A DNA stretch of 64,000 nt, taken from Clostridia bacterium. Lineage in GTDB: Bacteria > Bacillota > Clostridia > Christensenellales > Borkfalkiaceae. Each line of letters begins with the position of its first letter. The first letter of the stretch is position 1. The stretch lies in assembly GCA_017396365.1 (NCBI GenBank), contig JAFQMD010000008.1:1-64000 (forward strand). The letters are read 5' to 3'. Of this stretch, positions 1 through 64,000 are shown piece after piece. The translations under genes were made by a program, and so were the position numbers. The notes under the pieces were generated by a model. The model saw only the letters and a list, made by a program, of their open reading frames with translations, was not told the DNA's origin and searched no databases.

Positions 1-43
1 AAATTGACAAGAACGTTAATATCTTAAAGATATTTTGTTTCAA
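1..43 (-). CDS. 5' end of an unidentified gene with a TTG start, running off the left edge
   Basis: A TTG at 41-43 (minus strand) is preceded seven bases upstream by AGAAGG at 51-56. It opens a frame reading M-K-Q-N-I-F-K-I-L-T-F-L-S-I to the window edge, the basic-then-hydrophobic pattern of a signal peptide or membrane segment. A promoter at 123-151 and a leader with two hairpins lie upstream. The nearby ATG in another frame stops after two codons. Only 14 codons are visible, so the product cannot be named. Confidence 0.5.
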   Translation of the reverse strand, partial: MKQNIFKILTFLSI

Positions 44-64
44 TTCATTTCCTTCTATTCAATT

Positions 65-122
65 TTTAATCTGCGTTGGTAAACTACCGTTTACCTGAGT
101 GCCATCTCGCGATAGCCTACCT
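65..122 (-). promoter_or_regulatory. Structured 5' leader with two hairpins
   Basis: In the predicted transcript of the left-edge gene, GCTATC-GCGA-GATGGC forms a 6-bp stem (one G-T pair) closed by a GNRA tetraloop, followed by GGTAAAC-GGTA-GTTTACC, a 7-bp stem. The two are separated by ACTCA. I do not recognise a known riboswitch class. The interval between promoter and start contains nothing else. Confidence 0.4.
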
Positions 123-151
123 ATCTTAACATAATTTCTTTCCACTGTCAA
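123..151 (-). promoter_or_regulatory. Sigma-A-type promoter for the left-edge gene
   Basis: Minus strand TTGACA (146-151), 17-base spacer, TAAGAT (123-128). It would start a transcript near 116, giving a leader of about 70 bases before the TTG start at 43. Confidence 0.65.
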
Positions 152-244
152 GCATTTTTTCCACCTTTTTAAAAAGTTTTTTAAATGTTTTTTCAGTATT
201 TTCTTACGCTTTTCTAAGTAGCCTCTCCTTGCGAGTGCTTGCAT

Positions 245-273
245 ATATTACCACTTTAATTTTCCTTTGTCAA
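245..273 (-). promoter_or_regulatory. Second upstream sigma-A-type promoter
   Basis: Minus strand TTGACA (268-273), 17-base spacer, TAATAT (245-250). It lies about 120 bases upstream of the other promoter and points the same way. The transcript could be a longer form of the left-edge mRNA or a separate small RNA. The only frame downstream begins right at the -10 element and has no ribosome binding site, so no protein is called. Confidence 0.5.
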
Positions 274-407
274 ACATTTTTTAGCAAATATTTTTAAAAT
301 TTTTCACTAAATTTTTACCTTTACTAAATAATGTGTTTTATGAAAATACCCACCACAAAATATTGTTTCATTATTATATAATTATATAAGAAATTTTTAC
401 AATAACA

Positions 408-432
408 AAAGCCTGCAAATTTTACAGGCTTT
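408..432 (-). terminator. Hairpin downstream of the CrtI-like gene
   Basis: AAAGCCTG (408-415) and CAGGCTTT (425-432) pair over a 9-base loop, directly after the stop codon of the minus-strand oxidoreductase. On the minus strand the stem ends in TTTTG, a short T tract. Confidence 0.5.
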
Positions 433-437
433 ATATA

Positions 438-1937
438 TTATTTACTTTTAAATTTTATTTTATCGGCTTTGCAAATTCTTTGAGCGGTAAACCTTGACGT
501 TATAACCGCAGGCGGAAGTCCACCGCCTGCCAAAAGCCATTGCCCTGCTAAATGGAAGTTTTTAAGCCCTTTTATAACTCCTTTTTTGTTTATCGCCTTG
601 CCCGTTGACGTGTGCACGAACGCTTGGAAAGAGCCGTTTCGTCCGTTTAAATAACGCTCGTACGTCATAGGCGTTATCGTATCTATTATCTCCACCTTTC
701 CGTCTAATTCGGGATATTTTGCAAGATAAATTTCAAGAAGTTTTTGGGCAATTTCTTGTTTTTTTGCTCTATAATCGCCCTTTTCTTTTATATCTTTCCA
801 CCAAAAATACATTTCGTCGTCGCCACTGAGCGTCGCTTGAACGACAAAATGACCGTCCGGCGTTTTTAACGTTTTATCGTAAGAATAGTTGCGGAAAGTT
901 ACCGAGCCGTGTTCTTTCTCAAGTTTTATGGCGTCGGAAAGGAAAACTCTGTGCGATAACGGATATTTAGCCCCGTCGCCTTGCACCTTAAAAACGGCAG
1001 TAGTAAAGGTGTAAATAGGATAATTCTTTCTATCTTCGAACATAAATTCAAAGTTTTTAAAAGAATATTTACTATTTAATAAATTTTTAAGAGTGTATTC
1101 AATCGGCGCGGTAGATATAATCCAGTCGGATTGTAAACTCTCGCCGTTTTTTAAAGTTACGCCCTTTGCAACGCCGTTTTCGATATCTATTTTTTCAACC
1201 TCGGCTAAAACGCGAATTTCAGCGCCGAGCGAAACCGCCTTTTCTTTTATCCTTTCAACAAGCCCAACCGAACCGCCGATAGGAATACCGCCGTCTTTTG
1301 ACGTTACGTGCGCGTACATATATAAAAAACTCATAAGATTGTAGTTTGCAGACATGTGCTCTGCAATCCACTTTCTAAGATACGGGTTTTTGAATTTTTT
1401 CGAGTAATCTTGACAACTGACCTTACAAGCCTTGCCGTAGTGGTAATAATCGCCAGCCATAGTAAAACCGATTTTTAAAAAATCCCACAAGTTCATTAAA
1501 TCAGTCGGTTTTTCCGTAGGAGCGTTTATTTTTTCAAATCTTTTAACGAGACGACAAAACTTTTTAATTTGTTTTTGGTCTTCGGGAGCAAAAGCAATCA
1601 AATCCTTTTCAAGCCTTTCAAGGTCTGTCCACATAGTGAACTTTTTTCCGTCGGCAAAGTCCAAAACGCAAAAATCTTCTTGATTAAAAATTTCAACGTC
1701 GTTAGAGAGAGCGCCTACTTCTTCCCACAGTTTATAGGTCGGCGATTTTGGGTTTGCGCCGACGAGCCAGTGAATACACCCGTCGATATAGCACCCTTTT
1801 CTCTCCCAACCGATACACGCTCCGCCGAGCGTGGAATTTTTTTCCAAAACGATAGTTTGGTAGCCGTTCTTTTGCAAATATATTGCCGAAGAAAGCCCTG
1901 CTACCCCACCGCCTATTATAATAACCTTTTTAGCCAT
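438..1937 (-). CDS. Phytoene-desaturase-like FAD oxidoreductase
   Basis: A 499-residue NAD(P)/FAD-dependent oxidoreductase of the CrtI/carotenoid isomerase superfamily. Residues 5-15 hold the dinucleotide-binding GGGVAGLSSA motif, followed by LEKN and LGG. The C-terminal FAD segment has HLAGQWLLAGGGLPPAV. Substrate is unknown; no carotenoid genes are nearby, so a desaturase role is not implied. The start at 1937 is preferred because GGGGGA lies six bases upstream; an in-frame ATG ten codons earlier (1967) has no ribosome binding site. It follows the small Cys-rich gene at 1970-2167 by 32 bases and is probably co-transcribed with it. Confidence 0.8.
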   Translation of the reverse strand: MAKKVIIIGGGVAGLSSAIYLQKNGYQTIVLEKNSTLGGACIGWERKGCYIDGCIHWLVGANPKSPTYKLWEEVGALSNDVEIFNQEDFCVLDFADGKKFTMWTDLERLEKDLIAFAPEDQKQIKKFCRLVKRFEKINAPTEKPTDLMNLWDFLKIGFTMAGDYYHYGKACKVSCQDYSKKFKNPYLRKWIAEHMSANYNLMSFLYMYAHVTSKDGGIPIGGSVGLVERIKEKAVSLGAEIRVLAEVEKIDIENGVAKGVTLKNGESLQSDWIISTAPIEYTLKNLLNSKYSFKNFEFMFEDRKNYPIYTFTTAVFKVQGDGAKYPLSHRVFLSDAIKLEKEHGSVTFRNYSYDKTLKTPDGHFVVQATLSGDDEMYFWWKDIKEKGDYRAKKQEIAQKLLEIYLAKYPELDGKVEIIDTITPMTYERYLNGRNGSFQAFVHTSTGKAINKKGVIKGLKNFHLAGQWLLAGGGLPPAVITSRFTAQRICKADKIKFKSK

Positions 1938-1969
1938 AAATCCCCCGTGATTTACTGCTTTTTTCATTT

Positions 1970-2167
1970 TTATTTGTGTTTATAAAACAACTGACAATGG
2001 CAAAAGCCCTCGAAATTTGGATCTTTAATTTGGCTTTTAAACTCTTCGCACATACATTTATATTCCGGCTTTTTACCCACTCTACAAGGGCAAAATCCGC
2101 CCTTTGCAATCAACCCTTCTCTAACGGTTGCAACTACTTTTTCGTCTTTGTTTAAAGTAATTCTCAT
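1970..2167 (-). CDS. Ferredoxin-thioredoxin reductase catalytic-chain-like protein
   Basis: A 65-residue protein with three Cys pairs: CPC (26-28), CMC (38-40) and CHC (56-58), ending CHCQLFYK. This is the pattern of the FTR catalytic beta chain, where these cysteines bind a 4Fe-4S cluster and form the redox-active disulfide. It is much shorter than plant FTR-beta, and the spacing between pairs differs, so it is best called FTR-like. Bacterial relatives often stand alone, and no thioredoxin or ferredoxin gene is adjacent. Start ATG is preceded by a GGTG-type site. The oxidoreductase at 438-1937 follows in the same direction, which suggests a shared redox role (inference). Confidence 0.75.
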   Translation of the reverse strand: MRITLNKDEKVVATVREGLIAKGGFCPCRVGKKPEYKCMCEEFKSQIKDPNFEGFCHCQLFYKHK

Positions 2168-2182
2168 TTTAACACCTCATCC

Positions 2183-2217
2183 ACCGCAAGCGGTCCCCCT
2201 TCCCCTCGAGGGGAAGG
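2183..2217. repeat. Paired perfect palindromes
   Basis: ACCGC-AA-GCGGT (2183-2194) is followed by CCTTCCCCTC/GAGGGGAAGG (2198-2217), a perfect 20-bp palindrome with a T-rich run after it on the plus strand. From memory, G/C-rich tandem palindromes of this kind recur between genes in gut Clostridia. It may act as a terminator on the plus strand. Confidence 0.6.
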
Positions 2218-2245
2218 CTTTATTTTATTTTTTAAGAAAAGTCGT

Positions 2246-2396
2246 GTTCGCAGTATATAAGCGTTAGAAAATAGCGTTTAGATACAAGCAAGACAAGGCT
2301 CATTTTGCTGACAAGGGTTTGGTAGACCTTTTTGGTCACCGAAATCTTGGCAATAAAATAGAAACGCCGTATTGCGCAGTATATAAGCGTTATTTT
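2246..2396 (+). repeat. Structured dispersed element, locus 1
   Basis: One full copy (about 2270-2396) preceded by a fragment of another copy's right end (2246-2266). Shared landmarks are AGATACAAGCAAGACAAGG, GACC-TTTTT-GGTC inside GGT/ACC, and GCAGTATATAAGCG at the right end. The outer arms AATAGCGTTTAGATAC and GTATATAAGCGTTATT pair with G-T wobbles and one G-A mismatch. The right end reaches the stop codon of the Cof-type gene (2390). No protein is encoded. Confidence 0.75.
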
Positions 2397-3193
2397 AACA
2401 AAAACCTGCGTATAACTTCGGCAACTCCACCTTGGTCGTTGGTTTTTTGAGTAACGTAATCGGCGTAGGGTTTTACTTCGTCCCTTGCGTTTATCATACA
2501 CGCGCCAACGCCTGCAACTTCAAACATTGCAACGTCGTTACCCTCGTCGCCAACAGCAACGCAATCTCTCTCGCTTATTCCCCAAATCTTACAAAAATCT
2601 TTGACAGCCGAGCCTTTGTTTATACCTTTTGGATTGATATCTATCATTCCTTCGTAGCATCTAACCGCCTCAACTTCGTCGCCGAAAATGGATAAAATCT
2701 CTTGTATATAACTTTCAACTTCGCCTTTAAAATTGATAAACATCATTTTGGGCGAGCCGAGCCTATTCTCTTTAACGAAAGAATATATATCGCCGACTTC
2801 CCTTGCTTTTACCCTACAAATCGAACAGTAAAATTCGGTTACTTCGGTGATTTTTTCAACGATAACTTCATCCGTAAAAACCTGAAAATAAAGCCCCCGT
2901 GACCTACCGTATTCAACGAGCCTTAAAATAAGTTCGGGCTTTAACTCGTGGCGAATTAAAACTTCGCCCGTGCTACTATCGAATATCTCACCGCCGTTAT
3001 ACGCGCCTATAAGCGGTTTAAACGGCAATTTTTCGGCGAGCATCTTTGCCGAAGTAGTCATTCTGCCCGTACAAAGAGCGAACTTTTTTCCAGCGGAAAA
3101 AAGTTCGTCGATTGCTTTTAAATTTTCTTCTGATACCGTTTTGTCGGAATTTGCAAGCGTTCCGTCAAAATCGCAAACTATTGCTTTATACAT
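2390..3193 (-). CDS. Cof-type HAD-superfamily phosphatase
   Basis: A 267-residue HAD hydrolase of the Cof/IIB cap class, probably acting on a sugar phosphate or similar small metabolite. Motif I is CDFDGTLA near residues 8-15 (nucleophile and acid Asp), motif II is the LCTGR segment, and motif III/IV is GDEGNDVAMFEVAG. The start at ATG 3193 gives the family-typical MYKAIVCDFDGTL; a TTG three codons upstream (3202) is possible. Neither has a strong ribosome binding site, and the gene overlaps the upstream membrane-protein gene by 8 bases, so translational coupling is likely. Its stop codon lies inside the right end of a dispersed element. Confidence 0.88.
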   Translation of the reverse strand: MYKAIVCDFDGTLANSDKTVSEENLKAIDELFSAGKKFALCTGRMTTSAKMLAEKLPFKPLIGAYNGGEIFDSSTGEVLIRHELKPELILRLVEYGRSRGLYFQVFTDEVIVEKITEVTEFYCSICRVKAREVGDIYSFVKENRLGSPKMMFINFKGEVESYIQEILSIFGDEVEAVRCYEGMIDINPKGINKGSAVKDFCKIWGISERDCVAVGDEGNDVAMFEVAGVGACMINARDEVKPYADYVTQKTNDQGGVAEVIRRFLLK

Positions 3194-4496
3194 CTTTTTC
3201 AACCAGTTTTAAAATCGTTGGGCAAAGCCCTAAAAAAGCGCCTACTACCGCAAATATTACGGTTACTAAGACGTTGGGAATAAACAAAAGCCTTACCGCG
3301 CAAAAAACGCTACCCACGATAGATATATACAAGCAAACTTTGCCAAGTTCAGTATTCTTTTTGACTATTGCCAAAACCGCCGACAAAACAAATATTACGC
3401 CGAATACGGATAAAGCCGTTATCCAGTAAGCGTAAGGCCCTTTTGCCATTCTACTAAAAACAAAGCCCACTATAACGCCTAAAAGTATTGAAACGGGCAA
3501 GTAGAACTTGTCCGAATTTTGCTTTCCGTTTGCAAATTTTGCCCTTAAGATAATAGCGCCGACGCCGTAAATTAGCATAGCCGACGGAAAAACCAACGCC
3601 CTAAACAAATCTCCACTACCTGCCGAGCACGCAAAACCTACGATTGACACCAAAATCGCCGTGAGCGGAATCATATCCATAAGTCCACCCCTTTTCGCAG
3701 TTTTTACCGTTGCCAAAGTAATTATAGACAGCGCGCCAAAAATCACCGCGGTATATCTTAGGCTTAACTTTAAGTAGCACCCGTCGGCAAAACCGCCGAG
3801 AGTTGCCCATACCGAGAAAAGCGCGTAAACGAGCGCAAAAGCAAGGCAATAAAAGGTGTTTTTATTTGCATAAACGCCTTTTAATAAAGCGAGCGTCTTG
3901 CTCTTTTTTCTCTCTTTTATCCTGCGCTTATAATCATCCGTTTCAGCGCGGAAAATGCCTTCTTCTTGCTTTTTATCGTATTCGTAAACGATAATTTGCG
4001 GACGGTGTAAAAATACACCCTGCGAGTTTTTCGCTCCTGCTTTTACGAGTTTTGCAGTAGTAAATTTCTTCTTTTTATCGTGAGTTATTATAACGCCTAC
4101 GATTTGGCAATCGCCCTTTACTCCGCCCGCGTCTTTATCTGACAAAAGGTTTACCTTTCCCTCGAAAGCGTGGCGCGCGCACGACTCGACTTTTGCTAAA
4201 AGTTCAGGGGCGTTTGCCCTTGCGTAACAATCGGTCAAAAGGTCTAAAATGTCCTTTTTCAAAACCTTGACTTCGGCTTTACACTTTGCGATAATCTTGT
4301 CTATTGCCGAGCGTTTGGCGTTTATTTGATATATTTTTAAATCTAACTCACCACCCGTTTTAACCCCGTTTTTCTTACGAAGAACTGAAAGTTCTTGGGA
4401 TAGAGCGTTCCCTTCAGCCGTCTTATCTCTTATAACGTCGTCGAGAAAATCTTTTCTCTTCATTTTTTGTATGGCTTGGGAAAAAAGTTCTTTCAT
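3186..4496 (-). CDS. Polytopic membrane protein with an N-terminal coiled-coil region
   Basis: 436 residues, not assigned to a known family. Residues 1-100 are rich in Lys, Glu and Leu and probably form a coiled coil; about 110-205 are soluble. From about 215 onward there are roughly eight hydrophobic helices separated by short Lys/Arg-containing loops. It sits between a cytidylate-kinase-like gene (15-base gap) and the Cof-type phosphatase (overlap), all on the minus strand, so a three-gene operon is likely. No catalytic motif is visible. Confidence 0.7.
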   Translation of the reverse strand: MKELFSQAIQKMKRKDFLDDVIRDKTAEGNALSQELSVLRKKNGVKTGGELDLKIYQINAKRSAIDKIIAKCKAEVKVLKKDILDLLTDCYARANAPELLAKVESCARHAFEGKVNLLSDKDAGGVKGDCQIVGVIITHDKKKKFTTAKLVKAGAKNSQGVFLHRPQIIVYEYDKKQEEGIFRAETDDYKRRIKERKKSKTLALLKGVYANKNTFYCLAFALVYALFSVWATLGGFADGCYLKLSLRYTAVIFGALSIITLATVKTAKRGGLMDMIPLTAILVSIVGFACSAGSGDLFRALVFPSAMLIYGVGAIILRAKFANGKQNSDKFYLPVSILLGVIVGFVFSRMAKGPYAYWITALSVFGVIFVLSAVLAIVKKNTELGKVCLYISIVGSVFCAVRLLFIPNVLVTVIFAVVGAFLGLCPTILKLVEKDV

Positions 4497-4511
4497 GGTC
4501 TATATTTTATC

Positions 4512-5114
4512 CTATTTATTCTTTAAAAATTCCTTTACAAAATCAGCAATTACCTTAGCCGACCTGTTTACGCCTATTCTCGTGTTTATGATAAGGTCGT
4601 AATTTTCAGCCTTGCCCCACTCTTTACCCGTGTATTTTTTGTAATAAGCAGAACGCGCCTTGTCGTTTTTAGCAATGAGTTTGCCGGCTTCAACCGGAGT
4701 AATTTTATAACCCTCGGAAACCCTTTTTCTCCTTATTTCAATGGGCGCGCAAATGAAAATTCTAATTACGTTTTCATAGTCTTTCAAAACGTGAGACGCG
4801 CATCTTCCAACGAACACGCAAGAGCCTTTTTTAGCAAGTTTTTCAATGACTTTTGCGTGCGCTCCGTTCACCTTATCGTAAGTTGCCGATTCACCGCCTA
4901 AAAAGCCTGAATACCAAAAGGTATTCGCAACTTGTTCTTCAGAAGAAACCACGACTTTTTTAGCAACGCCCGTAACGGCGGAGGTCATTTCGGAAATAGA
5001 TTTATCGTAACAGCGAACGCCGAGTTTAGTTGCGACTTTCGAGCCGATTTCCGCTCCGCCTGAACCGAACTGCCTACTGATAGTTACGTAAAACGTCTTG
5101 TTATCTTTTTCCAT
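4512..5114 (-). CDS. Cytidylate-kinase-like family protein
   Basis: 200 residues of the cytidylate-kinase-like (Cmk2-type) P-loop family. The N-terminal VTISRQFGSGGAEIG replaces the usual GxxGxGKS loop with the GSGG form typical of this family. Later FVGRCASHVL and RIFICAP resemble the monophosphate-binding region and its following strand; an Arg-rich lid follows (RRKRVSEG). True CMP kinases are usually about 220 residues with a standard P-loop, so the substrate is uncertain. GGAGGG lies just before the ATG, and a promoter lies at 5157-5185. First gene of the operon running to 2390. Confidence 0.8.
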   Translation of the reverse strand: MEKDNKTFYVTISRQFGSGGAEIGSKVATKLGVRCYDKSISEMTSAVTGVAKKVVVSSEEQVANTFWYSGFLGGESATYDKVNGAHAKVIEKLAKKGSCVFVGRCASHVLKDYENVIRIFICAPIEIRRKRVSEGYKITPVEAGKLIAKNDKARSAYYKKYTGKEWGKAENYDLIINTRIGVNRSAKVIADFVKEFLKNK

Positions 5115-5156
5115 AAAACCCTCCGAGTGTAAAACACTATTGTTTAAATTAAATAT

Positions 5157-5185
5157 ATTTTAATATATAAAGAGCGCTTTGTCAA
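5157..5185 (-). promoter_or_regulatory. Promoter of the cytidylate-kinase-like operon
   Basis: Minus strand TTGACA (5180-5185), 17-base spacer, TAAAAT (5157-5162), about 45 bases upstream of the ATG. Confidence 0.7.
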
Positions 5186-5255
5186 TAAAGAGTTAAAAAT
5201 TTTGACAAAATTTTAAGAGTTTTGGGCAAATTTTAAGAATAAGTAAAAAGCGCAG

Positions 5256-5288
5256 AAAACCCAACTTCGTGAAAAGATAAGGTTTTCT
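5256..5288 (-). terminator. Hairpin after the giant lipoprotein gene
   Basis: AGAAAACC (5256-5263) pairs with GGTTTTCT (5281-5288) just past the stop codon of the minus-strand giant gene. On the minus strand it is followed by GCGCTTTTTAC. The loop is long (17 bases), so this is only moderately convincing. Confidence 0.45.
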
Positions 5289-5309
5289 ACACTTTTCTTT
5301 TTTTACTAA

Positions 5310-8300
5310 TTATTCATAAGTTTTTTCAAGTAAATATACGTAGTATATTCCGCTTTGACCAACTTCTTCTGAATTTTCGCCGTAAACGTTTTTTATCTCG
5401 CTTACTTCATAATTTTCTACGTAAGAAACGTATTCGTCGTAAGAAGTAAAAGTATTCCACGTGCCAAACGGATCTAATACTAAATACACAAACGCGTCTT
5501 GGCTAAGTTTATAGCAGTCTTGAAGCCACATTGCGTCAATACATCCATAGTCCCAAACTTCTAACGCAAAGCCCATTCCGCTTGGTACAACGTGGAAAGT
5601 AGAAGTGAAATCATTACCCCATTGATCGTTATAGATAATCGAATTGTTTTCGCCTATTACGATAACTCTTCTCTCTTCTTCTACAAAATACGTTCCCATA
5701 AGTTTTTCGTAGTCGAGTTCGCATACAGCCCAAAGTTCGATGCCTTCTTTTCCGATAGCGAATAAATCTTGAACGGAAGTTACTACTTTAGTCATAGTTT
5801 CACTGCGGTATTCCCATTTACCTGTAAAAAGCATAAGATTGTAACACGGCTCAAGGTCAACCGTTGGATAAATCCACTCGGAGTCTTGTTGGTAAATAGA
5901 GCCCATATTGCCAAACTCGTCGTAACCGTTTTCAACCCAGCCGTATTCAGAATAGAAGGTTACTCTTACTTGGGTTAAAATTCTTGCATAAACGTATACG
6001 GTATCTTGCGACCATGCAACTACGCTGTCAAGTTCGTAATTCCAACAAAAATCTTCGTATTTTATCTCTACTCCGTATTCGCTCTTGACGAGTTCTAAAA
6101 GTCTTGCAAGCGTCACGTCTTCGGTATGATAGATAACGTATTCTTGACCTTCTACGGATAAGAAAATTCTCGGACGCACGTCGTACGCTTCAATGTCAAC
6201 CGCCCTTTCTATCGGGCTTGATACGTCTAACCAGTCGCCGTTATTCGTCCTGACGTTCCAACTGTAATTTTCAATTTGATAGTCGCCAAATTGCGCTAAA
6301 ATTTCGCTTAAAGAATAACTGTTTCCCTTTTCAAAGAACTTTTCGCCTTGCCATACGCCGTCTACGTTAAGAGTAACTCTAAACGTCTTTGCCGCAAATT
6401 TAACATAATATTCGGTACGATAGTTACGGTCGCCGTATTCTTGCGCAAACTCGGAATTAAACTTAAACTTATAGTCGTAATCGGTAAGAGTAACCGTTTC
6501 TCCGCTTGGTAAAGTTACGGTAATTTCGTAGTCTGAAAAACTACCCGAAATTCCAAAATAGTTTAAATCTATTTCTTCATAGCTTTCGTAATTCGACCTA
6601 TTGCAGTAGTCGTTTTCGTCGATAACTTCTACGTTTACGTAAACCATACCTTTTCTAATGCTTATATGGATTTCACCCTTATCTTCGTCAGAGAAAACGG
6701 TAGATTTAAACTCTTCTAACGAATAGCGCATATCGTTTATAAAAATCAACAAACTCGACCAGTCGTCCAAAATGTGTGCCATTTGTAAAATTTCTTCGCC
6801 GTTTAGCGCTTTATCGCTTATTATCTCAGGCTTATCATAATTTACGTTGTCTCCGCCTATATAGTACTTGATCGCTTTCGAAATTTCGATAATGCAATCA
6901 TCGTATATAAGATTATAGTAGTAATCAAAGTACGCGTCGGTTTTGCCCGATCCAAATAAAACTCCGTCAACTCTAATCGCGTAATTATACGGATCAGACC
7001 AAATTTCAACGTCTGGATTTAATTTCCTTAATTTCTCTTCTATAATTATGCTAACTGACGCCGGGCAATCAACGATTACTGTATAAGTTTCGATTTGGCT
7101 ATTAGAAGATTGCTTGTATTTTATAGTAACGGTAAATTCGTCGCTAAAGAGCGCGTTTTCAAAAAGCGTTAAATTGTCGCTTACTTTTTCGTCAAGGTCT
7201 TCAATCTTGCGTCCGTATCTGTACGCCGAATACTCGCTCGAGGATAAGCCGAGTTTTTCAATTACTTGTTCAACCGTCGGGGTTTGGGTTGCCTTGTATG
7301 AGAACTGTTGCCACTCGCCTTCATCATTTGCGGATATTATTTGATAACTTATATAATGAACGTACTCTACGCATTCTACTAAACAGTCCGCAGTTAAAAT
7401 ATCTCCATCAAACCCTTGTTCCATCTTTGCATAGAAATATTCAACGTGAAGCCCTAAGTCGCACCTATATCTTTCAAATACGACTTCTAAACTTACGGGA
7501 TAAGAATATTCATAAACTCTTTCGCCGTAGTCTGCGCTATTTACGGTAACTGTAAACGGCTCTATCGTAACCCTTGATAAAACGCCTACGATTATCGCGT
7601 ATTCGTCAATTACGTCGCTATCGCTTACTACGTTACCGCCAACCGTCCAAACGTAATAATATCCAAATTCTTGCGCTTGGGTTATTCTGTCTTGTAACCA
7701 ACCGCCGTCGGACTGCAAAATAAGCGATAAAGTGAAATCTTTTAACGCCCTTGTCTCTGCTTTTACACAAGTTTCTTGACATCCGCAATCGTAGAAAGGA
7801 TCGTTTTCGACGTAGTCGCCCATAAGCAAAACTACTCTATACTCACGGTAATGAGTTGGATAATAACCACATTCAGGGCAGGCGCTTCCGTCTTGTATAT
7901 TATCGTGCGGACATTCATAGCCACAGTTTGCACAGTAGCCGTACTCGTTCCAAACGTGTTCGTCGCATTTATTATCCCTATGATCGTATCTTACGGTTTC
8001 CCCACCGTTTAATTCGTAGTCTGAACTATAAACTATTACGCCGTCAACGTAAACGTCTCCGTTTTCAACGAACTGTGCAAAAGTAACGTAAACGAAAGGA
8101 TGCGGTAGGTTTTCTTCAAAAAGTCTTCCTATCGGATAACCTTTTGAAATTGATATATAACCGTTATAAAAATCGCTGTCAAAATAAATTTGAACTTTTT
8201 CAGGCGCTACGTATTCGTTATATCTAAACTCTATCGTGGTATTAACGTAAATTACGCTTTCTGCTGAAAGTTCTTCTCCGCAGTAGTAGAAAATACCATT

Positions 8301-11300
8301 TTCTTGTTCGATGAATTCTTCATAGCCAAACGGCGTATTCCTTTCGATAAGTTCTCTTAAAGTAATTTCCGTTCCGTCGATTTCAAAACTAACGATGCCA
8401 CCGACAGGAGTTCCATCAGGATTATAACTTACGACGGTTATAACGTTTTTGTCGCTTCCGCCTTGATTTACGTCTATATAAACTTCAATTAGACAGTTGC
8501 TTTCTATTAAGAAACTGTAAATATCGTCTATCGTTTTGCCGTTAACTCTTATTTCTTTAATATTTGATAGAATAACTTCAGTAAGACCCTTGTTGTTAAG
8601 TAAATCCATCAAGTAAATAGCATCTGTTTCAAAAACTTCTTTAATTTGTTCTACACCGTTTAAATCATACAGATAGAATTCTACCATATAAGTAGTTTGA
8701 ACAGGTGGAGCATAAGTTGCAAACTTAATTTCGATACTGCAAGAACCTTCAAAAACGAAAGAGTATTTATCTTGTTTTATGCCGTCTATAAAAATTTCTT
8801 CTACGTCGTTGAAAATCTCTTGCCATGAGTCATAAGTACAAATCCATTTAATAAGATCTTCAAACGTTGCGCCTTTTACAATCTCTACGTCGTGGCCATC
8901 GCTACCACCGTCTGCGTAAGCAAGTTTAACGTTAACCCAAATCGTTGATATTTCGGAATTAAAAGTTAAAAATTTAATCTTTATAGAGCCGTCTTCTTCA
9001 AATATCAAATTATAGAAATCAACGATTTCTTCATCGTTAAAGTTTACCGATTTAATATCTGCAAAAAGCATTGAAGACCAAGATGCGTAATCGCAAATTT
9101 TGTCTACAAAATCATAAAGATTTGCACCCTTTCTCATTTCTACGTTGCCATTTTCTACTATTCCGTCGGCAAAGACACATTCGTAATAAATATTTACAAA
9201 CTTTTCGTCTGGAACAGGGGCTTGTACCTTTAAAACCGTAACCAAATTATCCCCTTCTTTAAGTTGATAATCAGCACCCATCTTTTCGCCGTTTACAGTA
9301 ACGTTTTCTCTACCGATAAAGTCGTCTCCATAAGCGTAACCGAATACAATCGCAACGTCATTGATAGTAAACTCCGCTACGTCCATAGAAAGATAGAACA
9401 CACTTCTTTCAATTTCCATGCCGTTTTCGTCAACCTTTGTAGTTATAGCAAGGGCATAACGATTTGGCATAAATTGTTCGCTGTAATGTATATTTATTTG
9501 AGAAAATTGACCAAGCGAGTGATTTTCGTCTGTTATTTCAGCATTGCCAACGCTTATTGACGTAACCTTTTTAGAATCTATACCGGTATAAGCATAAAAC
9601 TCTTTGAGCGTAAGCACTGTTTCTGCAAAGTAAACTATAGAAGTAGCTTCTTTTGTTTCAACGTTGTAAAGAAGCGCAACGTAAACACTCTTTCTGTCTT
9701 CTTCTTCAACTGTTTCATCTGCAAACCTTACAAAAATCTTCGTTCCGTTTTTCAATTCATAACTATAAAGGTCTTCAACAGGTCTTTCTTTTTCGTCAAT
9801 TTCAAGATAGCAAATATTATTTATTTCGCTATCAAACATACCCCACGTTTTAAAGTAACTGTAAATGGTATGTCCTGCGTCCGTATCGTCAAAGTCTTCC
9901 CAAACTTCTCCGTTTGCAAATTCCATCCTTACGTAAACGGTAATCATATCTTGAGTTTGATTTTCACCACATCTTAAACATTTTCCGTTTACCATATCGT
10001 GTCCAAGCGCAGGTATTTCGGTTGGCTCTAAGAAAATTTCGTCGCAACCTTCGATACCGCACTTTAATCCCACCGTATAACCTACTTCCGTGCAAGTAGG
10101 AGCAACGGGGTCTATCGCCACAATTGACTGGTGCGTTGTGTTAGTTACAGTTTCGCTATCAAACGAATAACCACACTCACAAGCAAATTCAATATATGCT
10201 TCGTACACTATTTGCTTACCGTCGTCGATAACGTTTTCATGTAAAATTTGAGTGTAACTATGCGCATTTTCTTCAAGTCTTTGTCCACAACCATTATTAC
10301 ATTCAAAGTAATGATAATTGTCGTCCCAACAATATTCTCCGCTATGATCGTGACCGAGCATTGGAATATTTTCGCGGTTTAATTCTTCTCTACAGTTTTC
10401 TCTCGTGCAGTATTCAACCTTAAAGCCGTCTTCTTCACAAGTTGCGTCCTTTACGACTTCCCACTCGCCATTATGACCAAGAGCAGGGATTTTTTCGCGA
10501 TTTAATTCTTCTCTACAATTTTCTCTCGTGCAGTATTCAATCTTTAATCCTTCTTTGTTGCAAGTCGCCTCTCTTACAACTTCCCACTTGCCACTGTGCT
10601 CAAGCATTGGAATAACTTCACTATCTAGTTCAATACCGCAGTTTTCTCTTGTACAACGTTCAACTCTTAAACCTTCTTCATGACAAGTTGCGTCCTTTAC
10701 AACTTCCCACTCGCCATTGTGTTCAAGCATTGGAATAACTTCACTATCTAATTCAATACCGCAGTTTTCTCTTGTACAACGTTTTTCCTTTAAGCCTTCA
10801 TTTTGACAAGTTGCGTCCTTTACAACTTCCCACTCTCCGTTATGTCCTTTTGCAGGAATAACGCCAGTAGAAATGGTAATGCCACAGTTCTCTCTTTGAC
10901 ATACCGTATGTTTTGCGCCTTCTCCTTCGCAAGTTGCGTGTTTATCAATTATCCACTCGCTCTCGTCGTGGCCAAGCGCAGAGATAACTTCTTCTTCATA
11001 TCTCTTTTCACAACCTTTAACGGTACAATATTTTCCTTTTAATCCGTCTTCTTCGCAAGTCGCGTCTTTTTCAACTCTCCACTCTCCGCTGTGTCCTTTT
11101 GCAGGAATAACGTCAGTAGAAATGGTAATGCCACAGTTCTCTCTTTGACATACAGTATGCTTTGCGCCTTCTTCTTCGCAAGTTGCGTGCTTATCAATTA
11201 TCCAGTCGCTCTCGTCGTGTCCAAGCGCAGGGATAACGCCAGTAGAAATGGTAATGCCACAATTCTCTCTTTGACATACAGTATGCTTTGCGCCGTCTTC

Positions 11301-13829
11301 TTCACAAGTTGCGTGTTTATCAATTATCCACTCGCCCTCACTATGTCCAAGCGCAGGGATGGTTTCTTCGGCTAATTCCTTTCCACACTCTTCTTTGGTA
11401 CAGTATTTAACTTTTAAACCGCTTTCTTCGCAAGTTGCCTTTCTATCAACTCTCCAAGCCTCGCTATGTCCTTTTGCAGGAATAACGCCCGTTGAAATTC
11501 TCTTTCCGCAACCGTCTCTTTGACAAACGGTATATTTTACGCCGTTTTCTTCGCAAGTTGCGTCGGTTTCCACTTTCCAGTCGCTCTCGTCGTGATTTAG
11601 CGCAGGGATAGTTTCTTCGGCTAATTTCTTTCCACACTCTTCTTTGGTGCAGTATTTGACTTTTAATCCGTTTTCTTCACAAGTTGCGTTGGTTTCTACT
11701 TTCCAGTCGCTCTCGTCGTGTCCCTTTGCTAAGATAACGCCCGTTGAAATTCTCTTTCCACAACCGTCTCTTTGACAAACGGTATATTTTACGCCGTTTT
11801 CTTCGCAAGTTGCGTCGGTTTCTACTTTCCAGTCGCTCTCGTCGTGTCCGAGTTTAGCAAGGGTTGAACGGTGGCTATCCGTACAGTTATCACATTTATA
11901 AACGACGTATCCGTCTTGTTCGCAAGTTGGTTTTACCCTTTCTATTTCTCTGTAAACGTGTCCTTTTTTCTCAAGAACTTTTTCGTCCAAAACCTTTCCG
12001 CAACCCTGTCTTTGACAACGTTTATACGCAACGCCATTTTCCGTACAAGTCGGCTCGGTTTGGGTTTCCCAACCGCCTTCGTCGTGCGAAAGCGCCTTTC
12101 TGCCTACTCTTCTTTCTATTTTATGGCATACCGAACACTCTTTCTTGAAAATTTCATCGTTTTCGCAAGAAAGTTCGGTTTCTATGGTTTCAGCGCCGAA
12201 CGAGTGTCCTACTTTTTCAACGAAATCGGTCTTTTTGGTATGTCCACAACCAGAACAAGTATGAAGAGTGTAACCTTCTTTCGTACAGGTCGGCTCTATA
12301 ACTTCCGTATTATAATTGTGGGTATGCCCGAGTTTCGGCGTAATAACGTATCCGCAAACGGTACAAGTTTCGGCTTTTGTTTCGGTTGCGTTTCCGCTTG
12401 AAACGTGCTCTCCCAAAGAATTTTTATCGTCGCAACGCGAGCATTCTTTGTAATGGGTTTCTTCGTCGTAACTCCAAGCGTTTGAGTAGTCGTGTCCTAA
12501 TTTGTCAATAACTACGCTACTTAAATAATTTCCTTGTAAGTCGTAATCTTTCTGACAGTTTTCGCAATGATTATGGGCAATCGTTCCGTTTTCTTCGCAA
12601 GTTGCTTGCTTACCTGAAACGAAAACAAAATCGTGTCCGCCCTTTACGGTAATTTTTATTATTTTTTGGCAATTTTCGCATTGCTTTGCATTTTTATAAC
12701 CGTCTTGCTCGCAAGTTGGCGCTTTGTCGGGAATACTTACCCAACTGTGATTATGCCTTGCGCAAATTAAATAGTTACATACAACGCAAATCTCGTCTTG
12801 TTCGCAAGTCGCCGAGTTAGACGCGCGGTGCTCGCCTTGATTTATAACGCTATCGCAGTTATCTCTCAAACAAATTTGTCTATGTCCGTTTTCGTCGATT
12901 TCCCACTTATAAACGTGCCCTATCGCTCCGTAGGTTACTACCGTTTCAAAGTCGCAATTTACACAACTTACGACGAACGAACCGTCCTGTTCACAGGTGG
13001 CTTTTGTTTCAGTAAATACTATATCGTGATGAGTAACGGCGTTTTGTAAGCCGAGTTCGTCTTCCGCATAACCACAATCTTGACAAACGTGGAACTTAAC
13101 GACGGTTGAACTGCACGAACTTGCTCCAACTTCTATCCACTCGCCAAAATTATGCTCGCTCGTCGCAGGGAATTCGTCTTCGCAAACTCTACAAAAATTA
13201 ACGGCGCACGAGTAGGCGTTGTTTAATATATGGTCGGATAATTCACCGTAAGCAAAATAATCGGTATTTGAAATTTCTCCGCAAACGCCACAAGTTTTCC
13301 AGTACGTCGCCTTGCTCTCACACGTTTGATTCGAGCGCAACGTTCTTCCCGAAACTTCTTCTACCAAATCGTGAGCAAGTTTGGGAATAGGCGTTCCGTC
13401 CGTCTCTTCTCCGCAAACCGAACACTTTTCATACAGCAAGCCTTCTTCTTCGCAAGTTGGCTCTTTTTCAAACTTTTCAAAGTCGTGCTCTAAAAGAGCA
13501 AGTTCTCTTTCTCGTTCCTTTCCACAAGTTTCGCAAACTGACTTTTCAAGCCCTTTTTCACTACAAGTAGATTGACTTTTTGTAGTCCACTCGCCAAAAG
13601 TGTGCCCGATTGCAGGAATAACTCTTGTAGAAGTTTCGCCACAAGAACACGTTGCAGTCTCTTCTCCGTCCGTTTCACAACTCGCTTGAGTGGTTACTTG
13701 CCAGTTTTCAAATTGACATTGATGTCCGCTCTCTGAACTGCTTTCTCCAGGCTTTTGACAAGCAAATAGACAAAGAGAAAAAACCACGGTTAATACGAGT
13801 AGTAAAATACCTTTAATTTTGCTTTTCAT
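5310..13829 (-). CDS. Giant Cys/His-repeat surface lipoprotein (2839 residues)
   Basis: An N-terminal signal peptide ends in LFAC with the lipobox Cys at residue 24, so the protein is probably lipid-anchored outside the membrane. Residues 35 to about 1290 are Cys-rich units ending in GH. Within them, residues 662-1159 form twelve regular 41-42-residue units with the pattern C-x9-C-x4-C and a His at each junction. A C-C-C-H set per unit could bind zinc or form disulfides (inference). Residues 1290-2839 lack this pattern and contain loosely repeated beta-rich segments of about 75-80 residues (for example VYVRMEFANG, YYECVFADG, VNVKLAYADGG). There is no sortase motif. AGGAGAGGG precedes the ATG. 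It lies 15 bases after the small-multidrug-export-family gene. Function unknown; adhesion is one possibility. Confidence 0.85.
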   Translation of the reverse strand: MKSKIKGILLLVLTVVFSLCLFACQKPGESSSESGHQCQFENWQVTTQASCETDGEETATCSCGETSTRVIPAIGHTFGEWTTKSQSTCSEKGLEKSVCETCGKERERELALLEHDFEKFEKEPTCEEEGLLYEKCSVCGEETDGTPIPKLAHDLVEEVSGRTLRSNQTCESKATYWKTCGVCGEISNTDYFAYGELSDHILNNAYSCAVNFCRVCEDEFPATSEHNFGEWIEVGASSCSSTVVKFHVCQDCGYAEDELGLQNAVTHHDIVFTETKATCEQDGSFVVSCVNCDFETVVTYGAIGHVYKWEIDENGHRQICLRDNCDSVINQGEHRASNSATCEQDEICVVCNYLICARHNHSWVSIPDKAPTCEQDGYKNAKQCENCQKIIKITVKGGHDFVFVSGKQATCEENGTIAHNHCENCQKDYDLQGNYLSSVVIDKLGHDYSNAWSYDEETHYKECSRCDDKNSLGEHVSSGNATETKAETCTVCGYVITPKLGHTHNYNTEVIEPTCTKEGYTLHTCSGCGHTKKTDFVEKVGHSFGAETIETELSCENDEIFKKECSVCHKIERRVGRKALSHDEGGWETQTEPTCTENGVAYKRCQRQGCGKVLDEKVLEKKGHVYREIERVKPTCEQDGYVVYKCDNCTDSHRSTLAKLGHDESDWKVETDATCEENGVKYTVCQRDGCGKRISTGVILAKGHDESDWKVETNATCEENGLKVKYCTKEECGKKLAEETIPALNHDESDWKVETDATCEENGVKYTVCQRDGCGKRISTGVIPAKGHSEAWRVDRKATCEESGLKVKYCTKEECGKELAEETIPALGHSEGEWIIDKHATCEEDGAKHTVCQRENCGITISTGVIPALGHDESDWIIDKHATCEEEGAKHTVCQRENCGITISTDVIPAKGHSGEWRVEKDATCEEDGLKGKYCTVKGCEKRYEEEVISALGHDESEWIIDKHATCEGEGAKHTVCQRENCGITISTGVIPAKGHNGEWEVVKDATCQNEGLKEKRCTRENCGIELDSEVIPMLEHNGEWEVVKDATCHEEGLRVERCTRENCGIELDSEVIPMLEHSGKWEVVREATCNKEGLKIEYCTRENCREELNREKIPALGHNGEWEVVKDATCEEDGFKVEYCTRENCREELNRENIPMLGHDHSGEYCWDDNYHYFECNNGCGQRLEENAHSYTQILHENVIDDGKQIVYEAYIEFACECGYSFDSETVTNTTHQSIVAIDPVAPTCTEVGYTVGLKCGIEGCDEIFLEPTEIPALGHDMVNGKCLRCGENQTQDMITVYVRMEFANGEVWEDFDDTDAGHTIYSYFKTWGMFDSEINNICYLEIDEKERPVEDLYSYELKNGTKIFVRFADETVEEEDRKSVYVALLYNVETKEATSIVYFAETVLTLKEFYAYTGIDSKKVTSISVGNAEITDENHSLGQFSQINIHYSEQFMPNRYALAITTKVDENGMEIERSVFYLSMDVAEFTINDVAIVFGYAYGDDFIGRENVTVNGEKMGADYQLKEGDNLVTVLKVQAPVPDEKFVNIYYECVFADGIVENGNVEMRKGANLYDFVDKICDYASWSSMLFADIKSVNFNDEEIVDFYNLIFEEDGSIKIKFLTFNSEISTIWVNVKLAYADGGSDGHDVEIVKGATFEDLIKWICTYDSWQEIFNDVEEIFIDGIKQDKYSFVFEGSCSIEIKFATYAPPVQTTYMVEFYLYDLNGVEQIKEVFETDAIYLMDLLNNKGLTEVILSNIKEIRVNGKTIDDIYSFLIESNCLIEVYIDVNQGGSDKNVITVVSYNPDGTPVGGIVSFEIDGTEITLRELIERNTPFGYEEFIEQENGIFYYCGEELSAESVIYVNTTIEFRYNEYVAPEKVQIYFDSDFYNGYISISKGYPIGRLFEENLPHPFVYVTFAQFVENGDVYVDGVIVYSSDYELNGGETVRYDHRDNKCDEHVWNEYGYCANCGYECPHDNIQDGSACPECGYYPTHYREYRVVLLMGDYVENDPFYDCGCQETCVKAETRALKDFTLSLILQSDGGWLQDRITQAQEFGYYYVWTVGGNVVSDSDVIDEYAIIVGVLSRVTIEPFTVTVNSADYGERVYEYSYPVSLEVVFERYRCDLGLHVEYFYAKMEQGFDGDILTADCLVECVEYVHYISYQIISANDEGEWQQFSYKATQTPTVEQVIEKLGLSSSEYSAYRYGRKIEDLDEKVSDNLTLFENALFSDEFTVTIKYKQSSNSQIETYTVIVDCPASVSIIIEEKLRKLNPDVEIWSDPYNYAIRVDGVLFGSGKTDAYFDYYYNLIYDDCIIEISKAIKYYIGGDNVNYDKPEIISDKALNGEEILQMAHILDDWSSLLIFINDMRYSLEEFKSTVFSDEDKGEIHISIRKGMVYVNVEVIDENDYCNRSNYESYEEIDLNYFGISGSFSDYEITVTLPSGETVTLTDYDYKFKFNSEFAQEYGDRNYRTEYYVKFAAKTFRVTLNVDGVWQGEKFFEKGNSYSLSEILAQFGDYQIENYSWNVRTNNGDWLDVSSPIERAVDIEAYDVRPRIFLSVEGQEYVIYHTEDVTLARLLELVKSEYGVEIKYEDFCWNYELDSVVAWSQDTVYVYARILTQVRVTFYSEYGWVENGYDEFGNMGSIYQQDSEWIYPTVDLEPCYNLMLFTGKWEYRSETMTKVVTSVQDLFAIGKEGIELWAVCELDYEKLMGTYFVEEERRVIVIGENNSIIYNDQWGNDFTSTFHVVPSGMGFALEVWDYGCIDAMWLQDCYKLSQDAFVYLVLDPFGTWNTFTSYDEYVSYVENYEVSEIKNVYGENSEEVGQSGIYYVYLLEKTYE
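10353..11846 (-). repeat. Tandem 41-42-codon repeat tract in the giant gene
   Basis: Twelve in-frame units of 123-126 bp. Units near 11500-11846 alternate between two types (cores GVKYTVCQRDGCGK and GLKVKYCTKEECGK), while units at 10353-10860 share HNGEWEVVKDATC. The alternation suggests duplication of pairs of units. Such tracts can change copy number by recombination. Confidence 0.85.
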
Positions 13830-13844
13830 ATCCCTCTCCTAAAT

Positions 13845-14498
13845 TTATTTATTTTGATTTTCTCCGGTTGGATTTTCTTTTTCGCTTTCTATGGGCTTTG
13901 CCCTAACGATTTTTACTATGAATACTACTAACATTACGATTGCTATGGCAAACAAAACGTAAATTATTATATCTACGTATTCGCCAAAAAGATAAGTAAG
14001 TAAAGTTATTATTGCGCCCGCAATTAAATTTCCTACCGCAATCGGAAGTACGGACTCTCTAAATTTAAGCCCTAAAAATACGGCGATTGCCGTTCCCGTC
14101 CATACGCCCGTTACTGGGAAAGGTACGGCTACGAAGATAAACAGACTTATCATCATTATCTTCTTGGCTTCTTTTTCTGCAGAGCCGTCAGTCTTTTTAG
14201 CAATTTCCATTGCTTTTTTGTGGAAAATCGCTTCAATTTTTTCAATAATTTTCTTAACAAACCCTATCTTTTTAAGCAGATTGAAAACGGGGATAAGTAA
14301 GAAAAATACTAAAATCGAAATTATAGTAGACCCCAAATACGCAACGCCCGCCGTCTCGAAAAGCCCTAAATTAAAAAGCCCCGTTCCGATGGGAATTGCC
14401 CCTTTTAATTCAATTAAAGGAAACATTGAAACGAAAAGCGTCGCTACGTATTCGCTTTGGAATATGCTTAGTAAAAATTTTCCTAATGCCTGAGTCAT
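13845..14498 (-). CDS. Small multidrug export family membrane protein (COG2426-like)
   Basis: 217 residues with hydrophobic segments around 15-35, 45-70, 120-150, 155-180 and 185-205. The signature FPLIELKGAIPIGTGLF near residue 22 is typical of this family, annotated as small multidrug export proteins although transport has rarely been shown. A conserved Lys-rich cytoplasmic loop (KKIIEKIEAIF, EKEAKKI) follows. The start at 14498 has GGAGA seven bases upstream; an open frame extends to 14729 but passes through the promoter region, so the longer form is rejected. The giant lipoprotein gene follows by 15 bases. Confidence 0.82.
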   Translation of the reverse strand: MTQALGKFLLSIFQSEYVATLFVSMFPLIELKGAIPIGTGLFNLGLFETAGVAYLGSTIISILVFFLLIPVFNLLKKIGFVKKIIEKIEAIFHKKAMEIAKKTDGSAEKEAKKIMMISLFIFVAVPFPVTGVWTGTAIAVFLGLKFRESVLPIAVGNLIAGAIITLLTYLFGEYVDIIIYVLFAIAIVMLVVFIVKIVRAKPIESEKENPTGENQNK

Positions 14499-14536
14499 AA
14501 TTTCTCCGTTAAAATAAAAATTTTGTATTATTATGC

Positions 14537-14565
14537 TTGAAATATTTTCCGCTTTTGTATAAAAT
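14537..14565 (+). promoter_or_regulatory. Promoter of ttcA
   Basis: TTGAAA (14537-14542), 17-base spacer, TAAAAT (14560-14565), about 90 bases before the ttcA ATG. It is divergent from and interleaved with the minus-strand promoter, so the two transcripts would overlap. Confidence 0.55.
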
Positions 14566-14616
14566 GGATATATCGTCAGCGCTTGCGCGTATAAAATATA
14601 TATTAAACTATCGTAT

Positions 14617-14645
14617 AGTATAACAAAACGCGCGACCTTTGTCAA
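14617..14645 (-). promoter_or_regulatory. Promoter of the export protein / giant lipoprotein operon
   Basis: Minus strand TTGACA (14640-14645), 17-base spacer, TATACT (14617-14622), leaving a leader of about 110 bases before 14498. Confidence 0.75.
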
Positions 14646-14655
14646 CGGGGATAAT

Positions 14656-15402
14656 ATGAATTTACAACAACTAATGTCGAAAACGAGACGGGCTCTCGAA
14701 CAATATAAAATGATTGAAGACGGGGACAAAATTGCCGTTGGTCTTTCAGGCGGAAAGGACAGTATGGCTCTTTTATACGTCTTATCCGGCTTGCGTCGTT
14801 TTTATCCTAAAAAATTTGAACTCGTTGCAATAACCGTAGATATGGGCTTAGGGCTTGACGAAAATGAAGTTTTAGCCGTAAAAAAAGTTTGCGAAGAACT
14901 CGGCGTTTACTATCATATTGAAAAAACTCAAATCGGCGAAGTGGTTTTCGACGTCAAAAAAGAATCTAATCCGTGTAGCCTTTGCGCGAATATGCGCAGA
15001 GGGGCGCTAAACAGCGCGGCGGTAAACTTGGGCTGTAATAAAGTCGCCTTAGGACACCACGCGGACGACCTTATAGAAACTCTCTTTTTGTGTCTTTTTT
15101 ATGAAGGTAGATTTTCGACTTTTTCGCCCGTTACTCATCTATCTCGAGCAAATCTTACAATGATTCGCCCTATGATTTTTTTACGAGAAATGGAAATTAT
15201 CGGCTTTACGAAAGACAAGCCCATTATTCACAACCCCTGCCCTGCGGACAAAAACACTAAACGCGAATATATAAAAACAGCGCTGAAAAATCTTGAAAAG
15301 GACAATAAAAAACTCCGCGAAAACGTTTTAGGGGCAATTACCCACCCCGAAAGGAATAACCTTTTTGACGACCAAATATCGTTTTTAAACGAAGAAGATT
15401 AA
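14656..15402 (+). CDS. ttcA: tRNA 2-thiocytidine biosynthesis protein TtcA family
   Basis: 248 residues. The PP-loop SGGKDS (31-36) activates the tRNA base by adenylation. Cys107 and Cys110 (CSLC) plus Cys195 (HNPCP) match the three Cys that hold the Fe-S cluster in TtcA-type tRNA thiolases. LGHHADDLIET is the conserved second PP-loop motif. The usual product is s2C32 in certain tRNAs. Firmicute members are less studied than E. coli TtcA, so the exact base is inferred. GGGGAT lies just before the ATG. It is transcribed alone, divergently from the export protein gene. Confidence 0.85.
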   Translation: MNLQQLMSKTRRALEQYKMIEDGDKIAVGLSGGKDSMALLYVLSGLRRFYPKKFELVAITVDMGLGLDENEVLAVKKVCEELGVYYHIEKTQIGEVVFDVKKESNPCSLCANMRRGALNSAAVNLGCNKVALGHHADDLIETLFLCLFYEGRFSTFSPVTHLSRANLTMIRPMIFLREMEIIGFTKDKPIIHNPCPADKNTKREYIKTALKNLEKDNKKLRENVLGAITHPERNNLFDDQISFLNEED

Positions 15403-15403
15403 A

Positions 15404-15417
15404 ATAATCGACTTATA
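15404..15417 (-). repeat. Dispersed 14-mer hairpin motif, copy 1
   Basis: Exact match to TATAAGTYGATTAT on the minus strand, beginning two bases after the ttcA stop codon. Confidence 0.6.
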
Positions 15418-15494
15418 GGCGGACTTTTCGTCTATTTAACACTTATAAACAATAAATAATTTTTATCCAGTACGTATTTAAAAAGGAGGATTTT

Positions 15495-16439
15495 ATGAAA
15501 AAAATTATAAGCCTACTGCTTATAGCAGTTTTATCAATTTGTCTTTTGTCGTGTGGCAATAAGGCGAATTCGATAAAAGAATTTGCTTTTGGAAGCGAAA
15601 ATTTTTCTAGCGAAGACGAGGTTTTAGACTGGACTTTGTCTTACGCCGAAGAACTTGCAAAGGAAATGGAAGAATACAGTCTTCGACCAAAAAAATGGTA
15701 CAAAATAGACTTTGAATCGGCAAAATACACTAAAACTTACCCAAACATAGGCATTTATGACGGGGAAAACCAAAGTTCGACTATTGAATACAGCGAACAC
15801 GTAAAGTGTAGCGGATGGTATTTGGCAACGCCTTACGACTTTGAGAAAAAATATTCTCTTTCGCTTACTTGCACGGTTAAAACGACTACCATCGACGCCA
15901 ACGGCGAAAAAACAGTAGAAAAATATAAACTTTCGGCTGACGAAGTTTATATCGAGGGCGTAACCTATACTAAAATGACGGCAAAAGCCACCGACGGCAA
16001 GGACACGACGAAACGCACCGAATATTCAACCGAGTCATACGTTTTAGACCTTATTTCAAAGTCGTTTTATGAAATGGACGTCTTTGACCTTTTAGATAAA
16101 GGCACGATACTTTCCCTTTCTCTAGGCGAAGACAGACTTCCTACTTACGTCAAAAACAGAAAAATCGCTTACTATGACGAGAATAACAGCGAATTTTCGC
16201 ACAATACGGAACAGTTTATCGCTCAGTTTGAAACCAAATCGCCATATATAAAAGGTTTAAAACTTTATCACAAAGCGGCAACGCTTTCAAACCCTACGAT
16301 CATTATGCCAGACCTTAATACCGGCGAAGTCAACGATTTTGAACCTGAATACAACAACGTTTTAGTTTACAAATTAAGTGCAAATCCGTCGTTTTTCGGT
16401 TTCGTTTCTCGCCCAAGCGACTACTATAAGTATTTTTAA
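15495..16439 (+). CDS. Lipoprotein of unknown function
   Basis: 314 residues with a signal peptide ending LLSC (lipobox Cys20). The remainder is polar with many short beta-type segments and no Cys beyond the secretion signal apart from two in the middle. It resembles no family I recognise. AAGGAGG lies nine bases upstream of the ATG. The next gene starts 12 bases after its stop and encodes another lipoprotein with a nearly identical signal peptide (MKKIISL), so the two are probably an operon and perhaps distant paralogues. Confidence 0.75.
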   Translation: MKKIISLLLIAVLSICLLSCGNKANSIKEFAFGSENFSSEDEVLDWTLSYAEELAKEMEEYSLRPKKWYKIDFESAKYTKTYPNIGIYDGENQSSTIEYSEHVKCSGWYLATPYDFEKKYSLSLTCTVKTTTIDANGEKTVEKYKLSADEVYIEGVTYTKMTAKATDGKDTTKRTEYSTESYVLDLISKSFYEMDVFDLLDKGTILSLSLGEDRLPTYVKNRKIAYYDENNSEFSHNTEQFIAQFETKSPYIKGLKLYHKAATLSNPTIIMPDLNTGEVNDFEPEYNNVLVYKLSANPSFFGFVSRPSDYYKYF

Positions 16440-16451
16440 GGGGGTAAAAAA

Positions 16452-17297
16452 ATGAAAAAAATTATAAGTTTAATAATCGTTTTCGTCTTATCTCTTTGCC
16501 TTTGCTCTTGCGCGCACAGTTATCGCGGAACTTTACTCCACCCAACTGAAAACGCTATTCAAATTCAAGATTATTTTGAAAAAGTTTTAGGCTCGAAAAG
16601 TTTTATAATTTCCGACAATTTCGGCGTCGCCTTTTCTTTTAAAGAAGAAGTTAAAGACAAAGATTACGAAGAGCAAAGTTCGTCCGTAACAAAAATAAAA
16701 GGCAATGCAAATTACGACGACGGAATGTTAATTGACGAACTTAAATTAAACGGAAATTTCAAAGAAACTTACGTTTTGCCAACCACCGACAAAAAGATTA
16801 AAACCACTAATAAAATAACCGAAAAATCAGTTTTCTTCTTTATAAGCGGTGGTTTAGATCGCTCGTACGTTTTCAACAAAATCACTTCAAAAAATAAAGA
16901 GGCGTCGAGTTATCAAGAACAAAAAACGATGGACGAAGAAAATTCTTCTTCTTTGGAAATTTTTTCTAAATACTTATCTTTACGCTCTGTCAGAGCAAAC
17001 GTAGAATCCTTTTTAACGAAGTATTTTTCAGATAATGCCAGCTGTCATATATATTTAAACGGCGACGATATGACTTTGGTCGAAAGTTATAGCAAGAGCA
17101 ACAAGGTAATTTATATTGACTGTAACGGCGACGACCTTATAAAAATTACCGTAGAAGAAAAAATTTCTCCATATTCAGGCTCAACTTTCGTGTCGCGCAA
17201 ATACACCGTTGCCATTTGCGACGAAGAAACTATAAATAAGCCTGAAGATAAAGATATGTACGAAGAAAAAAATCAAGACCACGACGAAGATTTTTAA
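16452..17297 (+). CDS. Lipoprotein of unknown function
   Basis: 281 residues with lipobox CSC at Cys20. The body has the same general layout as its upstream neighbour: a central part with repeated Lys/Thr strands and a short acidic tail (EEKNQDHDEDF). AAGGGGG precedes the ATG. A strong bidirectional terminator follows at 17322-17347. Function cannot be assigned. Confidence 0.72.
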   Translation: MKKIISLIIVFVLSLCLCSCAHSYRGTLLHPTENAIQIQDYFEKVLGSKSFIISDNFGVAFSFKEEVKDKDYEEQSSSVTKIKGNANYDDGMLIDELKLNGNFKETYVLPTTDKKIKTTNKITEKSVFFFISGGLDRSYVFNKITSKNKEASSYQEQKTMDEENSSSLEIFSKYLSLRSVRANVESFLTKYFSDNASCHIYLNGDDMTLVESYSKSNKVIYIDCNGDDLIKITVEEKISPYSGSTFVSRKYTVAICDEETINKPEDKDMYEEKNQDHDEDF

Positions 17298-17321
17298 TTG
17301 AAAAATAAATTGTTTTAAGTA

Positions 17322-17347
17322 AAAAACGGCGGAATTCCGCCGTTTTT
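17322..17347. terminator. Bidirectional terminator between convergent genes
   Basis: AAAAACGGCGGAA (17322-17334) and TTCCGCCGTTTTT (17335-17347) form a perfect 13-bp palindrome with T runs on both strands. It serves the lipoprotein operon on the plus strand and overlaps the stop codon of the minus-strand HAD gene. Confidence 0.85.
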
Positions 17348-18137
17348 ATTTTATTTCTTCTACAAAACCAAAGTGATGCAGGGCCTCGTAAATGCCGTCT
17401 TCTTCTAAGGTTGTTATAAATTGCGCCTTTTGTTTAAGAGCGTCGGGGCTATGCCCTATGGCAACGTTATTTCCTCCCAACAAAAACGCCGAAAGGTCGT
17501 TTAAACTGTCTCCAAAAAAGTAACAGTTCTCTATTTTTAGCCCAAGTTTTTGTATGAGCAACTTGCAAAGAACGTCTTTTCCCGTACCTTTTTGGGTAAC
17601 TTCGTAATAATTGCTAAACTCAATTACGTCAAATTCGTCGCTTAATTTTTCAATCGCCTCTTTTGGCGCGGGCAAATATTGCCTTTTTTCCCTTTCCTTT
17701 TTTATAATGCAAAATTTGCTTATAGGATAGGTTTTTACGTCGAGCAAAACTGAAATATCGTCTAATTCTTCGCCGTTGAAAACAGGTAAAATTCCACGCC
17801 TTTTATATACGCCGACAACCCCTTCGTAAAGGTTATCAAGGTCAAAATCTCTCTCGATTTTTAAAACTTTTTGCATTTGCTCTTTAGAAAAATCCTTTCT
17901 AAAAACTACTTCGCCAAAAATTTCCGCGTTGCACCCTCCGCATAAAAAAGCGTCGAAAGGAACAGGTTTTAACCTTTCGGCAGGATTGTTGCCTTTACTT
18001 CTACCCGAATTATAAACGAGCAAATGCCCTTGCTCTTTAAGTTTTAAAATGGCTTTTAAGGTCTTTTCTCCGTATTTGCCGAACCATAAAGTTCCGTCAA
18101 AATCAAAAAAGAAAGCCTTTTTTTGATTGTTTTCCAT
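17346..18137 (-). CDS. Cof-type HAD-superfamily phosphatase
   Basis: 263 residues. Motif I is FFDFDGTLW (residues 9-17), motif II is VYNSGRS, and the metal-binding motif is FFGDSLNDLSAF, all typical of Cof-like phosphatases of sugar or cofactor phosphates. No ribosome binding site precedes the ATG. The promoter's -10 element ends only six bases upstream of the ATG, so the mRNA may be leaderless. A downstream start would remove motif I, so this start is needed. Confidence 0.87.
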   Translation of the reverse strand: MENNQKKAFFFDFDGTLWFGKYGEKTLKAILKLKEQGHLLVYNSGRSKGNNPAERLKPVPFDAFLCGGCNAEIFGEVVFRKDFSKEQMQKVLKIERDFDLDNLYEGVVGVYKRRGILPVFNGEELDDISVLLDVKTYPISKFCIIKKEREKRQYLPAPKEAIEKLSDEFDVIEFSNYYEVTQKGTGKDVLCKLLIQKLGLKIENCYFFGDSLNDLSAFLLGGNNVAIGHSPDALKQKAQFITTLEEDGIYEALHHFGFVEEIK

Positions 18138-18143
18138 AAAAAG

Positions 18144-18172
18144 ATTTTACATTTTTTTGCTATAAATGTCAA
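18144..18172 (-). promoter_or_regulatory. Promoter of the HAD phosphatase gene, directly abutting the ATG
   Basis: Minus strand TTGACA (18167-18172), 17-base spacer, TAAAAT (18144-18149). Transcription would start within a base or two of the A of the start codon at 18137. Confidence 0.7.
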
Positions 18173-18267
18173 TATTTTAGCCGATTTTTTAAGTTTTTGA
18201 GTATATCCTATTAGTTTTTTGTTAATAATTTAATTAAACTTTTTACAAAATTTTCACATAAAAGGTA

Positions 18268-18296
18268 TTGACAAACGGCAAACGCTGTGTTACAAT
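18268..18296 (+). promoter_or_regulatory. Promoter of the Hsp20 gene
   Basis: TTGACA (18268-18273), 17-base spacer, TACAAT (18291-18296). The start point would fall inside the CIRCE operator. Confidence 0.85.
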
Positions 18297-18297
18297 A

Positions 18298-18324
18298 TTA
18301 GCAGTCGAGGGGTTAGAGTGCTAA
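18298..18324 (+). promoter_or_regulatory. CIRCE operator (HrcA binding site)
   Basis: TTAGCAGTC (18298-18306), 9-base spacer, GAGTGCTAA (18316-18324). This matches the CIRCE consensus TTAGCACTC-N9-GAGTGCTAA with one mismatch. A further GAGTGCTAA half-site lies at about 18339-18347. In Firmicutes CIRCE is bound by HrcA to repress heat-shock genes; hrcA is not in this window. Confidence 0.9.
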
Positions 18325-18392
18325 CACTTGACAATAAAGAGTGCTAAATTAAATTATTAACTTTGCCTAGGCAAAGTAACGGAGGTAAATTT

Positions 18393-18809
18393 ATGAGTAA
18401 TTTTTTAGTAAGAAGAAACGGTGGTTCGGCTTTTGATCTTTTAGACGACGCGTTTGACAGTTTTTTCAGACCTGTGTTTTTTGAAGAAAAACACCTTGCT
18501 ATGAGAACGGATATTAAAGAGACTGAAAAGTCTTACGTTTTAGAAATCGAAATGGCAGGTTACGACAAAAAAGATATTTCTCTTTCGCTTGAAAAAGGAT
18601 ATCTTACCGTTTCGGCAAAGAAAGAAGTTTCAGAACAAACCGACAACTATTTAAGAAGAGAAAGAAGTACGGGTGTTTCGCGCACCTACTTCGTTGGCGA
18701 CGTAAACAAAGACTTAATCAAAGCAAAGTATGAAAACGGCGTTTTAGAAATCGACCTTCCTAAAAAAGAAAAAGAAATTCCAACAGCCCATACTATAAAC
18801 GTCGAATAA
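18393..18809 (+). CDS. Small heat-shock protein, Hsp20/alpha-crystallin family
   Basis: 138 residues. The alpha-crystallin domain occupies about residues 35-128, with MRTDIKETEKSYVLEIEMAGYDKKDI at its start (shown in part: VLEIEMAGY) and the conserved GVLEIDLPK near the end. It acts as an ATP-independent holdase for unfolding proteins. The ATG at 18393 has GGAGG nine bases upstream; an open frame from 18363 includes the ribosome binding site and is rejected. CIRCE control is predicted. A terminator follows. Confidence 0.92.
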   Translation: MSNFLVRRNGGSAFDLLDDAFDSFFRPVFFEEKHLAMRTDIKETEKSYVLEIEMAGYDKKDISLSLEKGYLTVSAKKEVSEQTDNYLRRERSTGVSRTYFVGDVNKDLIKAKYENGVLEIDLPKKEKEIPTAHTINVE

Positions 18810-18860
18810 TTTGCGTTGATAAATCATCTATTTTTCATATAAATTTCCTATAATTTTTTA

Positions 18861-18889
18861 AAGAGCCGACTTTTTAGTCGGCTCTTTTT
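18861..18889 (+). terminator. Terminator after the Hsp20 gene
   Basis: AAGAGCCGACT (18861-18871), TTTT loop, AGTCGGCTCTT (18876-18886), then T residues. Confidence 0.88.
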
Positions 18890-18939
18890 CTGTCCTAAAT
18901 TTTTGCTTTTTAACATAAACTATTCAAAAGGAAAAATTT

Positions 18940-19779
18940 ATGGAATTTATAAAAATGCACGCGTCGGGCAACGATTACGTTTATCTCGACTATGAAAAGG
19001 TAAAAAATTACGACCTTTCGCTTTTGTCTAAACTTATAAGCAACCGCCATTTCGGCGTCGGCTCGGACGGACTTATCGCAATTCAAAAATTAGACGATAA
19101 CACCGCCAAAATGATTATGTATAACGCCGATGGAAGTAGGGGCGCAACTTGCGGAAACGGCGTTAGATGTTCGGCTTACTTTGCTAAAAAGTATTTAAAT
19201 TTAACTTCAAACCAAATAGTAATGAAAACCGACGTGAACGAAACGTTAGTTACGCTTTTTGAAAAAAACGGCTCTTTTTACGCAAAAGCCGATATGGGAG
19301 AAATAAAAAGAGTCAACTCTTGCGAAAAAGTCGCAAAAAAACTACAAGAAGTAGGGCTATACGTCGATTATCGGCAAGTTTTTGAAATGAACGCAGGTAA
19401 TCGTCATCTCGTTTTTTTCTATCCTAACCACTCTCTTTTTTCCCTTTTTAAAGGGGTTGAAAAGAGCCGTCTTTTTTTAGACGGCATAAATATCGAGCGT
19501 ATTTATAAGATTGAACAAACAAAATCTTCTCTGACAATTTACGCTGAAATTTACGAAAGGGGGAGCGGAAAAACTCTCTCTTGCGGAAGTGGAGCGTGCG
19601 CAATTTTTCAAGCGTTTTTAAATTTTAATTCGTCTAATATTCGCTCGGCAAATATCGTTACCGAAGGCGGTTTGTTGACGGTGGAAACTGACGGAGAAAA
19701 AACCTTCTTACAAAGCAAAATTATCGAAGTTTTTAAAGGCGATTTAAACGAAAATTTAATATCGGAGGCTAAGAGATGA
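18940..19779 (+). CDS. dapF: Diaminopimelate epimerase
   Basis: 279 residues, the usual length. It interconverts LL- and meso-diaminopimelate for lysine and peptidoglycan synthesis. The two catalytic Cys are visible: Cys71 in TCGNGVRC and Cys215 in SCGSGACA. The N-terminal KMHASGNDYV motif is also conserved. AAAAGGA precedes the ATG. It overlaps dapL by four bases (ATGA), so the two are translationally coupled. Confidence 0.95.
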   Translation: MEFIKMHASGNDYVYLDYEKVKNYDLSLLSKLISNRHFGVGSDGLIAIQKLDDNTAKMIMYNADGSRGATCGNGVRCSAYFAKKYLNLTSNQIVMKTDVNETLVTLFEKNGSFYAKADMGEIKRVNSCEKVAKKLQEVGLYVDYRQVFEMNAGNRHLVFFYPNHSLFSLFKGVEKSRLFLDGINIERIYKIEQTKSSLTIYAEIYERGSGKTLSCGSGACAIFQAFLNFNSSNIRSANIVTEGGLLTVETDGEKTFLQSKIIEVFKGDLNENLISEAKR

Positions 19780-20930
19780 AAATCAATGAAAATTTTTCAA
19801 AACTCGAACAAAATTATATTTTTAACGACTTAAAAATTCAAGTTGAAAGACAAAAGGAGCGTGGCGAAGAAATTATCGACCTTGGAATTGGCGACGTAAA
19901 ACTTCCGATATTTCCGCTAATTACTTCTGCTATGAAAAAGGCGTGCGACGACCTTTCCGACAAAAAATCGTTTTTAGGCTATCCGCCCGCGCAGGGCTAC
20001 CCCTTTTTACGCGAAAAAATTGCGCAAAATTACCTATTAGAAGGGGCGAACTTAAACTCGGACGAAATTTTTATAACCGACGGAGCGAAAGGGCAACTCG
20101 GCAACGTTTTAGAACTTTTCGGAAACGGCGCTAAAGTTTTGTTTTTATCACCTTGCTACCCTGCCGGCGCAGAGGCGAATTTGCTCTACGGCAACGACGT
20201 TACCTTTCTTTCGGGAAACCAAGAAAACTCTTTTATTCCGTATCCGCCGTACGCAAAAAATTACGACCTTATATATATTTGTTCGCCAAATAATCCTACG
20301 GGCTCGGCGTTTGACCACGAAAATTTGAAAGAGTGGATAATCTACGCGCAAAATACGGGCGCGATTATTATTTACGACGGCGCTTACTCTGCGTTTTTAC
20401 CCGACGGATACCCCAAAAGCATATACGCTATTAGTGGCGCTAAAAACTGCGCGATTGAAATTCGTTCGTTTTCAAAATCGCTTGGTTTTACGGGGATAAG
20501 ATGCGGATTTACGGTTGTTCCAAACCAACTTAAAAATTACAATCAACTTTGGAAAAGGCGTATAGGGTGTAGATTTAACGGGGTTAGTTACGTTACGCAA
20601 AAGGGCGCGGAGGCAATTTTTTGCGCGAAAGGAAAAGAAGAAGTTAAAAAAAGAATAAATTTTTATAAAACCAACGCCGAAATTTTAAAAATCGCTTTAA
20701 AAAACAAAAATTTGTGGTATAATAATACAGTGTCGTCGCCCTACGTTTTTGCAAAAACGCCAAAGGGTACAACAAGCCGTGAATTTTGCAAGCAAATGCT
20801 TGAAAAAATAAGCGTCGTTGCAACCCCCGGTAGCGGTTTTTTGCAAGGCGGAGAAGGATATTTTAGGCTTTCTGCTTTTGATACGAGAGAAAATATTTTA
20901 AAGGCGTCGGACAGAATTTTGACTTTATAA
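19776..20930 (+). CDS. dapL: LL-diaminopimelate aminotransferase
   Basis: 384 residues, fold-type I PLP aminotransferase. SPNNPTG (170-176) and SFSKSLGFTGIRCGF with PLP-Lys234 are present. The N-terminal DLGIGDVKLPIFP and LGYPPAQGYPFLRE are typical of DapL, which makes LL-DAP directly from tetrahydrodipicolinate, bypassing succinylase or acetylase steps. Adjacency to dapF supports DapL over other aminotransferases. GGAGG lies just before the ATG. malQ follows 12 bases later. Confidence 0.93.
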   Translation: MKINENFSKLEQNYIFNDLKIQVERQKERGEEIIDLGIGDVKLPIFPLITSAMKKACDDLSDKKSFLGYPPAQGYPFLREKIAQNYLLEGANLNSDEIFITDGAKGQLGNVLELFGNGAKVLFLSPCYPAGAEANLLYGNDVTFLSGNQENSFIPYPPYAKNYDLIYICSPNNPTGSAFDHENLKEWIIYAQNTGAIIIYDGAYSAFLPDGYPKSIYAISGAKNCAIEIRSFSKSLGFTGIRCGFTVVPNQLKNYNQLWKRRIGCRFNGVSYVTQKGAEAIFCAKGKEEVKKRINFYKTNAEILKIALKNKNLWYNNTVSSPYVFAKTPKGTTSREFCKQMLEKISVVATPGSGFLQGGEGYFRLSAFDTRENILKASDRILTL

Positions 20931-20942
20931 CTTGGAGCGCAT

Positions 20943-22406
20943 ATGAAAAAATCAAGCGGAATACTAATGCCCGTGTTTGCCCTACCCGGTAAATACGGTA
21001 TAGGAACTTTTGGCAAAGAATCGTACGACTTTATAGATTTTTTGGCGCAATCGGGACAAAGAGTTTGGCAAATGCTACCCCTTTCGCAAACGGTTTACGG
21101 CGACAGCCCTTATCAAACGACTGCCGACTGCTCTTTTAACCCCTATTTTTGCGATTTGGACGAACTGTTTTCTCTCGGTCTTTTAACTAAAAAAGAATTG
21201 AAAAACGCAAGTTCAAAAGTTTCTAAAATTGATTACGGAAAACTTTATTTTGAGCGTACGGCTCTGCTTAAAAAGGCTTTTTCAAGATTTGATTATTCGG
21301 ACGAATTTTTAACTTTCGTCAATTCGAAAAAATATCGCGATTACGCTATTTTTATGACGGCAAAAGACCGTTTCGGCTCTCTTTCCGACTTCCCCGCTTG
21401 GTTAAAAACCCTAAATAAACGACTTATAGACAAGTTTATTGATGAAAACAGTCAAGATTTTTTGTTTTATAACTTTACGCAGTTTATTTTAGAAAGACAA
21501 TTCTTTCGCCTTAAAAAATACGCAAACGATAAGGGAATAAAACTGTTTGGCGACCTACCGCTTTACGTTGCGTTAGACAGCGCTGACGTTTGGAAAAACA
21601 AATCGCAGTTTTTGCTTGACGACGATTATAAGCCAAGCCTTGTAGCAGGCGTTCCGCCCGATTATTTTTCTCAAGACGGTCAACTTTGGGGAAACCCCAT
21701 TTACGACTACGACCAAATGAAAAAAGACGGGTTTAAATGGTGGAAAAACCGTCTTAAAAGAAGTTTAGAAAGATACGATATATTAAGAATTGACCATTTT
21801 AGAGGGCTTGACAGATTTTGGGCTATACCCTTTGGCGAAAGCGCAAAATCGGGCGAGTGGACTAAGGCGTACGGTGAAGAAATTTTACTTTCGGTAAATA
21901 AAAAACGCCTTGTCGCAGAGGACCTTGGCGTAATTGACGACGGCGTTATAAACCTTTTAAAAAACACGGGGCTTCCCGGTATGAAAGTGTTGCTATTTGC
22001 CTTTGACGGCAATCCCGACAACCCGTATTTACCTAAAAATATTCCGTCGCAAAGCGTTGCGTACGTTGGCACGCACGACAACGACACGGCAAGGGGATTT
22101 GTAAACGGATTAAACGACGAGCAGTTTGCAAGTTTTAAAAACAGCGTAAATAGCGTTTTGCCCGTCGGCGTTAAAAAGGTAAGGGGTAGGAAATGCGTTG
22201 CTCCAGCCTTGATAGAAACGGCTTTATCCACAAGCGCAAATTTAGTTATTTTGTCTTTTGCCGACCTGCTTAATTTAGATAACGAGTATAGAATAAACAC
22301 TCCGTCAACGGTCGGGAATTGGACGGTTAGATTTAAGCAAAATCATTTCCCAAACGACCTTTGCAAAAGTCTTAAATCCCTTGCTAAAAAATACGGTAGA
22401 ATTTAA
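20943..22406 (+). CDS. malQ: 4-alpha-glucanotransferase (amylomaltase)
   Basis: 487 residues, GH77. It transfers alpha-1,4-glucan segments in maltodextrin or glycogen metabolism. Catalytic motifs: LRIDHFRGLDRFW (Asp nucleophile), VAEDLG (acid/base Glu) and VGTHDND (transition-state Asp). The N-terminal GDSPYQTTADCSFNPYF is a family hallmark. TTGGAG precedes the ATG. It is last in the dapF-dapL-malQ unit and is followed by a strong terminator; no other glycogen genes are in the window. Confidence 0.94.
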   Translation: MKKSSGILMPVFALPGKYGIGTFGKESYDFIDFLAQSGQRVWQMLPLSQTVYGDSPYQTTADCSFNPYFCDLDELFSLGLLTKKELKNASSKVSKIDYGKLYFERTALLKKAFSRFDYSDEFLTFVNSKKYRDYAIFMTAKDRFGSLSDFPAWLKTLNKRLIDKFIDENSQDFLFYNFTQFILERQFFRLKKYANDKGIKLFGDLPLYVALDSADVWKNKSQFLLDDDYKPSLVAGVPPDYFSQDGQLWGNPIYDYDQMKKDGFKWWKNRLKRSLERYDILRIDHFRGLDRFWAIPFGESAKSGEWTKAYGEEILLSVNKKRLVAEDLGVIDDGVINLLKNTGLPGMKVLLFAFDGNPDNPYLPKNIPSQSVAYVGTHDNDTARGFVNGLNDEQFASFKNSVNSVLPVGVKKVRGRKCVAPALIETALSTSANLVILSFADLLNLDNEYRINTPSTVGNWTVRFKQNHFPNDLCKSLKSLAKKYGRI

Positions 22407-22414
22407 TTAAACGC

Positions 22415-22447
22415 GCGCCCAGTTGCAAAAAGCAACTGGGCGCTTTT
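22415..22447 (+). terminator. Terminator after malQ
   Basis: GCGCCCAGTTGC (22415-22426), AAAAA loop, GCAACTGGGCGC (22432-22443), followed by TTTT. Confidence 0.88.
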
Positions 22448-22498
22448 CTGTTCTTAAAGTGTAAAAACCTATTAAATCGACTTATGCGGCGACTTTCA

Positions 22499-23530
22499 TT
22501 ATCTATCGTCGTCTTGAAGTTCCATGCCTGCCGACAATTCCTTTTGTTCTTCAACAAAATTTTTAGCCTGTTTCTTTTGTTTTACAGTAGGCGATTCCGC
22601 CGTCTTTTTCGCCTCGTTTAAAACGATTTGTGGGAAAGGTATATTTATATCGTTTTCGTCAAATAAAAGTTTAAATTCTCTATTTAAATCTCTTTGAACT
22701 TGAAATATATCTTCTTCTTTACATTTAGCAACGAAAAGCAAATCGACGCTCGAACTGTTAAGTTTGTCAACACCCTTATAAAACGGGCCTTCGATTATCG
22801 ACGGGATATTGCTCTTTATTTTATCAATATTATTTTTTATAACGAGTTCAACTCTCGTAAGCGACTCACCGTACTCAATACCTATCGTACACTTTGCAAG
22901 CGATATTTCTTGAGTTTGGTTTATAAGCGTAGTTATTTCGCTATTATTTATAATATTGATATTACCGCCTGCATCGACGACTTTAGTCGTGCGGATACCT
23001 ATTTCTTTTACAGTTCCACGCCAGTTGTTAATAACTACGATATCGCCAACTTGAAATTCACCTTCAAAAACTATAAACACGCCTGCTACTATGTCGGCTA
23101 CTAAACTCTGCGCGCCAAGACCTACGATAAGAGTTAATATTCCCGCGCTTGCAAGTAGCGTAGTTGCGTCTATTCCCCAAGCGTTTAAAATAAACATTAA
23201 AGCGGCGATTGCAAGGGCCCATTTTAAAAAACTTGCGCAAAGTCTTGCAATAGTTATTCCACGATTGCTCGACCTTAGCGTTAAATTTAACAAAATAGAA
23301 ACGACTAAATAAACGGCTATCGAGATAACTGCTATTTGCACCGAGCGAATAATCGCAGGCACTTTTTGATAAAGCATATTTAAAACGGCGTTATCTGAAA
23401 TAGGCTTGTTAAAAATAGAACTTTCGCCAAATATTTGCGAGTCAAACACTATGGCAACGACTGCTCCTATAAGCCCTATCGCAAATAAAACCCATTTTAT
23501 TATCTTACTTTTTAAACTTCTCTTTTCCAT
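22499..23530 (-). CDS. MscS-family mechanosensitive ion channel
   Basis: 343 residues. Hydrophobic helices are at about 10-30, 60-85, 95-115 and 120-140; the pore-lining helix runs through GLGAQSLVADIVAGVF. The beta domain follows with FQVGDIVVINNWRGTVKEIG, a hallmark of MscS. The C-terminal 60 residues are Lys/Glu-rich and probably disordered. It releases solutes on hypo-osmotic shock. GGAGA precedes the ATG. It lies 24 bases after the surface-protein gene at 23555-24829, so the two are likely co-transcribed. Confidence 0.92.
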   Translation of the reverse strand: MEKRSLKSKIIKWVLFAIGLIGAVVAIVFDSQIFGESSIFNKPISDNAVLNMLYQKVPAIIRSVQIAVISIAVYLVVSILLNLTLRSSNRGITIARLCASFLKWALAIAALMFILNAWGIDATTLLASAGILTLIVGLGAQSLVADIVAGVFIVFEGEFQVGDIVVINNWRGTVKEIGIRTTKVVDAGGNINIINNSEITTLINQTQEISLAKCTIGIEYGESLTRVELVIKNNIDKIKSNIPSIIEGPFYKGVDKLNSSSVDLLFVAKCKEEDIFQVQRDLNREFKLLFDENDINIPFPQIVLNEAKKTAESPTVKQKKQAKNFVEEQKELSAGMELQDDDR

Positions 23531-23554
23531 ATTTTCTCCTTAGTTTTTAACGTT

Positions 23555-24829
23555 TTAAACCTTTATCTCTACGTATTCTTGAGAGTAAAGTATACATTCT
23601 TGTCCTCTTTCGTCGTAATAACTTATACCAATCGTGGCAAGTCCGTCTAAATATTGATCGGTAGGTATAACTATTTCGACCTGTTGTCCCGTTGTTTGAA
23701 CATATCCAAACAAAGTGTCGTCAACGAAATCTACGTCGTAAACCCACACGGCGAGAAGATAAGTTTCGCCAACATCGTTTACCGAAGTGTTCCAAATTCC
23801 GTTTTCATCTATAAAATTTACGGTTACTTTAAGCGTTGATCCGTCTTGAGACGGCGTTACGGTTACGTTTTCGATAGCAGTTCTCTTTTCGTAAAGTTCA
23901 ACTTCGCTTTGATAAAGAATTACCGTTTCAAAAATGTCGCTCGTATCCGTTGACGAGCCTGCGCCTTGCTTTTTCTTCATTCCCACGACTTCAACGTAGC
24001 CGTTACTCGTATGGAAGATATCTTTGACGTTTATTTCAACTTGCTGTCCTACCCTGTTTTCGACAATCTCTCCGCTTTCCTCGTTTTTGTAATAAATTCG
24101 CTCCTCAAAATTAAACGATCCGCTTACAACGTCATTTTCGTATAGTCTTACGTAAATTCGACTGTAAATTGCAAGTAAACTCTCCTTGACATTGGCTATA
24201 TAAACAAACTGTCCGTCCGCGCTTTTTGCTGGAATATAGTCAAATTCAACTTTGGGTTTTGACGAAGTATCTTTGTCGGGCTCTTGCTCTATATCGGGCT
24301 TTGGATTTTCACCGTTAGTTTTTACCCGTCGTTTTTCCACCGTCTCTTTAAGCCCGTCGGCAAATTTTACGCTTAAGGTGTATTCCATATTCGGCGCAAG
24401 ATTTGTAAATTCACCCTGATTTTCGCCCGTTTTTAAACTCTCTTCCCTATGCGTAAAATCGTTTTCAAGCGTTACTATAAGTTCTGATTGAGTTTCTATA
24501 ACGTCTATTTGATAACTAATTTCCTGCGTTCCTGCCCAAATTTCCAAAACGTCGATTTCGGCTTTTCGCGGTGAAAGAATTCCGCTCCCCACGGTCGCCG
24601 TAACGGTTACGACGGTAGCGACTAAAATATTCGCAAGGGCAACCCCCTTGCCTTTTTTCGTCGCCGTTTTCTTTTTTCCCTTTTTCGTTTCTAAACTCGT
24701 CTCTTTGGGGGGCTCGTTATGCAAAGAAGAAAAGGACTCTTGCGCAGTTTGGTTTAATTCTTTAACCTGTTCGTTGTCTTTAAACGACGAAATTTCAGAA
24801 TAATTACCGTTATTATATTCGTTAAACAC
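23555..24829 (-). CDS. Single-pass membrane protein with an extracellular beta-rich domain
   Basis: 424 residues. The first 60 are polar and then Lys-rich (KKGKKKTATKKGKG), followed by one hydrophobic helix (VALANILVATVVTVTATVG), so the N-terminus is cytoplasmic and the rest extracellular. A fibronectin-III-like segment follows the helix (LAPNMEYTLSVKF), then a Pro/Asp/Lys linker and further beta-rich repeats. The GTG at 24829 is chosen because AAGGAGGA lies just upstream; a TTG eight codons earlier would place the Shine-Dalgarno inside the gene. Function unknown. Confidence 0.72.
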   Translation of the reverse strand: MFNEYNNGNYSEISSFKDNEQVKELNQTAQESFSSLHNEPPKETSLETKKGKKKTATKKGKGVALANILVATVVTVTATVGSGILSPRKAEIDVLEIWAGTQEISYQIDVIETQSELIVTLENDFTHREESLKTGENQGEFTNLAPNMEYTLSVKFADGLKETVEKRRVKTNGENPKPDIEQEPDKDTSSKPKVEFDYIPAKSADGQFVYIANVKESLLAIYSRIYVRLYENDVVSGSFNFEERIYYKNEESGEIVENRVGQQVEINVKDIFHTSNGYVEVVGMKKKQGAGSSTDTSDIFETVILYQSEVELYEKRTAIENVTVTPSQDGSTLKVTVNFIDENGIWNTSVNDVGETYLLAVWVYDVDFVDDTLFGYVQTTGQQVEIVIPTDQYLDGLATIGISYYDERGQECILYSQEYVEIKV

Positions 24830-24853
24830 ACAGTCCTCCTTCGTTTTTTTCAA

Positions 24854-24882
24854 ATTATATCATTACTTTTTTCTCTTTTCAA
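24854..24882 (-). promoter_or_regulatory. Promoter of the surface-protein / mscS operon
   Basis: Minus strand TTGAAA (24877-24882), 17-base spacer, TATAAT (24854-24859), 25 bases upstream of the GTG start. Confidence 0.72.
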
Positions 24883-25022
24883 TACTTATAGAAAAATTTT
24901 TTGTTTTTCTAAAAATTTTGTGCAATTTATTATAATTATTTCGCTTGAAAATATAAGGCAAAAACGCGCTTTGTATGAACGTATATAAAACTGTATAAAG
25001 TTTATGAAATTTTTGTAAAATA

Positions 25023-25114
25023 TGTGGAAAAACATACTCAAAATGTGGATAAGTCCCCCTTTTTGACAAAAGTTATCCACATTTATCCACAAAAACATTC
25101 GTTCGTGTGGGTAA
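25023..25114. other. DnaA-box cluster, candidate origin or DnaA-binding locus
   Basis: Three perfect TTATCCACA boxes: 25044-25052 (minus), 25073-25081 (plus), 25083-25091 (plus). Two one-mismatch boxes lie at 25023-25031 and 25106-25114 (both minus). The left side (24880-25020) is very A+T-rich and could unwind. Genes diverge on either side. Five boxes in 92 bp is much denser than at the dnaN-proximal candidate. It may be the origin, a DnaA-titration site, or a DnaA-controlled promoter region. Confidence 0.75.
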
Positions 25115-25174
25115 ATCGTTTTTCTTTTGAAATAATCGAAAGACTTTGTAAATACACTATAAAAGGGGTGTTTT

Positions 25175-25879
25175 ATGAAATTAAACTCGGTAGAAAAAAA
25201 GTGGTCTTATTTGTCCGTTTTCGCATGCGCTTTAACGGCTGTTTTACTTGGCGTTTGGGCGACTTTAAACGTAGCGGACGCAAATGCAAAAACTCACTAC
25301 GAGTCTTTCGTCGTAGTAATCGACGCAGGGCACGGCGGAATTGACGCAGGCGTTTTGGGTAAAACTTCAAAAGTCAAAGAAAGCGACCTAAATTTAGATA
25401 TAGCAAAAAAATTGAAAACTCATTTTGAAAAGGCTGGTATAAAAGTCGTAATGACAAGAACTTCTTACGGCGGTCTTTACGGAACGACTGCAAAGGGGTT
25501 TAAAAAACGGGATATGCAAAACCGAATAAAAATCATCAACGACGCGAACGCCGACGTTATGATTTCTCTACATTTAAACTTTTTTTCGTCTTCAAAAACA
25601 CGTGGGGCGACTGCGTTTTTCAACGCCGACGACAAAAACAGTAAGGCTCTTGCCGAGTCAATTCAGCGATTTTTTAATCTGTCAAGCGGGCAAACTCGTG
25701 ATTTGTCGGCGTTAAAAGGCGATTATTTTCTTTTAAACCAAGCAAATTGTCCTGCCGTCATTTGCGAGTGTGGGTTTTTATCAAACGAAGAAGAAGAAAA
25801 ACTGCTACTTACCGAAACTTATCGCCAAGAACTTTCCGAACTCATTTTCAAAGGCGCAACGGCGTTTTTGCTTTCTTAA
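25175..25879 (+). CDS. N-acetylmuramoyl-L-alanine amidase (Amidase_3, CwlD-like)
   Basis: 234 residues. A single N-terminal hydrophobic segment (about 12-36) is a signal or anchor. The Amidase_3 domain has zinc ligands His53 (DAGHGG), Glu69 and His133 (SLHLNF), and catalytic Glu198 (CECGFLSN). It cleaves the bond between muramic acid and the peptide. Size and single-domain layout fit CwlD, which makes muramic-lactam in spore cortex, but a vegetative role is equally possible. GGGG precedes the ATG. Confidence 0.9.
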   Translation: MKLNSVEKKWSYLSVFACALTAVLLGVWATLNVADANAKTHYESFVVVIDAGHGGIDAGVLGKTSKVKESDLNLDIAKKLKTHFEKAGIKVVMTRTSYGGLYGTTAKGFKKRDMQNRIKIINDANADVMISLHLNFFSSSKTRGATAFFNADDKNSKALAESIQRFFNLSSGQTRDLSALKGDYFLLNQANCPAVICECGFLSNEEEEKLLLTETYRQELSELIFKGATAFLLS

Positions 25880-25912
25880 AATTGACTTTTAGCCGTAAAT
25901 AAACGTAATCAC

Positions 25913-25941
25913 TTGAAAACCCCTTTGAAAAATGATACAAT
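25913..25941 (+). promoter_or_regulatory. Promoter of the helicase-exonuclease gene
   Basis: TTGAAA (25913-25918), 17-base spacer, TACAAT (25936-25941), 30 bases before the ATG at 25971. Confidence 0.7.
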
Positions 25942-25970
25942 ACAAGTATCAAAAAAAGGGGGTAGTAGTT

Positions 25971-28559
25971 ATGCTCAATTTTACTAAAGAACAAAAATAT
26001 ATAATTGAAGAAGATTTAAGCAATTTGCTCCTCCTTGCAAGAGCCGGCTCTGGCAAAACTTTCACCGTGGCTAACAAAATTGCGCGCGCTATTGAAAAAG
26101 GCGTCCGTCCCGAAGAAATTTTATGTATAACCTTTACCGTAAAAGGAGCAAGCGAACTTAAAGACGACGTTAAAAAATATTGCGGAAAGGACGGCGTAAA
26201 CGTCTTTACCATACACGGATTTTGCTATAATCTTATAAAAAACCATCTAAAAAATAGCGCGTACATGCGCGAACCGCTCATAGCAGACGAAGTTGACGTT
26301 GGCGAAACTCTTGCAAAAATCTTGTTAGTTTTTGCCGAAAGCGAAGATTACACGCTTACCGACGGCGCGCCACTTCTCCCCGAAAAGCAACTTGCAAAAA
26401 TAATGTCGCAGATAAAACACAAAAGGGACGAACTCGGCTTTGACTACTTGTCCGAAGACGGTTACGGCGTTACCGTAAACTCTTTGATAGAAGGTAGCGC
26501 GTCTTTTATTTCGCTTTTTTCTATTAAAAAACAAGGCGTAAAAATAACCGACTATTCCCTTTTAGAACTTTTAAAGAAAAAGGGTAAAGACTTCTGCCTT
26601 GCGTATCAAAGGTATCTAAGGGCTTCTTCTCTTTTAGATTTCGACGACTTAATTTTCTTTGCAAAGAGCCTGCTTTTTAGCGATAATTATAAAAAGCCTG
26701 CCTATAAGTTGATTATCGTTGATGAAATGCAAGATACGAGCATGCTCGAATATCAAATTGCCAAACGCTTTTTCGTAGACGCGCAAGTTTTAATGTGTGG
26801 CGACCCGTACCAAACCATATACTCGTGGCGCGGTTCTTCCCCGTTTGATATAATGCAAGATTTTGTAAAAAACTACGGCGCAAAAACCGTCAATTTAAAC
26901 GCAAATCACCGCTCGTCGAAACTTTTAAATTACGCAGGGCAATACTACTTAGCAAAGACTTTTAATGACGGCTTTTTGCAAGTTCCCACCTTAGACGATA
27001 TCGCCGAAGAAAAAATCGACGTCGTCGAGTGTTACGACGCCTTAGACGAAGCCGACTATATTTTCGACTATATAAAAAATTATAAGGGAGATTCTACTTC
27101 CCTTTGCATTATGGCAAGGTCGAACAGGTATTTGGCAAATCTTTATAAGCGTTTTGAAAGCAGAAATTTAACTTTACCAAAGGAAAATAGGCTGTCGTTT
27201 TTTACAGCTGATTCTGATTTTCAGTTTTATAAAAAACCCGTGGTAAAGGACTTTTTAAGTTTTTTGCGACTTTTGGTAAACCCCAACGACCAAACGGCTT
27301 TTTCTCGCATTGCCGAAAAATATATTAGCGGTGTTGGAAAAGAAACCGTTTCGGCGTTTAAAGATTTCGGCGCGTATTCGCTTTCTCTTTCGTCTTTTTT
27401 AAAAAGTGAAACCTACGATAAATTAGATCCATTTTTTACCCTAATCTCTGCCTATAAGTCGAAAAACGTCGTAGTTTACGATTTGGAAACGACGGGACTC
27501 GACCTTGAAAAAGACGAGATTATTCAAATATCCGCAAAAAAACTTACGGGCGAAGAATTCAATAGATTCGTTATCCCCAAAGGGCAAATTTCCGAAAAAG
27601 CGCTCCATACCCACGGCTACGATTTAGAACATATTTTATCGCACGGCGGAAAAGACGCCAAGTCAGTTTTGACCGATTTTGTCAAATTTGCTAACGGCTG
27701 TGTTTTAGTCGGACACAATAGCGGAAACTTCGACGATTTTATTTTAACCCGTCAACTTGAAGAAAACGCTATTGATTTCGATTTTGTTGACCGTTGCGAT
27801 ACTTTATCGCTTGCCCAAACCATCTTGCCAAACCTTATAAATTACAAACTTTCGACTTGTTGCGAGCATTTCGGTATCGTCAACCAGAGGGCTCACGACG
27901 CTTTTGCCGACGTAGAAGCGACTTTTAGCGTTTTCGTGAAATTTATGGACGACTTTATAATTCCGCAAGTTGACGCGAGAAAAAGAATAATATCCAAACG
28001 CTCGGCAAAATTTAATGCTTTTTACAAAGATTACGTAACTATGCAAGAATTTTTATCTAACGGGCAAACGCTTGCCCTTATAAAATTCATAGACCAAAAT
28101 TACGGGGTTTTAAGACAAAACGGCAAAGATAGCGACAGGGAGTCGGCAAACGACCTATACCGAACTTTAAAATCTCTTGAAAATAGTAGAAATAAAACGC
28201 TTTGGCTAAAATCGTTTTTGTCGGACACCGCGCTTTCGGGTAGCCAACTCGACGTTATTATTAAAAAACACGGTAAAATTCCACTTATTACCGTTCATCA
28301 ATCAAAGGGATGCGAATTTGAAACGGTTATTCTTGCAGGGGCGAGCGAAAACGAAATGCCGTCTTACGGAGCAAGACAAAGCGGAGATGAAACCGAAGAA
28401 AAACGAATTTTTTACGTCGCGCTATCTCGCGCGAAAACAAAATTTATTGCAACTTATCCGTCAAAACACGTAGTTGGGCAAAACGTTTATCAAAGAAACC
28501 CGTCGCCTTATCTTGCAAAATTGCCAAAAAGCGCCGTAGAAAATAAGCGTACGTACTAA
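25971..28559 (+). CDS. UvrD/Rep-family helicase with an inserted DEDDh exonuclease domain
   Basis: 862 residues. Superfamily 1A helicase motifs: Walker A ARAGSGKT (23-30), IHGFCYNLI, Walker B DEMQDTS (251-257), GDPYQTIYSWRG (277-288), NANHRSS (310-316), then VHQSKGCEFETVI (775-787) and FYVALSRAKTK (814-824). A complete DnaQ-like exonuclease is inserted at about 497-665: DLETTG (504-509), NFDDF (586-590) and HDAFAD (642-647) supply the acidic residues and His. The protein could unwind DNA and trim 3' ends. AGGGGG lies before the ATG at 25971; an upstream ATG at 25932 lies inside the promoter and is rejected. Confidence 0.9.
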   Translation: MLNFTKEQKYIIEEDLSNLLLLARAGSGKTFTVANKIARAIEKGVRPEEILCITFTVKGASELKDDVKKYCGKDGVNVFTIHGFCYNLIKNHLKNSAYMREPLIADEVDVGETLAKILLVFAESEDYTLTDGAPLLPEKQLAKIMSQIKHKRDELGFDYLSEDGYGVTVNSLIEGSASFISLFSIKKQGVKITDYSLLELLKKKGKDFCLAYQRYLRASSLLDFDDLIFFAKSLLFSDNYKKPAYKLIIVDEMQDTSMLEYQIAKRFFVDAQVLMCGDPYQTIYSWRGSSPFDIMQDFVKNYGAKTVNLNANHRSSKLLNYAGQYYLAKTFNDGFLQVPTLDDIAEEKIDVVECYDALDEADYIFDYIKNYKGDSTSLCIMARSNRYLANLYKRFESRNLTLPKENRLSFFTADSDFQFYKKPVVKDFLSFLRLLVNPNDQTAFSRIAEKYISGVGKETVSAFKDFGAYSLSLSSFLKSETYDKLDPFFTLISAYKSKNVVVYDLETTGLDLEKDEIIQISAKKLTGEEFNRFVIPKGQISEKALHTHGYDLEHILSHGGKDAKSVLTDFVKFANGCVLVGHNSGNFDDFILTRQLEENAIDFDFVDRCDTLSLAQTILPNLINYKLSTCCEHFGIVNQRAHDAFADVEATFSVFVKFMDDFIIPQVDARKRIISKRSAKFNAFYKDYVTMQEFLSNGQTLALIKFIDQNYGVLRQNGKDSDRESANDLYRTLKSLENSRNKTLWLKSFLSDTALSGSQLDVIIKKHGKIPLITVHQSKGCEFETVILAGASENEMPSYGARQSGDETEEKRIFYVALSRAKTKFIATYPSKHVVGQNVYQRNPSPYLAKLPKSAVENKRTY

Positions 28560-28575
28560 TTACCCCTTTAAACCG

Positions 28576-28604
28576 TTGACAAAAAGGCGATATTCAAGTA
28601 AAAT
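28576..28604 (+). promoter_or_regulatory. Promoter of glnN
   Basis: TTGACA (28576-28581), 17-base spacer, TAAAAT (28599-28604), about 70 bases upstream of the ATG. Confidence 0.78.
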
Positions 28605-28677
28605 AATTTTATTATTTTAAAATTATGCGTTGAAAATTCTATTTTGATTATTTAAAGTTTTGACAAAGGAGAAAACA

Positions 28678-30780
28678 ATGGAAAACTTCGATTTTAAGAG
28701 CATGTTTGCCGAATACGTCTTTACAGACGCAGAAATGAAAAGGCGCATGCCGGAAAAGGCTTACGCCGAATACGAAGACACGGTGGCAAAAAACAAGCCC
28801 TTGCCGTTGAGCCTTGCAAACGAAATCGCAAAGGCTATGAAAGACTGGGCTATTGAAAAGGGCGCAACCCACTATACCCATTGGTTTCAACCTTTAACGG
28901 GAGTAACCGCTGAAAAACACGACGCTTTTTTAGAGCCGGACGGCAATGAAAACGTCATTATGAAGTTCACGGGCAAAAATCTTGCAAGGGGGGAATCCGA
29001 TGCGTCTAGCCTTCCTAACGGCGGACTTCGTTCTACCTTTGAAGCAAGGGGTTACACCGCTTGGGACCCTACGAGCAAAGCCTTCGTGCGTGACGGCTCG
29101 CTTTATATCCCAACCGTTTTCTGCTCGTATAGTGGCGAATCTTTGGACAAAAAAACTCCACTTCTTCGTAGCGTTGAGGCAATCGGTAAACAAGCCATAA
29201 AAGTTTTACGCCTTTTGGGCGATAAAAAGACTAAAAAAGTCTTTCCAACCGTCGGCGTAGAACAAGAATACTTTTTAATAGACAAAGGCGTTTATGAAAA
29301 ACGCTTGGACTTAGCAAATTGCGGAAGAACTCTTTTTGGAGCAAAACCGCCGAAAGGTCAAGAAATTGAAGACCATTATCTTGGCAAAATCAAGTCGAGA
29401 GTTTGGAATTATATGGCTGACCTTGACAGAGAACTTTGGAAACTTGGCGTATACGCTAAAACCAAACACAACGAAGTTGCCCCCGCTCAACACGAACTCG
29501 CGTCTGTTTACACCACGACGAATTTAGCCGTTGACCATAACCAACTTATAATGTCGGTTATGAAAAGCGTTGCAAATAAGCACGATTTAGTTTGTCTTTT
29601 GCACGAAAAACCGTTCGAGGGCGTAAACGGTAGCGGTAAGCACAACAACTGGTCGCTTTCAACCGATAGAGGCGAAAACTTGTTTGACCCTACGGATAAA
29701 CCTGCTGAAAACAAACGCTTTTTGCTCTTTTTCACCGCCGTCGTTTCGGCTGTGGATAAATATCAAGACTTGCTTAGAATTTCAGCAACGAGCGCAAGCA
29801 ACGACCACCGTTTAGGCGGTAGCGAAGCGCCACCGTCGGTTATTTCAATGTTTATCGGCGACGATTTGTCCGAAGTTTTCACGGCTATTGAATCTGGTAC
29901 GAAATATCAGGATAAAGACGCCGACGAAGTTGCTTTTTGCGAGGGCATTCTCCCACACCTTAAAAAAGACAAGACGGATAGAAACAGAACTTCTCCGTTT
30001 GCTTTTACGGGTAATAAATTTGAATTCCGTATGGTCGGCTCTAATATGTCGGTTGCCGACGCTAATATAGTTTTAAATACTATCGTTGCCGAACAGTTTA
30101 GAATTATCGCAGAAAAACTTGAAAATGCTGAGAATATCGACGACGCTATCGACTACCTTATCGTAAAGGCGATAAGAAAACACGGTAGAGTAATCTTTAA
30201 CGGCAACAACTACTCGGACGAGTGGAAACAAGAAGCCGAAAGAAGAGGGCTTTTAAATCTTCCTACCACGGTTGACGCTTTAAAACACTATACTGCGGAC
30301 AAAAACGTTGAACTTTTCTCTCGCCACGAAGTATTTACGAAAAGCGAAGTGGAAAGCCGTCACGAAATTTTATTAGACGCGTACAGTAAAGCCGTTGACG
30401 TCGAAGCGAGAACTATGGTTCACGTCGTAAAAAGACAGATTATTCCTGCGGTTATCAAATTTGAAAAGGAAGTTTCAACTACGCTTAACCAAAAACAAGC
30501 GTTGGGCTTAGGGCTTAAAAATTCTGCCGAAGCATCTCTCGTTATAAACCTTTCAAAAAATTTAGACGGACTTTACACGGCGGTTTCTAAACTTGAATAC
30601 GACCTTTTAGACGGCGCTAAAAAATCTTGCTCGCTTGAAAAAGCCGAGTTTGACAAGTCGGTAATTTTGACGGATATGCGCGCCGTAAGAGATTACGTAG
30701 ACGCGCTCGAGAGCATTACCGACCAAGAATTTTGGCCTTTCCCAAATTATACCGAAATATTAAATAGCGTTACTTACTAA
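28678..30780 (+). CDS. glnN: Glutamine synthetase type III
   Basis: 700 residues, the length of the GSIII (GlnN) family rather than the ~440 of type I. It makes glutamine from glutamate, ammonia and ATP. Visible motifs: VGVEQEYFLID (metal site), KHNEVAPAQHELA, VNGSGKHNNWSLST, RLGGSEAPPSV and GSNMSVADANIVLN. AAAGGAG precedes the ATG at 28678; an earlier ATG at 28660 would place this site inside the gene. It is monocistronic, with its own promoter and a strong terminator. Likely the main ammonia-assimilating enzyme. Confidence 0.95.
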   Translation: MENFDFKSMFAEYVFTDAEMKRRMPEKAYAEYEDTVAKNKPLPLSLANEIAKAMKDWAIEKGATHYTHWFQPLTGVTAEKHDAFLEPDGNENVIMKFTGKNLARGESDASSLPNGGLRSTFEARGYTAWDPTSKAFVRDGSLYIPTVFCSYSGESLDKKTPLLRSVEAIGKQAIKVLRLLGDKKTKKVFPTVGVEQEYFLIDKGVYEKRLDLANCGRTLFGAKPPKGQEIEDHYLGKIKSRVWNYMADLDRELWKLGVYAKTKHNEVAPAQHELASVYTTTNLAVDHNQLIMSVMKSVANKHDLVCLLHEKPFEGVNGSGKHNNWSLSTDRGENLFDPTDKPAENKRFLLFFTAVVSAVDKYQDLLRISATSASNDHRLGGSEAPPSVISMFIGDDLSEVFTAIESGTKYQDKDADEVAFCEGILPHLKKDKTDRNRTSPFAFTGNKFEFRMVGSNMSVADANIVLNTIVAEQFRIIAEKLENAENIDDAIDYLIVKAIRKHGRVIFNGNNYSDEWKQEAERRGLLNLPTTVDALKHYTADKNVELFSRHEVFTKSEVESRHEILLDAYSKAVDVEARTMVHVVKRQIIPAVIKFEKEVSTTLNQKQALGLGLKNSAEASLVINLSKNLDGLYTAVSKLEYDLLDGAKKSCSLEKAEFDKSVILTDMRAVRDYVDALESITDQEFWPFPNYTEILNSVTY

Positions 30781-30786
30781 AAGAGC

Positions 30787-30818
30787 GCGCCGAGAGAAAA
30801 TTCTCTCGGCGCTTTTTC
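30787..30818 (+). terminator. Terminator after glnN
   Basis: GCGCCGAGAGAA (30787-30798) pairs with TTCTCTCGGCGC (30801-30812), followed by TTTTT. Confidence 0.9.
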
Positions 30819-30846
30819 ATTTTTATAAAAATTTTTAAAAAGCCTG

Positions 30847-30875
30847 TTGTAAAACCATCGTTTTGGTGGTAAAAT
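30847..30875 (+). promoter_or_regulatory. Promoter of fucO
   Basis: TTGTAA (30847-30852), 17-base spacer, TAAAAT (30870-30875). The spacer holds an imperfect inverted repeat (ACCA / TGGT around TCGTTT) that could be an operator. Confidence 0.55.
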
Positions 30876-30917
30876 AATATTGATAAAAATTGCCTTATGG
30901 CAAAAAGGAGTATTTTT

Positions 30918-32066
30918 ATGAGAATGATTTTAAACGAAACGTCTTATTTTGGCGCTGGTTGCAGAAAAGAACTTGCCAACGAAATGGCTCGTAGGGGCTA
31001 CAAAAAAGCCTTTGTCGTAACGGATAAAGACTTGGTAAAATTCGGCGTTGCAAAACTCGTTACCGACGAACTCGACGGAGCAAAAATTTGCTATACCACG
31101 TTTGACGATATAAAGGCTAACCCAACTATAAAAAACGTTTTGGACGGACTTAAACAGTTTAAAGATTTTGCTCCCGACGTAATTATAGCAATCGGTGGCG
31201 GTTCGGTTATCGACACGGCAAAGGCTATCGGTATTATCGCGACTAACCCCGATTTTGCCGACGTAAAATCTCTTGAAGGCGTTGCCGACACAAAAAATAA
31301 ATGTTTCCCTATCATTGCATTTGCAACAACTTCGGGAACGGCGGCGGAAGTTACTATAAACTACGTAATCACCGACGAAGACGCAGGTAGAAAACTCGTT
31401 TGCGTAGATCCTAACGATATCCCCATTATTGCGTTTAACGACGCGGATATGATGATGAGTATGCCTAAAGGTCTTACCGCCGCTACTGGTATGGACGCTT
31501 TAACTCACGCTATTGAAGGTTATATTACTAAAGGCGCGCACGCGCTTAGCGATTTGCTTTGCTGGAACTCTATTAAAATGATTGCCGAAAATTTAGAAAA
31601 CGCTGTAAAATGCGGAAACGACGCTACCGCTCGTGAAGGTATGGCTATGGGTAGTTACGTTGCAGGTATGGCTTTTTCTAACGTAGGACTTGGAATTGTT
31701 CACTCTATGGCGCACCCATTAGGAGCGAGATTTGATATAGCGCACGGCGTTGCAAACGCTCTTCTTTTGCCGTACGTTATGGAGTACAATATGCAATCTG
31801 CAAAAGCAAAATACGCCGATATCGCAAGGGCAATGGGCGTTGACGTCAAGGGCTTAAGCGCCGACGAAGCGGCTGTTTCTGCTATAAACGCCGTAAAAAC
31901 TCTCTCTGAAAAAATCGGTATTCCAAAACGCCTTAGAGATATAGGCATAAAAGAAGAAGACCTTGAAATGCTTGCAAAAGACGCAATTATAGACCCGTGC
32001 ACGGGCGGAAATCCTGCTCCCGTTACGGTAGAAGATATTTTGGCAATTTACAAAAAAGCATTTTAA
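30918..32066 (+). CDS. fucO: Lactaldehyde reductase / iron-dependent alcohol dehydrogenase
   Basis: 382 residues, close in length and sequence pattern to E. coli FucO. It reduces lactaldehyde to 1,2-propanediol during fucose or rhamnose fermentation. Nucleotide binding: AIGGGSVIDTAKAIG. Metal ligands are in MDALTHAIEGY and VHSMAHPLG...IAHGVANA. The start at 30918 has AAGGAG upstream and gives RMILNET, as in FucO; the earlier ATG at 30897 lies on the wrong side of the ribosome binding site. No fucose genes are adjacent, so it may act as a general short-chain alcohol dehydrogenase. Confidence 0.9.
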   Translation: MRMILNETSYFGAGCRKELANEMARRGYKKAFVVTDKDLVKFGVAKLVTDELDGAKICYTTFDDIKANPTIKNVLDGLKQFKDFAPDVIIAIGGGSVIDTAKAIGIIATNPDFADVKSLEGVADTKNKCFPIIAFATTSGTAAEVTINYVITDEDAGRKLVCVDPNDIPIIAFNDADMMMSMPKGLTAATGMDALTHAIEGYITKGAHALSDLLCWNSIKMIAENLENAVKCGNDATAREGMAMGSYVAGMAFSNVGLGIVHSMAHPLGARFDIAHGVANALLLPYVMEYNMQSAKAKYADIARAMGVDVKGLSADEAAVSAINAVKTLSEKIGIPKRLRDIGIKEEDLEMLAKDAIIDPCTGGNPAPVTVEDILAIYKKAF

Positions 32067-32097
32067 TCTAACTTAAAATAGTAAATGGCGGACGTAA

Positions 32098-32334
32098 GCC
32101 GAGTCCCTACAAGGGATTCGGCAACTAAATAAATCCTAAACGGATTTGTGATATTCGTCTAACGACGAGTTATATTGCCTATCGGCAGTTATATTTGCCT
32201 AACGGCAAGTTGTGGATTTATTTAATATAACTTTGGCGTAGCCAAAATAAAACTGCTTACGCAGTTGGCGTTCGCTTCGCTCGGCTAAACTGTTTACTGC
32301 GTAAACAATACAACTTTTAGCCACAAGGCTAAAA
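32098..32334. repeat. Run of nine unrelated micro-hairpins
   Basis: Nine short inverted repeats follow each other: 32098-32122, 32131-32147, 32155-32168, 32176-32187, 32195-32208, 32232-32246, 32251-32266, 32291-32307, 32315-32334. Stems are 4-11 bp and differ in sequence; loops are three to five bases, often TAAC, TATC or TTAC. Examples: TTGCC-TAAC-GGCAA and AACTGC-TTAC-GCAGTT. No open frame of note. It occupies most of the fucO-to-Xre gap (32067-32505). Confidence 0.8.
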
Positions 32335-32372
32335 ATATAACTATATTAACCTAATTTTTGTGGTAAAGATAA

Positions 32373-32412
32373 AGCCCACCATATTTCGCCTTAAAGCGAA
32401 GTATAGTGGGCT
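32373..32412. repeat. Long imperfect hairpin
   Basis: AGCCCAC (32373-32379) and GTGGGCT (32406-32412) enclose an inner stem TTCGC/GCGAA with small mismatches between. It lies after the micro-hairpin run and may end the minus-strand Xre transcript or belong to the repeat region. Confidence 0.6.
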
Positions 32413-32505
32413 AAACTTTTGTATTAAATTAAAATTCCCTTATAGGAACACCCTAAAGTCTGCCATTTTTCTTTAAAAATATAAAATTAGTTTATAAAAA
32501 AATTT

Positions 32506-32715
32506 TTACCTATAATCAGAAACGCCTAATAAAAAATCAAGGCTTTCCCCAAGTTCTTTACTTATTAACACTAATGTATCTAACGATGGCTCTCTTTTCC
32601 CCGTGCAATAGTTGTTAATAACCCCTTGCGACATCCCTATCCTTTTTGCAAAAGCATTTTGAGATATTCCCTTTTCTTCTAAAATTTGCTTAAAGCGTTC
32701 TCGAAATTTATTCAT
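32506..32715 (-). CDS. Small Xre-family DNA-binding protein (CI-like position)
   Basis: 69 residues, almost entirely one helix-turn-helix domain: KGISQNAFAKRIGMSQGVINNYCTGKREP is the classic Xre helix 2-turn-helix 3 region (key part SQNAFAKRIGMSQ). It has no sensor or dimerisation domain. The start at 32715 gives MNKFRERFKQ; no clear ribosome binding site, and a TATAAT on this strand lies only a few bases upstream, so the mRNA leader would be short. It diverges from a second small Xre gene across two shared operators, the arrangement of a lambda-type CI/Cro switch. Confidence 0.82.
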   Translation of the reverse strand: MNKFRERFKQILEEKGISQNAFAKRIGMSQGVINNYCTGKREPSLDTLVLISKELGESLDFLLGVSDYR

Positions 32716-32748
32716 AAATATATTATACAACATTTATGCGCATTTGTC

Positions 32749-32777
32749 TTGACATACGGCTATTAGCCGTATATAAT
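32749..32777 (+). promoter_or_regulatory. Consensus promoter of the second Xre gene
   Basis: TTGACA (32749-32754), 17-base spacer, TATAAT (32772-32777). The whole spacer is an operator palindrome. Confidence 0.85.
32755..32771. promoter_or_regulatory. Operator 1 for the Xre pair
   Basis: TACGGCTATTAGCCGTA, palindromic except for its centre, exactly filling the -35/-10 spacer. A bound repressor would block RNA polymerase. Confidence 0.78.
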
Positions 32778-32785
32778 ATATTTAA

Positions 32786-32796
32786 TGCTATTAGCA
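32786..32796. promoter_or_regulatory. Operator 2 for the Xre pair
   Basis: TGCTATTAGCA shares the GCTATTAGC core with operator 1. The centres are 28 bp apart. It overlaps the expected transcript start and lies just before the AGGAGG of the plus-strand gene. Confidence 0.72.
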
Positions 32797-32809
32797 GTAG
32801 GAGGTAAAC

Positions 32810-33013
32810 ATGGAAAAATTTTTTAAAACTGATTTAATTACGGACTATATGAAACAAAACGCTTTAACAAAAAATGACTTTTGCAATGTTTGTAATATTA
32901 GCACAAAAGAGTATGATATGCTTTTTAACCAAGATTGTGAAATCGAACTTCTAACCCTTTTTAAAATAGCCAAGTTTTTTAAAATACAAGTTAAAGATTT
33001 GTTTATAAAATAG
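32810..33013 (+). CDS. Small Xre/Cro-like DNA-binding protein
   Basis: 67 residues. The pattern ALTKNDFCNVCNISTKEYDML resembles a helix-turn-helix, followed by TLFKIAKFFKIQVKDLF, the typical last helices of Xre domains. AGGAGG lies eight bases before the ATG. It is transcribed from a consensus promoter carrying two operators and diverges from the Xre gene at 32506-32715. It lacks other domains. The regulated genes, beyond themselves, are not apparent. Confidence 0.75.
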   Translation: MEKFFKTDLITDYMKQNALTKNDFCNVCNISTKEYDMLFNQDCEIELLTLFKIAKFFKIQVKDLFIK

Positions 33014-33080
33014 ATATATATAAGATTTAGTTTAAAGTGTATTTCTGAAAAATATAATACCAAAATGTAACGATAAAATT

Positions 33081-33104
33081 ATGGGAAGGGCAAGCCCTTC
33101 CCAT
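33081..33104. repeat. Perfect palindrome
   Basis: ATGGGAAGGGC-AA-GCCCTTCCCAT, an 11-bp stem. It lies at the left edge of the repeat region before gap and may be a terminator core without a T tract. Confidence 0.6.
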
Positions 33105-33116
33105 ACGGATATTTTA

Positions 33117-33431
33117 AACCTTTTGAAACTTTTAAACCGAGCAAGACAAGGCTCGCAATAAATCTGCCTTTCTCAAGTGAGTATTTAAGGGTTTAGAAAC
33201 GAGTTAGACAAGGCTCAAAAAGGGAAATCGAGTGGTATATTTTTTATTTTGAGACTTTAGAGCCGAGCAAGACAAGGCTCGCAATAAATCTGCCTTTCTC
33301 AAGTGAGTATTTAAGGGTTTAGAAACAAGTTAGACAAGGCTCAAAAAGGGAAATCGGGTGGGATAGACCTTTGTGGTCATCCCAATCGATTTCCCTTTTT
33401 AGAAACGAAGTATAACGACGTTTATAAAGCC
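33117..33431 (+). repeat. Structured dispersed element, locus 2
   Basis: Contains a 98-bp direct repeat (33137-33235 and 33263-33361) with two differences, each carrying the GAGCAAGACAAGGCTC hairpin. The rightmost copy has the full long hairpin: AAAAAGGGAAATCG (33343-33356) pairs with CGATTTCCCTTTTT (33387-33400) around GGGAT-A-GACC / GGTC-ATCCC. The end AACGAAGTATAACGACG resembles the right ends of other copies and lies next to the gap stop codon. No protein is encoded in 33014-33431. Confidence 0.78.
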
Positions 33432-34454
33432 TTAAATTTGTGCAAAATACTTAATAGTTCTTACCATTTGGCTGGTGTAAGAGTTTTCGTTGTCGTACCA
33501 AGCAACTACTTGAACTTGAGTTTCATCAGTTTCAGCAATGTAAGTTGCCATAGTTTGAGTAGCATCGAAAAGTGAACCGTAAGTAATACCGATAATATCA
33601 GAAGAAACGAGTTGTTCTTCGGTGTATCCGAACGAATCGTTTGCAGCAGCCTTCATAGCAGCGTTGATATCGTCTTTAGAAACTTTACCCTTTACAACTG
33701 CAACTAAAATAGTAGTTGAACCGGTTGGAACTGGAACTCTTTGAGCAGATCCGATAAGTTTGCCGTTAAGTTCAGGAATAACAAGACCGATTGCCTTTGC
33801 AGCGCCGGTAGAGTTAGGAACGATATTAACAGCAGCGGCTCTTGCTCTTCTTAAGTCACCCTTTCTGTGTGGTCCGTCAAGAACCATTTGGTCACCGGTG
33901 AAAGCGTGAACGGTAGTCATGATACCGCTCTTAACTTCAGCGAGTTTGTTAAGAGTGTTTGCCATAGGAGCAAGACAGTTAGTAGTACAAGATGCAGCAG
34001 AAATAATCTTGTCGTCAGCGGTAAGAGTGCCTTCGTTTACGCTGTAAACGATAGTCTTAAGGTCGTTACCTGCAGGAGCAGAAATAACTACTTTCTTTGC
34101 GCCAGCGTCGATATGCGCTTGAGATTTAGCCTTTGAGCAGTAGAAACCAGTACATTCTAATACAACGTCTACGTCTAAAGCGCCCCAAGGACAGTTAACT
34201 GCGTCCTTTTCAGCGTAAATCTTGATAGTCTTTCCGTTTACGGTGATAGTACCTTCTTCGTCGTTTGCAAAAACAGTGTTTGCAAGAGCGTATCTGCCTT
34301 GAGCAGAGTCGTATTTAAGAAGGTGAGCAAGCATTGATGGGCTAGTAAGGTCGTTGATAGCAACAACTTCATAACCTTCTGCGCCGAACATTTGTCTGAA
34401 TGCAAGACGTCCGATTCTTCCGAAACCGTTAATTGCAACTTTTACATTTGCCAT
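33432..34454 (-). CDS. gap: Glyceraldehyde-3-phosphate dehydrogenase
   Basis: 340 residues, type I GAPDH of glycolysis. N-terminal NAD-binding [13 protein letters not shown], catalytic Cys156 in [10 protein letters not shown], and the substrate-binding [15 protein letters not shown] segment ([10 protein letters not shown]). C-terminal [15 protein letters not shown] is conserved. Codon choice is more uniform than in neighbours, as expected for a highly expressed gene. GGAGG precedes the ATG. Its promoter is at 34517-34545; the 3' end abuts a structured dispersed element instead of a simple terminator. Confidence 0.96.
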
Positions 34455-34516
34455 AATAATATGACCTCCGAAAATTTATTTACGTAATTAAAGGGGCTTT
34501 TAGCCCAACCTATTCT

Positions 34517-34545
34517 ATTATAGTCGCTAATAGACTTAAAGTCAA
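34517..34545 (-). promoter_or_regulatory. Promoter of gap
   Basis: Minus strand TTGACT (34540-34545), 17-base spacer, TATAAT (34517-34522). Confidence 0.75.
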
Positions 34546-34608
34546 TTATTTTTAAGTAAGATTTTACTAAAGTAAAATTATATAAGGGTAAATTTAGATT
34601 GTTTTCAA

Positions 34609-36153
34609 CTATTTGGTCTTGATATCTATCGTTTGAGAGCAAATTCCCTCGGCAAAATCTGGCTCGTGGGTTACGAGTATAAGCGCTCCGCCGTAGTTTT
34701 CTATGGCTGTTTTTAGCGCTCTTTTCGCCTTTACGTCCAAATGGTTGGTCGGCTCGTCAAGTATTAAAATATTCGACGGGGTTTGGCACATAATTGCAAG
34801 TTTTAGTCGCATCATCTCGCCACCTGACAAATTTTTGACGGGTTTTGTTGCAAGTTCTCCTATAATGCCGACCTTTGCAAGCGCCGAACGTATTTCTTTT
34901 TGGCTTGCTCTCGGAAAGGCGTTTTGGTAAACGCTATATGCAGGCAATTCGCCGTTTTCAAAGTTTAAATCCTGTTCGATATAGCCTATCTTCGTCGCAG
35001 GGTGAAAAATAAAATTTCCACTAAGCATTGGAATTTTTCTCAGTAAGGTCTTAATTAGTGTGGTTTTACCTACACCGTTCGTTCCCCTTATCCAAATTTT
35101 ACTTTGCGAGCCGATATGCAAATTCACGTCGGGAATAAGTTGATAATCGTAGCCGACTTTTAAGTCTTTGGTTATAAGCATATCCTTTGAATTGAGTTCA
35201 AGATACGGGAAATAAAATTCGCAGTCGTGCTCTACAAGGGGCTTTGCCATAACTTCTATTCGGTCAAGCATTTTCTTTCTCGAATTTGCCATACCTGCCG
35301 TTGACGCTCTGGCTTTGTTTCGGTCTATATAGTCTTGAAGTTTTTTGATTTCGGCTTGTTGACGGTTGTACTCGTCTTCGTACTGCTTGTTTAAAATTTC
35401 TCTCTGAACTAAATATTGATCGTAGTTGCCCGAAAATTTCCTAATCTTGCCGTTTTCTATACTCACGATAGTTTTTGCAACTTCGTTTAAAAATACGGTA
35501 TCGTGTGAAATTACTAAAAAGGTCTTTTTGTATCCGTTTAAATATTTAATAAGCCACTCGACGTGTTCGACGTCTAAAAAGTTAGTAGGCTCGTCCAAAA
35601 GGGTTAAGTCTTGACCTTCAAGCAGTAGTTTAGAAAGCATCAATTTTGCCCTTTCTCCACCCGAAAGATTGCCGATAATCGACTCATAGCCAAACTTATT
35701 AACGCCTAAACCGTTTGCAACCTTTTTAATTTGCGCCTCTAAATCATAGTAATTTGCGTCGTCTAACAGGTCTTGAAGTCGCGCCGATTTTTCTATAAGG
35801 CGGTCGAGCGCGTCGCCACTTGCCGAGCCCATATCTTCGTACATTTTTTCAAGGCGAACGTTTATCTCGTCTAAATGCGCGAACGCTCCGCGAAGATACT
35901 CCATAACCGTTTGCGACTTGTCAAGCGTTGCGTGTTGGTCAAGGTAACCTATCCTTAAATTTTGTTGGCGTTTTATCTCGCCGTCGTCTTGAACGAGTTT
36001 TCCTGCCACAATATTTATAAACGTTGATTTGCCTGCGCCGTTTAACCCAACTACGCCTATATGCTCGCCGTTGTTTACGGTAAGGTCAGATTTTACAAAC
36101 AAATCTCTATCGTCGTACCTATGGGTAAGTCCTTTGATTTCAAGTATGCTCAT
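34609..36153 (-). CDS. ABC-F family ATPase
   Basis: 514 residues with two fused ATPase domains and no membrane segments. Domain 1: Walker A GLNGAGKST, signature LSGGERAKL, Walker B LTLLDEPTNFLD. Between the domains is the charged coiled-coil linker (about residues 235-300) that reaches into the ribosome in this family. Domain 2: Walker A GTNGVGKTT, signature LSGGEMMRL, Walker B LILDEPTNHLD. ABC-F proteins act on ribosomes in translation or antibiotic protection; this one cannot be assigned to a resistance subgroup. GGAGAAAACA precedes the ATG. Confidence 0.92.
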   Translation of the reverse strand: MSILEIKGLTHRYDDRDLFVKSDLTVNNGEHIGVVGLNGAGKSTFINIVAGKLVQDDGEIKRQQNLRIGYLDQHATLDKSQTVMEYLRGAFAHLDEINVRLEKMYEDMGSASGDALDRLIEKSARLQDLLDDANYYDLEAQIKKVANGLGVNKFGYESIIGNLSGGERAKLMLSKLLLEGQDLTLLDEPTNFLDVEHVEWLIKYLNGYKKTFLVISHDTVFLNEVAKTIVSIENGKIRKFSGNYDQYLVQREILNKQYEDEYNRQQAEIKKLQDYIDRNKARASTAGMANSRKKMLDRIEVMAKPLVEHDCEFYFPYLELNSKDMLITKDLKVGYDYQLIPDVNLHIGSQSKIWIRGTNGVGKTTLIKTLLRKIPMLSGNFIFHPATKIGYIEQDLNFENGELPAYSVYQNAFPRASQKEIRSALAKVGIIGELATKPVKNLSGGEMMRLKLAIMCQTPSNILILDEPTNHLDVKAKRALKTAIENYGGALILVTHEPDFAEGICSQTIDIKTK

Positions 36154-36172
36154 TGTTTTCTCCTTTTAAGCA

Positions 36173-36201
36173 ATTTTATCATAAACTGACAAATAAAGCA
36201 A
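36173..36201 (-). promoter_or_regulatory. Probable promoter of the ABC-F gene
   Basis: Minus strand TTGCTT (36196-36201), 17-base spacer, TAAAAT (36173-36178), 20 bases upstream of the ATG. Confidence 0.5.
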
Positions 36202-36239
36202 TCTAAAGGCGAGTAGTTGACTGCTTTTTAATAAAAGTC

Positions 36240-36268
36240 TTGCAAAATTTTATTAAATATTATATAAT
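36240..36268 (+). promoter_or_regulatory. Promoter of the two-helix membrane protein gene
   Basis: TTGCAA (36240-36245), 17-base spacer, TATAAT (36263-36268), about 32 bases upstream of the ATG. Confidence 0.6.
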
Positions 36269-36299
36269 AAGTTTGTAAAAAATTTTAGGCGGTAATAAT

Positions 36300-36773
36300 A
36301 TGAAATTTAAATATAAATTTTCTACGGCGATGAAAATAATATTCGCTGTTATGTACGCTCTTGCGCTCGGTTGTTTCGCGTGGAACTTAATAAGGCTTTT
36401 TCAGGCTCTTTCTTCACAAATTGAACTTGAAATTTATAACTATATTTCAATTATTTTGTGCCTTGTTTTGCCGATTGCAATTTCGGTTTTGATAACTTCT
36501 ATTATACTTTGTTCGTACTATAAAATCGACCAAAAACACCTTACGGTAAAATTTGGAATTTTGACCGATAAGTACGATATGAAAGACGTTGATAACGTGG
36601 TAAAAAACGTAAAACTTAAAATTTTAGGTGTTAATTTTAAAGACGAAAGCGCGCTTAAAATTTTGATTGACGAAAAACATTTCGACGACTTTTGTAGCGA
36701 ACTTTTAAAGGCTAATAAAAACGTTTGCTACGGCGAAAGCGACGAAGACGATAAAAAGGGCAAAAGCGCTTAA
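36300..36773 (+). CDS. Membrane protein with two helices and a PH-like cytoplasmic domain
   Basis: 157 residues. Hydrophobic helices at about 12-35 and 45-73, followed by a soluble domain whose pattern (YYKIDQKHLTVKFGILTDKYDMKDVDNVV) resembles bacterial PH-domain proteins (key part HLTVKFGIL). The tail is highly charged. It is monocistronic between a promoter and a terminator. Function unknown; the PH-like call rests on pattern only. Confidence 0.65.
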   Translation: MKFKYKFSTAMKIIFAVMYALALGCFAWNLIRLFQALSSQIELEIYNYISIILCLVLPIAISVLITSIILCSYYKIDQKHLTVKFGILTDKYDMKDVDNVVKNVKLKILGVNFKDESALKILIDEKHFDDFCSELLKANKNVCYGESDEDDKKGKSA

Positions 36774-36786
36774 ACTAAAAAAATAT

Positions 36787-36819
36787 GCGTCGAGCGGAAT
36801 TTTCCGCTCGACGCTTTTT
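36787..36819 (+). terminator. Terminator after the two-helix membrane protein gene
   Basis: GCGTCGAGCGGAA (36787-36799) pairs with TTCCGCTCGACGC (36802-36814), followed by TTTTT. Confidence 0.9.
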
Positions 36820-36843
36820 GTTTAAATTCTTTAAATTATCAAC

Positions 36844-37899
36844 TTATAGGACGGTTTCTCCCCAAAAAGTTACGGTCACGTCGCCGGTTGAAGTTTCAAT
36901 TTCGACGCGCTTATTTCCCCTTTCGTAAGACGATATATTACACTTTCCAGTAGATTGTTCTATTTCAAACGAGTAGTCGTCCTTTTTGCCCGAAAAGCCG
37001 AGAATTAAATCGCCCGTTGACACTTCAAACTCCGCGCTTTGTCCGTCTAAAGTAATTTTATCAAATCTAACTTCACCCGTCGTTGCGCAAACGCTCATAT
37101 CAGTTGCAAGCACTTCGTTTTTAAACCAAGTTTCTCCCGTAGTCGTTTCTAAATAGAAACCGTTCGTCTTTATCGTTTTCTCGCTTACAATATCTCCCGT
37201 AGTCGTTTCTGCGTAAAAGTTAGCGCATTCTACGTCTCCGCTAAAATGCATGTCGCCCGTAGTCGTTTCTAATTTTACTTGATTTGCTTTGACGTTTGCA
37301 AGTGAAATTTTACCCGTTGTGAGTTTTACGATAAGATTACCGCCGACTTCTACGTTTGCCAAAACTTTTATTTCACCCGTAGAACTATCTAAAATCAAAT
37401 TTTTTCCAAAAGAATAATTTTCGCCGTCTTTTCCTATCGTAAGATTACCCGTCGCTATATTAAATTTGCAGTTATAATTTACGTTTTTAGGAATTTTAAT
37501 CGTGCTTTTTGGCGTTTTTCCAAAATCTACAGTAAAAACCACTCCTGCTTTTTGTCTTTCAACTATTTTATATACGCCGTTTTCAAAGTTTTCCGTCGTA
37601 ACGCTAATATTAGCTCCGTTTCTTTTACTTCTTTGGTAAGTTTCAACTTCAATTTTGTCGCCGTCGGTAAGTATTATCTCTACGTCGCTCGTCGTTATGT
37701 CAAATTCAAAACTTTCAAGCGATAAAAGCCCGTCTTCTTCGCCAAATTCAAAGGTTTTTTTAGTATATACCACGTTGGATATAGTAGAAAAATCCCAGTC
37801 GTTGTTTTCCATTGATACTGTAAAAATCACCCCGCCAACGACTGCAAGCACAATGCCTAAGGAAAGCAATATCATCATAATTACGTTTTTCGCTTTCAT
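36844..37899 (-). CDS. DUF4097-family surface protein
   Basis: 351 residues. One N-terminal helix (about 5-28) anchors a long beta-repeat domain in which TTGD, TTGE or STGD recurs about every 20 residues (for example TTGDMHFSGDV, TTGETWFKNEV). This is typical of DUF4097/putative adhesin beta-solenoids. The start at 37899 overlaps the DUF1700 stop by four bases (ATGA) with AAGGAGAA upstream; an ATG at 37923 would lie within the upstream gene's end and ribosome binding site. Third gene of the padR operon. PadR-DUF1700-DUF4097 sets occur widely in Firmicutes, possibly as an envelope-stress response. Confidence 0.87.
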   Translation of the reverse strand: MKAKNVIMMILLSLGIVLAVVGGVIFTVSMENNDWDFSTISNVVYTKKTFEFGEEDGLLSLESFEFDITTSDVEIILTDGDKIEVETYQRSKRNGANISVTTENFENGVYKIVERQKAGVVFTVDFGKTPKSTIKIPKNVNYNCKFNIATGNLTIGKDGENYSFGKNLILDSSTGEIKVLANVEVGGNLIVKLTTGKISLANVKANQVKLETTTGDMHFSGDVECANFYAETTTGDIVSEKTIKTNGFYLETTTGETWFKNEVLATDMSVCATTGEVRFDKITLDGQSAEFEVSTGDLILGFSGKKDDYSFEIEQSTGKCNISSYERGNKRVEIETSTGDVTVTFWGETVL

Positions 37900-38471
37900 G
37901 CTTTTTGTTCTCCTTTTATCCAAGAATTTATTTTCCCGTTAAGCTTAGTTGCCGATTTAAAAGCCATTATACTACCTATTAAAAGCGCAAGTCCAACCCC
38001 GAGCGCGCCAAGGCTAATTCCAAACAAACCCGCTCCGTTTACAACAGCGCCACTTACCCATTCTACTATTGAAAACGGCAATGCTATAACTCCTGCTAAA
38101 ACGGCTACTCCACCTGCAAAAATTAGCGAGCCCAAAATTATTAAGAGAGTATAAGTAAGTACGTAAAGGGGAATTGAAATTAGCCCCCTTATCCACACGC
38201 CGTCGCTTTTAGTCGGCGCTTTGGTATTCGCATTTTCATACCTTTCTTCACGGTCGCCTTTTGCAAATATTTTTTCGCCGTTGTCGGCTAAAATCTTTTG
38301 CGCCACGTCGGTCGGGTTGCCGAGAGTAAAGACAAACTCTTCTTCATCAACTCCGCTTTCAAGCCCGTCGTCAATCATTTCCTTATAATATGCAATTATT
38401 CCGCTCCTTTCTTGTTTAGGAACGGATTTTAAATTTAATTCAAGAATTTCTATCCACTCTTTCGCCTTCAT
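37896..38471 (-). CDS. DUF1700 (HAAS domain) membrane protein
   Basis: 191 residues. The N-terminal 65 residues (WIEILELNLKSVPKQERSGI, YYKEMIDDGLESG, LGNPTDVAQKIL) form the helical HAAS-type domain found in proteins that partner PadR regulators. Three hydrophobic helices follow from about 95 to 180. It probably senses or transmits a membrane signal to the regulator (inference). It starts five bases after padR stops and overlaps the DUF4097 gene. Confidence 0.87.
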   Translation of the reverse strand: MKAKEWIEILELNLKSVPKQERSGIIAYYKEMIDDGLESGVDEEEFVFTLGNPTDVAQKILADNGEKIFAKGDREERYENANTKAPTKSDGVWIRGLISIPLYVLTYTLLIILGSLIFAGGVAVLAGVIALPFSIVEWVSGAVVNGAGLFGISLGALGVGLALLIGSIMAFKSATKLNGKINSWIKGEQKA

Positions 38472-38476
38472 AAGCG

Positions 38477-38779
38477 CTATCTCCTTATAAATTCATACAC
38501 CTTGAAAAATTCGTCGATATCTTGCAAAAACTCTGTGATTTTTTGCCTGCCTTTTTGCGTTATCATATAGTATTTTCTAAGCCTGCCGTTATGCTCTGCC
38601 GTACGAGTCGTAACAAACTTGCCTTGCTCTAACCTTTTTAAAATAGGATATAGAGTAGATTCCGAAATTATTATATGCTCGGTCAAATCGGCAATGATTT
38701 TGTATCCGTACGACTCGCCGTTTTTAAGCGCCGACAAAACGCAAACGTCAAGTAGCCCTCTTTTAAGTTGAACGTCCAT
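38477..38779 (-). CDS. PadR-family transcriptional regulator
   Basis: 100 residues, a short PadR with the winged-helix core (LKRGLLDVCVLSALKNGESYGY, key part LLDVCVLSALKNGESYGY; later ESTLYPILKRLEQGKFV). The start at 38779 has AGGAGA upstream; an open frame to 38857 runs through the promoter and is rejected. The promoter carries a 24-bp inverted repeat over its -10, suggesting autoregulation of the padR-DUF1700-DUF4097 operon. Confidence 0.92.
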   Translation of the reverse strand: MDVQLKRGLLDVCVLSALKNGESYGYKIIADLTEHIIISESTLYPILKRLEQGKFVTTRTAEHNGRLRKYYMITQKGRQKITEFLQDIDEFFKVYEFIRR

Positions 38780-38803
38780 TTTTTCTCCTATGAATAATGC
38801 CTT

Positions 38804-38827
38804 GTATCGCATAGTATTATACGATAC
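38804..38827. promoter_or_regulatory. Predicted PadR operator
   Basis: GTATCG-N12-CGATAC (38804-38809 and 38822-38827). The spacer contains the entire -10 element of the operon promoter. Confidence 0.72.
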
Positions 38828-38844
38828 GGAGCATTGTTTGTCAA
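38816..38844 (-). promoter_or_regulatory. Promoter of the padR operon
   Basis: Minus strand TTGACA (38839-38844), 17-base spacer, TATAAT (38816-38821), a full consensus match. Confidence 0.85.
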
Positions 38845-38887
38845 GTATTTTTGACAATTTTATAGCCCGCTTTTTGAAAATCTTACA

Positions 38888-38901
38888 AAAAACGGGCTAT
38901 A
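38888..38901 (+). repeat. Dispersed 14-mer hairpin motif, copy 2
   Basis: TATAAGTCGATTAT, exact, between padR and the yyaC-like gene. GCT/AGC flanks extend the stem. A longer stem TAGCCCG/CGGGCTA (38863-38889) lies just to its left. Confidence 0.6.
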
Positions 38902-38957
38902 AGTCGATTATTAGCATAAATTTTTTTATTTTGATGGTATATAATTTAATAAAAAAG

Positions 38958-39524
38958 TTAAAAATTTACGGCATACGTCTGTTTAATTTGTGTTTTAAAC
39001 GATAAACTTTCTTCTACGTATTCGCAAAAAGCGTCGCTTATTACCGTTGCTAAATTATAGACGAGAGAGAGCCTAACCATAGGCAGTAACGCTTTACCGC
39101 CGTCTTTTTGCTCAACCACGCCGATAACGGTAGCCGTGCCTATTTCCTTTAATTTTTTATCTACGCCAAGCCCCGGTTTTAGCGCTCCGCAAAAGGCTTT
39201 TATTGCGCCTATTTCATTTTTTTTGCCGAGAGCGGCGTCTATTGCAAGTATGGGAAAATCTGGGTAAGCGTTTTTTAAAAATTCGGAAACGATACCCACG
39301 TCTTTAGCCGTTATAGTGTCGTTTACCGTGCCAAAGACAAAGGTTTTTCCACCGATTTTTTGTTTAATCATACTGCCTGTCAACGGTCCTAGCGAGTCGC
39401 CGATAACGGCGTCCGTGCCTATACAAGCAACGATGGGTATTTCACCTTTAAAAAGGTCGTAAAATGCAGATTTAAGGCTTTGCCTACTTTCTTTTAATGC
39501 GTAATTTATACAAAAATTTTTCAT
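38958..39524 (-). CDS. yyaC: YyaC-family putative sporulation protease
   Basis: 188 residues of the DUF1256/YyaC family, related in fold to the germination protease Gpr. Conserved segments: VACIGTDAVIGDSLGPLTG, VFGTVNDTITA and ILAIDAALGK. In Bacillus yyaC lies near the origin next to parB and is expressed in sporulation; here parB is 4 kb away. Presence points to a spore-forming lineage, though the family persists in some that have lost sporulation. Spacing upstream to the cvpA promoter is short, and the two are divergent. Confidence 0.85.
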   Translation of the reverse strand: MKNFCINYALKESRQSLKSAFYDLFKGEIPIVACIGTDAVIGDSLGPLTGSMIKQKIGGKTFVFGTVNDTITAKDVGIVSEFLKNAYPDFPILAIDAALGKKNEIGAIKAFCGALKPGLGVDKKLKEIGTATVIGVVEQKDGGKALLPMVRLSLVYNLATVISDAFCEYVEESLSFKTQIKQTYAVNF

Positions 39525-39563
39525 AATGGTTATTATTTACAAAAATTTTGCGTATTAAACCTA

Positions 39564-39592
39564 TTGCAAAAACAAAATGAATATGTTAAAAT
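39564..39592 (+). promoter_or_regulatory. Promoter of the cvpA-like gene
   Basis: TTGCAA (39564-39569), 17-base spacer, TAAAAT (39587-39592). Confidence 0.6.
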
Positions 39593-39601
39593 AGTAAACA
39601 G

Positions 39602-39618
39602 TTTTGACTATGTCAAAA
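39602..39618. promoter_or_regulatory. Palindrome at the yyaC/cvpA divergence
   Basis: TTTTGAC-TAT-GTCAAAA, a perfect inverted repeat just after the predicted cvpA start point. On the minus strand it also supplies a TTGACA, with TATTTT 17 bases on, for a possible yyaC promoter. It may be an operator or a leader hairpin. Confidence 0.45.
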
Positions 39619-39651
39619 GTTTATAAAAAAGTTTAACTTTTGGGAGTTTGT

Positions 39652-40302
39652 ATGATATTAGATTTAGCGTGCGCCGTCGTCATAATTTTATTAGGGGTTA
39701 TAGGTCTTGTAAAAGGTTTTGCGAAACTCGTGCTCGGGCTTTTTAACGGGCTCGTTGCCGTTGTGGGCGCATATTTCCTTTTTATGCCCATTTATAATCT
39801 TTTATACTCGCTGTTTTTAGGCAACGTTATAGAATCTATCGGCGCGTCGCTTTCAGGCGTAACTTTTTTGGACGCATACGCGCAAACGGTTGGTAAAACT
39901 ACGGGGATTTTAATTGCGGAATATATTATGATGTTCGTCGTTTACACGGTTTTATCGTTTGCACTCGGTTTTGCTTGGAAGTTTTTAAAGAAATTGATTT
40001 GCAAACTTTTTGAATTACCCGTGCTCAATATCGTGAATAAAATTGCAGGCGTAATTTTAGGGACTTTCTTCGGGCTCGTAATTGTTTTCGTAGTTTTGTA
40101 CGTTTGGAATCTTATCGGCACGCTGTCGTTTATTCCTGAAAGCGTAACCGTTCCCGTTTTAAACGCGCTCAATTCGGCAAGTCAAGGCTCTGTGATTATA
40201 AAGCCGTTTATAATTGACAATTTTAATGCGTTTACGGCGTTTTTTGCTCAAATTATAGATTTGATTTTAAGCGGATTTAACACCGCTATGTCTAACGCGT
40301 AA
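39652..40302 (+). CDS. CvpA-family membrane protein
   Basis: 216 residues with four hydrophobic helices: about 1-20, 25-50, 75-105 and 120-160. The start MILDLACAVVIILLGVIGLVKGF fits the CvpA domain (key part GLVKGFAKLV), linked in other bacteria to colicin V production, biofilm and peptidoglycan-related stress. The ATG at 39652 has GGGAG upstream; a TTG four codons earlier is possible but lacks one. A terminator follows. Confidence 0.8.
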   Translation: MILDLACAVVIILLGVIGLVKGFAKLVLGLFNGLVAVVGAYFLFMPIYNLLYSLFLGNVIESIGASLSGVTFLDAYAQTVGKTTGILIAEYIMMFVVYTVLSFALGFAWKFLKKLICKLFELPVLNIVNKIAGVILGTFFGLVIVFVVLYVWNLIGTLSFIPESVTVPVLNALNSASQGSVIIKPFIIDNFNAFTAFFAQIIDLILSGFNTAMSNA

Positions 40303-40306
40303 ACTT

Positions 40307-40340
40307 TTGCCGTGTAGAAAATGGCTACACGGCAATTTTA
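40307..40340 (+). terminator. Terminator after the cvpA-like gene
   Basis: TTGCCGTGTAG (40307-40317) pairs with CTACACGGCAA (40325-40335), followed by TTTTA. Confidence 0.8.
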
Positions 40341-40526
40341 TGTCTTTTGTCGGGATATTTTTTTAAATATTGAATAAAATTTTAAGAGGGGTAAAAGTTT
40401 TTACCCCTGATTTTTGCGGTTTTTACCCTTAAAATGCGATATTGCAATATTTTTTTATGGTTTTTTATTAAAAATTTTTGACGAAAGTGAAAACTGTGTT
40501 AAAAAAAACTTAAAACAATTATTTAA

Positions 40527-40555
40527 TTGATATTTATTTATAGTTATGTTACAAT
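40527..40555 (+). promoter_or_regulatory. Predicted ftsH promoter
   Basis: TTGATA (40527-40532), 17-base spacer, TACAAT (40550-40555). If used, the ftsH mRNA has a leader of about 430 bases filled by dispersed elements. A hairpin GTGAAAC-ATTTGC-GTTTCAC (40571-40590) lies at its 5' end. Confidence 0.55.
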
Positions 40556-40622
40556 AACTCTGCAAATTCCGTGAAACATTTGCGTTTCACAAGAAAAACG
40601 CGTTTCGTAAATAAACGCTTAA

Positions 40623-40980
40623 ATTTACAAAAGTATTTAAAGGGTTAGATACGAGCAAAAGAAGGCTCGCAAGAAATTTGCGGGTAGGATAGAGCAACGT
40701 GACGTTGCATCCTTTTTTATAAATTAAAAATTTTACAGAAGTAAGTTAAGCGATTAGTTGCAAGCAAGACAAGGCTCACTTTAAAGGATAAGACACAATA
40801 GAGCAACGTGACGTTGCATCCATATTTTATAGATTAAAAATTTTACAAAAGTATTTAAAGGGTTAGATACGAGCAAAAGAAGGCTCGCAAGAAATTTGCG
40901 GGTAGGATAGACCTTGTTGGTCATCCTAGTCGGAAATTATCTTGCAGTAACGCTCTTTTGCGAAGTATATAGACCTTTAA
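40623..40980 (+). repeat. Structured dispersed element, locus 3 (three copies)
   Basis: Copies at about 40623-40737, 40738-40842 and 40843-40980. A 68-bp stretch is identical at 40625-40692 and 40843-40910. Copies 1 and 2 carry GCAACGT-G-ACGTTGC in the hairpin, and copy 3 carries GACC-TTGTT-GGTC. In copies 1 and 3 the flanks are GGAT/ATCC. Copy 3 has the conserved right end GCGAAGTATATAGACCTTTAA and stops two bases before the AGGAGG of ftsH. The remaining 40345-40520 is A+T-rich with one hairpin (AGGGGTAAAA / TTTTACCCCT) and no gene. Confidence 0.8.
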
Positions 40981-40992
40981 ACAGGAGGTATA

Positions 40993-43068
40993 ATGAAAAA
41001 ATCATCCAAAACCACCTTTATTATAATTATGGTACTCGCCGTTTTAACGGCGGTCGTACTTATTTTGCTTTCTTCGACTTCGGGCGGTAAAGAAGTTTCT
41101 ACGTCCGAGTTCTTTGAAAAAGCGGGTATCGTATACGATGCAGACGGTGGCGTTACTTTTAACGAGAATAAAAAGCAAATAGATAAAGTCGTAATAAACG
41201 TCTATACTATGAAAGGTTACGATAGGCTTGAAAACGGCAATTATTCTGCAATTTACTCGGCAAACCTTTACCCTTCGACTATTTTCGAAGAAGAACTCGC
41301 TATTTTAAAGCAAAACGGCGTAGTTTTAGACACGGCAGACCCAAATGCAGGTTCGTTCTTCTCAAGTATTATAATGCCGATACTCTTACTCGGGTTAGGT
41401 CTTTTAGCGCTCTTTTTCGTAATGCGCGCAATGAACAATAGCGCAGGTGGAAAAAGCGCAATGGACTTTGGAAAAACCAAAGCGAGAGTTAACCAAAACG
41501 TAAAGGTAAGATTTACCGACGTTGCAGGCGCGGACGAAGAGAAAGAAGAACTTCAAGAAGTAGTTGAATTTTTGAAAAGCCCAAGAAAATTCTCTTCTCT
41601 CGGCGCAAAAATTCCTAAGGGCGTATTGCTCGTAGGCCCTCCGGGAACGGGTAAAACTCTCTTTGCAAAGGCCGTAGCAGGCGAGGCAAACGTTCCGTTC
41701 TTCTCGATAAGCGGTTCGGACTTTGTTGAAATGTTCGTCGGCGTCGGCGCAAGCAGAGTTAGGGATATTTTCAATACGGCTAAAAAGAATATGCCTTGTA
41801 TTATATTTATCGACGAAATCGACGCGGTTGGTAGGCACAGAGGCGCAGGACTTGGCGGTGGAAACGACGAAAGAGAACAAACGCTTAACCAACTTCTCGT
41901 TATGATGGACGGCTTTGACGCTAACGACGGTATTATCGTTATAGCGGCAACCAACAGAGCCGATATCTTAGACCCAGCGCTTTTAAGACCGGGTAGATTT
42001 GACCGTCAAATTTACGTAAATATGCCCGACGTTAAAGGAAGAGAGGCGATAATGAAGGTTCATTCGAGAAATAAACCGCTCGCCCCCGACGTAAACTTTA
42101 AAACGCTCGCGCGTATGACGGCAGGTTTTTCGGGCGCTGATATCGCTAACCTTTTGAACGAGGCGGCTATTCTCGCTGCGAGAAAAAATCAAAAAAATAT
42201 TACTAATATCGACCTTTACGAAGCGATAAATAAGGTTATTATAGGACCTCAGAAAAAGTCAAGACTCGTTACCGAAACGGATAAGAGAATTACGGCTTAC
42301 CACGAGGCTGGCCACGCAATTTTAGCAAGACTTTTACCGCATTGCGATCCCGTTCAAGAAGTTTCAATTATTCCAAGAGGTATGGCTGCAGGCTATACTA
42401 TGACAAGACCTGACAACGACGACGAACATATCGAAAAGAATAAACTTTTAGACGATATAGTTATGACTCTCGGCGGTAGAGTTGCCGAAGAACTCATTAT
42501 AAAAGATATTTCCGCAGGCGCGTCAAACGATATTAGCGTGGTTACCCAAAGGGCGAGAAAAATGGTTACCGAATGGGGTATGAGCGAAAAAATCGGTCCT
42601 GTAAATTACGGTGGAAACGACCAAGTATTTATAGGTCGCGATATGCAAACGCGCGCAAATTACAGCGAATCGATGGCTATGCTTATCGACGAAGAAATCT
42701 CTTCAATTATTAAAACCGCGCACGCAAAAGCAACCGAACTTTTATCTAAAAATAAGAGTTTACTCGACGTTATGGCAAGGGTTTTGATTGAAAGAGAAAC
42801 TATCTATCAAGAAGAAGTAGATCTTATTATGGCTGGCAAATCGGCAAAAGAAGTAATGGAATTTATGGATAATAAAGAAGTGGTTACTAACCCGTTTGCA
42901 AGAGCCGAAAAAACTACTCCAACTGCCCCTCAACAAGAAGAAAAATCTCAGGAAACGGAAGTAGTTGGCGACAGCTGTCCTACCCAAGAAAAAGCAGAAG
43001 ATACTGCAACTGAAACGCCTACTGAAACAGACGAAAACAAAGACGAAAATTCAAGTGATAATAACTAA
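40993..43068 (+). CDS. ftsH: ATP-dependent zinc metalloprotease FtsH
   Basis: 691 residues. Membrane helices at 7-27 and about 125-146 flank a short extracellular domain. AAA+ module: Walker A GPPGTGKT (215-222), Walker B IFIDEIDA (271-278), second region of homology at about 319-338. Zinc protease HEAGH at 437-441. It degrades misfolded membrane and regulatory proteins. The C-terminal 60 residues are Glu/Thr-rich and low-complexity. AGGAGG precedes the ATG. The leader consists of dispersed structured repeats, which is unusual. Confidence 0.96.
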
Positions 43069-43073
43069 GCAAG

Positions 43074-43101
43074 AGCCGACTAAAAAGTCGGCTATTTGCC
43101 T
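43074..43101 (+). terminator. Weak terminator after ftsH
   Basis: AGCCGACT (43074-43081), AAAA loop, AGTCGGCT (43086-43093). The tail is T-rich but interrupted (ATTTGCCTTTT), so read-through to parB is possible. Confidence 0.5.
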
Positions 43102-43171
43102 TTTAAAAAGGTAAAAACCTTTATTTATTGACTTATACAAGGGCATTTAAGACTATTTAGGAGAAAGAACG

Positions 43172-44038
43172 GTGCAGGATAAAAATTACCAAACGCCGAG
43201 TTTAAGCGTTAAACAACTTAATGATTACGACGGGTTGAAAGTGGTAGAACTCAGTATCAGCGACGTTTTTCCCAACCCAAATCAACCGAGAAAAAATTTT
43301 GATAAAACGGCGCTTTACGAACTCGCCGAGTCAATTAAAACTCACGGCATAATTCAACCTATCGTAGTTTCTAAATCGGGTAATAAATTTATGATTATCG
43401 CAGGCGAAAGAAGATTTCGCGCAAGCAAACTTGCCGAACAAAAAACTATCCCTGCAATTATAAAAGATTACGACGATAAAAAAATTAAAGAGATTGCAAT
43501 TATAGAAAACTTGCAAAGAGAAAATTTAAACCCCATTGAAGCGGCAAACGCTATGAAAAAACTTATGGAAGAATATTCTCTTACGCAAGAAGAACTTGCA
43601 GAACGGCTTGGTAAAAGTCGTTCGTCAGTAGCAAACACCTTGCGACTTTTAACTCTGTCGCAACCCGTTATACAACTCGTTGAAAAAGGCAATCTTTCGC
43701 AAGGACATGCAAGGGCGCTTGTAACGTTACCTAAACGCGAACAAGAAAAACTTGCTCTTAAAACGGTTGAAAAAGGGCTCAGCGTAAGAGAAGTTGAAAA
43801 ATTAGTCAAAAAGATTTTAGACCCCGAAAGCCAAAAACCGCAAAAGGCAAAGCGCAGTCATTCGGTTGAACTTAAAAATATGATAGAGCGTATGCAACGA
43901 GTTTTCGGCACTAAAATTTCGGCAATAGGCAACGACAACAAAGGAAGAATTTACGTCGATTATTTTACTCGCGACGACTTAGATAGAATAAGCGACCTTT
44001 TATCCGTTTTGGAAAAAGACGCCGAAAAGAACTCATAA
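43172..44038 (+). CDS. parB: ParB/Spo0J/Noc-family chromosome partition protein
   Basis: 288 residues. The CTPase domain contains IAGERRFRAS (Box II-type) and ENLQRENLNPIEAANAM; the helix-turn-helix follows at LTQEELAERLGKSRSSVANTLRLL (key part RLGKSRSSVANTLRLL). The C-terminal part is a dimerisation region. ParB loads onto parS sites as a CTP-dependent clamp. The start is GTG with AGGAGAAAGAACG upstream. There is no parA next to it, and no exact parS (TGTTTCACGTGAAACA) was seen. It could also be the related Noc protein. Confidence 0.88.
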   Translation: MQDKNYQTPSLSVKQLNDYDGLKVVELSISDVFPNPNQPRKNFDKTALYELAESIKTHGIIQPIVVSKSGNKFMIIAGERRFRASKLAEQKTIPAIIKDYDDKKIKEIAIIENLQRENLNPIEAANAMKKLMEEYSLTQEELAERLGKSRSSVANTLRLLTLSQPVIQLVEKGNLSQGHARALVTLPKREQEKLALKTVEKGLSVREVEKLVKKILDPESQKPQKAKRSHSVELKNMIERMQRVFGTKISAIGNDNKGRIYVDYFTRDDLDRISDLLSVLEKDAEKNS

Positions 44039-44045
44039 AGGCTTA

Positions 44046-44059
44046 ATAATCGACTTATA
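44046..44059 (-). repeat. Dispersed 14-mer hairpin motif, copy 3
   Basis: Exact TATAAGTCGATTAT on the minus strand, in the 30-base gap between parB and the Mrr-like gene; it occupies most of the region expected to hold the ribosome binding site. Confidence 0.6.
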
Positions 44060-44068
44060 CGGCAGTTT

Positions 44069-44554
44069 ATGGATAAAATTTTAGCAAATGCAAATTTTTT
44101 TAAAGACGCTTTTCCCGTTCTTTTAGTTTTTTTAGGAATAGTCGTTTTTTCGTTTATAATAACGCTTATAATCAAAAAATATAAGTGGTCGCTTTTTAGA
44201 ATTGACAGGATGAAAGGCGACGAGTTTGAAGATTTTATTAAAGAAATCTACGAACTTTTAGGTTATAAAGTGGTAAAGACTAAAAAGAGCGGAGACCAAG
44301 GCATTGATTTAATCGTAAAAAAATTATTCAAAAAGACGGGAATACAGTTAAAACGGTATTCTTCTTCGGTTGGAAATTCGGCGGTTCAAGAAGCGGTAGC
44401 AGGTAAAAAATATTATAAATTAGATAGAGTTTGCGTGCTTACAAATCAGACTTTTACAAAGTCTGCCGTTGCGCTTGCAAAAGCAAACGGAGTTATTTTG
44501 ATAGATAGAGACGGCTTGAAAAAACTTATTAAAAAGGCAAAGAAAAAAAGGTAA
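44069..44554 (+). CDS. Membrane-anchored Mrr-like restriction endonuclease domain protein
   Basis: 161 residues. One N-terminal helix (about 13-33) anchors a cytoplasmic PD-(D/E)XK domain of the Mrr_cat type: GDEFEDFIKEIYELLGYKV, then KSGDQGIDLIV (catalytic Asp) and GIQLKRYS (QxK). Mrr-type nucleases cut modified or foreign DNA, but small membrane-tethered forms have no assigned role. No methyltransferase is nearby. No good ribosome binding site is seen; it may depend on coupling to parB. The next gene begins three bases after its stop. Confidence 0.83.
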   Translation: MDKILANANFFKDAFPVLLVFLGIVVFSFIITLIIKKYKWSLFRIDRMKGDEFEDFIKEIYELLGYKVVKTKKSGDQGIDLIVKKLFKKTGIQLKRYSSSVGNSAVQEAVAGKKYYKLDRVCVLTNQTFTKSAVALAKANGVILIDRDGLKKLIKKAKKKR

Positions 44555-44557
44555 TTT

Positions 44558-44803
44558 ATGAAAAAGATTTTGGCTATTTTAACGGCAAGTTGTATGCTTT
44601 TGCTCTCGTCTTGCGCGCTTTTCGGCGTAAGGGAACACGACCACGTTTTTGACGGGGACTGGATTACTACGGGCGGATATCACTATAAAAATTGCTCGTA
44701 TAACGGATGCAAAGAGCAAACGGAAAAAGAAACTCATACGTTTAAAAACGGCAAGTGCGAGATTTGTGGATATAGTCAACAATCTATTGCTCCAAAAGAC
44801 TAA
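44558..44803 (+). CDS. Small Cys/His lipoprotein
   Basis: 81 residues. Signal peptide with lipobox LSSC (Cys19). The mature part, HDHVFDGDWITTGGYHYKNC and then CKEQTEKETHTFKNGKCEICG (in short: H-rich strand, CxxxxC, HTFKNGKCEICGY), resembles one unit of the Cys/His repeats in the giant lipoprotein and the N-terminus of the LRR lipoprotein at 56097. Four mature Cys and several His could bind a metal (inference). It follows the Mrr-like gene by three bases, so they share a transcript. Confidence 0.75.
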   Translation: MKKILAILTASCMLLLSSCALFGVREHDHVFDGDWITTGGYHYKNCSYNGCKEQTEKETHTFKNGKCEICGYSQQSIAPKD

Positions 44804-44840
44804 AAGTTTTTTATAGTAAGATATAAAATGATATAAAATT

Positions 44841-44868
44841 AGCGCCGAGCGAAAATTCGCTCGGCGCT
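44841..44868 (+). terminator. Terminator 1 after the small lipoprotein gene
   Basis: AGCGCCGAGCGAA (44841-44853) pairs with TTCGCTCGGCGCT (44856-44868). The T tail is weak (TAAAATTTT). Confidence 0.7.
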
Positions 44869-44877
44869 TAAAATTTT

Positions 44878-44921
44878 GCGCGGAAAAAACAAAATCTATC
44901 TGAAGGTATCCGCGCTTTTTT
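44878..44921 (+). terminator. Terminator 2 after the small lipoprotein gene
   Basis: GCGCGG (44878-44883) pairs with CCGCGC (44910-44915), followed by TTTTTT. The loop is long (26 bases). Confidence 0.55.
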
Positions 44922-44946
44922 GCTATAAATTTTATAAATATCCGCC

Positions 44947-44960
44947 TATAAGTTGATTTT
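44947..44960 (+). repeat. Dispersed 14-mer hairpin motif, one-mismatch copy
   Basis: TATAAGTTGATTTT, one mismatch to the consensus, between the terminators and the structured element at 45003. Confidence 0.45.
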
Positions 44961-45002
44961 TAAACAATTTGCTTTGGTGTGTTTTTTATACCCCTATCGA
45001 GT

Positions 45003-45264
45003 AGCATTTAAAGGCTTAGATGCGAGGTAGGCTAGGCTCACTTTAAGGCACAAGACACAATAGACCTTGTTGGTCATTGTGTTTTGGGGCTTAAAGTAGA
45101 AACAAAGCATACCGAAGTATATAAGACTTTAAAGTATTTAAAGGCTTAGATGCGAGTTAGCCAAGGCTCGTAAGACTTTTACGGATGGGATAGACCTTGT
45201 TGGTCATCCCAGTCGGAAAAGGATTACAGTTAACGCAGGCTAACGAAGTATATAAGACTTTAAA
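45003..45264 (+). repeat. Structured dispersed element, locus 4 (two tandem copies)
   Basis: Copies at 45003-45132 and 45130-45264. Both begin ATTTAAAGGCTTAGATGCGAG and end CGAAGTATATAAGACTTTAA. Copy 1's long stem is ACTTTAAG (45040-45047) with CTTAAAGT (45090-45097) and ACACAAT (45055-45061) with ATTGTGT (45076-45082); copy 2 has GGGAT (45187-45191) with ATCCC (45206-45210). Both share GACC-TTGTT-GGTC. The right end touches the iscU stop codon. No protein is encoded in 44804-45264. Confidence 0.82.
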
Positions 45265-45669
45265 TTAAACGTACTTTTCTTCAGTATTCTCTACTTTAAT
45301 TCCGTTTTTCTTATTTTGATAATCTTCAATGGCAGCCTTAATTGCCTCTTCGGCGAGAACTGAACAGTGTATCTTTTGCGGTGGTAAGCCTTCAAGCGTT
45401 TCAACAACCTTTTTGTTGGTAATTTTAAGCGCTTCTTCAATGGTTAAACCGATAATCATATCGGTTGCGGTGGACGACGTAGCGATTGCCGCAGCGCATC
45501 CAAAAGTTTTAAACTTTGCGTCAACGATAACGTCGTTTTCTATTTTTAAAGTTATTTGCATTATATCGCCACAAGATGCGTTGCCAACTTTTCCAAGTCC
45601 GTCGCAGTTTTCAATTTCGCCTACGTTTTTGGGGTTTCTAAACGCTTCCATTACTTTTTCGTTATACAT
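45265..45669 (-). CDS. iscU: Iron-sulfur cluster scaffold protein (IscU/NifU N-terminal type)
   Basis: 134 residues. Three conserved Cys ligands at 33 (ASCGD), 58 (FGCAAA) and 102 (HCSVLAEEAI), with Asp35 nearby. It receives sulfur from IscS and iron to build 2Fe-2S and 4Fe-4S clusters. It overlaps iscS by eight bases with GGAGAAG upstream of its ATG. It is the last gene of iscR-iscS-iscU. No hscA, hscB or fdx follows, as is common in Clostridia. Confidence 0.93.
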   Translation of the reverse strand: MYNEKVMEAFRNPKNVGEIENCDGLGKVGNASCGDIMQITLKIENDVIVDAKFKTFGCAAAIATSSTATDMIIGLTIEEALKITNKKVVETLEGLPPQKIHCSVLAEEAIKAAIEDYQNKKNGIKVENTEEKYV

Positions 45670-46849
45670 TTTTATCTTCTCCTTTAAGGTTAAAAAGTGG
45701 GGACATTTCCCTAAGTCTTGCTATCGTTGATTTTAAAGTATCTACAACGTAATCAACTTCTTCCATCGTGTTTTCTTTGCCGAACGAAAATCTAATAGTG
45801 CCGTGCGCCTTTTCTTCGGAAAGACCGATTGCAAGAAGAACGTGCGACGGCTCGAGCGAACCCGACGAACACGCCGAACCCGACGAAACGGCAATTCCAT
45901 CCATATCTAAACTGAAAAGTATAGACTCGCCTTCAATAAATTCAAAAGAAAAATCGGCGTTTGACGGAAGTCTTTTACTAAAATCTCTTGCACCGTTAAG
46001 TTTTACAAACGGAATTTCTTTTTCTACCCTTTCGACAAATCTATCGCGAAGTTTTGCAACGTACTCGTTGTCTTTTGCCATACTTTCTTTGGTGAGCCTA
46101 AGCGCTTCGGCAAAACCGACTACGCCCGGAACGTTAGTCGTTCCACCACGGCGAGTTCTCTCTTGGTGACCGCCCGAAATGAGCCTTGCCATAGGTATTC
46201 CGTTTTTGATATAAAGCGCGCCAACGCCTTTTGGTCCGTTAAATTTATGCGCCGAGAAAGAAAGCATGTCCACGCCGAGAGTTGCAACGTTTACGTCTAT
46301 CGCGCCCATTGCTTGAACGGCGTCGGTATGCACGAGTATTCCGTGTTCTTTTGCTATTTTTACAATTTCCGAAATAGGCTCTATCGTGCCGATTTCGTTG
46401 TTTGCGTACATACAAGAAATAAGTATGGTATTTGGGCGAATAGCATTTTTAAGTTCTTCTAAGTCAATAAAACCTTGCTCGTCAACGCCGATATAACTAA
46501 ATTCTACCCCTTCTTTTTCAAGTTCCTTTGCAGTAGAGAGCATTGCGGCGTGCTCGATACAACTTATAATAACGTGATTGCCCTTTTCTTTAAGCGCCTT
46601 AACCGCTCCGCGAAGAGCCCAGTTGTCGCTTTCCGTTCCGCCCGACGTAAAATAGATTTCGTTGGGTTTTGCGCCGATAAGTTTTGCTATTGAATCGCGC
46701 GCTGTGTCAACGGCTTTTTGGGCGTCTCTGCCGTAGCCGTGCTGACTGTTGGCGTTGCCGTAAACGTCCAAAAAATATGGCGTCATCTTTTCAAAAACAC
46801 GCTTGTCTAAACTCGTCGTCGCAGCGTGGTCAAGATAAATTCTTCTCAT
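45662..46849 (-). CDS. iscS: Cysteine desulfurase
   Basis: 395 residues, fold-type I PLP enzyme. PLP-Lys202 lies in SFSAHKFNGPKGVG, and the catalytic Cys327 in SSGSACSSGS on the mobile loop. The CSSGSLEPSHVL form groups it with the IscS/NifS class rather than SufS. It supplies sulfur to IscU and possibly to tRNA thiolation enzymes such as the TtcA-like protein at 14.7 kb. It overlaps iscR by one base (TAATG) and iscU by eight, so the three are tightly coupled. Confidence 0.94.
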   Translation of the reverse strand: MRRIYLDHAATTSLDKRVFEKMTPYFLDVYGNANSQHGYGRDAQKAVDTARDSIAKLIGAKPNEIYFTSGGTESDNWALRGAVKALKEKGNHVIISCIEHAAMLSTAKELEKEGVEFSYIGVDEQGFIDLEELKNAIRPNTILISCMYANNEIGTIEPISEIVKIAKEHGILVHTDAVQAMGAIDVNVATLGVDMLSFSAHKFNGPKGVGALYIKNGIPMARLISGGHQERTRRGGTTNVPGVVGFAEALRLTKESMAKDNEYVAKLRDRFVERVEKEIPFVKLNGARDFSKRLPSNADFSFEFIEGESILFSLDMDGIAVSSGSACSSGSLEPSHVLLAIGLSEEKAHGTIRFSFGKENTMEEVDYVVDTLKSTIARLREMSPLFNLKGEDKNV

Positions 46850-47241
46850 TATATAACCTTGCCTTCGGAGATATCTTTTAAGGTAACTCCGTCTAAAATT
46901 TGGTTTATGCCGTCAAAAAGTTTTTTCCACAGTTTAGAAGACGGGCAACAGCAACCTTGTTTTGCAACGCAGTCAATAATTTCCATATTGTCTTCTTCGA
47001 GCGCTCTAACAACTTCGCCCATGCGAATTTCGTCCGCCGAGCGAGAAAGCGAGTAGCCCCCGTTTGCGCCACGAGTCGCCGTAACCACGCCAACGTCAGA
47101 TAAAATTTTAAGCACTTTTTCGAGATATTTGCTCGAAACCCCCGTGCATTTTTCGAGTTCTTTTGCCGAAACGGGCTGGGTTTTTACTGCCAAAAAGGAT
47201 AAAATTTGCACTCCGTAATGGGTTTTTGATGAAATTTTCAT
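46849..47241 (-). CDS. iscR: Rrf2-family regulator IscR
   Basis: 130 residues. Winged-helix N-terminus (THYGVQILSFLAV, KYLEKVLKILSDVGVV, RGANGGYSLSR) followed by four Cys (91, 97, 98, 99). In IscR three Cys and a His bind a 2Fe-2S cluster. The cluster state sets repression of the isc operon. GGAGAAAC precedes the ATG. An inverted repeat after the promoter is its likely binding site. Confidence 0.92.
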   Translation of the reverse strand: MKISSKTHYGVQILSFLAVKTQPVSAKELEKCTGVSSKYLEKVLKILSDVGVVTATRGANGGYSLSRSADEIRMGEVVRALEEDNMEIIDCVAKQGCCCPSSKLWKKLFDGINQILDGVTLKDISEGKVI

Positions 47242-47291
47242 TGCGGTTTCTCCTTTTTTGTAAAATTAGTGGAAATTTAACGGTTTTTAAT

Positions 47292-47310
47292 TCCTACCGT
47301 TTTGGTAGGA
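47292..47310. promoter_or_regulatory. Predicted IscR operator
   Basis: TCCTACC (47292-47298), GTTTT, GGTAGGA (47304-47310), located just downstream of the -10 where a bound repressor would block transcription. Confidence 0.78.
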
Positions 47311-47321
47311 TTTCCTTGTAT

Positions 47322-47350
47322 ATTATATATCCAACTTTGCTCCTTGTCAA
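47322..47350 (-). promoter_or_regulatory. Promoter of the isc operon
   Basis: Minus strand TTGACA (47345-47350), 17-base spacer, TATAAT (47322-47327), a full consensus match. Confidence 0.88.
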
Positions 47351-47398
47351 CCGTTTAATATATAAAATATTAAAAGTTTTTCAAGTTTAAAAAACAAC

Positions 47399-47427
47399 TT
47401 GCTATAAGTTGTTTATCGTGTTATAAT
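47399..47427 (+). promoter_or_regulatory. Promoter of the LRR lipoprotein gene
   Basis: TTGCTA (47399-47404), 17-base spacer, TATAAT (47422-47427). The spacer contains a degenerate copy of the 14-mer motif (CTATAAGTTGTTTAT). Confidence 0.55.
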
Positions 47428-47478
47428 GAAAAAAAATCGTTGATATAATTACTGTTTTACAAAATATGGAGATTCATT

Positions 47479-49458
47479 ATGAAAAATAACAAAAATTTTA
47501 TTGCTAAAATAGTTTTATTGTGCGCGCTGATTATCTGCGCAATAGGTCTTGTCGCATGTGATTCTTCAGTGCCAGATAAAGATAACTCGTCGGACGTTCC
47601 TACCGACTTATCCGCGTTTTATTACGTAGAAGAAAATTCTCAAATAACTATAACGGGCTTAAAAGATACAACGCTAACAAATATTATAATTCCTGATAGT
47701 GTTACGGCTATAGGTGAACGGGCGTTCTATGATTGCGATAGTTTAACGAGCGTTGAAATTCCTAACAGCGTAACTTCGATTGGTTCTGATGCGTTCGATG
47801 GTTGCATCAATTTAACTTATAACGCAAAAGGCTCTTTAAACTATTTAGGAAATAGTTCTAATCCATATTTGTTTTTGGTAAACTCGGTAAATAAATATAT
47901 AACAACAGCCACGATAGAAGAAAAGTGCAAATTTATAGGTGCTTATGCGTTCGAGAGTTGCGATAGTTTAACGAGCGTTGTAATTGGAGATAGCGTAACT
48001 TCGATTGGTAAGGGTGCGTTCTATTATTGCAGTAGTTTAACGAGCGTTGAAATTCCTAACAGCGTAACTTCGATTGGTAATAGTGCGTTCTCTTCTTGCT
48101 ATAGTTTAACGAGCGTTGTAATCGGAGATAGCGTAACTTCGATTGGTAAGGGTGCGTTCTATTATTGCAGTAGTTTAACGAGCGTGGAAATTCCTAACAG
48201 CGTAACTTCGATTGGTGATTATGCGTTCGAAGATTGCGATAGTTTAACGAGCATAACCGTTGACATAAATAATACTGCTTACAAATCAATTGATGGCAAT
48301 CTATATAGTAAAGACGGGAAAACTCTTATTCAATATACAATAGGCAAAACAGCAACTTCATTTACAATCCCCGACAGCGTAACTTCGATTAGTGAGAGAG
48401 CGTTCTATCATTGCAGTAGTTTAACGAGCGTTGAAATTCCTAACTGCGTAACTTTGATTGGTGATTGGGTGTTCACTTATTGCAATAGTTTAACGAGCGT
48501 TGAAATTCCTAACAGCGTAACTTCGATTGGTGCTCATGCGTTCGAAGATTGCAATAGTTTAACGAGCGTTGTAATCGGAGACAGCGTAACTTCGATTGGT
48601 GATTATGCGTTCGATGGTTGCAATAGTTTAACGAGCGTTGTAATCGGAGATAGCGTAACTTCGATTGGTAGGGGTGCGTTCGAATATTGCAGTAGTTTAA
48701 CGAGCGTTGAAATTCCTAACAGCGTAATTTCGATTGGTGCTTATGCGTTCGAGAGTTGCGATAGTTTAACGAGCGTTGAAATTCCTAACAGCGTAACTTC
48801 GATTGGTGAGGGTGCGTTCAATGGTTGCGATAGTTTAACGAGCGTTGAAATTCCTAACAGCGTAATTTCGATTGGTAAGGAGGCGTTCGAATATTGCGAT
48901 AGTTTAACGAGCATAACCGTTGACATAAATAATACTGCTTACAAATCAATTGATGGCAATCTATATAGTAAAGACGGGGAAACTCTTATTCAATATGCAA
49001 TAGGCAAAACAGCAACTTCATTTACAATCCCCGACAGCGTAACTTCGATTGGTAATAGTGCGTTCGCTGCTTGCTATAGTTTAACGAGCGTTGTAATCGG
49101 AGATAGCGTAACTTCGATTGGTGAGGATGCGTTCGCTGCTTGCTATAGTTTAACGAGCGTTGAAATTCCTAACAGCGTAACTTCGATTGGTGAGGATGCG
49201 TTTGATAGTTGCAGTAGTTTAACGAGCGTTGTAATCGGAGATAGCGTAACTTCGATTGGTAGGGGTGCGTTCGAATATTGCAATAGCCTTACAAGCGTAT
49301 ATTATATGGGGACTGAAGAAGGTTGGGCAAAAATTTCAATAGATGCCCACAATTCAGATTTGACTTTCGCAACGTTTTATTATTACAGCGAAAGTGAACC
49401 AACTTCGTCGGGCAACTATTGGCAATACGACGAAGACGGCAACCCTATACCTTGGTAA
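47479..49458 (+). CDS. BspA-like leucine-rich-repeat lipoprotein
   Basis: 659 residues. Signal peptide with lipobox GLVAC (Cys27). About 20 LRR_5 units of 23 residues run from about residue 70 to 600, each close to the form IGDYAFEDCDSLTSVEIPNSVTS with C and L at fixed positions. Two units are interrupted by an insert DINNTAYKSIDGNLYSKDG. BspA-type LRR proteins bind host or bacterial surfaces. The C-terminus (YYMGTEEGW) closes the solenoid. No sortase motif; it is lipid-anchored. GGAG precedes the ATG. Confidence 0.9.
   Translation: MKNNKNFIAKIVLLCALIICAIGLVACDSSVPDKDNSSDVPTDLSAFYYVEENSQITITGLKDTTLTNIIIPDSVTAIGERAFYDCDSLTSVEIPNSVTSIGSDAFDGCINLTYNAKGSLNYLGNSSNPYLFLVNSVNKYITTATIEEKCKFIGAYAFESCDSLTSVVIGDSVTSIGKGAFYYCSSLTSVEIPNSVTSIGNSAFSSCYSLTSVVIGDSVTSIGKGAFYYCSSLTSVEIPNSVTSIGDYAFEDCDSLTSITVDINNTAYKSIDGNLYSKDGKTLIQYTIGKTATSFTIPDSVTSISERAFYHCSSLTSVEIPNCVTLIGDWVFTYCNSLTSVEIPNSVTSIGAHAFEDCNSLTSVVIGDSVTSIGDYAFDGCNSLTSVVIGDSVTSIGRGAFEYCSSLTSVEIPNSVISIGAYAFESCDSLTSVEIPNSVTSIGEGAFNGCDSLTSVEIPNSVISIGKEAFEYCDSLTSITVDINNTAYKSIDGNLYSKDGETLIQYAIGKTATSFTIPDSVTSIGNSAFAACYSLTSVVIGDSVTSIGEDAFAACYSLTSVEIPNSVTSIGEDAFDSCSSLTSVVIGDSVTSIGRGAFEYCNSLTSVYYMGTEEGWAKISIDAHNSDLTFATFYYYSESEPTSSGNYWQYDEDGNPIPW
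47690..49300 (+). repeat. 69-bp LRR codon repeats with a 150-bp duplicated block
   Basis: Tandem 69-bp units share AGTTTAACGAGCGTT and AGCGTAACTTCGATTGGT. A block at 48241-48390 recurs at 48901-49050, offset 660 bp, with only two or three differences, so part of the array was duplicated recently. Confidence 0.88.
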
Positions 49459-49479
49459 AAAAGATATATAGACAGCAAA

Positions 49480-49516
49480 GCCGAGCCGAGAAAATTTCTC
49501 GGCTCGGCAATTTTTT
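49480..49516 (+). terminator. Terminator after the LRR lipoprotein gene
   Basis: GCCGAGCCGAGAAA (49480-49493) pairs with TTTCTCGGCTCGGC (49495-49508), then AATTTTTTT. Confidence 0.9.
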
Positions 49517-49529
49517 TATAAACCTTTAT

Positions 49530-49555
49530 AAAATAGGTTGAATTTATCCTATTTT
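49530..49555. promoter_or_regulatory. Inverted repeat at the phd promoter
   Basis: AAAATAGG (49530-49537), 10 bases, CCTATTTT (49548-49555). It overlaps the -35 element and the spacer, so it is a plausible site for Phd autorepression. Confidence 0.65.
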
Positions 49556-49565
49556 TGTGTATAAT
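49538..49565 (+). promoter_or_regulatory. Promoter of the phd-doc operon
   Basis: TTGAAT (49538-49543), 16-base spacer, TATAAT (49560-49565). Confidence 0.65.
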
Positions 49566-49587
49566 ATATATTAATAGGAGAAAAATC

Positions 49588-49824
49588 ATGAAAATTGATA
49601 CCAAAAATTTAGTTTCGATAACTGATGCAAACCAAAATTTTTCTAAAATTGCTAAAAAAGTTGAACATGACGGCGAAGTTGTTATTTTGAAAAACAACGA
49701 GCCAAAATTTGTTCTTTCAAAGTTCAATGAAACAGGCAAGGTTGACGAAATTCAAATGCTAACAATTATTGCTAACCTTATTTTAACCGAACATATCAAC
49801 GCTTTTAAGGAACTTGCAAAATGA
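49588..49824 (+). CDS. phd: Antitoxin of the Phd/YefM family
   Basis: 78 residues. The N-terminal DNA-binding part has SITDANQNFSKIAKKVEHDGEVVILKNNEP (key part TDANQNFSKIAKKV), typical of Phd/YefM. The C-terminal 30 residues are the toxin-binding tail. GGAGAAAAATC precedes the ATG at 49588; an ATG at 49555 lies within the promoter. It overlaps the toxin gene by four bases (ATGA). Confidence 0.86.
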   Translation: MKIDTKNLVSITDANQNFSKIAKKVEHDGEVVILKNNEPKFVLSKFNETGKVDEIQMLTIIANLILTEHINAFKELAK

Positions 49825-50198
49825 TTAAATTTGACAAAGAAAAAGTTTTATTACTTCAACAACTTGTAATTGAATCAAGTGGCGGTAGCGCTGGTGTTAG
49901 AGATTTTGGACTTTTAGACTCGGCTATTGAGTCGGCATATCAAACTTTTAGCGGACAAGAATTATACCCAACTAAAGAAGAAAAGGGAGCAAGGCTTGGT
50001 TATAATCTTGTGTCTAACCACGCTTTTGTTGATGGAAATAAAAGAATAGGGCTTCTTGTTATGCTTTCTTTTTTGGCTATCAACGGAATTAACTTAAAAT
50101 ATACCGACGAAGAACTCATTTTTATAGGTCTTTCGCTTGCAGATGGCAAAATGACCTATGAAAAGTTGCTTTCTTGGATAAAAGACCACAAAGTTTAA
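49821..50198 (+). CDS. doc: Doc-family toxin (Fic fold)
   Basis: 125 residues. The Fic/Doc motif HAFVDGNKRIG (67-77) is intact. Doc phosphorylates elongation factor Tu and stops translation; the Phd tail inhibits it. The complete motif suggests an active toxin. It forms a two-gene operon with the antitoxin and is followed 22 bases later by the inositol-phosphatase-like gene, which may share read-through transcription. Confidence 0.9.
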   Translation: MIKFDKEKVLLLQQLVIESSGGSAGVRDFGLLDSAIESAYQTFSGQELYPTKEEKGARLGYNLVSNHAFVDGNKRIGLLVMLSFLAINGINLKYTDEELIFIGLSLADGKMTYEKLLSWIKDHKV

Positions 50199-50220
50199 AC
50201 TTTTATAAAAATTTGATATT

Positions 50221-50997
50221 ATGAGAACTGATTTTATTAGTACTTTATCCCCTATAATTAAAAAAGCAGGGGAAATTATGCTCTCTGCTTGTGGCGCTAA
50301 AAACTTTAAACAAAAACAAGGCGACGTAAATTTCGTAACCGAATACGACGAGAAAGTGCAGGCGTTTTTGATTGAAGAAATTAAAAAGGCTTATCCAAAC
50401 GCCACTTTTATCGCCGAAGAAAAAGACAACGACTCGTCGGCTTTTAATAGCGAGTTGTGTTTTATCATTGACCCTATCGACGGCACGACGAATTTTATTC
50501 GCGACTACAAAACGTCAAGCATATCTATCGGTGTGTTTTCTAAAGGCGTAGGCGTTTTCGGGGCAATTTTAAACCCTTACCTAGACGAACTTTTCACCGC
50601 CGAAAAAGGAAAGGGCGCTTATTTAAACGGCAAAAAAATAACCGTTTCTGATAAAGATTTAGACCAAACGATTTTTGCTTTCGGCTCGTCGCCATATTAT
50701 AAGCAAGAACTTGGCGAACAGACTTTTGATACGGCTAAAAAACTCTTTTTTGCATGCGCGGATATCCGTAGGAGCGGTTCGGCGGCGCTTGATTTTTGTC
50801 ACCTTGCATGCGGTAGAATAGATTTGTTTTTAGAGTGCCGTCTTTCCCCGTGGGATTTTTCGGCAGGGGCTATTATCGTTAAAGAAGCAGGCGGTGTTAT
50901 TACCGATTTAAACGGAAAGGAACTTGATTTTCGCATTCCGCAGTCTATTCTTTGCGGTAATCAAAAAACACATAAAAAAGCATTAGAAATTTTATAA
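50221..50997 (+). CDS. Inositol-monophosphatase-family phosphatase
   Basis: 258 residues. Metal-binding motifs FIAEEKD, DPIDGTTNFIRD and WDFSAGAIIVKEAGG are complete. Substrates in this family include inositol phosphates, 3'-phosphoadenosine phosphate and fructose-1,6-bisphosphate; the sequence does not decide between them. No strong ribosome binding site precedes the ATG, so translation may follow the upstream genes. A terminator follows. Confidence 0.88.
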   Translation: MRTDFISTLSPIIKKAGEIMLSACGAKNFKQKQGDVNFVTEYDEKVQAFLIEEIKKAYPNATFIAEEKDNDSSAFNSELCFIIDPIDGTTNFIRDYKTSSISIGVFSKGVGVFGAILNPYLDELFTAEKGKGAYLNGKKITVSDKDLDQTIFAFGSSPYYKQELGEQTFDTAKKLFFACADIRRSGSAALDFCHLACGRIDLFLECRLSPWDFSAGAIIVKEAGGVITDLNGKELDFRIPQSILCGNQKTHKKALEIL

Positions 50998-51014
50998 AAA
51001 CAGCCTAAAAAACA

Positions 51015-51056
51015 AAAAACCCTTGCTATAAGTTGATTATTGCAAGGGTTTTTAAT
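51015..51056. terminator. Bidirectional terminator whose loop is the 14-mer motif
   Basis: AAAAACCCTTGC (51015-51026) pairs with GCAAGGGTTTTT (51042-51053). The loop (51027-51041) is the dispersed motif TATAAGTTGATTATT. It separates the phosphatase gene from the convergent transporter gene. Confidence 0.82.
51027..51040 (+). repeat. Dispersed 14-mer hairpin motif, copy 4
   Basis: TATAAGTTGATTAT, exact, forming the loop of a terminator. Confidence 0.6.
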
Positions 51057-51058
51057 TT

Positions 51059-51970
51059 TTAATCTATTTTATTCTTAATTGATTTCTTTTTTAAAATCGG
51101 TTCGTCGCTTGAACAAAGCCACGCGCCTATTACCATAAGCGCAAGCGCGATAAAATACGTAAAATGCGGAATCGCGGGGAAAATTAAAATAGATAGCGCC
51201 GTGCCTATAAACGGAGCGACGGCATAGTACGCGCTCGTTCTCGCTGCGCCGAGCAGTCGTTGCGCGTAAACGTAGAAAAAGATACTCAGTCCGTATGCTA
51301 CAAACCCAACCAAAAGGGTTGCGAAAACGCTCCATATTACCGTTATTTTCTCACCTATTATAAATCCTATTACAGTCGAGCCAAGCCCCGAACACAAACC
51401 CTTTATCAAGACTATTTGCAACGGGTCTTTAGACGAGATTTTTTTGGTACAGTTGTTTTCAAAACCCCAACAAACGCAAGCGAGTAAAACGAAAAGAGAG
51501 CCGTACGAAAAGTTAAGGCTTGAAAAATCTTCGATTGATAGCGTTAAACAAGATAGCGTTACGAACGCTATTCCTATCCATAACCTTAAACTGATTTTTT
51601 CTTTAAAAATCATAAGGGCTATTACTGCCGTCGCAACTATTTCAAAATTATTAAGTAGCGACGCGTTTGCAGGCGATATAGATTTAAGCCCAAAAAGTAG
51701 GCATATCGGCGCGACGATATCAAGTAGCACCATAGCCACGGTATAAGGGAGTTCGGCTCTCGTTAGATTGCTTTCCTTTCGCTCTGTTTTTCTAACTTTT
51801 TTTATAAGCGCTATACAGCCCATTCCAAGCCCTGCGCCTAAATATAAAAAACCTGCCATAAGCGTTGGGGAAATATAATCTAACAACAGTTTGGATAGCG
51901 GTGAATTCATGGCGTATAACGTTGCTGCAAGTATTGCAAGCATCACACCGAGTTTTATACTTTTTTTCAT
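51059..51970 (-). CDS. EamA/DMT-family transporter
   Basis: 303 residues with about ten hydrophobic helices in two EamA repeats (first about 5-145, second about 155-290). Motifs such as SPLSKLLLDYISP, LLFGLKSISPANASLLNNFE and the central charged loop fit the drug/metabolite transporter superfamily. Substrate cannot be told. The C-terminus is Lys-rich (KKKSIKNKID) and cytoplasmic. It is monocistronic; no clear ribosome binding site is seen before the ATG. Confidence 0.86.
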   Translation of the reverse strand: MKKSIKLGVMLAILAATLYAMNSPLSKLLLDYISPTLMAGFLYLGAGLGMGCIALIKKVRKTERKESNLTRAELPYTVAMVLLDIVAPICLLFGLKSISPANASLLNNFEIVATAVIALMIFKEKISLRLWIGIAFVTLSCLTLSIEDFSSLNFSYGSLFVLLACVCWGFENNCTKKISSKDPLQIVLIKGLCSGLGSTVIGFIIGEKITVIWSVFATLLVGFVAYGLSIFFYVYAQRLLGAARTSAYYAVAPFIGTALSILIFPAIPHFTYFIALALMVIGAWLCSSDEPILKKKSIKNKID

Positions 51971-51993
51971 ACGTTTTATAAATAAAGTCTGCT

Positions 51994-52007
51994 TATAAGT
52001 CGATTAA
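51994..52007 (+). repeat. Dispersed 14-mer hairpin motif, one-mismatch copy
   Basis: TATAAGTCGATTAA, between the transporter start and the gltX stop. Confidence 0.45.
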
Positions 52008-52080
52008 CGATTATTTTTAATAAAATTTTGGCTCTTAAAACATAACCGTGTGGCTATAATTTAAGAGCCGTATTTTTAAT

Positions 52081-53517
52081 TTAGCCTAAAAGTGAAAGAG
52101 TAAAGTCTATTCTCTTTAAAGTTTCTTCTTTGCCAAGTAACGATGCGATTTCGGTTGCTCCGCCCGGGGTTACGCCTTGACCTGTGATTGCAATTCTAAG
52201 CACCCAGAAAATTGCTCCGCTCTTTACGCCAAATTCAGTAGCCTTTTCAGATAAGGTCGCAAAAATTTTATCGTTTACAAACTCGTCGATACCTTCAACA
52301 ACCTGTCTAATCTTTGGTAAAAGTTCCTTTGCAACTTCTGCGCTCGTCTTGTTCTTTTTATTATCGAAAAGCGCTAAATCGTACGGGGTAAGTTCGGCAA
52401 GCCAGTCGATTTTTTCGGGAATTTCGCCTAAAACTTCAACTCTTGAGTGAAGAAGTTTTGCTATCGTTTTAAGGTCGAAAAGTCCGTTTACCTTTGATTT
52501 TTCAAGGAAAGGACGAGCGACTTGGTAAAATTCGTCTTCAGAAAGCGCCCTTATATATTCGCCGTTAAGCCAACGGAGTTTAACTTCGTCAAAGATAGAC
52601 GGAGATTTTGAAATTCCGTCGAGCGAGAAGAGTTTAACCATCTCTTCAAGCGTCATTTTTTCAACGTTTTCCTTTGGCGCCCAGCCAAGAAGCGCAACGT
52701 AGTTTATAATCGCCTCTTTCAAGTAGCCCTTTGAAACAAAATCGTCAAAGTTTGCGTCGCCATAGCGCTTTGAAAGTTTACGCGTTGCGTCTTTCATAAT
52801 GGTAGGAAGGTGAATATACACAGGTCTTTCCCAACCGAACGCGTCGTACATAAGGTTGTATTTCGGCGTAGAAGAAAGGTATTCCGTTCCGCGAATAACG
52901 TGGGTAATTCCCATAAGATGATCGTCGATAACGTTTGCAAAATTGTAGGTTGGCATACCGTCGGACTTAATCAAAATATTGTCTTCGAGTTCCTTGTAAT
53001 CGACGTCGATTCTGCCGTAGATAAGGTCTTCGTAAGAACTCGTGCCCTCGGTTGGAATATTTTGACGGATAACGTAAGGCTCGCCGTTTGCAATTCTTCT
53101 TTCAACTTCTTCTTTAGGAAGTTTCAAGCAATGCTTGTCGTACTTTCTGTTTCCGTTTTCGTCTGTTAAGCTTTCTAATCTTTCTTTAGTGCAAAAACAG
53201 TAGTATGCTCCGCCGAGTTCTACGAGTTTTTTTGCGTATTCGCCGTAGATATGTTTTCTCTCGCTTTGGATATACGGGCCGTAATTTCCGCCGATATCCG
53301 GACCTTCGTCATACTTTAAGCCCGACTCTAAAAGCGAACTGTATATGAGTTCGACTGCGCCTTCAACGTAGCGTTGTTGGTCGGTATCTTCAACACGAAG
53401 AATAAAGTCTCCGCCGTTTGCCTTTGCGTAAAGGTATGCGTAAAGCGCGGTTCTAAGTCCCCCAAGGTGCATAAAACCCGTTGGGCTTGGCGCAAATCTC
53501 GTTCTTACTTTTGACAT
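52081..53517 (-). CDS. gltX: Glutamate--tRNA ligase
   Basis: 478 residues, class I synthetase. The HIGH-type motif is in PSPTGFMHLGGLRTALYAYL (residues 10-17), and the KMSKS-type loop is KLSKRYG. The DEGPDIGG and QSERKHIYGEYAKKL segments are family-typical. It charges tRNA-Glu and in many Firmicutes also mischarges tRNA-Gln; gatCAB is not in the window. It is monocistronic. The ATG has only a weak ribosome binding site (AAGGTGAGAA). Confidence 0.95.
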   Translation of the reverse strand: MSKVRTRFAPSPTGFMHLGGLRTALYAYLYAKANGGDFILRVEDTDQQRYVEGAVELIYSSLLESGLKYDEGPDIGGNYGPYIQSERKHIYGEYAKKLVELGGAYYCFCTKERLESLTDENGNRKYDKHCLKLPKEEVERRIANGEPYVIRQNIPTEGTSSYEDLIYGRIDVDYKELEDNILIKSDGMPTYNFANVIDDHLMGITHVIRGTEYLSSTPKYNLMYDAFGWERPVYIHLPTIMKDATRKLSKRYGDANFDDFVSKGYLKEAIINYVALLGWAPKENVEKMTLEEMVKLFSLDGISKSPSIFDEVKLRWLNGEYIRALSEDEFYQVARPFLEKSKVNGLFDLKTIAKLLHSRVEVLGEIPEKIDWLAELTPYDLALFDNKKNKTSAEVAKELLPKIRQVVEGIDEFVNDKIFATLSEKATEFGVKSGAIFWVLRIAITGQGVTPGGATEIASLLGKEETLKRIDFTLSLLG

Positions 53518-53647
53518 TTCTCACCTTTTTGCTCCGTTTTTTAAAAATTAACGGAACTTTTTAAAAATCTTATTTATTTTATTTTACCATAAAATAAAAA
53601 AAGTGTATAATAAAATTAAGACATTTTTTAAAATTACGGAGATAAAA

Positions 53648-54913
53648 ATGGAAAAATATTTGCCACTTATCAAAAACAGCCTTAAAAAAGTAATACAAAT
53701 TCCGTCGGTTGAAGATAAACCGCAAAAGGATATGCCTTTTGGCAAGGGCGTTTACGACGCTTTAAACTACGTTTTAGACCTTGCTAATTCTCTCGGCTTT
53801 GAAACCAAAAACTACGATAACTATATAGGCGAAGTAATTTGGGGCGAGGGCGAAGAAATGGCAATACTCACTCACCTTGACGTCGTACCCGTCGGTAAAG
53901 AGTCGGACTGGATTTATCCGCCTTTTTCCGGCGAAGAAGTTGACGGAAAAATTTACGGTAGGGGAACTATGGACGACAAAGGCCCTGCTATCGTTTGTCT
54001 TTACTGTATGAAAGCGCTAAAAGACGAAGGATTTATTCCTAATAAAAAAATAAAACTCATTTTAGGTTGCAACGAAGAATCGGGTTGGAAATGTATAGAC
54101 CACTATAACAAAGTTGCAAAAATGCCTGAGTTCGGTTTTTCTCCCGACGCAGATTTCCCCGTTTTATACGCCGAAAAAGGCATACTTCACGTAGGTTTTT
54201 ATTTTGACAACGATTTAAACCTCGAAAGTATTGCAGGTGGGGACAGAATTAACGTCGTTTGCGACAAATGTGAGGCTATAGCGCCGTTTATTGAGAGTTT
54301 AGCCGAAATTTATGGCGTTAAATCCGAAAATGAAAAACTCGTAACTTACGGAAAAACCGCGCACGGTTCAACTCCGTCTAAGGGCGTAAACGCAATTCAT
54401 CCTATGATTTGCTACTTAGAGTCGGTAGGGCTCGTTTCGTCAAAAATCAGAGAATATTTGTTTGAAGATAAATTAGCCCTTACCAAGATTTGCGACGACA
54501 CGGGTTATCTTACGATGAGTCCCGACGTCATCACGATAAAAGACGGTAAAATTTTCGTAAAAGTAGATATTCGCTATCCGTCAACTTACGACGGCGAAAA
54601 ACTTAAAAAACAACTTGAAGAAATTGCTCCTTATGAAGTTTTATCTCACCAACTCCCACTCTATAACGATAAGGAAAGTTTTTTAGTTAAAACTCTTTTA
54701 AATATCTTTAACGATACTATGGGAACTTCTTACGAGCCTATGGCAATCGGCGGTGGAACTTACGCAAGAGCATTAAAAATGGGCACGGCTTTCGGTCCTG
54801 AAATGCCGGGCGAAGAATCTACTATTCACCAACCTAACGAATACGTTACGATTGAAAATTTAAAACTTCAATTTACTATGTATAAAAAGGCTATTAAAGA
54901 ACTTACTAAATAA
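53648..54913 (+). CDS. M20-family dipeptidase (PepV-like)
   Basis: 421 residues. Metal and catalytic motifs: LTHLDVVPVG, GRGTMDDKGP, GCNEESGWKC and FSPDADFPV; a dimerisation or lid domain is inserted centrally. The C-terminal IGGGTYARAL is typical of PepV/Sapep zinc dipeptidases, which release amino acids from dipeptides including carnosine-like ones. The ATG at 53648 has CGGAGA upstream; an ATG 15 codons earlier lacks a site. Confidence 0.92.
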   Translation: MEKYLPLIKNSLKKVIQIPSVEDKPQKDMPFGKGVYDALNYVLDLANSLGFETKNYDNYIGEVIWGEGEEMAILTHLDVVPVGKESDWIYPPFSGEEVDGKIYGRGTMDDKGPAIVCLYCMKALKDEGFIPNKKIKLILGCNEESGWKCIDHYNKVAKMPEFGFSPDADFPVLYAEKGILHVGFYFDNDLNLESIAGGDRINVVCDKCEAIAPFIESLAEIYGVKSENEKLVTYGKTAHGSTPSKGVNAIHPMICYLESVGLVSSKIREYLFEDKLALTKICDDTGYLTMSPDVITIKDGKIFVKVDIRYPSTYDGEKLKKQLEEIAPYEVLSHQLPLYNDKESFLVKTLLNIFNDTMGTSYEPMAIGGGTYARALKMGTAFGPEMPGEESTIHQPNEYVTIENLKLQFTMYKKAIKELTK

Positions 54914-54924
54914 AAAAACCTGCC

Positions 54925-54938
54925 TATAAGTTGATTAT
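54925..54938 (+). repeat. Dispersed 14-mer hairpin motif, copy 5
   Basis: TATAAGTTGATTAT, exact, with TGCC/GGCA flanks that extend the stem (54921-54944), between the dipeptidase and SLOG genes. Confidence 0.62.
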
Positions 54939-54958
54939 TTGGCAAAAACGGAGAAAAA

Positions 54959-55450
54959 ATGATAACGAGTAATCTTCCGCCACTACTTAAAAATATTACG
55001 TGTTCGGTTACGGGACACAGAATACTTTTGAGCAATTTCGATTTTAAGCAACTAAAAAGCGACCTTACAAAAATAATCGAAAGCGGTTACTCGGTTTTTT
55101 TGACGGGGATGGCTCAAGGATTCGATACGGAGTGTTTTAAGGCTTTACTTTGTCTTAAAAAAGACTATCCGCAAATAAAGATTTGCGCAGTCGTTCCGTG
55201 CGCAGACCAAGAAAAATATTTTTCTTCTACCGAAAAAGAAACGTATCGTTTTTTAATTTCAAAGGCAGATTATTTGGCAAGAGAAGACCGCGCTTATTTT
55301 AAAGGTTGTATGCTTTTAAGAAACAATTATTTGGTAGATAATTGCTCGCTACTTTACGCATACTTTAACGGAGAAAAACGAGGTGGAACTTACTACACGG
55401 TTAAAAGGGCTTTAGCCCACGGCGTAAATATAAATTATTACGGAGAATAA
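54959..55450 (+). CDS. SLOG-domain protein (YpsA/DUF1273-like)
   Basis: 163 residues. CSVTGHR (15-21) near the N-terminus and TGMAQGFDTECFKALLCLK are the nucleotide-binding features of the SLOG/YpsA family, related to lysine decarboxylase-like and DprA folds. B. subtilis YpsA affects cell division; others sense nucleotide ligands in defence. Ligand and role are unknown. GGAGAAAA precedes the ATG. The papain-like gene follows after one base, so the two are tightly coupled. Confidence 0.82.
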   Translation: MITSNLPPLLKNITCSVTGHRILLSNFDFKQLKSDLTKIIESGYSVFLTGMAQGFDTECFKALLCLKKDYPQIKICAVVPCADQEKYFSSTEKETYRFLISKADYLAREDRAYFKGCMLLRNNYLVDNCSLLYAYFNGEKRGGTYYTVKRALAHGVNINYYGE

Positions 55451-55451
55451 A

Positions 55452-56018
55452 ATGAAAGAAATATTTTTATTCGTCTCTTCAACGAAGACCAAAGTTTCCA
55501 AAACGGTTAGGTTTTTTACGAGAAGTAGAACGACGCATTCGGCGCTTTGTCTAAACGGAAAATTTAATTATATGTACACCTTTGGCAGAAAAACCCTAAA
55601 GCCGCTTCCTGCGGGGTTTGTCCACGAAGATATTAGAAAAAACATATTGCATAAACACAATTTATGCTACTGCGAAGTTTACCGCACGGAAATAAGCGAC
55701 GAAAACTATAAATCTTTACTTGAAGAAATTGAAAAATACGAAAGTGAAATAGATAAATATAAATATGCTTTGCTCGGCGTTTGGCTTTGTCTTTTTAGAA
55801 TTAAAAAAACTTTTAAATACAAGCGTTTTTGCAGTCAGTTCGTTGCAAATCTGCTTGCCGACGGGGCAAAAATTAAACTTCCTTTTCACACTTCGCTCAT
55901 GCGTCCGAAAGACTTTATAAAAATGGATATATTTGAAAAGGTATATTCGGGAACTATTAAAAATTTAGCCGAAAAAATAGACGACGGCTCGCTTAATTTA
56001 AAGCGTTTTGACGACTAA
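55452..56018 (+). CDS. Putative permuted papain-like (YiiX/NlpC-P60 type) protein
   Basis: 188 residues. THSALCLNG (His29) near the N-terminus and RFCSQFVANLL (Cys127) in the C-terminal half match the order His-then-Cys of circularly permuted NlpC/P60 enzymes such as YiiX. Such proteins cleave amide or ester bonds in lipids or peptidoglycan. There is no signal peptide, so it is probably cytoplasmic. It is encoded immediately after the SLOG gene, suggesting that the two act together (inference). Confidence 0.65.
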   Translation: MKEIFLFVSSTKTKVSKTVRFFTRSRTTHSALCLNGKFNYMYTFGRKTLKPLPAGFVHEDIRKNILHKHNLCYCEVYRTEISDENYKSLLEEIEKYESEIDKYKYALLGVWLCLFRIKKTFKYKRFCSQFVANLLADGAKIKLPFHTSLMRPKDFIKMDIFEKVYSGTIKNLAEKIDDGSLNLKRFDD

Positions 56019-56027
56019 AACCCCGTC

Positions 56028-56041
56028 TATAAGTCGATTAT
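56028..56041 (+). repeat. Dispersed 14-mer hairpin motif, copy 6
   Basis: TATAAGTCGATTAT, exact, nine bases after the papain-like gene's stop codon. Confidence 0.6.
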
Positions 56042-56056
56042 CAATAATTTTAAACA

Positions 56057-56090
56057 TAAAAAATGCTACCTTTCGGTAGCATTTTTTTAA
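56057..56090. terminator. Bidirectional terminator
   Basis: AAATGCTACC (56061-56070), TTTC loop, GGTAGCATTT (56075-56084), with A and T runs on either side; it separates convergent genes. Confidence 0.88.
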
Positions 56091-56096
56091 CCCTTT

Positions 56097-57116
56097 TTAT
56101 ATAACGAACGCCTCTCCGCTTGGATAAACGGTAACCGTTTTTTTAGATGAAAGCCACTCGCCGTCAAAGTCTATTTTTTCAAAACTTTGCCTATCGCCCG
56201 TGTAATTTATAGTTTGCAAATTTGCAATATAAATCGCCTTGTATCCTATTTCTTTTAAATTTTTTGAAAAATACAAAGTCGTTAAATTTTCGTTTCCGTA
56301 AAAGGCGTAATCGTAAATTTTTTCAACCGACGTAGGAACTGAAAAAGCCGTTCTCGTCTTTCCGTTTGCAAAATAAATTAACCCTTTAATATCTTTGGTG
56401 TATAAATTACCGCTTTTACTTTCAAAATTTTCGTTTCGCTTATCTACGATAAATTCTGTTATTTTATTGCAACCGATAAACGCCTGCTCGCCAATTTGAG
56501 TAAGGTTTTTATTGATTTCAACCGTTTTAATAGACTTACAATTTGCAAACGCCCTTTCTTTTATTTCGGTTAAACCGTTTGGCAAATTTATTTTTTCAAG
56601 CGAATAAGAGTTTTCAAACGCGCTTTTACCTATTAAAGTTACAGTTTCGGCAAGTAAAAGAGTCGAAAGGTTTTCGCATCCGAAAAACGCTTCGTTTCCT
56701 ATCGTTTCCAGCCCAACCGACGTAACGACTTTTTTAAGCGCTGTCAAATTTTTAAACGCGCCGTCGCCGATTTTTTTTATGGGAATTTGCTCGTGCTGTT
56801 TGGGAATTAAAATCATTTCGCACGTTGCTTCGCACGCCGTTACCGTGTAATACGTACCGTCAACGCTCTTTTCAAGCGTCAACTCCTCAGGAGTTATTTC
56901 AAGCCCGCACGAGCATTTAAATTCATAATATTGATGTTCTTCTTTTTCGCGTTTTTCTCCGCAATCACACTCGCGCCAATGGTAGTTTTCGTCAGTTTTT
57001 AAGGTTATAAAAGAGTGGATATGTCCGCCACCTTTTTCCTTTAAATCACTTTTGCACGAAACGCCAAAAAGGCACAAACTTGCAAGAAAAAGGCAAATTA
57101 AAAATTTAAAACGCAA
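56097..57116 (-). CDS. Leucine-rich-repeat lipoprotein with a Cys/His N-terminal module
   Basis: 339 residues. Signal peptide with lipobox GVSC (Cys21). Residues 30-75 have HIHSFITLKTDENYHWRECDCG and CSCG (H-rich and Cys-rich), like a unit of the giant lipoprotein and the small lipoprotein at 44558. LRR_5 repeats follow from about 110 to 310 (IGDGAFKNLTALKKV, IGNEAFFGCENLSTL, IGKSAFENSYSLEKI). Probably a surface binding protein. No strong ribosome binding site is visible upstream of the ATG. Confidence 0.83.
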   Translation of the reverse strand: MRFKFLICLFLASLCLFGVSCKSDLKEKGGGHIHSFITLKTDENYHWRECDCGEKREKEEHQYYEFKCSCGLEITPEELTLEKSVDGTYYTVTACEATCEMILIPKQHEQIPIKKIGDGAFKNLTALKKVVTSVGLETIGNEAFFGCENLSTLLLAETVTLIGKSAFENSYSLEKINLPNGLTEIKERAFANCKSIKTVEINKNLTQIGEQAFIGCNKITEFIVDKRNENFESKSGNLYTKDIKGLIYFANGKTRTAFSVPTSVEKIYDYAFYGNENLTTLYFSKNLKEIGYKAIYIANLQTINYTGDRQSFEKIDFDGEWLSSKKTVTVYPSGEAFVI

Positions 57117-57153
57117 TTTTTTATTCCTTTTTCGTTTATTTTAACTTTTTTTC

Positions 57154-57182
57154 ATTATATCATTTTCTAAAAAACTTTTCAA
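57154..57182 (-). promoter_or_regulatory. Promoter of the 56097-57116 lipoprotein gene
   Basis: Minus strand TTGAAA (57177-57182), 17-base spacer, TATAAT (57154-57159). Confidence 0.72.
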
Positions 57183-57245
57183 CAATATTGAGCAATAAAA
57201 AATTTTATACTTTTTTTCAAAATTTTGCGTTTTTATTTTTTTCTG

Positions 57246-57274
57246 TTGAAAATATTAAAATTATTTGTTATAAT
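57246..57274 (+). promoter_or_regulatory. Promoter of the aldo/keto reductase gene
   Basis: TTGAAA (57246-57251), 17-base spacer, TATAAT (57269-57274), 25 bases before the ATG. Confidence 0.72.
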
Positions 57275-57299
57275 TTTAAAAAAGTAAAAGGGTGATATT

Positions 57300-58409
57300 A
57301 TGAGTTTTGAAAAAATAAAGAAAAATTTTGGATTTGGTTGTATGCGTCTTAAAATGGACGGAGATAAAGTCGATATGCAAGAGTTTATCAAAATGGTAGA
57401 TTACTTTTTAGATAACGGTTTTAACTATTTCGACACGGCGCACGGTTATTTAGACGGTAAAAGCGAAATTGCTATAAAACAAGGGCTTACCGACAGATAT
57501 CCGAGAGAAAGTTACGTTTTAACTAACAAATTATCTCCTTGGCTTGTAGAAAAACAAGAAGACATAAGACCATATTTAAACAATCAACTCTCTATTTGCG
57601 GAGTCGATTATTTTGACTTTTATCTAATGCACTCTCAAAACAAAGAGTTTTTTGATAAATTTAAGAAAATCAAGGCTTATGAAACTGCTTTTGAACTTAA
57701 AAAAGAAGGGCTTATAAAACACGTTGGAATATCTTTCCACGATACAGCCGACGTTTTAGATATGATTTTAACTGAATATCCCCAAATAGAAGTCGTTCAA
57801 ATTCAGTTTAATTATTTAGATTTCGACGACCCTGTAAATCAGAGTAAACTTTGCTACGACGTGTGCAGAAAACACAACAAGCCCATACTTATTATGGAAC
57901 CTATAAAAGGCGGTAGGCTTGTAAACCTTTCTAAAAACGCTCGCCAAATTTTCGACGATTTAAACGGCGGATCTTATGCAAGTTACGCGCTTAGATTTGC
58001 AGGCAGTTTCGACGGCGTTATGATGGTTTTATCCGGTATGGGAAATATGGAAATGATGAAAGACAATTTAAGTTTTATGAAAGACTTTAAGCGCCTTTCA
58101 GAAAAAGAATTTTCCGCCGTTATGAAAGTTACTGAAATTTTAAAACAAGAAGATTTAATCGCTTGTACGGCTTGTAAATACTGCGTTGAAGTTTGTCCTT
58201 CTAATATAAAAATTCCAAATCTCTTTTCAATTTATAACGAGATGAAAACTACCGAAACTTTAAACGTAGAAAATTACGAAAACTTTACTTTAAATAATTC
58301 AAAAGCGTCGTCTTGCTTAAAATGCGGAGCGTGCGAAGAAGTTTGTCCGCAAAAACTTCCTATTAAAAATCTCATTTCAAAACTCGCCTGGATATACGAG
58401 AAAAAATAG
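57300..58409 (+). CDS. Aldo/keto reductase with a C-terminal ferredoxin domain
   Basis: 369 residues. An aldo/keto reductase TIM barrel (about 1-280) starts with FGFGCMRLKM and has FDTAHGYLDG (catalytic Asp and Tyr), followed by two 4Fe-4S motifs: CTACKYCVEVCP and CLKCGACEEVCP. This COG1453-type architecture is common in anaerobes; physiological substrates are mostly unknown. GGGTG precedes the ATG. The DUF1893 gene starts one base after the stop. Confidence 0.92.
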   Translation: MSFEKIKKNFGFGCMRLKMDGDKVDMQEFIKMVDYFLDNGFNYFDTAHGYLDGKSEIAIKQGLTDRYPRESYVLTNKLSPWLVEKQEDIRPYLNNQLSICGVDYFDFYLMHSQNKEFFDKFKKIKAYETAFELKKEGLIKHVGISFHDTADVLDMILTEYPQIEVVQIQFNYLDFDDPVNQSKLCYDVCRKHNKPILIMEPIKGGRLVNLSKNARQIFDDLNGGSYASYALRFAGSFDGVMMVLSGMGNMEMMKDNLSFMKDFKRLSEKEFSAVMKVTEILKQEDLIACTACKYCVEVCPSNIKIPNLFSIYNEMKTTETLNVENYENFTLNNSKASSCLKCGACEEVCPQKLPIKNLISKLAWIYEKK

Positions 58410-58410
58410 T

Positions 58411-58824
58411 ATGAAAGACTTAAAAATAGCAAAAGAAACGCTTATAGGCGGACTTTTTACTTTAGCATACTCAAAAGACGGGCAAGTTTTTACAGAAAAA
58501 GAAAGGGGAGTAAAACCACTTATAAAACTCTATGAAAGTAAAAAAGATTACTCTTTATATTCGTTTGCGGATAAGGTGGTAGGAAAAGGCGCGGGATTTT
58601 TATACCTACTTTTAAACGTTAAAAAACTACACGCATTAGTTATTAGTAAACCTGCTTACACCCTTTTAAAAAATAACGGCGTTACAGTTTTTTACGACGA
58701 AATCGTAGATAATATAATAAATAGAAACGGCGACGGAATTTGCCCCATTGAGAAAAGCGTTTTAAACGAAAACGATAAATTTATAGCGTACGAAAAAATA
58801 AAACAAAAATTAAAAACTCTATAG
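58411..58824 (+). CDS. DUF1893 protein (TM1506-like deaminase fold)
   Basis: 137 residues. The pattern AGFLYLLLNVKKLHALVISKPA (key part GKGAGFLYLLL) and the ending NGDGICPIEKSV fit DUF1893, whose Thermotoga member TM1506 has a cytidine-deaminase fold without known activity. It lacks the usual deaminase zinc motifs (HxE, PCxxC). It is co-transcribed with the aldo/keto reductase, to which it may be functionally linked, and is followed by a strong terminator. Confidence 0.82.
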   Translation: MKDLKIAKETLIGGLFTLAYSKDGQVFTEKERGVKPLIKLYESKKDYSLYSFADKVVGKGAGFLYLLLNVKKLHALVISKPAYTLLKNNGVTVFYDEIVDNIINRNGDGICPIEKSVLNENDKFIAYEKIKQKLKTL

Positions 58825-58830
58825 AAATTA

Positions 58831-58874
58831 AAAGCATCTCCTAAAAGGTCTATCTTTTGGGAGATGCTTTTTAA
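58831..58874. terminator. Terminator between convergent genes
   Basis: AAAGCATCTCCTAAAAG (58831-58847) pairs with CTTTTGGGAGATGCTTT (58854-58870) over a 6-base loop with one T-G pair, then TT. Confidence 0.9.
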
Positions 58875-58890
58875 AATGATAAAGTTATTT

Positions 58891-59886
58891 TTATAACAAT
58901 TCTATTCCTAAATTTTTACATTTTTCTTCGTTTTCTCTGTCCCAGTAACTCGCTTGAACTTCGCCGACGTGGGCTCTGCCTAAAAGCAACATACAAAGCC
59001 GTGACTGACCTATTCCACCGCCGATTGTAAGCGGTAGTTCGCCGTTTAAAATAAATTGATGGTAAGCGTATTTTAATCTTTCGGTATTGTTTGATTTTTC
59101 AAGTTGATAAATTAAAGTTTTCTTGTCTACTCTAATTCCCATGCTCGAAATTTCCAACGCCATATCTAAAACTTCGTGATAAAAGAGTAAATCGCCGTTT
59201 AATGTCCAGTCGTCGTAGTCGGGCGCTCGCTTATCGTGCGGTTTTCCGTTTTCTAAATCCTTTCCTATTCCTATAATAAAGACCGTTTTATATTTTTTAG
59301 TTATTAAATACTCTCTTTCTTTTTCCGTTTTATTTGGGTATAAATTAAAAAGTTCTTGACTGTCTATAAAAAATACGTCATTACAAATTTCAACGCCACT
59401 AAAGCCTTTATTTTTTAAAAATTCGCTCGTTTTATAAATTGCGTTTACGATTTTTTTGACAGTATTTTTTAAAAATTCAACGTTTCTTTCTTTGACGCTT
59501 ATTACCTTTTCCCAGTCCCATTGATCGACGTAGATAGAGTGCGTTTCGTCTAAATTTTCATCTCTTCTAATTGCCGTCATATCGGTATATAAGCCTTTTC
59601 CTATCGAAAAATCGTATTTTTTAAGCGCTAATCTTTTCCATTTTGCAAGTGATTGCACTATTTCGAGTTTTTTACCGTCTTTTAAAATATCAAAAGATAC
59701 TTTTCTTTCTACTCCGCTCAAATCGTCTTGAAGTCCACTTTCTTTAGTAACTAAAAGTGGAGCGGAAACTCTCGTTAAATTTAGTTCTTTAGCAAGATTT
59801 CTTTCAAATTTATCTTTAATTATTTTTATATATTTCTGTTTTTCTATAACACTTAACTTTTGATATTTTTCACTTACAAATTTCAT
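58891..59886 (-). CDS. asnA: Aspartate--ammonia ligase (asparagine synthetase A)
   Basis: 331 residues, the usual AsnA length. It makes asparagine from aspartate, ammonia and ATP and is related to class II aspartyl-tRNA synthetases. Conserved segments: GLQDDLSGVERKVSF, SIYVDQWDWEKVI, RAPDYDDW and TIGGGIGQSRLCMLLL (class II motif 3-like). It lies seven bases after rsmG on the same strand, so they may be co-transcribed. Confidence 0.95.
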   Translation of the reverse strand: MKFVSEKYQKLSVIEKQKYIKIIKDKFERNLAKELNLTRVSAPLLVTKESGLQDDLSGVERKVSFDILKDGKKLEIVQSLAKWKRLALKKYDFSIGKGLYTDMTAIRRDENLDETHSIYVDQWDWEKVISVKERNVEFLKNTVKKIVNAIYKTSEFLKNKGFSGVEICNDVFFIDSQELFNLYPNKTEKEREYLITKKYKTVFIIGIGKDLENGKPHDKRAPDYDDWTLNGDLLFYHEVLDMALEISSMGIRVDKKTLIYQLEKSNNTERLKYAYHQFILNGELPLTIGGGIGQSRLCMLLLGRAHVGEVQASYWDRENEEKCKNLGIELL

Positions 59887-59893
59887 AGCCTTT

Positions 59894-60580
59894 TTATAAC
59901 GGATTTTTTCTTTCTTTTCCGTTTCCTCTCGGATATTTTTCCGCTGTTAAACTTATTTTTTCAATTTCAATAATAGTTCTTTGACCTTCTTCTAAAAGTT
60001 CGTATTTATCTATTTTTTTAATACTTCCACCTAAAATTTTAACCGCGTTTTTCGCCTCTTTAATCTCTTCTTCTAAACCGCCTTTTAAAGCGATAAAACT
60101 ACCGCCTTTTTTAACGAAAGGAATACAATATTCGCAAAGAGTATTAAGCCTTGCAACAGCCCTCGCAGTAGCGTGGTCAAATTTTTCTCTATACTTTTTA
60201 TCCTTTCCAAAGTCCTCGGCTCTACCGTTTAAAATTTCAACGTTATCTAATTTTAAACCTTTTACTACTTCACCTAAAAACAAACATTTTTTACCAGTTG
60301 ATTCAACCAAAGTAAAATTTAAATCTCTTCTTAAAATTTTAAGCGGAATAGAAGGAAACCCTCCACCCGAACCTATTTCTATTACCGACGCGTTTTGTTT
60401 AAAATAATCTTTTGCGCAGGCGCTGTCTAAAAAGTGTTTTATATAAATTTCTTTTTCTTCAGTTATCGTAGTTATATTAAACTTTTCGTTATAAAAAAGA
60501 AGAATATTTTTAAATTCTATAAAATTTTCTATTTGTCTTTGAGAAAGTTCAATACCTTTTCTTAAAAAAATCTCTTTCAT
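59894..60580 (-). CDS. rsmG: 16S rRNA (guanine(527)-N(7))-methyltransferase
   Basis: 228 residues. The SAM-binding motif VIEIGSGGGFPSIPL and the following LVESTGKKCLFLGEV are characteristic of RsmG (GidB). It methylates G527 of 16S rRNA; loss gives low-level streptomycin resistance. In many Firmicutes it follows mnmG near the origin; here it lies on the minus strand, next to asnA, with the origin-like region upstream. The C-terminus is Lys/Arg-rich. Confidence 0.94.
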   Translation of the reverse strand: MKEIFLRKGIELSQRQIENFIEFKNILLFYNEKFNITTITEEKEIYIKHFLDSACAKDYFKQNASVIEIGSGGGFPSIPLKILRRDLNFTLVESTGKKCLFLGEVVKGLKLDNVEILNGRAEDFGKDKKYREKFDHATARAVARLNTLCEYCIPFVKKGGSFIALKGGLEEEIKEAKNAVKILGGSIKKIDKYELLEEGQRTIIEIEKISLTAEKYPRGNGKERKNPL

Positions 60581-60599
60581 AGTTATATATTACCACAAC

Positions 60600-61005
60600 C
60601 AAAAAAAACTTTCAATTAAAAGTTATCCTTATAAAAAATCTTTTTTATTGACGAACGTTGATAAGTATTGATAACTTTATGGATAACTCTTTTATTTTAG
60701 TTTATTTTATACTTTTGCCTTAAATTGATTGCTTTTTTTTCAGTTATTATTTATAATAATATATATATTATTATACAATAGTAATTTACCTTTTGGGAAA
60801 ACTATAAAAAAGTTATCAATAATTTATTAACTTTCATTTTTACTTATCAATCGTTTATCCACTTTATTTTTAAAATTATCAACTTTAAAAAATTACGATA
60901 AATAAAGGAATTTTAATAAAAATAGAGCACTTTTCCATAAATTCATATTCCATACTATTACTACTATTAAATTAATCTATAAAAAATATAATTTCAATCG
61001 AGGAA
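60600..61005. other. Candidate replication origin between rsmG and dnaN
   Basis: A 430-bp gene-free gap between divergent genes. DnaA-box-like sites: 60678-60686 (minus, 8/9) and 60855-60863 (plus, 8/9), plus several weaker TTATCAAT/C and TTATCCTTA sites around 60623, 60655-60675, 60811, 60844 and 60877. A very A+T-rich stretch with ATATATATTATTAT lies at 60745-60775 and could be the unwinding element. No perfect TTATCCACA is present. Confidence 0.62.
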
Positions 61006-61010
61006 CACAC

Positions 61011-62114
61011 ATGAAAATTATCGTAAACGGAAACGACCTTTCAAATGCAGTAATGAAAGTATCGAAAGCAATCAGCGTAAAGACTACGAATCCTATTTTA
61101 GAAGGTATAAAATTATCCGTACAAGGCGATTTGTTGACGTTGTCTGCAACGGATATGGAAATTGCTATTGAAAAAACTATAATAAGCGATACCTTTATGG
61201 AAGGTAAAACGGTAGTTCCGGGTAAAATTTTTGCAGAGTTCGTTAAAAAACTTGAAAATGAAGAACAAGTAGAACTCGTTTTAGAAGAAGATTCTAAACT
61301 TAAAATAGTTTACGGCTCTTCCGAAGTATATTTATCCGTTCTTTCAGCAGATCAATTTCCAAGTATTGAAAAAACGAGTAGAGAAAACGCCTTTTCCTTA
61401 CTTCAAAAAGATTTTAAAGACCTTATAAATAAAACTGTATTTTCTTGTTCAACCGACGAAAGTAGGCCGATACTTAAAGGTTGTTTGTTTGAAATTGAAG
61501 ACGACGAATTAACTTGCGTTGCTATCGACGGTTTTAGGCTTGCCGTAGCAAAGAAAAAAGTTAGAAATTTAAACGATTCTTTCAAGGTAGTAGTTCCTGC
61601 GCGTTCTTTAAATGAAATTTGTAGATTACTTGAAAACGACGACCAAGAAATTACCTTTATAAACGAAGGTAACAAGTTTATGATTGAAGTTGAACAAACG
61701 GTATTTATAACGAGGCTTTTAGAAGGAAATTTCGTAAACTATAAACAAATAATTCCAAACGAGTTTTTAACGACGGTAAAAGTAAGTAAAATTGCTTTTT
61801 TAAGCAGTTTAGAAAGGGCTACGGTAGTTGCTAAAGAGTCTAAAAATTTAGTAAAACTCGATATCAAAGAAAATTATATAAACGTTTCGGCAAACAGCGA
61901 GAGCGGTAACGTAAACGAAAACGTAATTATAAATTTAGAAGGTAAAGATTTATCGATTGCTTTTAACTCTAAGTATCTTTGCGACGCGCTAAAAGCATCA
62001 GGGGATGAATTTGTGAATATTTACTTAAACAGTTCAATTTCTCCGTGCGTAATAAAACCTTACTCTGGCGACGAATATCTCTATTTAATTCTTCCTATTC
62101 GTATAAATTCATAA
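61011..62114 (+). CDS. dnaN: DNA polymerase III beta subunit (sliding clamp)
   Basis: 367 residues, three clamp domains of about 120 residues. N-terminal MKIIVNGNDLSNAVMKVSKAI; family motifs TNPILEGIKL, FSCSTDESRPILKGCLFE, AIDGFRLA and the C-terminal YLILPIRI, part of the protein-binding pocket (M/L-P-x-R). It forms the ring that tethers the polymerase. dnaA, usually directly upstream, is missing; the candidate origin lies there instead. CGAGGA precedes the ATG. Confidence 0.96.
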   Translation: MKIIVNGNDLSNAVMKVSKAISVKTTNPILEGIKLSVQGDLLTLSATDMEIAIEKTIISDTFMEGKTVVPGKIFAEFVKKLENEEQVELVLEEDSKLKIVYGSSEVYLSVLSADQFPSIEKTSRENAFSLLQKDFKDLINKTVFSCSTDESRPILKGCLFEIEDDELTCVAIDGFRLAVAKKKVRNLNDSFKVVVPARSLNEICRLLENDDQEITFINEGNKFMIEVEQTVFITRLLEGNFVNYKQIIPNEFLTTVKVSKIAFLSSLERATVVAKESKNLVKLDIKENYINVSANSESGNVNENVIINLEGKDLSIAFNSKYLCDALKASGDEFVNIYLNSSISPCVIKPYSGDEYLYLILPIRINS

Positions 62115-62141
62115 AAAATAATAAATAGTGAAGAATAAAAG

Positions 62142-62170
62142 TTGACAAACCAACTTAAAAAAAGTATAAT
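62142..62170 (+). promoter_or_regulatory. Promoter of the rpmH-rnpA-yidD operon
   Basis: TTGACA (62142-62147), 17-base spacer, TATAAT (62165-62170), a full consensus match about 70 bases upstream of rpmH. Confidence 0.88.
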
Positions 62171-62241
62171 TGCAAAGCAAGTTTTAATTATTTTATAATA
62201 ATTTAGTAAAAAGAAAAATAAAAGAAAAAGGAAGTAATATT

Positions 62242-62376
62242 ATGAAAAGAACTTACCAACCAAAAAAGAAAACCAGAAATAAGGTTCACGGCTTTAGAAA
62301 AAGAATGGCAACTTCAAGCGGAAGAAAAGTATTAAAGAGAAGAAGAAATAAGGGTCGTAAAAGACTTACTTACTAA
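62242..62376 (+). CDS. rpmH: 50S ribosomal protein L34
   Basis: 44 residues, [20 protein letters not shown] then [20 protein letters not shown], ending RLTY: the universal L34 sequence pattern. AAGGAAG precedes the ATG. It is the first gene of the rpmH-rnpA-yidD set and is too short for most gene-length cut-offs. Confidence 0.97.
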
Positions 62377-62382
62377 AAAGCG

Positions 62383-62700
62383 TTGATTTATAGACTTAAA
62401 AAACAAAGTGATTTTGATAAAATTTTTAAAAAAGGAAAAAAAGTTTACGCAAAGTCACTTATGATGCTTTATTTCGAGTCGGATACTTTCAAAATAGGTT
62501 ATTCTGTAAGTAAAAAACACGGCAAAGCAGTAAAAAGGAATAGAATTAAAAGACTTCTCCGCGCTTCTGCGAGAGAAGTCTTTAGAGATTTTTCTAAAAA
62601 TATTCACGTTGTATTTTTACCAAAGGTACAACAAAATTATTCTTTCAGAGAATACGTAAAAGACATGTCTTTCGTTTTAAAAAAGGAAAATCTTAAATGA
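62383..62700 (+). CDS. rnpA: Ribonuclease P protein component
   Basis: 105 residues. The start RLKKQSDFDKIFKKGKK and the RNR motif KHGKAVKRNRIKRLLRASAR are diagnostic. It binds RNase P RNA for tRNA 5' maturation. The start is TTG, six bases after the rpmH stop, without a clear Shine-Dalgarno, so translation is probably coupled to rpmH. It overlaps yidD by four bases (ATGA). Confidence 0.95.
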   Translation: MIYRLKKQSDFDKIFKKGKKVYAKSLMMLYFESDTFKIGYSVSKKHGKAVKRNRIKRLLRASAREVFRDFSKNIHVVFLPKVQQNYSFREYVKDMSFVLKKENLK

Positions 62701-62945
62701 AATTTTTAAATAAATTCTTTATAAAATTATTAAAGTTCTATAAAAAATTTATATCCGGCAGTTTAAAATCCGGATGTATTTTTACGCCAACTTGTAGCGA
62801 ATATGCAATGGAAGCGTTAGAAAAACATAATTTTTTCGTAAGTATAGGGCTAATAATATGGAGAATACTGCGTTGTAATTCTTTAAACAAGGGTGGATTT
62901 GATCCAGTTCCTGACAATTTATCTAAAAAAAAGTGGCTTGTTTAA
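62697..62945 (+). CDS. yidD: Membrane protein insertion efficiency factor YidD
   Basis: 82 residues. Amphipathic N-terminus (KFLNKFFIKLLKFYKKFIS), then SGCIFTPTCSEYAMEAL and RILRCNSLNKGGFDPVP: the conserved CxxxPTCSxY and RC-P-GGxDPVP pattern. It assists YidC at the membrane surface. Coupled to rnpA by overlap; yidC follows after 50 bases with its own ribosome binding site. Confidence 0.95.
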   Translation: MKFLNKFFIKLLKFYKKFISGSLKSGCIFTPTCSEYAMEALEKHNFFVSIGLIIWRILRCNSLNKGGFDPVPDNLSKKKWLV

Positions 62946-62994
62946 AGAAAGGCTATTTTTTGATACAATAAAATAGTCTTAAATAAGGAGAATA

Positions 62995-64000
62995 ATGGGT
63001 TTATTAAATTTATTATCGTCGATATTTTTACCTTCGTTCGGTGATTTAGGCGGTTCGGCAAGTTACGACTGGCTTAGCAAAATAATAGCGGGGCTTATAG
63101 GTTTTGTAGGCGACGTTGGCGTAGGTATTATACTTTTTACTCTCATTTTAAAATTGATTACTCTTCCCCTTGATATTTATTCAAGAGCGTCTATGAAGAA
63201 AAATAATCTTAAAATGGAGATGATGAAAGACGACCTTGAAAAATTAAAAAAACAATATAAAAATAACGAGCAATTATATCAGCAGAAAATGATGTCTTTA
63301 TATAAAAAGAACGGTTATTCTGCATTTTCGGCTTGTTTACCTACTATAATTACACTTATTTTCTTTATAGTAGTTATAGGCGCGTTCAACACTTATTCGC
63401 GTATTGCGGACAGAGAAGTTTTTGTTGAAATGGGCAAGGCTTACGACGTTTGTTTAGATTCCTTCGTTGAAAAAGACGGTGAAGGAAACGACGTTGGCTC
63501 TTTAATTAAAGGCGAAGGTTCACAGGCTTACGTTTTAAATATAAACAAGGCTTTAGAAGGTGGCGAAAGCACTAGTAATTTTAGCGTTTATTTTAACGGT
63601 TATCAAAAAGATACGGTTAATACCGATACTTCAAAATACACCTTAAATTACGCGGAATTCGTAAAGGCAAACAACTCTTTAGTAACTGCTTATCCTACCC
63701 TTGCAGGCTATATTAAAGATGGTAAATTCGACTATCAAAACACCGAACTTTTAAACAGAGTTGAAGTTGATTTTCATACTTTTATAGTTAAAAAATTAAA
63801 TTTAAGTAAAGATAATATTGACGCTTTAGAAAAGCAAGGTATTATAAAAGTTTCAGAACAAACTTATTCTATTTTAGATAAATCTGCATTTTACGGCAAA
63901 TATCAAAGTGAGTATATGCAAAAAAATTCCGACGGGTCTGTCGTAATTAAATATTCTGAAATAGAAAAAAATAGCGAAATGCAAACGCTTTTATATCAAA
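62995..64000 (+). CDS. yidC: Membrane protein insertase YidC/OxaA, 5' part
   Basis: 335 codons visible; the gene runs off the right edge. It inserts proteins into the membrane, alone or with SecYEG. Helix 1 is about 30-61 (FTLILKLITLPLDIY), with Lys53 where Gram-positive YidC usually has the hydrophilic-groove Arg. The cytoplasmic coiled coil is about 64-105 (KMEMMKDDLEKLKKQYKNN), helix 2 about 113-133. After residue 140, at least 195 residues pass without another helix; this external loop is usually short. No lipobox. AAGGAG precedes the ATG. Confidence 0.93.
   Translation, partial: MGLLNLLSSIFLPSFGDLGGSASYDWLSKIIAGLIGFVGDVGVGIILFTLILKLITLPLDIYSRASMKKNNLKMEMMKDDLEKLKKQYKNNEQLYQQKMMSLYKKNGYSAFSACLPTIITLIFFIVVIGAFNTYSRIADREVFVEMGKAYDVCLDSFVEKDGEGNDVGSLIKGEGSQAYVLNINKALEGGESTSNFSVYFNGYQKDTVNTDTSKYTLNYAEFVKANNSLVTAYPTLAGYIKDGKFDYQNTELLNRVEVDFHTFIVKKLNLSKDNIDALEKQGIIKVSEQTYSILDKSAFYGKYQSEYMQKNSDGSVVIKYSEIEKNSEMQTLLYQ

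Follow-up and report, generated by a model that had tools for sequence, protein, structure and literature searches.

Within the window, that is, the whole 64 kb stretch of DNA analysed here, a pattern scan located three perfect and two one-mismatch DnaA boxes within 92 bp (25023-25114). The cluster occupies a 321 bp gap of 25.5% GC, flanked by a divergent ORF and by the gene for a CwlD-like N-acetylmuramoyl-L-alanine amidase, which is adjoined by a UvrD-like helicase gene in most members of the genus (Table 1). The preliminary description had placed the same boxes at exactly these coordinates, next to an A+T-rich stretch and between divergent genes, and both observations hold. Against profile TIGR02883, the amidase scores 174.6 bits, below that profile's cut-off of 221.55. 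Elsewhere in the window, a 2839-residue ORF (5310-13829, minus strand) returned zero Pfam matches.

Table 1. Features of the DnaA-box cluster, its flanking genes and the dnaN region, in window coordinates.
Feature	Coordinates	Strand	Remarks
Divergent ORF, no assigned function	23555..24853	-	other flank of the cluster; ortholog at this place in G003 only
DnaA box 1	25023..25031	-	TTTTCCACA, 1 mismatch; position conserved in genus
DnaA box 2	25044..25052	-	perfect TTATCCACA; position conserved in genus
DnaA box 3	25073..25081	+	perfect; position conserved in genus
DnaA box 4	25083..25091	+	perfect; position conserved in genus
LexA-like palindrome AAAC-ATTC-GTTC	25093..25104	.	GAACGAATGTTT on the reverse strand; flanked by inverted boxes 4 and 5
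DnaA box 5	25106..25114	-	TTACCCACA, 1 mismatch; position conserved in genus
CwlD-like N-acetylmuramoyl-L-alanine amidase (Amidase_3)	25175..25879	+	PF01520, 6.9e-42; usual gene downstream of such clusters
UvrD-like helicase with inserted DnaQ-like (RNase_T) exonuclease domain	25932..28559	+	53 bp past the amidase
rsmG-dnaN gap, most likely oriC	60581..61010	.	degenerate DnaA boxes, A+T-rich
DnaA-trio run CTATTACTACTATTA	60955..60969	+	complement of 3'-GAT/AAT-5' trios, B. subtilis orientation; 41 bp before dnaN
dnaN	61011..62114	+	TIGR00663, 6.2e-91

The density of boxes at this site is far beyond chance. In 60 order-1 random sequences of 64 kb, no 92 bp segment held more than two boxes with up to one mismatch or more than one perfect box, compared with the five and three observed. 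The assembly to which the window belongs (36 contigs, 1.70 Mb, 91% complete) contains 29 perfect boxes, against 19 matches to a reversed control pattern, and the cluster is the only place in it where perfect boxes lie less than 100 bp apart. Once the cluster was masked, boxes with up to one mismatch were not in excess in the window (22, against a mean of 20.2 with sd 11.9 for permuted 9-mers). Single perfect boxes also occur inside genes at window positions 22224, 29751 and 38189, a mildly high count (three, where permuted 9-mers gave a mean of 0.57). The affinity of these boxes for DnaA was judged from their sequence alone. Domain IV of the organism's own DnaA (C3:84299-85606, L028) reads GGRDYTTIIHA, with a tyrosine in place of the histidine of RDHTT, the usual motif, as in E. 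coli and B. subtilis DnaA. Because of this replacement, the exact box preference of the protein could differ.

A LexA-like palindrome is embedded between boxes 4 and 5, and a RAAC-N4-GTTY element is found at the same place in all ten copies of the cluster in the genus; all ten have the half-sites RAAC/GTTY, but the centre varies among them. In this genus, lexA promoters have GAACAAATGTTT or a close variant of it; the organism's own LexA is encoded at C15:27605-28192. The palindrome in the window is one mismatch from this sequence, and that of G002 is identical to the lexA site of G005. LexA binding at the palindrome is a reasonable guess. Upstream of recA in eight same-genus genomes, no LexA site of the genus type was found, and the one loose match was in the organism's own genome. 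The latter also has a pair of LexA-like sites upstream of a gene for a radical SAM protein, which resembles a family that we take to be annotated as DNA-repair-associated.

The architecture of the cluster is strongly conserved in the genus. Box starts follow one another at +21, +29, +10 and +23 bp from box 1 to box 5, with strands (-), (-), (+), (+) and (-), and this spacing is kept almost to the base. Across seven sequences, the mean fraction of the most frequent base was 0.79 inside the cluster versus 0.50 and 0.46 in its flanks. With the amidase protein as query, 30 loci were collected from relatives, and at least three boxes were found upstream of the amidase in 14 of them: seven from genomes of the genus, three from other genera of the family (G016, G018 and G019) and four from other families (G026, G031, G037 and G039). 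The same threshold was reached in only four of 2820 random 300 bp windows and in none of 16 lexA upstream regions. A family-wide pattern search turned up more clusters linked to the amidase, in genera g5 and g32, and other gut Clostridia have them as well, at GTDB loci L100, L107 and L112. Several families of the order thus have clusters analogous to the one described here, as predicted from box patterns, ahead of their orthologues of the CwlD-like amidase. In other genera the linkage to the amidase is retained but box spacing is different. The linkage is not universal, since roughly half of the relatives sampled have an amidase without boxes, among them G012, G013 and most of the family's other genera. 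Because the relatives are draft assemblies, the absence of a cluster in any one of them can reflect contig breaks. The dnaA promoter was considered as a further DnaA-rich site and rejected, with only 0 or 1 box in the 300 bp upstream of dnaA across 17 family members.

Several related arrangements were encountered. The distance between dnaN and the amidase with its boxes is about 2 kb in two Clostridiales MAGs (L100 and L107) and about 8 kb in G032; the amidase is therefore often near the origin. Larger clusters of 7-15 boxes occur in genera g10, g28, g11 and g2 (L070-L076); that of L076 falls between rsmG and dnaN, and the others lack both genes in the 3 kb fetched. A second group of three perfect boxes in a genus member (L264:6807-6863, on G008:C8) is situated after an RNase HII gene and just upstream of an RlmL-like methyltransferase gene, and G073 has three perfect boxes (C1:219145-219258) on the contig that also carries its amidase cluster. 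In G010 (C42:1-460; L044 / L271), only the LexA-like palindrome and box 5 of the cluster remain. Other sequence takes the place of its left portion and ends in the C-terminal part of an apparent large serine recombinase, as though a mobile element had inserted itself among the boxes.

The most likely oriC lies about 36 kb from the cluster, in the gap between rsmG and dnaN. As had been described previously, this gap has no perfect DnaA box, but that account left unmentioned its many weak box-like words (TTATCCATA, TTATCCACT, TTATCAAT and TTATCAAC) and its DnaA-trio run. The latter is the sole run in the 64 kb with at least four such triplets, of which at least two are CTA. Comparable runs start 47-60 bp upstream of dnaN in L186-L190, L194 and L206, and trio-like runs upstream of dnaN are visible in the g32 genomes G073, G045, G093, G083 and G060, the first four of which also have the amidase cluster. 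Across the family, the gene before dnaN is mostly a divergent rsmG. In the genome analysed here, dnaA sits apart from dnaN, on contig C3. The layout of the gap, with weak boxes and trios towards dnaN, is that of a BUS-type origin of DnaA boxes and DnaA-trios (PMC8287927), whereas the cluster has strong boxes and no trio.

With oriC placed at dnaN, the locus presents several DnaA boxes clustered outside oriC, and it is probably a non-origin DnaA-box cluster of the B. subtilis type with a buffering function, a regulatory function or both; this estimate, drawn from sequence comparison, overlaps with those for the two single-role readings discussed below. By analogy with the B. subtilis clusters, we propose both roles, DnaA buffering and control of the amidase. 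DnaA bound across boxes 1-5 would form a nucleoprotein complex whose geometry is fixed. By keeping DnaA from the weak oriC boxes, such a complex would damp or delay initiation; by covering the sequence immediately ahead of the amidase (and helicase) genes, it would make a cell-wall hydrolase be expressed in step with DnaA activity. The LexA-like operator inside the complex may add control by DNA damage. The boxes, their conservation, the linkage to the amidase, the lack of origin features at the cluster and the trio at dnaN are observed; the binding of DnaA and of LexA, the sequestration of DnaA and the direction in which regulation runs are inferred.

The nearest known counterparts are in B. 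subtilis, where non-origin DnaA-box clusters were described by Okumura et al. 2012, as summarised in PMC5295017, and where joint removal of six clusters led to early initiation (PMC5295017). DnaA binding regions in this species lie near sda, ywlC, ywcI/vpr, trmE, yydA and gcp/ydiF, and DnaA regulates genes at several of the clusters (PMC4447404). They resemble the present cluster in having several close DnaA boxes outside oriC, mostly upstream of genes (PMC5295017, PMC4447404). They belong to a different lineage, and, unlike the cluster described here, which is known from sequence alone, none of the six is reported in the parts of these sources drawn upon to lie upstream of a cell-wall amidase or to contain a LexA-like palindrome. 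A second counterpart is E. coli datA, which likewise has five strong DnaA boxes away from oriC and is proposed to exert negative control of initiation; its own features are a length of about 1 kb, a need for IHF and the promotion of DnaA-ATP hydrolysis (PMC5295017). A literature search for DnaA boxes combined with amidase control or with LexA boxes found none among the papers covered, and those naming both DnaA and cwlD suggest, in their titles and abstracts, no DnaA control of the amidase.

Rearranged copies of the cluster bear on how far each role can stand by itself. It is possible, if doubtful, that the cluster is only a DnaA-responsive operator of the amidase, serving as a repressor or activator site with no part in replication timing. 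The linkage to the amidase persists across many genera and several families despite differing spacing, and the boxes are close to the amidase start, within about 20 bp in the g5 genomes. In G002, the amidase has been inverted with respect to the helicase together with its cluster, the two forming a single block, which favours amidase control. Two other copies count against an operator-only role. That of G004 keeps the genus spacing although the genes on its two sides converge; it has hairpin-like terminator sequences on either side, and the amidase lies beyond one further gene. The B. subtilis gcp/ydiF cluster likewise sits between convergent gene ends (PMC4447404). That of G011 has a tyrosyl-tRNA synthetase gene nearby, and its contig contains no amidase. 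Since these copies break the linkage, amidase control cannot be the sole role, unless they are decaying.

The same two copies, kept without an adjacent amidase, favour DnaA sequestration. A cluster acting only as a DnaA sink or a datA-like locus controlling DnaA activity, with the amidase as an incidental neighbour, is nevertheless rather unlikely. Its fixed architecture, its strong boxes as against the weak ones at oriC and its position 36 kb from oriC would all suit a sink, but one and the same gene would not recur beside the cluster in several families if it were there incidentally, and in G002 amidase and cluster moved jointly. The comparative evidence thus lends support to two earlier suggestions, a second site that binds and titrates DnaA (conservation, the G004 and G011 copies) and a DnaA-regulated control region of the amidase (linkage, the G002 inversion). 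A further, unlikely extension is a dual DnaA/LexA switch, in which DnaA on the inverted boxes around the LexA operator would couple both initiation and DNA damage to the expression of the amidase and the UvrD-like helicase, while buffering free DnaA. If true, this would join origin firing, the SOS response and wall hydrolysis in one cis element.

The preliminary description had also raised the possibility that the cluster is the actual origin. A chromosomal origin displaced here from dnaA and dnaN is highly improbable, although the cluster is the only tight group of perfect boxes in the genome, adjoins an A+T-rich stretch and belongs to a chromosome in which dnaA is not adjacent to dnaN. Evidence from the contig itself is mixed: its raw GC skew climbs at the cluster, from -0.111 to +0.016, which favours an origin there, and also at the dnaN gap, from -0.044 to +0.106; third-position skew changed at neither place, and its change points gave no usable signal. 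The cluster has no DnaA-trio, the trio and degenerate boxes being at dnaN instead, and no trio run was found in the 450 bp upstream of any of the 30 amidases. Two relatives carry the cluster on long contigs, G073 from the same family (g32) and G026 from another, and in neither does the sign of gene orientation or skew change across it. In G073, gene counts pass from 5+/38- to 4+/43- and the skew is negative on both sides (-0.022/-0.042). At dnaN of the same genome, on another contig, genes pass from 15+/24- to 19+/15-, the skew turns from negative (-0.022) to positive (+0.013), and its minimum lies 18 kb away. In G026, genes pass from 7+/34- to 11+/34- at the cluster, and the skew, negative on both sides, falls steadily through it. 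In G031, which also belongs to a different family, the skew reaches its minimum at dnaA-dnaN, and the amidase boxes are 57 kb from there. The origin reading was therefore rejected mainly because of the trio at dnaN, gene context and the relatives, the skew of the contig itself being mixed; lacking a trio, and with no skew or orientation switch in relatives, the cluster is best read as a non-origin DnaA-box cluster. An origin left over or borrowed from a plasmid or phage is barely credible: DnaA-box clusters do occur in such replicons, but here the spacing and the neighbouring amidase are vertically conserved in genus and order, and no replication-initiator gene was recognised beside the cluster.

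If the reading as a non-origin cluster with buffering and/or regulatory function is right, such clusters would extend to a large lineage of uncultured gut Clostridia. It would also mean that the densest box cluster can misplace an origin, the probable origin here having weak boxes and a DnaA-trio while the strongest boxes lie elsewhere. Finally, a DnaA-box cluster tied to a peptidoglycan amidase across several families would be a candidate for coupling replication initiation to cell separation.
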